Below are positions 1 to 33,719 of a DNA stretch of 33,719 nt, piece by piece; the stretch's first letter is position 1, and each line of letters begins with the position of its first letter. A model generated the notes under the pieces. That model searched no databases. It had not been told where the DNA came from and was given only the letters and a program-made list of their open reading frames with translations. The stretch comes from Candidatus Syntrophosphaera sp. (GTDB lineage Bacteria > Cloacimonadota > Cloacimonadia > Cloacimonadales > Cloacimonadaceae), in NCBI GenBank assembly GCA_019429425.1, contig JAHYIU010000014.1, forward strand, positions 1 through 33,719, in the 5' to 3' direction. The position numbers and the translations under genes were made by a program.

Positions 1-136
1 TTGCTTACGTACATGGGTTGGGAAGGGGGGATTTCTGTCAATCCATTTAGCGGCGGGACTGATTGAACAGACTCTCTTGCAAGGGTTGGGGAATTCCGAT
101 CTGATCCCGTCGCAAACGCCCTCAAGCTCCACAGCT

Positions 137-197
137 TCGTTTCCTGCCGGTTTCCCGCCGGATGCCCGCCCGCCTGGCGAGAATCGGGCGGGATACG
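137..197. repeat. GC-rich dispersed repeat, copy 1
   Basis: A GC-rich block containing CCCGCCGGATGCCCGCCC followed by GGCGA and closing with ATCGGGCGGGA can fold back on itself (CCCGCC against GGGCGGG). A close copy in the same orientation lies at 32307-32367, including the less conserved lead-in. The rest of positions 1-268, which is downstream of the thyX-like gene, shows no gene. A weak AACCG/CGGTT hairpin at 242-255 is not followed closely by a T-run, so I do not call a terminator. Confidence 0.7.
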
Positions 198-268
198 AAA
201 AGCAAACCTTGCTGCAGAAAAAAAGGGTGGATTGACATCAGAACCGTTGCCGGTTGCGACATAGTCCA

Positions 269-1672
269 TCAAAGCTCGCCAGAAAGTTCGCTTTTACCGC
301 AGAGCAGCGCGGCGGCGTTGGGGCAAAGGACATGAAGATGGTTGGCCATCCAGTCGGACAGGGCGCGGATCTCCCACTGGGCGTGTTCGTCCGAACGCAG
401 GCGCACAAAGTGGTACAGCTCGCGGAGGTTCATTTTGGCCAGGACCTTGACCTTGTCGGAATTGACGCGGATGTAAGCAGAGAGGTCGGGAAAAACCTGG
501 CGCAGTTTGGGGCGGAACTTCTCCAGCCTCTCCAGAAGTTGGCCCCACTGGGGTTCGCGGCCGAGGTCGAAGATCTCTTCCGGGAGGGTGAAAGGCCCGA
601 TGGAGGGGTTGGTTTGCTTGATGAGGGTGCCCACGCGGTGGCGTTTGAACTGGGCCCAGCAGCTTTCGGACATGTTGAGCTCGAAGACCAGGTCCACCAA
701 CTCGAAGGCGCGGCTCATCTTGTGCCAGGGCTTGATGCCGGCAAAGACCTGCCGCCAGAGCTCGCGCTTGGCGTCAAAATCCATGTCCGCTATCGTATCC
801 CGGCAATGGGCCATGTCTGCCTGGGCCTGTTCAAAAAGCAGGGCGGCGAGGATCAGGTCGTCCGGGTCCGGGGTCAGGGAAACCACGCGCACATTTTCGT
901 CATCCTGGAAATCATCCCCGCCGGGGTTGATGCCTTGCGCGCTGAAGGTGCCGCTGAAGCTGTCTTTCTTGGTGTAGCGGACCAGGGAGGGGCAGACCTC
1001 CTGGGAAAGGTTGAGCAGGGCCGCATGGAGCTCGGCGGCTTCCTGCAGGGGGTTGGCCGCGAGGCGGCGGAGCAGGTTTTCCAGGCTGCGGGCGTTGATC
1101 GTCATGCCCAATTGGGTTTTGGCGGCCAGGGGCAGGATGTAGCGGGCGTCTTCCTTGGCTCGGCATTCCCGCTCGAGCTTGGACAGGCCGGGTGTTTCCC
1201 TTTCATGGAATTTGACGAGGGCCTCGAAGCTTTCCCGGTATTCATTGAACAGGCTGTCCATCAGCTTGATGTAAGCCCCTTTCAGCGATTCGTGCCGGGG
1301 TTCGTTCAGTTCGGAGGGCACCACATAGTCGTTTTGGAAGGTGACATAGCGCTGGGATTTTTCCGTGAAGGAGGCGAAGCGCACGGTTTCCAGGGTCTCA
1401 GTGAGCAGCCGGGAAATGCCGATGATGTCGAAGTTGAAGACGGCGTGCTCGGCGACCGAGGCATGGCCCAGCTCAAAGATGATGTTGCGGTTGGATTTGC
1501 GCGCCTTTTCCAGTTCCATCAGGGCCTCTTCGCGCAGTTCGGTGACGGATTTGGGGCTGCGGCTGATCCTGGCATAGGCGGCGGAGATCACTTCCGGGGT
1601 GGCGGTTTCCGTGTTCAGCCGCTTGATCAGGCTGCTGTCGATGTTGTAGCCGGCGAGGTTGACCTGCATCAT
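269..1672 (-). CDS. thyX: Tandem-domain ThyX-family flavin-dependent thymidylate synthase
   Basis: ThyX makes dTMP from dUMP in the cytoplasm using methylene-tetrahydrofolate, FAD and NADPH. This 467-residue protein is about twice the usual ThyX length and reads as two ThyX repeats. The N-terminal half (about residues 60-230) keeps SFTEKSQRYV (101-110) and a NARSL helix, but its RHR positions read TVR (96-98). The C-terminal half has an intact RHR (344-346, in FKRHRVGT) and LRSDEHAQWEIR near 420-430, but lacks the SxNExSxR continuation. The two halves therefore hold complementary parts of the motif. The start is 10 bp after deoC, which suggests co-transcription with another deoxynucleotide gene. 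Family membership is clear. Catalytic competence is inferred only, because in canonical ThyX the active site is shared between subunits. Confidence 0.85.
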   Translation of the reverse strand: MMQVNLAGYNIDSSLIKRLNTETATPEVISAAYARISRSPKSVTELREEALMELEKARKSNRNIIFELGHASVAEHAVFNFDIIGISRLLTETLETVRFASFTEKSQRYVTFQNDYVVPSELNEPRHESLKGAYIKLMDSLFNEYRESFEALVKFHERETPGLSKLERECRAKEDARYILPLAAKTQLGMTINARSLENLLRRLAANPLQEAAELHAALLNLSQEVCPSLVRYTKKDSFSGTFSAQGINPGGDDFQDDENVRVVSLTPDPDDLILAALLFEQAQADMAHCRDTIADMDFDAKRELWRQVFAGIKPWHKMSRAFELVDLVFELNMSESCWAQFKRHRVGTLIKQTNPSIGPFTLPEEIFDLGREPQWGQLLERLEKFRPKLRQVFPDLSAYIRVNSDKVKVLAKMNLRELYHFVRLRSDEHAQWEIRALSDWMANHLHVLCPNAAALLCGKSELSGEL

Positions 1673-1682
1673 CTGGGCATCC

Positions 1683-2456
1683 TCAGAGCAGCGCTTTGAC
1701 GTTGCTGGCGCCGATGCGGTTGGCGCCTGCTGCGATCATGGCCAGGGCCTGTTCCTTGGTGCGGATCCCGCCGGAGGCTTTGACGCCGATCTTGGGTCCC
1801 ACGGTTGACCGCATCAGGGCTACGTTTTCGACCGTTGCGCCCGCGGTCCCGAAGCCCGTCGAGGTCTTGACGAATTCGGCCCCGGCCTTCTTGGCGTAGA
1901 GGCTGCAGGCGATGATCTCATCCTCGCTCAGGAAGCAGGTTTCCAGGATCACTTTGAGCAAAACCTTGTTGCTGCGGGCCAGCTCGGCGATGGCCTTGAC
2001 CAGTTCGTAGGAATGGAGCGGATGGCCGCTTTTCACGGCGCTCAGGTTCTGCACCATGTCCAGTTCCTCGATGCCGGTGTTGATGACGGCCAGGGCTTCC
2101 GCGGCCACGGCATAGATGTAGCCGGCGCCGAGGGGAAAATTGATCACGGTACAGGATTTCACGGAGGCCGCGAGCCGCAACTGCAGGGGATGGGAATAGT
2201 GGGAATTGACGCAGACGGAGGCGCATTTATAGTCGTTGGCGAGGTCGCAGAGGGCGTTGATCTCGCTCTGGTTGGCATCGGCCTTGAGCAGCGTGGCGTC
2301 GATGATGGAAGCGATGCCGGAGTCCGGGTCGTAGATTTGGTCTGGCTTCGCTGCCCGGCAGACGGCGCAGCCGAGGCAGATCTTGTGTCCGCCGCCGCAT
2401 TTGCAGGGCGGATTGTCGCCAAAAAGATGGCGGGCGATCTTTTCAATTTTGGTCAT
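1683..2456 (-). CDS. deoC: Deoxyribose-phosphate aldolase
   Basis: DeoC cleaves 2-deoxyribose-5-phosphate to glyceraldehyde-3-phosphate and acetaldehyde, the last step of deoxynucleoside catabolism. The 257-residue protein is a class I aldolase barrel from about residue 48. It shows IDATLLKADA (52-61), INFPLG (105-110), ELDMVQN with Asp133, the Schiff-base lysine Lys197 in FVKTSTGF, and Lys226 in VKASGG. In front of the barrel is an extra segment of about 45 residues with five cysteines (18, 20, 27, 30, 33: CxC, then CxxCxxC), which looks metal-binding and is not part of the catalytic core. The start overlaps the rlmN stop by 4 bp, so translational coupling is likely, and thyX follows 10 bp downstream. 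Confidence 0.93.
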   Translation of the reverse strand: MTKIEKIARHLFGDNPPCKCGGGHKICLGCAVCRAAKPDQIYDPDSGIASIIDATLLKADANQSEINALCDLANDYKCASVCVNSHYSHPLQLRLAASVKSCTVINFPLGAGYIYAVAAEALAVINTGIEELDMVQNLSAVKSGHPLHSYELVKAIAELARSNKVLLKVILETCFLSEDEIIACSLYAKKAGAEFVKTSTGFGTAGATVENVALMRSTVGPKIGVKASGGIRTKEQALAMIAAGANRIGASNVKALL

Positions 2457-3496
2457 TGGGAACCTCCAGATTTTGGGGGGCGGGCCTTCACCACCAGTTG
2501 ACCGCAGGCGCCGCTGATGTCCGCGCCCTTGCTGCGGCGCAGGGTTACGGCCTGGGGCAGGGAACGGGCCTCCTCCATGAAAGACTCGATCTCACTTTCC
2601 GTGGGAGAGCGATAGGGGAGGGAAGGTATCTCGTTGTAGGGGATGAAATTAATCTTGCAGGACAGGTCGCCGGAAAATTTACGCAGGGCTTTCAGATCGA
2701 GGTAACCCATGTTCACATCGGGGATGAGGATGTATTCCAATGTGATCCGGAAGGGGCTTTTCTTTTGGTAGTAGAGCAGGGCTTTTTTGAGAACTGGCAG
2801 GGGATATTTTTGATTGACGGGCATCAGAACGTCGCGGACCTCGCCGCGGGCGGCATTGAGCGAGACGGCCAGCTTGGCCTTGATCCCGGAATCAGCCAGG
2901 CGATGGATCCCGGGCACGATCCCGCAGGTGGAGATGGTGGTGCGGCGGGGGCTGAAAGCCAGGGAGTCTTCGCTTTGGATCAGCTTGAGGGCTTCCAAAA
3001 CGTTGTCCAGGTTATCCAGCGGCTCGCCCATGCCCATGAAAACGAGGTTGGTAATGGGTTGGGGCGCGTTCTGAGAGGCCAGCAGGATTTGCTGGACGAT
3101 CTCGTGGATGGCGAGGTTTCTCTTGCGCTTCATCGAGCCGGTGGCGCAAAAGGCGCAGGCCCTCGCGCAGCCTACCTGCGTGGAGAGGCAGAGGGTGAGT
3201 TTCCTGCCCTCGGGCATCAGCACCATCTCGATCTGGGAACCGTCCTGAAGCGAGAGCCGGAATTTCTCGCTGCCGTCCCTGGAGACGGGTTTATCCTCGA
3301 TCCGGGGCAAGCTGAGGTCGAAGCTGCTTAGCAGGAATTCCCGGAAATCGGCAGGCAGGTCCGTCATCAGGGCAGGATCGAAGACGAAGCGGGAATAGAG
3401 CCATTTGAGCAGCTGTTTGGCTCGGTAAGCGGGAAAATATCCGCCCAGGAACTCGATCAGGTCCTGGGGCTGGATCCCGTGGATGCTGCTTAGCAT
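2453..3496 (-). CDS. rlmN: 23S rRNA/tRNA adenine-C2 methyltransferase RlmN
   Basis: RlmN is a radical SAM enzyme that methylates C2 of adenine in 23S rRNA (A2503) and, in some bacteria, tRNA A37. The 347-residue length is normal. The [4Fe-4S] cysteines are Cys110, Cys114 and Cys117 in GCARACAFCATG. The C-terminal methyl-transfer cysteine is Cys331 in SGACGQL. An N-terminal helical domain precedes the barrel, and the conserved VFMGMGEPLDN stretch is present near residue 155. The start overlaps ricT by 7 bp and the stop overlaps deoC by 4 bp, which puts it in the middle of a tightly coupled gene string. Confidence 0.96.
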   Translation of the reverse strand: MLSSIHGIQPQDLIEFLGGYFPAYRAKQLLKWLYSRFVFDPALMTDLPADFREFLLSSFDLSLPRIEDKPVSRDGSEKFRLSLQDGSQIEMVLMPEGRKLTLCLSTQVGCARACAFCATGSMKRKRNLAIHEIVQQILLASQNAPQPITNLVFMGMGEPLDNLDNVLEALKLIQSEDSLAFSPRRTTISTCGIVPGIHRLADSGIKAKLAVSLNAARGEVRDVLMPVNQKYPLPVLKKALLYYQKKSPFRITLEYILIPDVNMGYLDLKALRKFSGDLSCKINFIPYNEIPSLPYRSPTESEIESFMEEARSLPQAVTLRRSKGADISGACGQLVVKARPPKSGGSQ

Positions 3497-4332
3497 GTCT
3501 CAATATCCGGAACGGAGACCACTTCCAGCTTTTGGAACGATTCCAGATCGATCTCGGTGAGGCTCTGGTCCTCGTCTGAGAGATGGATCTTCTTGTTCAG
3601 GACGTCGGTTTTGAACACATACATCCGCTTGCCCTGATACATTACGCAGGTGCCCGGTATGGGCAGGTCGCGGCCTTCCTCGAGATAGAAATTCTCCTCA
3701 AAATTGAGGCAGCAGAGCAATCTGCCGCAGGGTCCGGAGATCTTGGCCAGATTTCCAGCCAGGTTCTGGTCCTTGGCCATCTTGATCGTCACCTGGTTGA
3801 AGCGTTTAAGGAAATTGCCGCAGCAATATTGCAGGCCGCACATGCCAAAGCCGCCCAGGCGTTTGGCCTCGTCGCGCCCGGTGGTTTGGTGCAGCTCGAT
3901 CCGGGTGCGGAAAACGGTGGCCAGTTCACGCACGAAGACGCGGAAATCGATCCTGCCCTCGGCCGTGAAAAAGAAGGTCAGCTTGTTGCCGTCGAACTGG
4001 AACACCGTCTCGATCAGCTTCATGTCGAACGAATAGCGCCGCAGGACGTCTTCGAAGGTGCGGGCGGCTTTCTCTTCCTCGTGGGGCAGGTTGTGCAGTT
4101 TTTCGATGTCCTCTTCGGTGGCGAGCCGCTTGATCTTGTAGGTCTTGCCGCCCTGGGGAGGCTGGGGGACGATGTCTTGCCCGCTGATGCTCAGGTGCAC
4201 GACCTGGGCGATGTCATCGCCCCGCTCGACCTCGACGATGATCAGGTCTTCAGGGTTGATGGTCAGGTTCTGGGTGTTTTGGTAATAGCCCAAACGCCCG
4301 GAACGGAATTCGACTTCTATGTATTCTTGCAT
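3490..4332 (-). CDS. ricT: PSP1-domain protein, RicT (YaaT) family
   Basis: In Bacillus subtilis, RicT (YaaT) forms the RicAFT iron-sulfur complex that affects RNase Y-dependent mRNA processing. In other phyla the role is less clear. The 280-residue protein carries the PSP1 hallmark GGFGMCGLQYCCGNFLKRF (from residue 160), with Cys165, Cys170 and Cys171. A second group follows at GPCGRLLCCLNFE, with Cys202, Cys207 and Cys208. A strongly charged segment near residues 70-95 (EEDIEKLHNLPHEEEKAA) is probably helical. No RicA or RicF homologue is visible nearby. It starts 29 bp after the GlmU-like gene and overlaps rlmN. Confidence 0.9.
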   Translation of the reverse strand: MQEYIEVEFRSGRLGYYQNTQNLTINPEDLIIVEVERGDDIAQVVHLSISGQDIVPQPPQGGKTYKIKRLATEEDIEKLHNLPHEEEKAARTFEDVLRRYSFDMKLIETVFQFDGNKLTFFFTAEGRIDFRVFVRELATVFRTRIELHQTTGRDEAKRLGGFGMCGLQYCCGNFLKRFNQVTIKMAKDQNLAGNLAKISGPCGRLLCCLNFEENFYLEEGRDLPIPGTCVMYQGKRMYVFKTDVLNKKIHLSDEDQSLTEIDLESFQKLEVVSVPDIETC

Positions 4333-4361
4333 TGTTTCTCCAGATTGGACTTGTCTGTGGT

Positions 4362-5573
4362 TCAGTATGAGCTCTCCAGTTCAGCGTACAAAGTTTGGTA
4401 CAGCTCGCGCTCGGCAGCTGTGAACGGGAGTTTGCGGCGCTGCTTGACCAGGCCCGCGGTCTGGCAAAAGGCCTCAAAGCGATGGCGGCTGAGCTCGGAA
4501 GCCCTGCCCCAGGAAAAATCGGGGATGAAATCCGCGATCAGGTCGCTGCCCCAGAGGTTGCAGCCGATGCCGACAACGCAGCCCGTGTTGAGGCTGGCGT
4601 TGATGCCCAGCTTGACGTGGTCCGCAATCAGCGCGCCCAAAAACATCCTGCCGGAATCGACCTTATCTTTGGCTGCGTAGGAATAGAAGCCCACGTTCCC
4701 ATAGGTGTTCTTGAGGTCGCTGTTGTTGGTGTCCGCGCCGATGTTTACCCACTCTCCCACATAGCTGTGGCCGAGGAAGCCGTCATGCTGCTTGTTCGAG
4801 AAGGCTTGGAAAATGCTGCCTTCGACCTCGCCGCCGATTTTACAGACGGGGCCGATGGAACTGCCTGGATAGATCTTGGCGCCAACCTTGATCAGGCTGT
4901 TCCTGCCGATATAGGCTGGCCCAATGATGACAGCGTTGGGCAGCACGCGCACCCCCTCATCCAGCACTATCGGGCCTTCCGAGGCATCCAGGACCACGCC
5001 TGGCTTGAGCTCAACATTCTCCCCGATCCAGATGCTGTAAGGATTCAGGGCGGTGACGCCGGGTTCGGTCTCGAAGTAGTTGTCCTGCTCATAGAAGAAT
5101 TGCTCGAAATCGAAGCGGAGCAAGCGTTCGTTGTCGTGGATCAGGTCGCTCAGATTGCCGTAGCTGGCCAATTCGCAGGATATCAGGGAAAAACCGGCCT
5201 CTTTGAGGTCCGCGAGCTTGGGCAGGGAGCTAAAACTATCCCGGGCGCGAAAGGCGATCAGCTCATCCCCGCGCTGGAGGCATTGGTTGGCGCGCAGTTT
5301 CTCCACGGCTTCGACAGCCTCGAATGTGACCATCAGCCGGGAGTTCACGAACAGGGACCCAGGATCGGAGGCCTGGTTTATCTGCCAGCCGGGATGGCGT
5401 TCCCGGTAGAGGGCTTGGAGGCGCGGCTCCAGCCAAAGCTGATATTCTCCGTCGCCCAGAAACTGCTGCAGCCTCTGGCGCAGCTTCAGGATCCCGCAAC
5501 GCAGGTCTCCCACACTGCGGTTCAGGGCCAGGGGATAAAAGCAGGCGGCTTTGTGATCATCAAAGATTATCAT
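4362..5573 (-). CDS. GlmU-like sugar nucleotidyltransferase/acyltransferase with left-handed beta-helix
   Basis: The 403-residue protein resembles the alternative bacterial GlmU family common in Bacteroidetes. Members are proposed to make UDP-GlcNAc for peptidoglycan or other sugar nucleotides. The N-terminus begins MIIFDDHKA and keeps LNRSVGDLRCGIL, but the canonical GlmU nucleotide loop is not obvious. From about residue 190 there are hexapeptide turns of a left-handed beta-helix (IWIGENVELKPGVVLD, VIIGPAYIG, SLIKVGAKIYPGSSIG). A KQHDGFLGHSYVG segment probably holds the acyltransferase histidine, followed by NNSDLKNTYGNV. It lies 10 bp downstream of the penicillin-binding protein, which fits a cell-envelope role. 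The exact sugar substrate is not determined. Confidence 0.8.
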   Translation of the reverse strand: MIIFDDHKAACFYPLALNRSVGDLRCGILKLRQRLQQFLGDGEYQLWLEPRLQALYRERHPGWQINQASDPGSLFVNSRLMVTFEAVEAVEKLRANQCLQRGDELIAFRARDSFSSLPKLADLKEAGFSLISCELASYGNLSDLIHDNERLLRFDFEQFFYEQDNYFETEPGVTALNPYSIWIGENVELKPGVVLDASEGPIVLDEGVRVLPNAVIIGPAYIGRNSLIKVGAKIYPGSSIGPVCKIGGEVEGSIFQAFSNKQHDGFLGHSYVGEWVNIGADTNNSDLKNTYGNVGFYSYAAKDKVDSGRMFLGALIADHVKLGINASLNTGCVVGIGCNLWGSDLIADFIPDFSWGRASELSRHRFEAFCQTAGLVKQRRKLPFTAAERELYQTLYAELESSY

Positions 5574-5583
5574 CTGTCCAGCC

Positions 5584-7629
5584 TCACAGGTCCTGATAGC
5601 CGTAGCTGGTGGGAGAGAAGTTGTATTGCAGGGAATCGCCGACCGCGGGAGGCTCCGTTCCCTCGATGAACACCTCCGGGATGCCGCCGGAACTTACTGA
5701 AAAGCCTGTTCTGGGATTGATGTTCTGCTTCACGATCTTGGGCGGCATGGAAAAGGAATAGCGCGGATCGTCGGCTGCGGGGGTCCGGCCTTTGTTGTCC
5801 AGCTTGATGGCCCTGGTCATGATCGGGCCCCAGATGCTGGCCGCGTGGGCGGTTCCGGCCCGGGTGCGGCTGTTGTCGAAACCGGTCCAGATTCCCATCG
5901 TGTAGGCTTTGTTGAAGCCGATGAACCAGGAATCGTTGTAGTTTTGGCTGGTGCCAGTCTTGCCGGCGTTGGGCCAGATATAGCCGTTGCGGGATCCGCC
6001 TCCGGTGCCAGTATTGGTGACGGTTTCCAGCATGCTGGTCATGATGTAGGCCACTTCTGGGGAACAGACCTTGTGTTTTTGGGTCGAGTTCCTTTCCAGG
6101 ATCTTGCCTTTGGCGTCCTCCACCCGGGTGATGAAAACGGGCGTTACCCGCATCCCGCCATTGGGAAAGGCGGTGAAGCCGGTGACCATGTCGATGGGCG
6201 TCACTTCATGCGAACCGAGCGCGGCGGTGAGGTTTTCCGCCCGGACCTTCAGCCCGAAGCGCTGGAAGGCGTCGGTAAGTGAGTTCAAACCGATATCCTG
6301 GGCGCATTTGACCGCCCAGACGTTGTAGGACCACTGCAGGGCGACGCGCATCCTGGTCAGGCCGTTATAGGAGCGGTTGTAGTTCTGCGGGGTCCAGTTG
6401 CCGAAGCTGATCGGGGCGTCGTTGATGACGGTTGCCGGTGTATAGCCCTGTTCCACGGCCACGGTGTAGTAGACAGGTTTGATCGAGGATCCGGGCTGGC
6501 GCTTGGCCTGGGTCATGCGGTTGTATTTGCTGTGGGCAAAGCTCCTGCCGCCGATCATGGCGCGGACGTGCCCGTTCTTGTTGTCGATCATGAGCAGGCA
6601 GCCCTGGATGTATTTGGTGTCGATGTCGTGGGAGTTTTTGGGCACCTGCGAGAAGCGGTTGGGGTAGCGGCCGTTGGTCTCGTTGCGGGTCAGATAGGCG
6701 TTCATGATGGAATCCGCGGCGCTGGAGAGTTCCGAATCGATGGTCGTATAGATCTTGAGTCCGCCTTCAAAGAGCTTTTCCGTGCCGTATTTATGCTCCA
6801 GATAGAGGCGGATGTGCTCGATGAAATAGTCCGAGGCGAAGCGGCTGTAACTGCTTCCCTGCTGGGAATTGACGGGAGTGGCAAGCGCCGCGGTATATTC
6901 CGCTTCGCTGATCTTGCCGGCCTTGTACAGCCGCTCCAAAACATAGTCGCGCCGGCCCAGGGCCCGCTCCGGATGCTTGTTGGGGTCGTAATAGTTCGGC
7001 CTTTGGATCATCCCGACGATCATGGCGGCTTCCGGAATGCTGAGGTCCCGCGCGTGTTTGTCGAAATAATAGAGGGAAGCGGTCTCGACGCCGTGGTTTT
7101 GCACGCCCCAGAAGATCTTGTTGAAATAGATCTCCAGGATCTCGTCCTTGGTGAAGGAAGATTCGATGCGCAAGGCCAGGATGGCTTCCCGCATCTTGCG
7201 TGAGACCTTTTTATCCAGGGTTAGGAACATGTTCCGGGCCATCTGCTGTGTGATCGTGCTGGCGCCCTGGGAAAAGCCGAGATGCTTGATGTCGACCAGA
7301 AACGCCCTGGCGAGGCTGATCGGATCAATGCCAAAATGGCTGTAAAACCGTTTGTCTTCCGTAACCAGCAAAGCGTCGACCAGATGCGGCGGCAGTTCTT
7401 TCAGGGAAACCAGTTTGCGTTTCTCGAAGGCAAAGAGGTAGATCATCCTGCCATCTTTGTCGTATACTTCGCTGCCCGAGCTAAGGGTGTAATTCTTCAG
7501 TTCGGCTGTCGGCGGCAGATCATCCTGGTAGAACCAGAAGGCGCCGATGAACACTCCGAAGAGGACGCAGAAAGCCACTCCTGCCCAGAGCAGCAGTTTG
7601 CCGGTTATCCTTTTATGTTTCTTTTTCAT
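5584..7629 (-). CDS. mrcA: Class A penicillin-binding protein (PBP1A type)
   Basis: This is a bifunctional peptidoglycan synthase that polymerises lipid II and cross-links peptides on the outer face of the cytoplasmic membrane. The 681-residue protein has a short basic N-terminus and one membrane anchor (about 11-34). The GT51 glycosyltransferase domain follows, with catalytic Glu91 in TEDKRFYSHFGID and the GASTITQQMARN segment. The transpeptidase domain has nucleophile Ser381 in GSSIKP, an SYN motif near 436 and KTGTS near 559. All three penicillin-binding motifs are intact. Its start overlaps the end of the Gx-family gene by 17 bp, and the GlmU-like gene follows 10 bp downstream. Confidence 0.95.
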   Translation of the reverse strand: MKKKHKRITGKLLLWAGVAFCVLFGVFIGAFWFYQDDLPPTAELKNYTLSSGSEVYDKDGRMIYLFAFEKRKLVSLKELPPHLVDALLVTEDKRFYSHFGIDPISLARAFLVDIKHLGFSQGASTITQQMARNMFLTLDKKVSRKMREAILALRIESSFTKDEILEIYFNKIFWGVQNHGVETASLYYFDKHARDLSIPEAAMIVGMIQRPNYYDPNKHPERALGRRDYVLERLYKAGKISEAEYTAALATPVNSQQGSSYSRFASDYFIEHIRLYLEHKYGTEKLFEGGLKIYTTIDSELSSAADSIMNAYLTRNETNGRYPNRFSQVPKNSHDIDTKYIQGCLLMIDNKNGHVRAMIGGRSFAHSKYNRMTQAKRQPGSSIKPVYYTVAVEQGYTPATVINDAPISFGNWTPQNYNRSYNGLTRMRVALQWSYNVWAVKCAQDIGLNSLTDAFQRFGLKVRAENLTAALGSHEVTPIDMVTGFTAFPNGGMRVTPVFITRVEDAKGKILERNSTQKHKVCSPEVAYIMTSMLETVTNTGTGGGSRNGYIWPNAGKTGTSQNYNDSWFIGFNKAYTMGIWTGFDNSRTRAGTAHAASIWGPIMTRAIKLDNKGRTPAADDPRYSFSMPPKIVKQNINPRTGFSVSSGGIPEVFIEGTEPPAVGDSLQYNFSPTSYGYQDL

Positions 7630-8149
7630 ATTTTTCCAACCCGATCAGTTTGAACCTGGCCTGGACCGCCAGTAAAATCCACGCGGTGACGATCCCGCTG
7701 AACAAGCCTAAAAACAGCAGTATTGGTGTCAACACAAAAACACGCGCCCCCGGCAGAACCACCCTCTGGACCAGCATCAACTGGGTGAGGTTATGCGCCA
7801 AAGCCCCCAGGACGCTCACCCCAAAGACGCTGAAGCCGAGCCTGCTGCGATCTGCGGCCCACATCGCCAGAATGGCCGCAAGCCCCCCGCAGAGGGAGAG
7901 CAGGGTGGCCGGGGTTAAAAGGGTGAAGGTGACCGCCCCGCCCACGACCGATTTGGTGAGGTTGACCGCGACCGCCTGCCAGGGCTTTCTTTGCAGGATG
8001 AGATAAAGCACGATGATGTTGGAAAGGCCCAGGCGGATGAATGGCAGAGGCAGCAGGCGCATGATCAGGCTTTCGAAAATGTGGATGCTGCAGGCCGTGG
8101 CGGTGAGGAAAGCCAACAGCACGAGTGGCCTGGGCTGAGCGGGGGTCAT
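7613..8149 (-). CDS. Gx transporter family / heptaprenyl diphosphate synthase component I-like membrane protein
   Basis: The 178-residue protein is almost entirely hydrophobic, with about five membrane spans. It begins MTPAQPRPLVLLAFLTATACS and contains LPFIRLGLSNIIVLYLIL and LGALAHNLTQLMLVQ. These stretches are characteristic of the small membrane family labelled heptaprenyl diphosphate synthase component I or Gx transporter, which resembles ECF-type substrate-binding components. The reading frame stays open upstream to 8917, but that extension overlaps the ABC ATPase gene and translates a dispersed repeat. I therefore place the start at the ATG whose first base is 8149. It overlaps the penicillin-binding protein gene by 17 bp. 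The substrate is unknown. Confidence 0.8.
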   Translation of the reverse strand: MTPAQPRPLVLLAFLTATACSIHIFESLIMRLLPLPFIRLGLSNIIVLYLILQRKPWQAVAVNLTKSVVGGAVTFTLLTPATLLSLCGGLAAILAMWAADRSRLGFSVFGVSVLGALAHNLTQLMLVQRVVLPGARVFVLTPILLFLGLFSGIVTAWILLAVQARFKLIGLEKYEKET

Positions 8150-8164
8150 GGTCTTCTGCCCCTT

Positions 8165-8335
8165 TCTGTTTGCCGCGCTGGATTCCGGCCTCCCTCTTTC
8201 CGCTCCTCTTGCAGGATCGTATCCCGGCCGTACTTTCGCCTTACACATCCCGTACTTTGTTCGGAGTGTGTAGGGTGAATTGTCCACCGGCATAAGCGCC
8301 CGGAAAAGGGGAAAGAGGCGCTGGGAACGATATCC
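8165..8335 (-). repeat. Dispersed hairpin repeat (SPYT family), copy 1
   Basis: On the minus strand this intergenic stretch matches positions 27210-27330 of the plus strand. Its core (8235-8279) folds into an imperfect hairpin of about 17 bp: TTCACC pairs with GGCGAA, then TACACA pairs with TGTGTA, around a loop of about 11 bases. Both copies are preceded by CCTCTTTCC and ATGCCGGTGG. The element fills most of the gap between the ABC ATPase gene and the Gx-family gene. Confidence 0.75.
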
Positions 8336-8390
8336 GGCCAGGATTCGCTGGGAAAGACGGAGCAATTGAAAGCTGCGGCGGGCATGGGCG

Positions 8391-9107
8391 TCAATCCATG
8401 AACTGCCTGAGCAGTGGATCGGGGCAGTTGTCCATCTGGTCCAAAGTGCCGAAGAACAGAGCCCTGCCCTTGTCCAGAAAGAGCACCCGGTCGCCGATGT
8501 CGCGCAGATTGCGGATGTCGTGGGTGATGGTGATGGTGGTGGCTTGCACGGAGCGGATGATCTGGGTGATGTAATACAAAACTTCGCTGGCGGTGATGGG
8601 ATCGAGGCCGGAAACGGGTTCGTCGAAAATGATGTAGCGGGGGTCGTAGACCAGGGCCCGGGCGATGCCCACCCGCTTGCGCATCCCGCCGCTGAGTTCG
8701 GAGGGAAATTTATCCAGGGTGTCTTCCAAGCCCACGACAGCCAGGCTTTTGCGCACTTTTTCCAAAACCTCTCCGTACTCCAGGTTGCGGCGCTCATAGA
8801 GGGGCAGGGCCACATTCTGGAACACGGAAAAGGAATCGAGCAGGGCGGCGTTCTGGAAGACCATGGAGAAAAGCTGCCGGATCTCGTCGCGCTTGGAGCG
8901 GTCGCGGCTGTAGACATCCATCCCGTCGACCGTCACGCTGCCCCGGTCCGGTTGGAAGAGGCCCAGCATGGCCTTGATCAGGACCGTTTTGCCTGCCCCG
9001 CTGCGGCCGAGGATGATCAGGTTTTCCCCGCTTTCGAGGCGGAAACTGATGTCCTCCAGGACCTTGGCCCCGGCGAAGCTAAGGTGTAGGTTCTTTACTT
9101 CGATCAC
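8391..9107 (-). CDS. ABC transporter ATP-binding protein, MlaF-like
   Basis: The 238-residue protein is an ABC ATPase with Walker A GRSGAGKT (residues 34-41), a Q-loop in MVFQNAALLDSFSV, the signature LSGGMRKRVGIARAL, Walker B YIIFDEP, the D-loop SGLDP and the switch histidine in ITITHD. The LDSFSVFQNVALPL and SGGMRKRVGIARAL wording is closest to MlaF-type ATPases that power phospholipid or lipid transport across the envelope. No MlaE permease or MCE-domain partner is adjacent, so the partner must be elsewhere and the MlaF assignment is tentative. Its first 29 bp overlap the 3' end of the VanZ-like gene. Confidence 0.85.
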   Translation of the reverse strand: MIEVKNLHLSFAGAKVLEDISFRLESGENLIILGRSGAGKTVLIKAMLGLFQPDRGSVTVDGMDVYSRDRSKRDEIRQLFSMVFQNAALLDSFSVFQNVALPLYERRNLEYGEVLEKVRKSLAVVGLEDTLDKFPSELSGGMRKRVGIARALVYDPRYIIFDEPVSGLDPITASEVLYYITQIIRSVQATTITITHDIRNLRDIGDRVLFLDKGRALFFGTLDQMDNCPDPLLRQFMD

Positions 9108-9459
9108 GGCTGAACCAGAAAAATGAAAAGGCGATGCCCAGGCCGATCCCGTTGGCCACGAAATCCCACCAGGACACGGACCTATGCGGGATCAGACGCT
9201 GATGCCATTCGTCAAAGCCGGCGCTCAGCAGCAGGGCCAGATAGATCCAGGGGACGGCGCCGCTTCTGATCCTGAGCGATTTCAGCGCCTGGTTCACCAG
9301 CAGGCCCAGCACCAGGTATTGGCCGATATGGGCCAGCTTGTCGATGCTGATGACCTTTAGCGAAGGCATCCTTTTGCCGGGAATCGAGGAAACGGTCCAG
9401 ATCAGGACCAGCCAGACGACCGGCGCGGTCAGGGTCAGTTTCCTTTTGAGGTCCTGCAT
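9079..9459 (-). CDS. VanZ-like family membrane protein
   Basis: The 126-residue protein has a first membrane span at about 11-27 and two or three more later. It carries the VanZ-like signatures SIDKLAHIGQYLVLGLL (about 44-60) and DEWHQRLIPHRSVSWWDFVANGIG (about 85-108). VanZ was named for low-level teicoplanin resistance, but most small members are of unknown function in the envelope. It sits 56 bp downstream of the CorC-like gene and overlaps the ABC ATPase gene by 29 bp. Confidence 0.85.
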   Translation of the reverse strand: MQDLKRKLTLTAPVVWLVLIWTVSSIPGKRMPSLKVISIDKLAHIGQYLVLGLLVNQALKSLRIRSGAVPWIYLALLLSAGFDEWHQRLIPHRSVSWWDFVANGIGLGIAFSFFWFSRDRSKEPTP

Positions 9460-9515
9460 GTCAGAGGGAAGTTGCCGGAAGGCCCTTTTGAGGACATCGG
9501 CCAGGAAAGAACGCC

Positions 9516-10772
9516 CTATTCATCAAGCTTTTTGACCTGCACCAGGTTGATGCTTCTGCCGTTGCTTTCCAGAACCCGGAACTCCCAGCAGGATTCAAGC
9601 ACATAGGTTTCGCCGACCGCGGGAACGTGGTTGAACTGGGAAAGAAGAAACTCCGCCACGTTGTCGTATTCCTCAGGGTCGATCTCCGCGTTGAACTCGT
9701 GGTTGAACTGCCGGATGTTGTAAGCGCCCCGGAGTTTGAAAGTGCTGTCGTCCACGCGGGTGAATTCGGGCACTTCGTCGCGGTCGTATTCGTCGTGGAT
9801 CTCGCCAACGATCTCTTCCAGAATGTCTTCCAAAGAGATGATCCCGGAGGTGCCGCCATATTCGTCCACCACCACGGCCATCTGGAGCTTGCGGGTCTTG
9901 AACTGGTTCAGCAGGGTCTGCACCTTCATATTCTCGGTCACGAACCAGGCTGGCCGCATGATGTCCGCGATGCGCTTCTTTTCGGGATAGAGGACCAGGT
10001 CCTTGACATAGATGATGCCGATGATCTCGTCGATGGTCTCGCGATAGACCGGAATGCGGGAAAAGCCGCTGGAAACGATCAGGTCGCGCAGTTCGTCCAG
10101 GCTTTGGTCCACCTCGATGGCCTTCATCCTGACGCGGGGGACGTAGATCTCGGTCAGTTTGGCCTCGCGGAAGCGGAACAAGCCCACCAGCATCTGCTTT
10201 TCATGCTCGTCCAGGCTGTGCTGCGAACTTTCGGATTGGATCAGGCTGTGAAACTCCTCCGTGGTGAACCGGGAGGAAAGGATCCGGTCCGCGCCCTGCT
10301 TGCTGGAAGCCAGCATGCTCAGCTTCTCGATCAGCCAGACCAAAGGCAGCAAGGCCAGGTTCAATACCTGCATCGGCAAGCTGCTCAGGCGGGCAAAGAC
10401 ATTAGCCGTGGAAAGCGCCACCAGTTTGGGGATGATCTCGCAAAAGATCACGATCACCAGGGTGGTGATGACCACCTGGGCCGTTACGATCGGGGACGGG
10501 CTGCGGCCAAGGCGTTCGGCGATCCTCAGGGCCATGATCGTGGCCAGGGAGGTGATCGCCATGTTGACAAAGGTATTGCCCAGTAGGATGGTGATCAAGA
10601 GGCGCCGGGGCTGGCGCAGCAGGCTGAGGATCCTCTTGGCGCTGGCGGCCTTGCCGTTCTCGAGTTTCTTCAGATAGATGCGGGGGAGGGAAAAGAAGGC
10701 CGTTTCCGAGCCTGAAAAATAGGCCGAAAGGAGTAAGAGCAGAATTAATAAAAACGCTGAGCCGTCATCCAC
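9516..10772 (-). CDS. CorC/HlyC-type transporter protein with CNNM, CBS and CorC_HlyC domains
   Basis: The 418-residue membrane protein has the standard three-part layout of the hemolysin C/CorC family. A CNNM (DUF21) transmembrane region occupies about residues 1-180, starting with LLLSAYFSGSETAFFS and containing ILLGNTFVNMAITSLATI. A CBS pair follows at about 215-330, with IPRVRM-like and FSRIPVYRETIDEIIGIIYVKDL segments and VVVDEYGGTSGIISLEDILE. A CorC_HlyC domain closes the protein (about 340-418). The family is linked to Mg2+/Co2+ homeostasis, and some members assist gliding or secretion (GldE). It overlaps ybeY by 8 bp, as in many genomes. Confidence 0.92.
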   Translation of the reverse strand: MDDGSAFLLILLLLLSAYFSGSETAFFSLPRIYLKKLENGKAASAKRILSLLRQPRRLLITILLGNTFVNMAITSLATIMALRIAERLGRSPSPIVTAQVVITTLVIVIFCEIIPKLVALSTANVFARLSSLPMQVLNLALLPLVWLIEKLSMLASSKQGADRILSSRFTTEEFHSLIQSESSQHSLDEHEKQMLVGLFRFREAKLTEIYVPRVRMKAIEVDQSLDELRDLIVSSGFSRIPVYRETIDEIIGIIYVKDLVLYPEKKRIADIMRPAWFVTENMKVQTLLNQFKTRKLQMAVVVDEYGGTSGIISLEDILEEIVGEIHDEYDRDEVPEFTRVDDSTFKLRGAYNIRQFNHEFNAEIDPEEYDNVAEFLLSQFNHVPAVGETYVLESCWEFRVLESNGRSINLVQVKKLDE

Positions 10773-11226
10773 GATGTTGCTTACCTTCCATCATTTGTTT
10801 GTAATATTGTTCTTTGTTGGCCATAATTTCCTGGTCTTGCCGGCGAATGTGGTCATAACCGAACGCGTGCAGCAGACCGTGGATAAAAACTTCCATCAAT
10901 TCCTTTTCCAATGTATTGGGACCCTTTTGTCTATCCAGCTGATTTATGTCAATGATAATATCGCAGGGCAGGGCCTCGGCCTCTGGGTTGACGAGGCCGG
11001 CAAGCTCATCCGGCGCGCTGAAGCAGAGCACATCCGTGACCGAATCGTCGCCCCGGTAGAGGCGGTTGAATTCCCGCATTTGAGGGTCGGCGCAGAGCAG
11101 CAGGTCGACCTCGCAGGCGGGGGCTGGGCATTCCCCGGCGCAAACCGTTTCCGCGCAGAGCCTCAGGGGGGCTTCATCCACGTCGATGCCGCTCTGGTTG
11201 GTGAGATTGAACTGGCACTTGCTCAA
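10765..11226 (-). CDS. ybeY: Endoribonuclease YbeY
   Basis: YbeY is a zinc-dependent endoribonuclease needed for 16S rRNA 3'-end maturation and ribosome quality control. The 153-residue length is normal. The zinc-binding HxxxHxxxxxH motif is complete: His116, His120 and His126 in HGLLHAFGYDH. The upstream part holds the family stretch RLYRGDDSVTDVLCFS. The gene overlaps the PgpH gene by 4 bp upstream and the CorC-like gene by 8 bp downstream, so the three are almost certainly one operon. Confidence 0.95.
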   Translation of the reverse strand: MSKCQFNLTNQSGIDVDEAPLRLCAETVCAGECPAPACEVDLLLCADPQMREFNRLYRGDDSVTDVLCFSAPDELAGLVNPEAEALPCDIIIDINQLDRQKGPNTLEKELMEVFIHGLLHAFGYDHIRRQDQEIMANKEQYYKQMMEGKQHRG

Positions 11227-13337
11227 GGCTGTTTTTCTTCCGGATAGTCGATGCGTTTGCGGTAGATGCTTTCCAAAACGGGATACATCACCTGTTTGGC
11301 CACGGCCAGCTCTTTTAGGGTGATCGGCGCTTCGTCGAACTGCCCTTCCCGGATCAGGCGCTGGACCGTGTCTTCGATGATCTTGTGGATTTCCTGGTCG
11401 CTGATGTCTTCCTTGGCCTTGGTGGTCGATTCCACGATGTCCGCGATCATGACCAGGGCAGCTTCCTTGCTTCTGGGCAAAGGCCCCGGATAGCTGAAGT
11501 CCGTGGCATCGGCCACTCCGCCGTTGCGTTGGGCGGCTTCCAGGAAATATCTGATGCTGCTGGTGCCGTGATGCTGGACGATGATGTCGATCACGGCCTG
11601 GGGGATGTGGTACTTGCCGGCCAGGACGATGCCCTGTTTAACGTGGTCGCGGATGAAATCGGCGCTTTCCTCGGGGCTGTATTTGTCGTGGACCAGGCTG
11701 GAATCCTCGTTGTTTTCGGTGAAGATCTCCGGATTGGCGGCCTTGCCAACATCGTGGTAGTAGCTGCCGACCCTGGCCAGCAGGGGATTGGCGCCTATGG
11801 CTTCGGCGGCCCGTTCAGCCAGGTTGCCCACGATCAGGGAATGATGGTAGGTCCCGGCGGCATTGGTGGCCAGCTTTTTGAGGAGGGGATGGTTGAAATC
11901 CAGCAGTTCCAGCAGAACCTGTTTGGTGGCGCGGTTCCATTTTCGCTCAAAAAAAGTGACGATGGCCAGGCAGCCCAGAACCGCTATGGTGGTGGAAACC
12001 AGGGAATATCCGGCATTCCTGACCGCCCCGCCGATCTTGTCGCCCAGGCTTTCGCCGGTGTAGGAATAGAGGTTAAACGCGTTGCTGATCAGGTTGACGG
12101 AGATGAACTGGAAAAACCAGATCCGCAGGAATTCGTGCTTGGATCTGAATCTGCGGATCAGGGCGAGGGTGAGCAGGGCAGCCAGCAGAAGCACCGCCAT
12201 GCCATACACGTCCCAATTTACGAAAGGCCCCAGTAGCAGGGTGCCGCAGACGGAGTAGTAGACGGCAAAATCGAAACCGACCAGGATGGCTGAGGAAATG
12301 ATCAGCATGGCAAAGGGGATGTGGAAGATATCCAGGCCCAAGAGCTGGCTGTTCACGACCGCCATCACGGCCAGCAGCACAAATCCCAGGTTCAGCATGA
12401 TGATGCTGTGGTCGCGCCTGATGTCTTCAGAAGCGGTTTGAGAGAGGTTGTAGTTGAAGCTGATGACGGTCAAAAACACATAGAGCAGCAGGCCCAGCAG
12501 GCCCAGAAGCTGCATCAGCGGGGATTTGCTTTCGCCCCGGGCCTTGTATTCCCGGGTGAGGGAATTCAGTTTGCGGATGTCTTCTTCGCTCAGGCGCTGG
12601 TTTTTCCTGATCACGACCTCGTTTTGTTCCACTATCCCGGAAGTGGTGTCGATCGCCTCCAAAACCTCCCCTTTGAGCTCTTCATAGGCCTTTTCATCCA
12701 CCAGCAGGTTCGGTTTGATGAGCGTATTGGCGTTGGCAGCGACGATCCTGGCCAGAACCGCGTCGACCCTCGAAACGACCAGGCGCAGCACCTGCTCCGG
12801 CTGGAAATACCTCGCCGCGTTGCGTTTTTCCAGGCCTCCGGAGTCCAGCACCAGGATGCTGTCCGAATTGGCGTTGGCATAGATGCCCACATTGTAGGCA
12901 TAGCTCAGGTTGTTCCGGATGTTGGCATAGGCGGTCCTGATCCTGGCCGGATTGCCGATCTGGGCCAGGGAGGCGCTTTCCAGCTGGAATCCCAACTGCC
13001 GGGCGGTGATCTCGAGCGCTTCCTCATCATCACTGGAGGCTGCTTCGTAGAGGAGTTCGAAGAGTTTGTCCAGATTGCTGTAGGCCGCGAATTCCACATC
13101 CGGGTCCAGCTTATGCGGCCGGCCGAGCCTGGCCAGTTCAGCCTGATACTCCTGCTGGACCTGCTCCTCGGATTTCATGATCGGGAAATCGAAGGGGGCC
13201 ACCACATCAAAATCGGCTATCTGTCCGGCGCTGACCTTGTATTCAGGATAGTTCAGCCTGCCGGCGCCGGTCAGCTGGAACAGGCCCACCGCGCAAATCG
13301 TGACTATTATGCTTATCAGTAGGTATTTTGAATTCAT
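11223..13337 (-). CDS. pgpH: PgpH-type 7TM-HD phosphodiesterase (cyclic-di-AMP hydrolase family)
   Basis: The 704-residue protein has an N-terminal membrane anchor (about 5-23), a large extracytoplasmic 7TMR-HDED domain (about 25-265), a bundle of seven membrane spans (about 275-470) and a C-terminal cytoplasmic HD domain. The HD domain starts at HHSLIVGNLAERA, has its His-Asp pair in SYYHDVGK near residue 528, and continues with FTENNED and VQHHGTSS. In Listeria, PgpH of this architecture hydrolyses the second messenger c-di-AMP. The substrate here is inferred from the architecture. It lies 56 bp downstream of radA and overlaps ybeY by 4 bp. PhoH, its frequent neighbour, is absent from this window. 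Confidence 0.9.
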   Translation of the reverse strand: MNSKYLLISIIVTICAVGLFQLTGAGRLNYPEYKVSAGQIADFDVVAPFDFPIMKSEEQVQQEYQAELARLGRPHKLDPDVEFAAYSNLDKLFELLYEAASSDDEEALEITARQLGFQLESASLAQIGNPARIRTAYANIRNNLSYAYNVGIYANANSDSILVLDSGGLEKRNAARYFQPEQVLRLVVSRVDAVLARIVAANANTLIKPNLLVDEKAYEELKGEVLEAIDTTSGIVEQNEVVIRKNQRLSEEDIRKLNSLTREYKARGESKSPLMQLLGLLGLLLYVFLTVISFNYNLSQTASEDIRRDHSIIMLNLGFVLLAVMAVVNSQLLGLDIFHIPFAMLIISSAILVGFDFAVYYSVCGTLLLGPFVNWDVYGMAVLLLAALLTLALIRRFRSKHEFLRIWFFQFISVNLISNAFNLYSYTGESLGDKIGGAVRNAGYSLVSTTIAVLGCLAIVTFFERKWNRATKQVLLELLDFNHPLLKKLATNAAGTYHHSLIVGNLAERAAEAIGANPLLARVGSYYHDVGKAANPEIFTENNEDSSLVHDKYSPEESADFIRDHVKQGIVLAGKYHIPQAVIDIIVQHHGTSSIRYFLEAAQRNGGVADATDFSYPGPLPRSKEAALVMIADIVESTTKAKEDISDQEIHKIIEDTVQRLIREGQFDEAPITLKELAVAKQVMYPVLESIYRKRIDYPEEKQP

Positions 13338-13393
13338 ATGTTCAGTTTCTGAGGCTGGGGATAATTGTCAAGCAACATCGCCTTGTCCACCTC

Positions 13394-14737
13394 TCAAGCC
13401 TTGTCCAGGGCCAGATAGAGGTCCTTGACGTCCTTGAGCTTGACCACCTTGGCGCGGTGCTTGACCTTGGCGTGGCCGGAGATAAATATCCTCTCATAGC
13501 CCAGCTTAACGGCCTCATTGATGCGGGAATCGAGCTGGGACACGGGGCGGACCTCGCCGTTCAAGCCCACCTCGCCGATGAACACGGCCTTTTCCGGGAG
13601 GGGCTTGTCCTTGAGGCTGGAAACGATGGCGGCCAGAATGGCCAGGTCCAGGCTGGGATCGGAACTGCGGATCCCTCCCGCCAGATTGATGAACACGTCG
13701 CTCGAGCGCAGATACAGGGCCAGATTCTTTTCCAGGATGGCCAGCAATATGGCCAGTTTCTTTTGCTCCAGGCCCACCACCACGCGCTGCGGAGTGCCGT
13801 AGTTCGATGCCGTGGCCAGGGATTGGACTTCCACGATGAATGAGCGCGTGCCCTCCATGATGCAGCCGATCGAGGTCCCGATATGTTCGTTGGCGTCCGA
13901 GAGGAAGATGTGGTTGGGTTCGAGGACCTGTTCCAGTCCGGAATTCGTCATTTCGAAGATGCCGATCTCGTTGGTGGAGCCAAAGCGGTTCTTGACCGCG
14001 CGCAGGATCTTGTATTGCCCGCGCAGCTCGCCTTCGAAATACAGCACCGTGTCCACCATGTGCTCGATGATCTTGGGCCCGGCAACAAAGCCCTCTTTGG
14101 TCACGTGGCCGACCATGAACACCGGCAGGCGCTGGGTTTTGGCGCAGCGGAGGACGCGGTTGCTGGTCTCGCGCAACTGGGTGATGCTGCCCGGCAGGGA
14201 ATCGAGGCTGGGCAGGCTGATGGATTGGATCGAATCCACGATCAGGATGTCCGGGCTGTTTTCCTCCACCGCCGCGAGCATCAGTTCGGCGTCGTTGGTG
14301 CACAGCAGCCAGATGTTTTCGCTATCGATGTTCAGGCGGGCGCTGCGCAGGTGGATCTGTTCCTGGCTTTCCTCGCCGGTCACATACAGCACCTTTTTGC
14401 CTTGCGCGCCCATCCATTGGGAAAGCTGCAGCATCAGGGTGGATTTGCCGATGCCCGGTTCTCCGCCGATCAGCACCAGCATTCCGCTCACGATCCCGCC
14501 TCCGATCACCAGGTCGAATTCCCTGATGTTGGTGGGCCAGCGGGAAACTTCGGAATATTTGAGGTCTTTGATCCGCTCCGGTTTGGGCGCTGTGATGTCC
14601 GCCGGGCCGCCTTTGCCGGCTTTGCCGGTTACCCGGCTGCTTTCCCTGAGCGTGCCCCAGCTCCCGCAGGAAGGGCATTTGCCGCTCCATTTGGTGGTCT
14701 CATAGCCGCAATCGGCGCAAAAAAACAGGGTTGCCAT
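13394..14737 (-). CDS. radA: DNA repair protein RadA (Sms)
   Basis: RadA is a RecA-like helicase that extends strand-exchange intermediates during recombination. From the start chosen here the protein has 447 residues, the usual size. It begins MATLFFCADCGY and shows a C4 zinc finger (CADCGY and CPSCGSWGTL), Walker A GGEPGIGKST, the RadA-specific KNRFG in AVKNRFGSTNE, and a Lon-protease-like C-terminal domain with NLAGGIRSSDPSLDLA. The frame is open 14 codons further upstream, but the ATG whose first base is 14737 is preceded by GAGAGGA at good spacing and matches the family N-terminus. Confidence 0.95.
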   Translation of the reverse strand: MATLFFCADCGYETTKWSGKCPSCGSWGTLRESSRVTGKAGKGGPADITAPKPERIKDLKYSEVSRWPTNIREFDLVIGGGIVSGMLVLIGGEPGIGKSTLMLQLSQWMGAQGKKVLYVTGEESQEQIHLRSARLNIDSENIWLLCTNDAELMLAAVEENSPDILIVDSIQSISLPSLDSLPGSITQLRETSNRVLRCAKTQRLPVFMVGHVTKEGFVAGPKIIEHMVDTVLYFEGELRGQYKILRAVKNRFGSTNEIGIFEMTNSGLEQVLEPNHIFLSDANEHIGTSIGCIMEGTRSFIVEVQSLATASNYGTPQRVVVGLEQKKLAILLAILEKNLALYLRSSDVFINLAGGIRSSDPSLDLAILAAIVSSLKDKPLPEKAVFIGEVGLNGEVRPVSQLDSRINEAVKLGYERIFISGHAKVKHRAKVVKLKDVKDLYLALDKA

Positions 14738-14772
14738 ATTTTTTTCCTCTCTTTGTGGCAATATTTCCACAG

Positions 14773-14814
14773 CCGCCAAACTGGCAAGGTTTTTTTCCTG
14801 CCTTGATTTGGCGG
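14773..14814. other. Inverted repeat between radA and the redox operon
   Basis: CCGCCAAA (14773-14780) pairs with TTTGGCGG (14807-14814), and inside it CAAGG (14785-14789) pairs with CCTTG (14801-14805) around a T-rich loop. It lies 36 bp upstream of the radA start, so on the minus strand it could be a leader hairpin. On the plus strand it is about 100 bp ahead of the glutaredoxin gene. It has no trailing T-run on either strand, so it is not a normal terminator. Confidence 0.4.
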
Positions 14815-14867
14815 TATCTCAGGTAATTTCCTTTAATCCGTAACCATCGTTGGGGAGAAACTTTTTC

Positions 14868-14895
14868 TTGCCTTTCCAATTGGATGCATTATTAT
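14868..14895 (+). promoter_or_regulatory. Candidate promoter with palindromic operator for the redox operon
   Basis: TTGCCT (14868-14873) and TATTAT (14890-14895) are separated by 16 bp and resemble sigma-70 -35 and -10 boxes. The spacer contains the perfect 10-bp palindrome TCCAATTGGA (14875-14884). That is a plausible binding site for the MarR protein encoded by the second gene of the operon. The glutaredoxin gene starts 23 bp after the -10 box. Confidence 0.45.
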
Positions 14896-14917
14896 TGAAT
14901 TCAGAGGTACATCGATC

Positions 14918-15157
14918 ATGAGGCCAAGCATCATTGTTTTCGGAACACCAACTTGTTCTTGGTGCAGAAAAGTTAAAGATTATCTCAAAGCAAAGGGATT
15001 CGCGTTTAAATACATTGATGTTTCAAGCGATGAAAAGTCGCTGCGGGACATGCAACGCAAAACGGGGCAGCTTGGCGTGCCGCAGATCTGGATAGATAAC
15101 ACCGCGGTGGTGGGCTTCGATCGTGCCAAGATCGACCGGCTGCTGCAAATACAATAG
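14918..15157 (+). CDS. Glutaredoxin-like protein
   Basis: The 79-residue protein has a thioredoxin fold with a dithiol motif CSWC (Cys13 and Cys16) close to the N-terminus, followed by the glutaredoxin GVPQIWID stretch with a likely cis-proline and a VVGFDRAKIDRLL C-terminal helix. It is the size of NrdH or small bacterial glutaredoxins and would reduce disulfides in the cytoplasm. AGAGG lies 10 bases before the ATG. The first gene of a four-gene operon, it is followed by marR after 14 bp. The natural reductant (glutathione, thioredoxin reductase or another thiol) cannot be told from sequence. Confidence 0.87.
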   Translation: MRPSIIVFGTPTCSWCRKVKDYLKAKGFAFKYIDVSSDEKSLRDMQRKTGQLGVPQIWIDNTAVVGFDRAKIDRLLQIQ

Positions 15158-15171
15158 ATAAGGAGAACATC

Positions 15172-15627
15172 ATGAAAGTTACCGCTGAGAACTTTCACAA
15201 CCTGATCACAAGGCTTCAGGTTGTCCTGAGCGAAATCGACTACGCGCAAAAAGCGTGTCTGCAGGCTGGAAAAATGGAATGCCAACTTCTCAACCACCTG
15301 TTTATGGTGAAAACCCCCGTGAACATGAACGAACTGGCCAAGGTGCTCTCTGTCTCGCACAGCCGCATCACCAGGATCATGGACAACCTCGTCAGCAAGA
15401 AGCTGGTGCAGCGCAAGCCCTCTGAAAAGGACCGCCGCTGTTGGTTCGCCATCATCACGGAAAAGGGCAAGAAACTGGCCGAGAACAGCCAGCAGACTGT
15501 GGTTGACCAGCAGAAGAAGATCATGGCCCAGATCCCCGAAAAGGATATCGAAGCAATCCACAAGGCCCTGAAGACCTACGTCGAGAAGTACGAGAACGTC
15601 CTCAAGTCCACCATCGTGGAGATCTGA
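15172..15627 (+). CDS. MarR-family transcriptional regulator
   Basis: The 151-residue protein has the MarR winged-helix core: MNELAKVLSVSHSRITRIMDNLVSKKLVQRKPSEKDRR (about residues 52-89), with the recognition helix around SHSRITRIMDNL and a basic wing. Long flanking helices would form the dimer. It has cysteines at 29, 37 and 90 (Cys90 in the wing, RRCW), so thiol-based sensing is possible but unproven. A strong AAGGAGA precedes the ATG at good spacing. The stop overlaps the OsmC start as TGATG. The redox neighbours suggest it represses its own operon, probably through the palindrome at 14875-14884. Confidence 0.9.
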   Translation: MKVTAENFHNLITRLQVVLSEIDYAQKACLQAGKMECQLLNHLFMVKTPVNMNELAKVLSVSHSRITRIMDNLVSKKLVQRKPSEKDRRCWFAIITEKGKKLAENSQQTVVDQQKKIMAQIPEKDIEAIHKALKTYVEKYENVLKSTIVEI

Positions 15628-16058
15628 TGAGCGCAAAGACCACGATGAAATGGACCGGGGGTTTGGCCTTCGATACCGAGGTCAACGGACACCATCTGAT
15701 CATGGATGTCGATCCCCAGTCGGGCGGAAAAGACCTGGGCCCGCGGCCCAAGCCACTCCTGTTGGCCGCTTTGAGCGGCTGTTCGGGAATGGACGTGGTC
15801 TCCATCCTGGAAAAGATGCGCATCCAAAACTACCAATTCCAGGTTGACGTGGAAGCGGATTCCACCACCGACCATCCCATCCATTACCATACCATCCGCG
15901 TGTTTTTCCGGTTTACCGGCGATAACCTGCCTCCGGATAAGGTCGTCAAAGCTGTTGAACTCTCCCTTGAGCGTTACTGCGGTGTCCACGCCATGCTCAA
16001 AAAGGCTGCCAACATCACGCACAAAGTATTCATTAACGAAGAAGAGGTACAACAGTGA
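15627..16058 (+). CDS. OsmC-family protein
   Basis: The 143-residue protein has the OsmC/Ohr family pair of cysteines: Cys52 in LSGCSGMD and Cys118 in ERYCGVHAM. In characterised members these reduce organic or lipid hydroperoxides. The PLLLAALSGC segment before the first cysteine is typical of the YhfA/OsmC branch rather than Ohr proper. It overlaps the MarR gene by one base and the next gene by four (GTGA), so translation is coupled. Encoding by a MarR-linked redox operon supports a peroxide-defence or sulfur-handling role. Confidence 0.9.
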   Translation: MSAKTTMKWTGGLAFDTEVNGHHLIMDVDPQSGGKDLGPRPKPLLLAALSGCSGMDVVSILEKMRIQNYQFQVDVEADSTTDHPIHYHTIRVFFRFTGDNLPPDKVVKAVELSLERYCGVHAMLKKAANITHKVFINEEEVQQ

Positions 16059-16582
16059 AAATATTGACGATTCTGATCATGCTGTCCGCGTTCACCTTCC
16101 TGGGCTGCGTGCCGCGGGAAAACGCGCGCGGCGGCGATACTGCTGAAACAGATGTCCAAACCCCGGATCAGGCTGGCACTGCCGAAGCAAGCAACTATGC
16201 GGAAGGCTCCTGGATCACGGATTACAGCCAGGCCCTGGCCAGCGCGGCCAATCTCAACCGCCACGTCCTGATCAATTTCACCGGTTCGGATTGGTGCAGT
16301 TGGTGTTTCAAGCTGAGGGACGAAGTGTTCACCCAGCCCGCGTTCATCGACTATGCCAAGGCCAATTTCGTGCTCCTGACAGTGGACTTTCCCCGCAGGA
16401 CCAAGCTGCCGGCCAGCCAGCAAAAGGCGAACCAGGCTTTGGCCGAGAGCTTCGGTGTCCAGGGATTCCCCACCATCGTTTTGGTGGATTCCCAAGGCAA
16501 GGAGATCACTCGCACGGGCTACCAGTACGGTGGCGCGGAAAACTACGTCAAACATCTCAAGGAGCTCCTGGGAGAAAACTAA
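16055..16582 (+). CDS. Thioredoxin-fold lipoprotein
   Basis: The 175-residue protein starts with GTG (16055) inside the end of the OsmC gene. A short signal peptide ends in a lipobox FLGC with Cys18, so it should be a lipid-anchored envelope protein. After a linker of about 30 residues comes a thioredoxin-like domain: VLINFTGSDWCSWCFKL with the redox pair Cys81 and Cys84, then FGVQGFPTIVLVD with the cis-proline loop. It resembles DUF255-like or disulfide-handling lipoproteins of the FCB group. The CSWC motif equals that of the cytoplasmic glutaredoxin-like protein at the head of the operon. Its likely role is envelope disulfide reduction. Confidence 0.88.
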   Translation: MKILTILIMLSAFTFLGCVPRENARGGDTAETDVQTPDQAGTAEASNYAEGSWITDYSQALASAANLNRHVLINFTGSDWCSWCFKLRDEVFTQPAFIDYAKANFVLLTVDFPRRTKLPASQQKANQALAESFGVQGFPTIVLVDSQGKEITRTGYQYGGAENYVKHLKELLGEN

Positions 16583-16616
16583 ACGCAAGCCTGAGGCGAA
16601 CTGAAGTTCGAAATCA

Positions 16617-16684
16617 AACACCCCGCGAGGGGTATAAGGGATAATCCGGCCTTGTTGCCATACCAGAGCGGCGAGGCCGGTTTT
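16617..16684 (+). terminator. Putative terminator of the redox operon
   Basis: CCGGCCT (16646-16652) pairs with AGGCCGG (16674-16680) and is directly followed by TTTT (16681-16684), 64 bp after the last stop. A smaller hairpin, ACCCC against GGGGT (about 16619-16633), lies just before it. The loop of 21 bases is long and the T-run short, so efficiency is uncertain. Confidence 0.5.
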
Positions 16685-16736
16685 GCTTGAGTGGCGAGTT
16701 ATGAGTCAGGAGTCAAGCTGGCGCACGCCTGGGAAT

Positions 16737-16866
16737 GCCGACGTCCTCGTAGGCGAAGCTCCGCAGGAGCTTTTTTCTGTCTCGACCGGCCCACCTTGGA
16801 AAAAGCAACTGACCCCTCACGAAGCCCTGCGGTCTTTCAGCCGACGGGGACGTCGGCAGTCCATGG
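16737..16866 (+). repeat. CCTCGTA / GGAGC hairpin repeat, copy 1 (divergent)
   Basis: GCCGACGTCCTCGTA, an inner AGCTCC-GCA-GGAGCT hairpin, GAAGCCCTGCGG and GGGGACGTCGGC occur in the same order as in the copies at 27383-27475 and 32710-32850. GCCGACGTC (16737-16745) can pair with GACGTCGGC (16849-16857), enclosing the whole element. This copy has about 30 extra bases between the inner hairpin and the GCCCTGCGG block. Confidence 0.65.
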
Positions 16867-16890
16867 CCGCCAAATTGCACCCCGCTTCCC

Positions 16891-16926
16891 CGCTAAAACG
16901 CCAAAACGCTAAAACGCCAAAACGCC
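16891..16926. repeat. Short tandem repeat, 8-bp unit
   Basis: Four and a half copies of CGCYAAAA alternate between CGCTAAAA and CGCCAAAA. The tract lies about 90 bp upstream of the zinc-ribbon gene. Together with the preceding repeat it accounts for most of the interval 16583-17017, where I see no gene. Confidence 0.85.
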
Positions 16927-17017
16927 ACCTCCAGTTTTTCCCCATTCCTCCCCCAGGCGAGGAAAAATCTTGACTCCCGGAACGGATCTGGCTGCCTGGG
17001 CACAGGGACAAAAACAT

Positions 17018-17275
17018 ATGCGAACCGGAAAGATAATCGACATCGACTGCCGCTGCGGCTGCAAACTGTTCCGCTATTTCAAGGCGGGGAAGGGCAGGCT
17101 CATCAAATGCCTGCTCAGCCGCCTCAGCGAAGACTACGTCGGCCTGCAGGGGGCCGCAACCCTCTCCCGTCCCCTCTGCCCAAACTGCGGCAAGGAACTG
17201 GGCATCATCATGATGATCCACGGCGAACCCGCCCTCAAACTGAATCAGGGCACCATCAAAAGCGTCCGGATATAG
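17018..17275 (+). CDS. Small zinc-ribbon-like hypothetical protein
   Basis: The 85-residue basic protein has six cysteines: 11, 13 and 15 (DCRCGCKLF), 31, and 54 and 57 (CPNCGKELG). The first cluster and the CPNC knuckle probably bind one zinc. A charged FKAGKGRLIKC stretch lies between them. Small proteins of this pattern are widespread hypotheticals, sometimes annotated as zinc-ribbon or Com-like, and I cannot assign a function. The ATG at 17018 has only a weak AGGGA upstream. A TTG at 16970 has a better placed GAGG and would add 16 residues with no cysteines. The gene stands alone among repeats. Confidence 0.6.
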   Translation: MRTGKIIDIDCRCGCKLFRYFKAGKGRLIKCLLSRLSEDYVGLQGAATLSRPLCPNCGKELGIIMMIHGEPALKLNQGTIKSVRI

Positions 17276-17294
17276 CTCCCCCGACCCCGCCAGA

Positions 17295-17409
17295 TGTAGC
17301 CGGAGGATTCCGATCCTCCGCATCCAGGGATAAACAATAGGTGAAGGGTTTGCAGAGCTTTGGAAAGCTCTGGCTACATTTGCAGAGGATCGGAATCCTC
17401 CGGCTACAT
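17295..17409. repeat. Cluster of three TGTAGCC hairpin repeats
   Basis: Three REP-like units of 28-29 bases occur here. Unit one (17295-17323) is TGTAGCC plus a stem GGAGGAT/ATCCTCC. Unit two (17351-17378) is inverted and has the stem AGAGCTTT/AAAGCTCT followed by GGCTACA. Unit three (17381-17409) is inverted with the GAGGAT/ATCCTC stem. All units share the outer GCA...GGCTACA frame while the stem sequence differs between two types. Confidence 0.9.
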
Positions 17410-17418
17410 GGCTCCCCG

Positions 17419-17500
17419 CATAACGCGTAACCCCATAACGCGTAACCCATAACGCATAACGCGTAACCCATAACGCTTAACCCATAACGCGTAACGCATC
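17419..17500. repeat. Imperfect tandem repeat CATAACGCGTAACC
   Basis: About seven imperfect copies of CATAACGCGTAACC or shorter versions (CATAACGC, CATAACGCTTAACC) run up to the stop codon of the next gene. ACGCGT is self-complementary. A shorter related tract, including the perfect palindrome GTTACGCGTAAC, lies at 18142-18167. Confidence 0.8.
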
Positions 17501-17948
17501 ACATCTCCTGCGTGAGCAGCTCATACCCGTTCACCGGGGCCAGAAGGCCCGCGTCCACGGCTCTTTTGACAGAGCGGCAGGGCAGGTCGTGGAGTTCGAT
17601 GTAGGTTCTGGAGATGAATTCCAGGTCGATGGTTTCCGGGCTTTCCTTGGCCAGGTTCCACATCATTTTGGTGAAGGCGTTGTACCAGTTTTGCAGGATC
17701 ACGTCTTCATTGGCGGTGCGCCGGTTGTGGATGTCCACGTAGACGCTGAGGTCGCTGCGGAAACCCGCAGAGGGATTCAGCGCCTTCAGGTTGGTCGCGA
17801 TCCGCCCGAAGCGCAGGGTGGCCTCGCAGGGCCGGGGCTTGAACCAGGGGCGCACGATCACGCGCTTCAGCCGGGGGTTGTAGTAATAGACCAGCCCGTC
17901 GCAGGTGCCGCGGTAGGCCTGGATCATGTTTTTGAAGTAGGCTCGCAT
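17499..17948 (-). CDS. Hypothetical protein flanked by repeats
   Basis: I do not recognise this 149-residue protein. It is basic and soluble-looking, with YYYNPRLKRVIVRPWFKP near residue 21, NLKALNPSAGFRSDLSVYVDIHN near 53-75 and a helical C-terminal half ending in LLAPVNGYELLTQEM. There is no signal peptide or membrane span. It is almost certainly a real gene, because AAGGAGG lies 7 bases before the ATG. It lacks the HUH and tyrosine motifs of REP-associated transposases. Direct copies of a composite repeat (GGATCGGAATCCTCC, GGCTACATGG, then CGCGTAACC) lie just beyond both ends, so the gene may have been duplicated or moved as a unit. Confidence 0.75.
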   Translation of the reverse strand: MRAYFKNMIQAYRGTCDGLVYYYNPRLKRVIVRPWFKPRPCEATLRFGRIATNLKALNPSAGFRSDLSVYVDIHNRRTANEDVILQNWYNAFTKMMWNLAKESPETIDLEFISRTYIELHDLPCRSVKRAVDAGLLAPVNGYELLTQEM

Positions 17949-17983
17949 ATTGTTTCCTCCTTGTTGCGTAGCTTGTTTTGGTA

Positions 17984-18018
17984 AGTTAAGAGTTAAGAGT
18001 TAAGAGTTGAGAGTTAAG
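17984..18018. repeat. 7-bp tandem repeat upstream of the hypothetical gene
   Basis: Five copies of AGTTAAG (one reads AGTTGAG) lie 36 bp upstream of the start codon of the minus-strand hypothetical gene, in its promoter region. Copy-number changes could alter promoter spacing. That is inference only. Confidence 0.85.
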
Positions 18019-18074
18019 CTTGCGCAGAAACCAGATCCACGCGGATTTAAAAGATCATTTTCATACGGATTAAA

Positions 18075-18177
18075 CAGAGGATCGGAATCCTCCGGCTACA
18101 TATGCAGAGGATCGGAATCCTCCGGCTACATGGTTCCTCGCGTTACGCGTAACCAGCAACGCGTAACCATTAAACGC
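18075..18177. repeat. Two TGTAGCC hairpin units and ACGCGTAACC tract
   Basis: Two inverted GAGGATCGGAATCCTC hairpin units (18075-18101 and 18103-18131), each followed by CGGCTACA, are followed in turn by TGGTTCCTCGC and the palindrome GTTACGCGTAAC (18142-18153). The same order of elements is found at 17381-17430. Confidence 0.85.
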
Positions 18178-18241
18178 CACATATAACCTCGCCGAGTTTG
18201 ACGTTTCCCGCCATTATACCCAGACCGTTCATTGCCCATTA

Positions 18242-18288
18242 GCCTCCCGCCGAGTAACCGCCGGTTGGGCGAGTGGTCGGCGGGAGGC
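18242..18288. repeat. Perfect 12-bp-stem hairpin
   Basis: GCCTCCCGCCGA (18242-18253) is perfectly complementary to TCGGCGGGAGGC (18277-18288) with a 23-base loop that itself contains CCGCC/GGGCG. It has no T-run, so it looks like a repeat-type hairpin rather than a terminator. Confidence 0.75.
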
Positions 18289-18367
18289 AAGTGAGTGGCG
18301 GGTGAATCTGACCTGAGGGACAGATAGCTGTTGATTCATTTCCTAACAAGGATAGAGGCCTTGCCAC

Positions 18368-18434
18368 GCTGGAGTCGAGCGAGGAACGAGCATGGACTCC
18401 AGCAAGACGACAAACAATTATCCTGGAGTCCATG
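18368..18434. repeat. Alternative-pairing hairpin around CTGGAGTC
   Basis: GCTGGAGTC (18368-18376) can pair with GACTCCAGC (18395-18403). The same central segment, CATGGACTCCAG (18391-18402), can instead pair with CTGGAGTCCATG (18423-18434). Two mutually exclusive stems are therefore available. Confidence 0.65.
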
Positions 18435-18503
18435 CGGGGCCGGATAAATAATCACACTTATGAAGCAAAGCTCATCAACCGGCCCGCTCGATTCCAGGGA
18501 TCT

Positions 18504-19327
18504 TCTCCAAATCACCAAATCACAACCAAATCACAAACCTTGTGATTTGGTGACTTATTGTGGGACAAAGGTTTAACCCACCAAATCACAAAATCACAAC
18601 TTCCTTACGGCCCCCGGCGAGAGTAGATGATTTCTCCGGTCCCGGACGCTTTCTTAGGCTGGACAGGACGGATCCCCGGCTGGGGTGCTCTTTGCCAGGC
18701 TGGCCCTGCAGGATGGGGGTGAGAGGATATCCTATAATGATATATAGAAATATATTTATATGTAATAATTGTCTTTTGTATATGTATATCATATTTGTAG
18801 TTATATGTTATTTGTTTCAAAACCAGAACCACCAGCACCTGTCGTCCCTGCCTATGAGCCCTCGGATCTGCCAGACCCAGGAGCGTTGTCATCCCGGCGC
18901 AGGAGGCTGTGTGAAAACTCACCACAGAGTCCCGTAGGGACGGTATTTTAGATAGCTACGTTGGTTTTAGGTGTTTGCATGAGTCACGTAGGGACGACAT
19001 ATCAGATATGTATCTCATTCTGGCCTATGAAGATGACGCCTCCCAATATGCCGTCCCCATGGGACTCTGGAGATATGTTTGGGGCTGCACGTGCTATCTA
19101 AAATGCCGTCCCTACGGGACTTATTGAGACCCTTCACTCACTATTCACACTGGCTCCCGAGCCGGGATGACAGCCATTCTCTTACTACGCATTTAGGTCC
19201 CCGACTGCGGAACGGCGCCCTCCCGTAGGAATGTGTGATTTTGTGATTTGGTGGCTTAAGTGATTGCGGGACAGTGAGTCGCCAAGTCACAAGGCTTGTG
19301 ATTTGGTTGTGATTTGGTGATTTTGAG
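18504..19327. repeat. Nested inverted repeat of about 0.8 kb
   Basis: The outer arms (18504-18600 and 19233-19327) are inverted, gapless-looking copies dominated by variants of CAAATCACAA. Further in, 18881-18960 and 19090-19178 are also inverted copies (GTCATCCCGG against CCGGGATGAC, and GTCCCGTAGGGACGG with ATTTTAGATAGC against their reverse complements). Four GTCCCGTAGGGAC-type hairpins lie at 18929, 18983, 19053 and 19108, two in each orientation. No convincing gene exists inside. The left half contains an extra segment of about 280 bp with an AT-rich core. Confidence 0.75.
18729..18830. other. AT-rich island inside the inverted repeat
   Basis: Roughly 100 bases are overwhelmingly A and T, with many TATA, ATAT and TTGTA steps, in a region that is otherwise GC-rich. 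No open frame or clear promoter pair could be supported. Confidence 0.6.
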
Positions 19328-19380
19328 CCAGACCGCCAGATTTAACCGGTGAAGCAAAACCCCGCGAATATCGAGAAAAG

Positions 19381-19428
19381 CCAGATGAATCGGTGGAACG
19401 ACCAGATAAATCTGGTGTTCCGGCATGC
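19381..19428 (+). repeat. CCAG/CTGG hairpin repeat, copy 1
   Basis: This 48-base element aligns with 32233-32280. The sequence between the stems (GGAACGACC and GGTGTTCCG) is conserved, while the hairpin stem here is CCAGAT/ATCTGG and in the other copy is CCGGCT/A-ACCGG. The stem changes mostly keep pairing. Confidence 0.6.
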
Positions 19429-19496
19429 GTCAGCTTCCCTTTTTCCCATTTTCCCTTTTGCCCTGTTTCCCTTTTTCGTTCTTGCCTCGCGCGGAG

Positions 19497-19531
19497 CAAA
19501 AAAAAGGGGGAAAGCGAAGATCACTTTCCCC
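19497..19531 (-). terminator. Terminator of gdhA
   Basis: On the minus strand, GGGGAAAG pairs with CTTTCCCC (19507-19514 with 19524-19531) around a 9-base loop and is followed by a run of nine or more T (19497-19505). It lies 20 bp after the gdhA stop codon. Confidence 0.85.
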
Positions 19532-19550
19532 GGGCATAACAATTGATGGT

Positions 19551-20909
<1,359 letters not shown>

Positions 20910-21001
20910 TTATGTGATGGATGATTTGGACGCTTTGATGGCCGGTAGCGGCGCTGAGCCTATGTTCGTTGCTTGTTCATTCGACTTTGGACACATACGT
21001 T

Positions 21002-23947
21002 TCACTTAATTATGACGGCGTTTTTTCCGTCAAATAAAAACTTCATATTCCGGGGAGTTTTTTTAGCCAGGAAGTACTGGCCCTCCGCCAGGGTTTCCAG
21101 AGAGGCCAGCCAAGTCCAATCCAGCCAGTCATTTGCGGCTTTCTCCCAAACCGTGAGGTAGCCAACGTTCATGGAAAAAAGATTGTGGAAGAAGTGCGAT
21201 CCGTGGGAGGCCTCGATGGACATATTGGGCAGCACGACCTCGACGATGATCTGGGCGTTGCAGATCTGGCTCCAGTTCACGGGTATGCCCAGGAAGCGGT
21301 CGCTCGAGCCCCAGCGTCCTGGCCCAATGAGGACATATTTGGTTCCGGAGTCCCGCATTGCCTGGTTCATGTCGTCCAGTTCCCTGGCCATTTCCTCCGT
21401 TTTGACGATGTCGAATTTCTCCGGCGGGATGTAGAGGATGGTATCCAATTCCTCGTTGATCTCGCTGCCGAGGGCGTAGGAAGAATATACGATCAGGTCC
21501 TGTTTGCTGGCCGCGTATTTTTCCAGGGGCTGGGAATAATGGTGGATGTTTACGGCGATGGGGCGGACCTGCAGCAGATGGAAAGAGGCCATACCGCTGT
21601 GTTCGTCGACGTCGAAGGCGAATTCCATCTCGATCTCGCAGCCGAGGACTTCCCTGCCCAGCAGCAGGAGGTCGCGGATGATGGGCGCCAGGGGGTATTC
21701 GTTGTAGTGCAATAGCTTGCGGTAGGTGATCACCCTTGGGCCGGGGATATGCCTGCCGTCCTTGAATTCCTTGTTTTCATAGTCCCAGACCGAGGAAAGC
21801 AGGCTGAGGCTGGTCTCGCAGAGTTTCTGGCTGATCCGCAGCCTGGAGAGGGAGGCCTTTTCCCCGCTGCTGAGGTCAAACTCCGTTAGCGAAGGCTGGA
21901 TGGTGTAAAGATGGCGTTGGGCGGCCTCGACGATGTCCGTGGGTTTGAACATGTCCTTGTTCGGGAAGCGGGGGCAGAAGGCGAAAGTCCGTTCGCGCTC
22001 GACCGCCGTTTTGCCCAAACCGGTGGAAAGGGTCACCACGCCGTCCTCGTGGCCCATGTTCGTGCCGGGATAGAAATTGTAGGATTGGGCGACTCCGGAG
22101 ACCAAAGGATAGAAATGGTCTTCATGGGCGGAGCCGGCCACTTTCTGGATGATCACGGCCATCTTCTCCTCGCGGGCGGGGATGTGCAGTTTCTCGCGGT
22201 AGACCCGGGCGGATTTTTGGAACATCGAGGAATAGACCAGCTTGACTGCCTGGATGAGCTGTTCCAGGCGGATCCTGGGGTCGGGATTACTGTTGGGGAT
22301 CAGATAGGTGCGAAACACGCCGGCGAAGGGATTGGCGATCGAATCTTCCAGGATCGAGGAAGAACGCACGGCCAGGGGAAACACGCCCTGGTTGATGATC
22401 TGTTCGAGCACCGCCACCACAGTCTCCGGTAGGCGGGCATCAAGAAAGAGCTGGTCGATCTCTGCGTCGGAGTATTTTTCCTCGTCGTCCAGCAAGGCCA
22501 GCAGAGGCGGGTTTGCCGCCAGGTAGGAATCGAAGATGCCGGTGGCCAGAACCGCCGCCACGGGCACACTGATCTGGACCTCGGGGTATCTTTCGCAGAT
22601 GTTGCTGTAGCGGTTCAGCACCACGTTCAGGAAGGCCAACCCACGACCCTTGCCGCCGATGGAATCGTCTCCCACTTTGTAGATGAGGTTGAGCTGAAAA
22701 TCGCTTTCGCTGTTCCAATCCTGGATCTTTTCCCTTCTGCGGTAGGAAATGAGCGATTCGAAGGCTTCGCCGATCCGGTCGCGCAGGATTTGGGCTTCGC
22801 CGATGTCGCGGAATTTGTCGATGTACTTGGCCAGGGCCAGTTCCGCGTGGGTGCGCAGCCAGTTGTAGACGTGGCGGTTCTGATAGTGGAAAAGCAGGCT
22901 TACTTCCGGGATGGAGCTCAACTGGCGGTCCAGCCCGATCAGGGATTCAGCCTCGCCGATGACGCTTTGGTCCGGCAGGCGGAAGACGAACTTGCCAAAG
23001 CCGATCTCGTTTTCCAGCCAGCGCCTGATCCTGGTCTTCAATCCGGGCAGGTCCTTGTAGAGGAATTCACCTTCGTTGCTGGTGACGATATCGTTGTATT
23101 TGGGGTTGAAGCTTTGCAGGAGGAAGGGGAGGTGGGGATCGTGTTTCCGGATGTGCTGGAGCAGGTTTATCCCTCCGTCCCGGAAAGACGAGCCCATGTA
23201 GTGGTAATTGACGTTGCTGACGATGCCGATGATGTTGGCGGAGTACTTTGCGTGGAAGGCCACGGCGCTGTCATAATCGTGGAGGAGCATGACGCGGGGG
23301 CGGGCCTTGATGTAGAGGGTCTTGTTCACATCCTGGTGTTCGCGCAGGATGACGGTCTGGTTCAGGAGCATGACCTGTTCCTGCAGCAGGGGCAAAAACT
23401 GGGAATAGTAGGGGATGAAGGTCTCCACCACGAGGATGAGCGGAATGGGCAGGAGCGCGACGTCGTGGTCGATGTTCTGGATCAATTCCCATTGCTTGAT
23501 GATGGCCAAAACGAGCTTCGAATCCCCGTTCCAATAGAAGAAATCCTCCACATCGCGCAGTTCCTCGAGATGGTTTTCCACAAACATCAGGTCCTGCGGC
23601 GCGCCCATCAGGAAAAAGATCGGCAGTTCCGGCTTCAGCTTTTTGATCCGGCTCACCAGTTCCAGGGCGATGGAACGCATGGAAGCCAGATGGATGATGA
23701 TGATGTCGATCTTTTCCAGTTCCAGCAGGCTGATTGTGCTATCCAGAGAGGAAGTGTGGTGGATGACCGGCTGGGTGGAGAGATTCATCAGATGGAAATC
23801 CTCGAGCACCTGCTCGGCCAGAAAGCCGTCCACTTCAAACACGAAGGAATCGTAAAGTGAGGCGATCATCAGGATGTGCTGGACCCGCCGGGGCGTCATC
23901 TGGTCAAGCTGTTCCAGCTCGATCGACCAGTAATTTGAGGTGATCAT
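21002..23947 (-). CDS. Receiver-like and PEP/pyruvate-binding domain protein, degenerate receiver (paralogue 2)
   Basis: The 981-residue protein has four parts. Receiver-like domain 1 (about 22-155) has His86 at the phospho-acceptor position. Receiver-like domain 2 (about 168-305) has lost the acidic pair (LVVETF, Glu175-Thr176) and carries Asn245 instead of the acceptor Asp (GIVSNVNYH). The PPDK/PEP-synthase N-terminal ATP-grasp domain (about 420-800) has GGKGRGLAFLN, AVRSSSILED, NPFAGVFRTYL and LQVRPI. The C-terminal domain contains LIGPGRWGSSDRFLGIPV (from about 873) and GSHFFHNLFSMNVGY. No phosphohistidine swivel motif or PEP-binding barrel is present, so it is not a working PEP synthase. 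GGAGGGGG precedes the ATG. It lies 62 bp after its paralogue. Its function is unknown. Confidence 0.85.
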   Translation of the reverse strand: MITSNYWSIELEQLDQMTPRRVQHILMIASLYDSFVFEVDGFLAEQVLEDFHLMNLSTQPVIHHTSSLDSTISLLELEKIDIIIIHLASMRSIALELVSRIKKLKPELPIFFLMGAPQDLMFVENHLEELRDVEDFFYWNGDSKLVLAIIKQWELIQNIDHDVALLPIPLILVVETFIPYYSQFLPLLQEQVMLLNQTVILREHQDVNKTLYIKARPRVMLLHDYDSAVAFHAKYSANIIGIVSNVNYHYMGSSFRDGGINLLQHIRKHDPHLPFLLQSFNPKYNDIVTSNEGEFLYKDLPGLKTRIRRWLENEIGFGKFVFRLPDQSVIGEAESLIGLDRQLSSIPEVSLLFHYQNRHVYNWLRTHAELALAKYIDKFRDIGEAQILRDRIGEAFESLISYRRREKIQDWNSESDFQLNLIYKVGDDSIGGKGRGLAFLNVVLNRYSNICERYPEVQISVPVAAVLATGIFDSYLAANPPLLALLDDEEKYSDAEIDQLFLDARLPETVVAVLEQIINQGVFPLAVRSSSILEDSIANPFAGVFRTYLIPNSNPDPRIRLEQLIQAVKLVYSSMFQKSARVYREKLHIPAREEKMAVIIQKVAGSAHEDHFYPLVSGVAQSYNFYPGTNMGHEDGVVTLSTGLGKTAVERERTFAFCPRFPNKDMFKPTDIVEAAQRHLYTIQPSLTEFDLSSGEKASLSRLRISQKLCETSLSLLSSVWDYENKEFKDGRHIPGPRVITYRKLLHYNEYPLAPIIRDLLLLGREVLGCEIEMEFAFDVDEHSGMASFHLLQVRPIAVNIHHYSQPLEKYAASKQDLIVYSSYALGSEINEELDTILYIPPEKFDIVKTEEMARELDDMNQAMRDSGTKYVLIGPGRWGSSDRFLGIPVNWSQICNAQIIVEVVLPNMSIEASHGSHFFHNLFSMNVGYLTVWEKAANDWLDWTWLASLETLAEGQYFLAKKTPRNMKFLFDGKNAVIIK

Positions 23948-24009
23948 GAGCGGTTGCCCCCTCCGAGCGAGATCCTGTTCAATTCTCCAGACAGCATCTG
24001 CCCATTCCT

Positions 24010-26976
24010 CTACTTGTGGATTACGGCCAGGCCGGTTTTGCCGTCCATGCGCACAATCAGAGGATGATCAAATTCCAGGTGGACGAAGTAGTTGCCGCGT
24101 TCCTTTTCAGGCTGCTGATACAGCCATTCCACATCGACGAAGTCCGTGCTGGACACAAAGGGGATGGTGAAATAACCCACGTTCATGGCCACCAGGTTGT
24201 GGAAGAAATGCGTACCCTGTGAGGCTTCCACGATGAAATCGCGCAGGCCGGTTTCCAGGATGACCTTGGCGCGGTTGATCTGGGGCCAGCGCACGGGGAT
24301 GCCCAAAAACTTGTCTCGAGAGCCCCAGCGCCCTGGTCCGATCAGGATATAGCGTTTTCCCTGTTTGGCCATTTCCGCGTTGAAGCGTTCGATCTCCTCC
24401 TGCATCTCCACGGTCTTGGTCTTGTCGAATTTCCTGGGATCGAGGTAGACCACGTCGGTCAGTTCGTTGATCACGCCGTTGCCCATGCCGTGTTCCGTGT
24501 ACATCAGCAATTCGCTCTTGTCCAGGGAGGCGGTGTCGATCCGGTAGGCGTCGGTGTTCACGGACAGGGGCCGGACCTGGAGGATGTAGAAGCTGGGTTT
24601 GCCGCCGGTTTCCGGGTTATGGTCCAGGTTCACCGCAAACTCGATCTCGACGGGGATGCCGAGGGCGATCTCGCCGATCTCCAGCAGCTCTTCGATGATC
24701 TTGGCCAGGGGGAAATAGTTGTATTTCAGGATCCCGGAGAAGGTGAGCACTTTCAGCCCGCGCTCTTCGAGGTTATCCGTCAGGCGATAGTTCTCATAGT
24801 CCCAGATGGAGGCCAGATAGCGCAATACGCCATGCTTTTCCGCGTCCTTGAGTGTGAGCTTGGCCAGGGTGATTTCCTCGCCCTTGGTCAGGTCAAAGTC
24901 ATTCAGGGAAAGGTCCAAGGCGTAGAAATCCTTCTGGGCCGTCCGCACCATCTCGGTTTGGGGCAGCATCTCGGTTTCGGGATAGCGGGGGCAGAAGCGG
25001 AAATTGAGTTTGCCCTCAACCACCGATTTACCCAGGCCGAGGGCGATGTTGGCGATCCCGTCTGTGTGCTGCATGTAACTGGTGGGGTAAAAGTTGTAGG
25101 ATTGCGCCACGCCGGAGATATGGGGATAGTAGAAATGTTCGCCTTTGAGGGAACCCACGGTCTCCTGGATGATGACGGCCATCTTTTCTTCCTCGGCCTT
25201 GAAGTTCAGTGCTTCGAGGAAGTTGCGGGCGTCGCTCAGATAGACGCTGGCGAACACCAGCTTGATCGCGTCCATCAACTGCCTGAGCCGGTACATCTTG
25301 TCGGGATGGTTGTTGGGGAGCATGAAGGTGCGGTAGACCCCGGCCAGGGGCTGGGCCTGCGAATCCTCGAGCAGGCTGGATGAGCGCACCGCGATGGGGT
25401 AATGCACCCCGTCCAGATAGATCTCCAGGCGCTGGACGAGCAGTTCTGTGAGCTGCCCGCTGATGAAGATGGCGTCGATCTCTTCATCGCTCTTGTCCTG
25501 GATCTTTTCCAGGATGCCGTTGGATTCCACGAACTGGTCGAACTCGATGGTGCCGATGATGGCCGTGCTGGGCAGGGAGATGCTGATGTCCTCGAACTTT
25601 TTCTCGAAATCCATGGTCACCAGGAGCGCGTTAAGAAAGGCCAGTCCGCGTCCCTTGCCGCCCAGCGAGCCTTCGGTGAGGCGGATGATCTGGTTCATCT
25701 CGGTGAGCGATACTGCGTCGAAATTGATGATTTTGCCCTTGTTTTTGTCGATACGCACATTGCGGAAGGTCTGGTGGAGAAAATTGCGCAGCTCGTCCTT
25801 GCTGGCAAAGTCCTCGATCCGCATCGGGCGGAGGCGTTTGGCGATCTGGACCTCTCCGTGGGCGATCAGCCAGTTTGAAAAATGGTTGAATTTGCTATGG
25901 AAAACCAGGGTTTCGTCCGGAACGTGGAGGATCTTCTGTTCAAATTCGGCGATGTTGGCGGCTTCATCGATCACTTCGTTTTTGGCGTTGCGAAAGACGA
26001 AATTGCCGAAGCCAAGGTTGTAGACCATGAAATTGCGCAGCTTTCCGAAGAGGTTCTTGGAATTCTTGTTCAGGAAGTGGACGCCCAGGTCCTCGGCCGT
26101 TTTCTCGTTCTTTTCTTCCGAGGATTGCAGGATCATGGGCAGGTCGGCAAATTCCCCCTTGATGTGCTTGATCAGCTTCACCCCGGCAAGCGGGTCTTCC
26201 TCGCCATCGACCTTGTAGCGCACGTCCGAGATCAGGCAGAGCAGGTATTCCTTGTATTTTTCATAGGTCTGGATCGCCTCGTTATAGTTGTGGGCGAGGA
26301 TCACCTTGGGCCGGACCCGCATCCGGAGGCGTTTGTTCACGTCGCTCACCTCCTCCTCAATCAATCTTTGGGTCTGGCGCATGATCACGCTGTAGAGCGA
26401 CGGCAGGAACATGGAATAGTAGTGCACGGAATCCTCCACCAACAGGATCACGCGCACCAGGCCGTTGGCGGTGTCGAAATCCACGTTCATCTTGTCTTCG
26501 ACGCTCTTGACCATGGCCAAAAAGAGCTTCGTGTCGCCGTTCCAGAGGAAGACGTCGTCGATATGGCATTTATCCTCGGGATGGTTTTCCCAGATGATAT
26601 AGTCCGAGGCGACATTGAGCAGCAGCAGGATGGGTAGGTCGGGATGTTTTTGCTTGATCTTCTTGGAAAGCTCAAAGGGTCCGATCTCCCCGATGCGCAT
26701 CATGGTGATCACCAGGTCATAGCGATGGTCCTTCAGCTTTTCCAAAGCGTCCGCGCCCGTGGGTACGCTGGTGATGCGGGGCGCCGTGCTCAGATTCAGC
26801 TGGCGGTATTCCCCGAAGATCTGTTCCGAAAGCCGGCCGTCCTGTTCAAAGATGAAAGCGTCGTAAAACGTGGAAACCAACAGGATGTCCCGCACCCGCT
26901 TCTGCATCAACTGGTGGAATATGTCCTCACCGAACTTGAACTTGGTGTAGAAATAGTTTAGATCTTCCATCTTCAT
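24010..26976 (-). CDS. Receiver-like and PEP/pyruvate-binding domain protein, intact receiver (paralogue 1)
   Basis: The 988-residue protein is the upstream twin of the gene at 21002-23947 and has the same domain order. Receiver-like domain 1 (about 28-160) has Met92 at the acceptor position. Receiver domain 2 (about 174-312) looks complete: Glu181-Asp182 (LLVEDS), Asp251 (LISDVRYK), Ser285 (LQSSE) and Lys304 (FLNKNS). The ATP-grasp domain follows, with GGKGRGLAFLN near 436, AVRSSSLLED near 528, PLAGVYRTFML and LQVRPLSVN near 798. The C-terminal part has LIGPGRWGSRDKFLGIPV near 880 and GTHFFHNLVAMNVGYFT. There is no swivel histidine motif. ATP-binding is expected and the phosphoryl acceptor is unknown. 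GAGG lies 9 bases upstream of the ATG. I infer that phosphorylation at Asp251 controls the ATP-grasp unit. Confidence 0.87.
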   Translation of the reverse strand: MKMEDLNYFYTKFKFGEDIFHQLMQKRVRDILLVSTFYDAFIFEQDGRLSEQIFGEYRQLNLSTAPRITSVPTGADALEKLKDHRYDLVITMMRIGEIGPFELSKKIKQKHPDLPILLLLNVASDYIIWENHPEDKCHIDDVFLWNGDTKLFLAMVKSVEDKMNVDFDTANGLVRVILLVEDSVHYYSMFLPSLYSVIMRQTQRLIEEEVSDVNKRLRMRVRPKVILAHNYNEAIQTYEKYKEYLLCLISDVRYKVDGEEDPLAGVKLIKHIKGEFADLPMILQSSEEKNEKTAEDLGVHFLNKNSKNLFGKLRNFMVYNLGFGNFVFRNAKNEVIDEAANIAEFEQKILHVPDETLVFHSKFNHFSNWLIAHGEVQIAKRLRPMRIEDFASKDELRNFLHQTFRNVRIDKNKGKIINFDAVSLTEMNQIIRLTEGSLGGKGRGLAFLNALLVTMDFEKKFEDISISLPSTAIIGTIEFDQFVESNGILEKIQDKSDEEIDAIFISGQLTELLVQRLEIYLDGVHYPIAVRSSSLLEDSQAQPLAGVYRTFMLPNNHPDKMYRLRQLMDAIKLVFASVYLSDARNFLEALNFKAEEEKMAVIIQETVGSLKGEHFYYPHISGVAQSYNFYPTSYMQHTDGIANIALGLGKSVVEGKLNFRFCPRYPETEMLPQTEMVRTAQKDFYALDLSLNDFDLTKGEEITLAKLTLKDAEKHGVLRYLASIWDYENYRLTDNLEERGLKVLTFSGILKYNYFPLAKIIEELLEIGEIALGIPVEIEFAVNLDHNPETGGKPSFYILQVRPLSVNTDAYRIDTASLDKSELLMYTEHGMGNGVINELTDVVYLDPRKFDKTKTVEMQEEIERFNAEMAKQGKRYILIGPGRWGSRDKFLGIPVRWPQINRAKVILETGLRDFIVEASQGTHFFHNLVAMNVGYFTIPFVSSTDFVDVEWLYQQPEKERGNYFVHLEFDHPLIVRMDGKTGLAVIHK

Positions 26977-27011
26977 GGCGGTTTACCTCGATCGAAATAT
27001 GAGATTTTTTT

Positions 27012-27040
27012 ATCCTGTCTGAAATCACCCATTGTGTCAA
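27012..27040 (-). promoter_or_regulatory. Candidate promoter of the paired receiver/ATP-grasp genes
   Basis: On the minus strand a perfect -35 box TTGACA (27035-27040) is followed after 17 bp by CAGGAT (27012-27017), a moderate -10 match. The start codon of paralogue 1 is about 36 bp further on. An A/T-rich stretch lies just upstream of the -35 box. The pair, and possibly gdhA, could be transcribed from here. Confidence 0.45.
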
Positions 27041-27209
27041 TAAAAAAATTGCCTGGCCATGAACTGCGGTGAGCGGCAAACACTTACGGAAAGGGAATGA
27101 CCCGTGGGAATAGAGGTGGATTGATATTTGCAGGCGGTAATCTGTTGACCTTCGGAGCTGGTTCATTCGCAAATTTCCCCAGCTTCCCAATTCTCGCTTT
27201 TTTAAAAGA

Positions 27210-27330
27210 TCAATCCTCTTTCCTGCGCCTCATGCCGGTGGCACATTCGCCCTACACATCCCGAACAACATTGGGAATGTGTGAGGCGAAGGTGATGGGG
27301 GCGTCAATACGAAGGGAAAGAGCGACAAGC
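27210..27330 (+). repeat. Dispersed hairpin repeat (SPYT family), copy 2
   Basis: This copy matches the reverse strand of 8165-8335. The core 27247-27290 folds as TTCGCC/GGCGAA continuing into TACACAT/ATGTGT and CCC/GGG, about 17 bp with two imperfections around a loop of roughly 10 bases. It lies about 230 bp upstream of the promoter proposed for paralogue 1. Confidence 0.8.
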
Positions 27331-27382
27331 TTGTGGGGAACGTCATGCGTTATAGTATTACAGGCGAAAAAAGGATCGGAAC

Positions 27383-27475
27383 GTCATACATCCTCGTATG
27401 ACAGGCTCCGCAGGAGCCTTCCATAAATCCCTGCGGGCTTTGGCAGGCGGGGACGCCTGCCGTTCCGCACAACAA
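27383..27475 (+). repeat. CCTCGTA / GGAGC hairpin repeat, copy 2
   Basis: Three hairpins follow each other: GTCATAC/GTATGAC (27383-27402), GGCTCC/GGAGCC (27404-27418) and GGCAGGCG/CGCCTGCC (27442-27461). Then comes GTTCCGCACAACAAAACTGCCGC. The first two hairpins and the tail recur at 32710-32850. With the preceding repeat, this leaves no room for a gene in the roughly 600 bp at 26977-27581, and I see none. Confidence 0.8.
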
Positions 27476-27528
27476 AACTGCCGCTCCCCAAGATATTCCT
27501 GACGCTTTTTTCGCAATCCTGCACCGTT

Positions 27529-27562
27529 AAAAAAAGAGGCGGAGAAAAAACTCCCCGCCCCA
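27529..27562 (-). terminator. Terminator of the C25-family gene
   Basis: On the minus strand GGCGGGGAG and CTCCGCC (27551-27559 with 27538-27544, two bases bulged) form a stem around TTTTTT and are followed by TCTTTTTTTAA. It lies about 20 bp after the stop codon. Confidence 0.8.
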
Positions 27563-27581
27563 GGCAATTTATGGGTGCTTG

Positions 27582-30500
27582 TTATTTCATCAGCAGCATC
27601 TTGCGGGTCTGGCTTTGTCCGTTCAGGTCAAGCTTGTAAAGGTACAATCCGGAAGCAACGGGCATACCATGGTCGTCGGTACCGTTCCAGCTAAGGCGGT
27701 GATCTCCGCGTTGGACTTCGTTATTGAGCAGAGTGCGAACCAACTGGCCTTTGGTGTTGAAGATATCCAGGCGCGCGTTTCCGCTGTCTTGGGCGGAGAA
27801 AGCGATGGTGGTGCTGGGATTGAAGGGATTGGGATAGTTTTGTTCCAACTGGAAAGGCGCGGCCATCACCTGGTCGTCGTTGGAGACGAAAGCGTAGGGG
27901 GCCACGGTGGTGAATTTGACCGCCAAACCGGCTTGCAGGGGTGTGGCGGTTGGCGGATAGACATTGCCGTGGGTGTAGGCAAGCCCCTCTGTTTGCAGAT
28001 GATTTTCAATGCCAACCGTGCAGTAGTTGGTTGTGGTTCCGGGATTGTCCACAGTATGGTACTGAACCACGATATCACCGTCCCTGTCGGTCTGCGGATA
28101 GAGGATGATCTGGAATTTCTCCAGCGAGGCGTTCTCCATCAGATCGATGTTGTATTGGTTGTAGGCGTCGTTCCATTGCACGATGAACCGGTCGTTGGCG
28201 CTGTCGTGCCAATAGATCACGCGGATGTCGTTGAACAAGCCGGCCCCGGTATCGGGATCCGTGCCGGTCTTCATGCCTTTGAGGTCGTCCCAGTATCCGG
28301 CGATCATGGCGTAGGGCCCCAGGGCGGCGGGGATATAGTGGTTGTAGAAATCCTCCATGGTCGTGGGCATGAGGGAGACCCAGCCGTTGGAGCACATGGT
28401 GAGTTGATCGTAATCCAAACCGTAGAATCTGAATGTGAAAGGCAGGTCGATGGTTTTGGAGCCGTCGTCCATGATCAGCCAGACGCTGCCCTGCCCGCCC
28501 AGCGCCGGATCGGTCTCGATCCATTGATAGACCGGGGTTTGAGCGAATCCCGCGTCGAAGCTGTCATAGGCGTAATAGCCATAGGCGTCGGGACCGGTGG
28601 GGGAGGTGTTGATTGCCGTTCCGGCCGAGACGGCGTATGATGCGGTCGTGGTGTATTCCGAATCGATGACGGTGATCCGCAGAGGCAAATTGCAGCCGTG
28701 CCAGGCATTGGCGGATACGGAGATGGTGGTGTTGATGGTCTTGGTCTCGCCGATATCGATGGCGCCCAGGCTGATGGGTTCGGCAGGATAGAGGGCCGCG
28801 TCGCTCACAGAAAGGATCTGGGCATAGGCGTTGGTCAGGGCGGTCGAGCCCGTGTTCATGATCTCGAAGCTGATGGGCGAGGTCTGGCCGATGTTGAAGG
28901 TCCCGGAACTGCCCAGAATGGTGAATTCAGCTCCGCCGCCCCACATCTGGAACATTTGGGAGAAGGCGGGGGAAACGCTGCTCAGGGTGAAGGTGATCGC
29001 GTCGCGGGGCTGGATCTCAGGCCAGCCCTGGATCTGGAAATTGATCGTCTGCGTTCCGTTCGCGGGGATGGTGATGTCTGTGCTTTGATAATCGATCGTG
29101 GCGTTCGCGGAAGCGGTGATCGACAGAGTCGGAACCGTCAAGCTGGCCGTGCCATAGTTCTTGAGCGTCAAAGTGGCGTCGAAGCTGTGATTGGGGTGCA
29201 AAACCATGCCGGCGGCGTTGTTGGACACGATGCCGAGCCCGGCTGGTTCGTTTGGAGCAAGGGTCCGCACCAGAGGCACGAAGTTGGGCTGCGAAACCGT
29301 TATGGTCAGGTCGCCGCTTTGTTCCGGATCGATCGGCAGGATGGCGAATCCGCCCTGGACTTTGGCATAGCTGAAATCGGTGCTGTTTTTGGTCCCGGAG
29401 ACCATGGCGCCGTTGTTTCCCGGGGAGTTGATGCGGATGTGCGAATCGCTCTGGGAGAAGCTCAGCCCGCCCTGGATCACGCTTTCCGGGATGGTTTCCG
29501 GCACCAGCACCCACATGTTCAGGCTGGGATCGGCCTGGATGTTGTAGACGTGGAAATAGAAGGAGACATACTGGTTTGGCCCGATATCATTGGGGAAGTT
29601 CTTGTAGAGCTCCATCTTGCCCATCAGCACGCTGGAGCCGAATCCGCGCACACCGAAATCAAAGATGCTGCGGAAAGCGCCGCTGGAGATGGAATTGTTC
29701 AGCCGGGTCTTGGTGTGCAGGTCCGAGGGCCCCACGAAGGCCACGCAGCCGTTGGGCTGGGCGACCGAGCCCATGCGCATCCATTTCTCGCCGAAGCTGG
29801 GATTGACCGTGTTGGCAAAATCCCCGGTGTTGCAGACAATGGAAAAGACGATCGGCATCCGGGGCCCGTTGGTGGTGGAATTCAGGTCCGGCACGTGGAA
29901 GGAGGGATAGTGCCAGCCGTTGGCGTCGCCCCAGCCGCGGTAGCTGATGAACTGGACTCCCTGGTTGATCGAGGTTATGATATTGGAGGTTCCGGGATAG
30001 GTGGGCGGATAATAGACAGTGTCAACAGCCGCGTAGCCGTAGTTGAGCATCTTGTCCCGCAGCCAGCGTGACATCTGCACCGGAGTTATCGGACGCAGGC
30101 CGCCTTCGGCATAGTTTCCGGCCACGGCCAGGCCGCGGGTCATCCAGGCGGTGTTGGTCATGAAAGGCGTTTTTTCGTAACTGACAGACTTGTTGGCCAT
30201 GGTCATGAATTCGGCGATGTCGTTGAAAGAGAGGCGTCCCACCAGCATTTCCGGGAAGTAGTCGTCACCGTCCAGAAGCGTGTATTGATGGTCGTCGGCG
30301 TCATTCTCCTGGTATTCGGGAGAAGGATAGAACGCCGTGGGGATGGAATAGGAGCCGGTTACGTCGCCCAACAGGAGCAGGTAATCGCAGCGGTACTGGT
30401 CGTAATGGTTTTGGATGAACTGCTTGTAGTCGTTCAGGGAACTGCCGATCTCGGATTTGTTCACCACATACATGTCAAAGCCCTGGGAGCGTTTCCAGCG

Positions 30501-31088
30501 GACAAAATCGGCCTGGTAGGCCGTCAGGTTGCCATGGCTCAGCATCAGCATTTTGGGCCGGGCGACGGGAAGGTCGCGCAGATACGAGGTCTGGTAATTG
30601 TCCGCCAATTCCTTGTAGGCGTCGATGAAAGCCGGGGAAACAGTCTGGGGCAGAGTGATGGGCTGCCAGCCGCTGAGCGAGAATTCCGCAGTGCTGAGGG
30701 TGCGGATGTTTTCTCCGTCGCTCAATTGGGTCTCGATGAGGACGGTGAAGCCCTGCATTTCCCTGAAAGTGAAGCTGTTGCCAATGCTCAGCGCGTTGAT
30801 GTTCCTGTTCTGTTCCGTGTACAGGAAGTTGCCGCTGGCGTCAAACACGTTCCATTGCAGGCTTTGCACCTGCAGCTCGGCCTGCTGGAAAGGCAGGGCG
30901 TAGGTTTTGGAGATCAGGGTGGTCTCGGGGAATTCCTCATCCGCGGGCGGCATTTCCAGCTCGGGCAGGCTGCGGATGTTATCCAACCTGGCGCTCAGGC
31001 CAAGCGGCGATTCCTGGTATTGTTCCAGCATCGCCGCCTGCAAGATGCTCAGGCTCAGTAATATAGCTATAATGATCGGTGATTTCAT
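27582..31088 (-). CDS. Secreted C25 (gingipain)-family protein with C-terminal sorting domain
   Basis: The 1168-residue protein starts at the ATG with first base 31088, because GGGAGG lies 6 bases upstream and a signal peptide follows (MKSPIIIAILLSLSILQAA). The frame stays open further upstream without biological support. A C25 peptidase-like domain (about 180-520) includes LLLLGDVTGSY, PEMLVGRLS and the nucleophile region FSIVCNTGDF with Cys419. The His position in the usual GHG reads RGWG (Trp386), 33 residues before the Cys. Beta-rich repeats (about 600-850) and a GLDYDQLTMCSNGW-type domain follow. The C-terminal 90 residues are a T9SS/FlgD-like sorting domain (QNYPNPFNPSTTI ... SGLYLYKL). 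It is exported, probably surface-bound. Proteolysis is uncertain. Confidence 0.87.
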   Translation of the reverse strand: MKSPIIIAILLSLSILQAAMLEQYQESPLGLSARLDNIRSLPELEMPPADEEFPETTLISKTYALPFQQAELQVQSLQWNVFDASGNFLYTEQNRNINALSIGNSFTFREMQGFTVLIETQLSDGENIRTLSTAEFSLSGWQPITLPQTVSPAFIDAYKELADNYQTSYLRDLPVARPKMLMLSHGNLTAYQADFVRWKRSQGFDMYVVNKSEIGSSLNDYKQFIQNHYDQYRCDYLLLLGDVTGSYSIPTAFYPSPEYQENDADDHQYTLLDGDDYFPEMLVGRLSFNDIAEFMTMANKSVSYEKTPFMTNTAWMTRGLAVAGNYAEGGLRPITPVQMSRWLRDKMLNYGYAAVDTVYYPPTYPGTSNIITSINQGVQFISYRGWGDANGWHYPSFHVPDLNSTTNGPRMPIVFSIVCNTGDFANTVNPSFGEKWMRMGSVAQPNGCVAFVGPSDLHTKTRLNNSISSGAFRSIFDFGVRGFGSSVLMGKMELYKNFPNDIGPNQYVSFYFHVYNIQADPSLNMWVLVPETIPESVIQGGLSFSQSDSHIRINSPGNNGAMVSGTKNSTDFSYAKVQGGFAILPIDPEQSGDLTITVSQPNFVPLVRTLAPNEPAGLGIVSNNAAGMVLHPNHSFDATLTLKNYGTASLTVPTLSITASANATIDYQSTDITIPANGTQTINFQIQGWPEIQPRDAITFTLSSVSPAFSQMFQMWGGGAEFTILGSSGTFNIGQTSPISFEIMNTGSTALTNAYAQILSVSDAALYPAEPISLGAIDIGETKTINTTISVSANAWHGCNLPLRITVIDSEYTTTASYAVSAGTAINTSPTGPDAYGYYAYDSFDAGFAQTPVYQWIETDPALGGQGSVWLIMDDGSKTIDLPFTFRFYGLDYDQLTMCSNGWVSLMPTTMEDFYNHYIPAALGPYAMIAGYWDDLKGMKTGTDPDTGAGLFNDIRVIYWHDSANDRFIVQWNDAYNQYNIDLMENASLEKFQIILYPQTDRDGDIVVQYHTVDNPGTTTNYCTVGIENHLQTEGLAYTHGNVYPPTATPLQAGLAVKFTTVAPYAFVSNDDQVMAAPFQLEQNYPNPFNPSTTIAFSAQDSGNARLDIFNTKGQLVRTLLNNEVQRGDHRLSWNGTDDHGMPVASGLYLYKLDLNGQSQTRKMLLMK

Positions 31089-31129
31089 GACTTCCTCCCG
31101 TGAAGTTAGCATAGGTATATGCAAAAACC

Positions 31130-31151
31130 ATTCCGAAACGGGTTTCAGAAT
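31130..31151. promoter_or_regulatory. Palindrome between divergent genes
   Basis: ATTCCGAAAC and GTTTCAGAAT form a 10-bp inverted repeat with one mismatch and a 2-bp centre. It sits between the divergent C25-family and EEP lipoprotein genes, where it could bind a shared regulator or form part of a promoter. No regulator is encoded next to it. Confidence 0.35.
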
Positions 31152-31161
31152 TAAGGAACTT

Positions 31162-31189
31162 TTGGATTTGGTTAATTTCTTGCTATGGA
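31162..31189 (+). promoter_or_regulatory. Candidate promoter of the EEP lipoprotein gene
   Basis: TTGGAT (31162-31167) and TATGGA (31184-31189) are spaced by 16 bp and lie about 35 bp upstream of the start codon at 31225, in an A/T-rich stretch. The match is moderate and unsupported by other evidence. Confidence 0.3.
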
Positions 31190-31224
31190 CTATTTTCTTA
31201 AGATGAAACTTTAAGGAAAACCAA

Positions 31225-32139
31225 ATGCATAAAAACGTCAAACATGTGCCTCTGCTCTTGCTTTTCGCCCTGATCATTTTCGGCTGCGGAACCAATGTCA
31301 ATCTGACTCCGCCGGATGACGTCAGCATCCTCCATTTCGGTTCGGACGAATCGCTGGACGTCGTCACCTGGAATCTGCGCACTTTTCCTCTGACAACTTC
31401 TACGATCCAGACCCTGGCGCAGATCGTTCCCCAGATGAAGGTGGACGTATTCGCGTTTCAGGAGATCATGGATTACAGCGCCTTTTTCGCTCTGGCCGAC
31501 CAGATCCCCAACTATTCGGGCTACGTGTATAATGCCACCAACAGCTACCGCCTGGCCTATCTTTACGACACCCGCACGATCCAGGTCAACGACGCCTATA
31601 CCATTTTTGAAGGCCAGACCAACCCTTTCCCGCGGGCACCCTATATCCTGGATTTTGTCTTTCAGGGCCGGGATTTCATCGTTATCAACAATCACCTTAA
31701 GGCGTTCGGGGACAACTTCATCGACGAAAACGATCCCTGGGATGAGGAATACCGGCGCCGGCTGGCCTGCCAGTTGCTGGACCAATATGTGGTCGATAAC
31801 TTTCCGGAGGACAGGGTGCTGCTCGTGGGCGATTTCAACGACCAGATCGCCGAACCCCGCGAATACAACGTGTTCCTGAGCTTTCTGGACAAGCCTGAAG
31901 AATACCTGTTCGCGGACATGGCCATCGCCCTTGCTCCCACCTACAACAATGTTTCCTACCCCAGCTACCTTTCCCACATCGACCACATCATCATCACCAA
32001 CGAGCTCTTCGCCGCCTTCGAACGGCCCGACAGTGAGTGCCGCGTGATCAATGTGGAGCAGTACATGGGCAGTTGGGCCAACTATTCCAACCAGATCTCG
32101 GACCACCGGCCGCTGGGAATCAAGCTCCACCTCGATTAA
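31225..32139 (+). CDS. Endonuclease/exonuclease/phosphatase-family lipoprotein
   Basis: The 304-residue protein has a short signal peptide ending in a lipobox (IFGC, Cys21), so it should be membrane-anchored outside the cytoplasm. The rest is an EEP-fold domain with the usual metal and catalytic motifs in order: VTWNLRTF (about 50), FQEIMD (about 78), INNHLKAFG (about 155), LLVGDFNDQ (about 199), SHIDHIIITN (about 252) and ISDHRPLGI (about 292). Members include DNase I-like nucleases, sphingomyelinases and phosphatases. The substrate is unknown, and an extracellular nuclease or phosphodiesterase role is likely. TAAGGA lies upstream of the ATG. It is divergent from the C25-family gene. Confidence 0.9.
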   Translation: MHKNVKHVPLLLLFALIIFGCGTNVNLTPPDDVSILHFGSDESLDVVTWNLRTFPLTTSTIQTLAQIVPQMKVDVFAFQEIMDYSAFFALADQIPNYSGYVYNATNSYRLAYLYDTRTIQVNDAYTIFEGQTNPFPRAPYILDFVFQGRDFIVINNHLKAFGDNFIDENDPWDEEYRRRLACQLLDQYVVDNFPEDRVLLVGDFNDQIAEPREYNVFLSFLDKPEEYLFADMAIALAPTYNNVSYPSYLSHIDHIIITNELFAAFERPDSECRVINVEQYMGSWANYSNQISDHRPLGIKLHLD

Positions 32140-32232
32140 CGACGTTTTCCCGGATCTCGCGGACCGGGTCGATTACCCATATGCAGCTTAACCGGAGATC
32201 TGCACCCGCTCTCCACGGCACCACGCAAAAAA

Positions 32233-32280
32233 CCAGCTGAAGCTGGTGAAACGACCGGCTGAAACCGGTGTTCCGCAAGC
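32233..32280 (+). repeat. CCAG/CTGG hairpin repeat, copy 2
   Basis: ACCAGCT/AGCTGGT and ACCGGCT/A-ACCGGT hairpins stand side by side with GAAACG between them and GTTCCG after them. It aligns over 48 bases with 19381-19428. Confidence 0.65.
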
Positions 32281-32306
32281 CCTGTTTTCCCTTGAAATCC
32301 CAGCTC

Positions 32307-32367
32307 AGGTTCCTTGCCCGTATCCCGCCGGATGCCCGCCCAGCCGGCGATTATCGGGCGGGACGCG
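32307..32367. repeat. GC-rich dispersed repeat, copy 2
   Basis: The element contains CCCGCCGGATGCCCGCCC, then CCGGCGA and ATCGGGCGGGA, as at 137-197 in the same orientation. The two copies differ in the loop and the flanks. Confidence 0.75.
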
Positions 32368-32575
32368 TCCGGGAATCTTTCCTTTGGCATTTGAGAAAAA
32401 TGCCCTCCTATATTTATATACGGATGAGAAAACAGCCTCGGCGCAAGGGAAATCTTTGGCCAAAACACAGGATAATCTTTATCTGATTGCGGGGCAATGA
32501 GGTGGGCAAAGAAAAAAAGGCTCGCTTCAATCCCCTTTACCATGATAATGATTAAACATTAAAATCCGGGGCAGG

Positions 32576-32687
32576 GTAGCCGGAGGATACCGAAACTCCG
32601 CAAATGTAGCCAGAGGATTCCGATCCTCCGCATTTTGGTTATCTTTCATTTTGGGATCGTGCAGAGCTTTGGAAAGCTCTGGCTACA
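32576..32687. repeat. Cluster of three TGTAGCC hairpin repeats (second locus)
   Basis: The units are at 32576-32602 (stem partly decayed), 32605-32633 (GAGGAT/ATCCTC type) and 32661-32687 (inverted, AGAGCTTT/AAAGCTCT type). The order and orientation (two direct GAGGAT units, one inverted AGAGC unit) resemble the start of the cluster at 17295-17378. Confidence 0.9.
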
Positions 32688-32709
32688 GGGTGGACGGTCT
32701 GACTGGAAT

Positions 32710-32850
32710 GTCATACGTCCTCGTATGACAGGCTCCGTAGGAGCCTTCAGCAAAGCCCTTCCGTTCCGAACCTTCGCCTGCTGTCCCGCACAACAAAACT
32801 GCCGGTGCCACAACAACCCTGCCGTTCCGAATAATAAAACTGCCGCTTTC
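32710..32850 (+). repeat. CCTCGTA / GGAGC hairpin repeat, copy 3
   Basis: GTCATAC/GTATGAC (32710-32729) and GGCTCC/GGAGCC (32731-32745) are followed by AAAGCCCTTCCG and several spaced copies of an AAACTGCCG or CCTGCCG phrase preceded by AACAA or AATAA. It ends about 10 bp before the uvrB stop. With the preceding repeats it fills the 720-bp interval 32140-32859, in which I see no gene. Confidence 0.75.
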
Positions 32851-32859
32851 CCAGACAAA

Positions 32860-33719
32860 CTATCTTTCCAGCTCCAGGATCTTGTCGCGCAGTTCCGCGG
32901 CCCGTTCAAAATCCAGCCTGGAGGCGGCCCGCTTCATCTCTTTTTTCAGCAGGCCCAAGAGCTTGTCCTTGTTGTCCAGGTCCAGATACTGGTAGAAATC
33001 GTCCTTGGAGGGCTTCTCATCGGCTGCTTCGGCCTTGTCGATGGAGGCATAGCCCTCGGCGATCGCGGTTGACTGCATGATCTGCTCGATGGTCTTGCTG
33101 ATGGATTGGGGTGTGATCCCGTGCCGGGCGTTGAATTCCAGTTGTTTGGCCCGGCGGCGGTTGGTTTCGCTCAGGGTTTGCTGGATGGCGTCGGTGATCA
33201 CATCGGCATAGAGGACCACCTTGCCGTCGATGTTTCTGGCCGCGCGCCCCGAGATCTGGATCAAAGAGCGCGCTGAGCGGAGGAAGCCGGTCTTGTCCGC
33301 GTCCAGGATGGCCACCAGCGATACTTCCGGCAGGTCCAGCCCCTCGCGGAGCAGGTTCACTCCCACGATCACGTCAAATTCGCCCAGGCGCAGTTCCCTG
33401 ATGATCTTTGCCCGTTCGATCGAGTCGATCTCGCTATGCAGGTATTTGCTCTTGATCCCGGCGTTTTGCAGATAGACGCTCAGGTCCTCGCTCATGCGCT
33501 TGGTGAGGGTCATGACCAGGATTTTCTGGTTTTTGGCCACTCTCTGCCTGATCTGGGTTATCAGGTCGTCCACCTGGTTGCGTATGGGTTTGATCTCGAC
33601 TTCAGGATCCAGCAGGCCGGTGGGGCGGATCACCTGTTCGACGATCTCGCCCTGGGTGAGGCCAAGCTCGTAATCCGCCGGAGTGGCCGAAACAAAGATC
33701 ACATTGCGTAGATAGCTTT
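32860..33719 (-). CDS. uvrB: Excinuclease ABC subunit B, C-terminal part (cut by window edge)
   Basis: UvrB is the damage-verifying helicase-like subunit of nucleotide excision repair. Only the last 286 residues or so lie in the window, and the frame continues off the right edge. Visible elements are [38 protein letters not shown] (motif IV region), [38 protein letters not shown] (motif V region), QISGRAARN (motif VI; QxxGRAxRN), the YADVITDAI segment and the C-terminal UVR domain [24 protein letters not shown] that binds UvrC. The sequence ends in the usual place and appears intact over the part seen. Confidence 0.96.

Follow-up and report, generated by a model that had tools for sequence, protein, structure and literature searches.

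Two adjacent genes, A and B, which precede a glutamate dehydrogenase (GDH) gene, are tentatively interpreted, at somewhat less than an even chance, as a signal-gated ATP-grasp phosphotransferase pair dedicated to GDH, in which A would be switchable and B receiver-dead. The genes were identified in a 33,719-nucleotide stretch of DNA (the window) from a Candidatus Cloacimonadota genome, and their layout is as follows.

24010..26976, minus strand: gene A, 988 aa; receiver 1 (degenerate), receiver 2 (canonical), helical linker, PPDK_N ATP-grasp domain and C-terminal GPGRWGS/GTHFF domain.
21002..23947, minus strand: gene B, 981 aa; paralogue of A, receiver-dead by sequence, with ATP-grasp and C-terminal motifs intact.
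19551..20882, minus strand: gdhA, NADP-type glutamate dehydrogenase, 443 aa; the linked partner gene, assigned by Pfam (E 8.7e-89) and by NCBIfam NF006929 plus synteny.

The gap between A and B is 62 bp, gdhA lies 119 bp beyond B, and its product scored 745 bits against NF006929 (cut-off 536). The original prediction, made from the DNA alone, was of tandem twin genes of 988 and 981 residues with the same domain order; both open reading frames were found exactly where predicted, and the proteins are 38% identical across 971 aligned positions, end to end. Elsewhere in the window, a gingipain-type C25 peptidase with a T9SS sorting tail is encoded just upstream of A (27582-31382, minus strand), and a 467-aa protein with two ThyX (Thy1)-matching stretches, possibly a duplicated thymidylate synthase, is encoded at 269-1672 (minus strand).

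Domains were assigned using Pfam, an AlphaFold2 model of A, and Foldseek, which together support the predicted order of two receiver-like domains, a PPDK_N domain and a unique C-terminal domain. The alignments used for structure modelling were drawn from the window and the genome loci only, and the resulting model of A (pLDDT 85.1, pTM 0.70) contains two receiver folds. The best Foldseek match of full-length A was the tandem-receiver protein PleD (E 1.4e-08). The Pfam receiver model scored above its cut-off only in A (receiver 1) and was sub-threshold in B. The receiver-like domains of A are the following.

26467..26889, minus strand: receiver-like domain 1 of A, residues ~30-170; Pfam Response_reg E 3e-08; Met92 at the acceptor position.
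26002..26454, minus strand: receiver domain 2 of A, residues ~175-325; E181 and D182, acceptor D251 (26224-26226), S285 and K304 all kept; receiver fold in the AlphaFold2 model.

The acceptor position of receiver 1 is Met92 in all 52 A-type proteins, so that no phosphorylation is possible there; in A and B alike this domain carries Met, Leu or His in place of the acceptor Asp and is degenerate throughout. Receiver 2 of A has the acidic pair, acceptor Asp, Ser/Thr and Lys expected of a working receiver, and D251 is present in all 55 A-like proteins (52 A-type and 3 from Bacteroidales). The equivalent Asp is lost from all 23 B proteins, where it is replaced by Asn (as in the B of the window) or another residue. 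By these sequence criteria, receiver 2 of A is the sole phosphorylatable receiver and B is receiver-dead. The signalling control via receivers that had been proposed is thus plausible by sequence for receiver 2 of A and not for receiver 1 or for B. Of the rest of that interpretation, the architecture, the absence of swivel and barrel domains and above all the GDH link were supported, and the kinase or phosphotransferase activity on another molecule is a prediction.

The putative catalytic portion of both proteins begins with a PPDK_N ATP-grasp domain.

24547..25668, minus strand: PPDK_N ATP-grasp domain of A, residues 437-810; GGK 439-441, RSS 531-533, ED 537-538, E779 and QxRP 800-803; Pfam E 1.9e-36.
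21533..22666, minus strand: PPDK_N ATP-grasp domain of B, residues 428-805; Pfam E 1e-31.

A comparison of 86 rows comprising A, B, short forms and a nucleotidyltransferase fusion (the last two described below) found the compared ATP-grasp residues invariant in all 86, except for a small number of rare or conservative substitutions at E777 and P803, and on this basis the ATP site is judged intact in both A and B. This conservation argues against the proteins being regulatory pseudoenzymes, in which the ATP-grasp domain would merely sense adenylate charge and the proteins would act by binding GDH or a transcription regulator. The degeneration of receiver 1 in both proteins and of receiver 2 in B shows that family members can lose enzymatic or signalling residues, and it lends that explanation some support; overall it is considered improbable.

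The remainder of each protein is a domain of ~180 aa whose family motifs are GxGRxGSxD and SxG[S/T]HFF.

24013..24555, minus strand: C-terminal domain of A, residues 808-988; GPGRWGSxD, GIPV and SQG[S/T]HFFHN motifs; invariant H923 (24208-24210); AlphaFold2 pLDDT 89.6.
21005..21547, minus strand: C-terminal domain of B, residues 801-981; carries the GSHFF histidine.

The histidine of the GTHFF motif (H923 of A) is invariant in all 86 rows, and the loop immediately before it (917-921) is the only stretch of the AlphaFold2 model with a pLDDT below 50; the domain could itself be a carrier, with an invariant histidine beside a low-confidence loop. The domain is confidently modelled and gave no significant match in Pfam, PDB sequences, PDB folds or viral fold libraries (Foldseek). 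Known PEP synthase-type enzymes had been predicted to differ from A and B in having a swivelling phosphohistidine domain and a PEP barrel, and this was borne out: neither a PF00391 swivel (TxH) nor a PEP/pyruvate TIM barrel was detected in A or B by Pfam, and there is no room for a barrel beyond the ~180-aa domain. A hidden swivel was also searched for, because the motif order resembles one, by comparing the C-terminal profile with Cloacimonadota swivel domains in hhalign; the probability was below 1% with or without the nucleotidyltransferase-fusion relatives.

That result bears on the possibility that a highly diverged swivelling phosphohistidine domain makes up the C-terminus, in which case the protein would constitute two thirds of a PpsA/PPDK and the phosphate recipient would be either another polypeptide or the protein's own receiver Asp. 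By eye, the order of motifs parallels that of a swivel (a strand then a loop, a GTHFF helix resembling the TSHAA helix, and a final DGxxG). The Foldseek alignment of full-length A to PPDK (E 5e-06) spans ~700 columns, more than the ATP-grasp domain alone could give, which is suggestive only. Among the weak top matches of the isolated domain are TRiC, a PA domain and the small subunit of carbamoyl-phosphate synthetase, which contain the swivelling beta/beta/alpha fold. Against this, every match of the isolated domain in the PDB had E >0.1, the profile comparison was negative, and we know of no swivel counterpart of the conserved GPGRWGS motif. The proposal is compatible with the phosphotransferase reading and is regarded as possible, though rather doubtful.

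Members of the A/B family were found in 93 of 125 Cloacimonadota genomes, and homologues (38-39% identity, single copy) occur in Bacteroidales records from Parabacteroides, Phocaeicola and Prevotella. In a quick tree, the B proteins fell into two groups, one of them on a long branch; a tree in which all B proteins form one clade had a lnL 0.55 higher than the free tree (AU p 0.52). Since the one-clade tree is as likely and synteny is shared, the comparison favours, without proving, the origin of the A-B pair by a single old duplication. The original prediction was open to the objection that homologues might occur only as unrelated singletons with an assigned activity; the pair proved to be syntenic and of old origin, and no homologue with an assigned activity came to light. 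The literature searched yielded no description of this domain architecture or its GDH link, and no biochemical data on any family member. No relative was found in the viral contigs searched, and PADLOC returned weak partial matches only. Two faecal GenBank records labelled 'Bacteriophage sp.' (MT835811.1 and MT835667.1; L124 and L125) contain a full-length homologue, with no GDH within the DNA examined, and are probably bacterial contigs mislabelled as phage.

A GDH gene was located within 3 kb of the homologue in 31 of 44 loci, and in 26 of the 35 with at least 2 kb of flank on each side; the loci were picked to sample families and forms, not randomly, and these figures are counts, not rates. 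The connection to gdhA that had been suggested from the window was found to be recurrent: the order A-B-gdhA is kept across several Cloacimonadota families, GDH adjoins the homologue in Parabacteroides and Phocaeicola (two of three Bacteroidales loci) and not in Prevotella, and GDH also lies beside a receiver-less short form. Within the family to which the window belongs, a gdhA of the window type was present in 23 of 24 genomes with B versus at most 3 of 26 without it (counted by hand; Fisher 5e-10, relatedness not corrected for). As judged from this co-occurrence, gain and loss of B go along with gain and loss of the window-type gdhA; five genomes of the same family have A and lack the window-type gdhA. 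Members without a nearby GDH are those at loci L046, L067-L069, L076-L078 and L080, among which L076, L077 and L078 form a ~1010-aa subfamily that may have a different function.

The existence of such copies is the point in favour of the gdhA linkage being an operon convenience, with A and B serving general carbon flux (PEP/pyruvate). The linkage is nevertheless also seen in a second phylum and next to a GDH of a different type, and elsewhere the host genome encodes a conventional PPDK (906 aa) as well as PpsA-like and EI-like proteins, each with a true TSH swivel, so that this explanation appears very improbable. GDH has been reported as abundant in Cloacimonadota at high propionate, with 2-oxoglutarate as the carbon skeleton for nitrogen assimilation (PMC13082233); the text of that article makes no mention of PPDK.

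The short form (~580 aa, no receivers) adjoins another GDH type and a ~1050-aa fusion protein, composed of PPDK_N, the same GPGRWGS/GTHFF domain and a C-terminal nucleotidyltransferase (NTP_transf_2/Polbeta).

L071:7422-10562, plus strand: nucleotidyltransferase fusion; likewise in L072, L074 and L075.

The neighbours of the fusion gene are the short-form ATP-grasp gene, the second-type GDH gene and a gene for a calcineurin-like phosphoesterase, an arrangement reminiscent of covalent nitrogen regulators. The N-terminus of the fusion resembles the sensor part of a histidine kinase linked to the A-B module. A gene for this HisKA/HATPase kinase adjoins the module in ten loci, in nine of which a gene for an NtrC-type sigma-54 regulator is also present; because the neighbour clusters were built by single linkage, only adjacent, same-strand cases were counted. 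The kinase and regulator adjoin the operon in sister genera, and the adjacent pair is absent at the locus in the window and at L054 from the same genus. Orthologues of the two proteins were sought elsewhere in the genome of the window, where the best matches were generic only. A sigma-54 promoter was also sought upstream of A in the 44 loci, and the scores were no better than those of shuffled sequences.

The short form and the linked regulators bear on whether A and B are instead metabolic ATP-grasp ligases or dikinases, which would convert glutamate, 2-oxoglutarate or another acid derived from an amino acid into a phosphorylated or condensed product, with the receivers as allosteric control and gdhA supplying or using the substrate. 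The receiver-less form implies that the catalytic core can work without receivers, the C-terminal domain is rich in invariant polar residues, as a catalytic domain should be, and the ligases PigC and RedH rank with PEP synthase as the best partial matches among curated models. These matches and that to PEP synthase extend little past the ATP-grasp domain, however, no recurrent biosynthetic neighbour other than GDH was found in loci around the family of the window, and a regulatory role accords better with the linked sensor-bearing regulators and the receiver-dead twin. A metabolic role is rated as rather unlikely.

Under the phosphotransferase reading, phosphorylation of Asp251 in receiver 2 of A would shift the module formed by the ATP-grasp and C-terminal domains between states. 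The ATP-grasp domain would bind ATP in the manner of PPDK/PpsA and might transfer phosphate to the invariant H923, which would then pass it to an acceptor in glutamate/nitrogen metabolism, the first candidates being GDH itself or its regulator. B, with a receiver that is not phosphorylatable, would serve as A's partner, either constitutive or opposing, perhaps within a heteromer. What the sequences themselves show is the order of domains, the receiver asymmetry, the intact ATP site, the invariant histidine, the long-standing pairing, and the linkage to and joint loss with GDH; activity, direction of control, the histidine's carrier function, which acceptor is used and what B does are all inferred. 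Of the mechanism, the best-supported elements are gating through receiver 2, a working ATP site and a target related to GDH; the histidine-carrier step is a guess, given the lack of swivel profile similarity and of a significant fold match.

To our knowledge, little has been established about the control of GDH outside the classic PII/GlnD/GlnE systems. That the A/B family travels with gdhA across the phylum and into gut relatives of Bacteroides suggests a previously undescribed switch acting on glutamate and nitrogen metabolism. A GDH-tied family in Cloacimonadota and Bacteroidales, gut species included, would offer a point of control over glutamate/ammonia metabolism open to direct testing, and through it PPDK-type ATP-grasp chemistry would reach beyond metabolism into signalling. 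It is conceivable, though not probable, that a new principle of nitrogen signalling is involved, combining a receiver-gated PPDK-type ATP-grasp domain, a new phosphocarrier or catalytic domain, a receiver-dead twin and covalent control of GDH, with a sister version (the short form plus the nucleotidyltransferase fusion) acting on another GDH.

Among known systems, pyruvate,water dikinase (PpsA) and pyruvate,phosphate dikinase (PPDK; PF01326) share with A and B the ATP-grasp domain with its GGKG, AVRSS, ED and QxRP motifs; unlike these enzymes, A and B have no detectable PF00391 phosphohistidine swivel or PEP/pyruvate barrel, and receivers and a unique C-terminal domain are added. Rifampicin phosphotransferase (RPH) and the prodigiosin ligases PigC and RedH, which count among the nearest matches to curated models and solved structures, likewise have a PPDK_N ATP-grasp domain, which they use on non-pyruvate acceptors. 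They also carry a swivel domain, and the similarity of A and B to them is mostly confined to the ATP-grasp domain, with scores of at most 49 bits against cut-offs of 999-1700 over that stretch only and no full-length match. The nearest relatives in RefSeq are Bacteroidales entries annotated as 'PEP/pyruvate-binding domain-containing protein', a name that gives no specific function. One example, WP_041525632.1 from Parabacteroides distasonis, has the same architecture, is alike over its full length at the identity given above and adjoins gdhA; proteins of this type differ from A and B in being single copy and in their divergent orientation to gdhA. PleD resembles A in having tandem receiver folds ahead of an enzymatic output domain, and differs in that the output domain of A is an ATP-grasp instead of a GGDEF domain and the receiver predicted to be phosphorylatable in A is the second.
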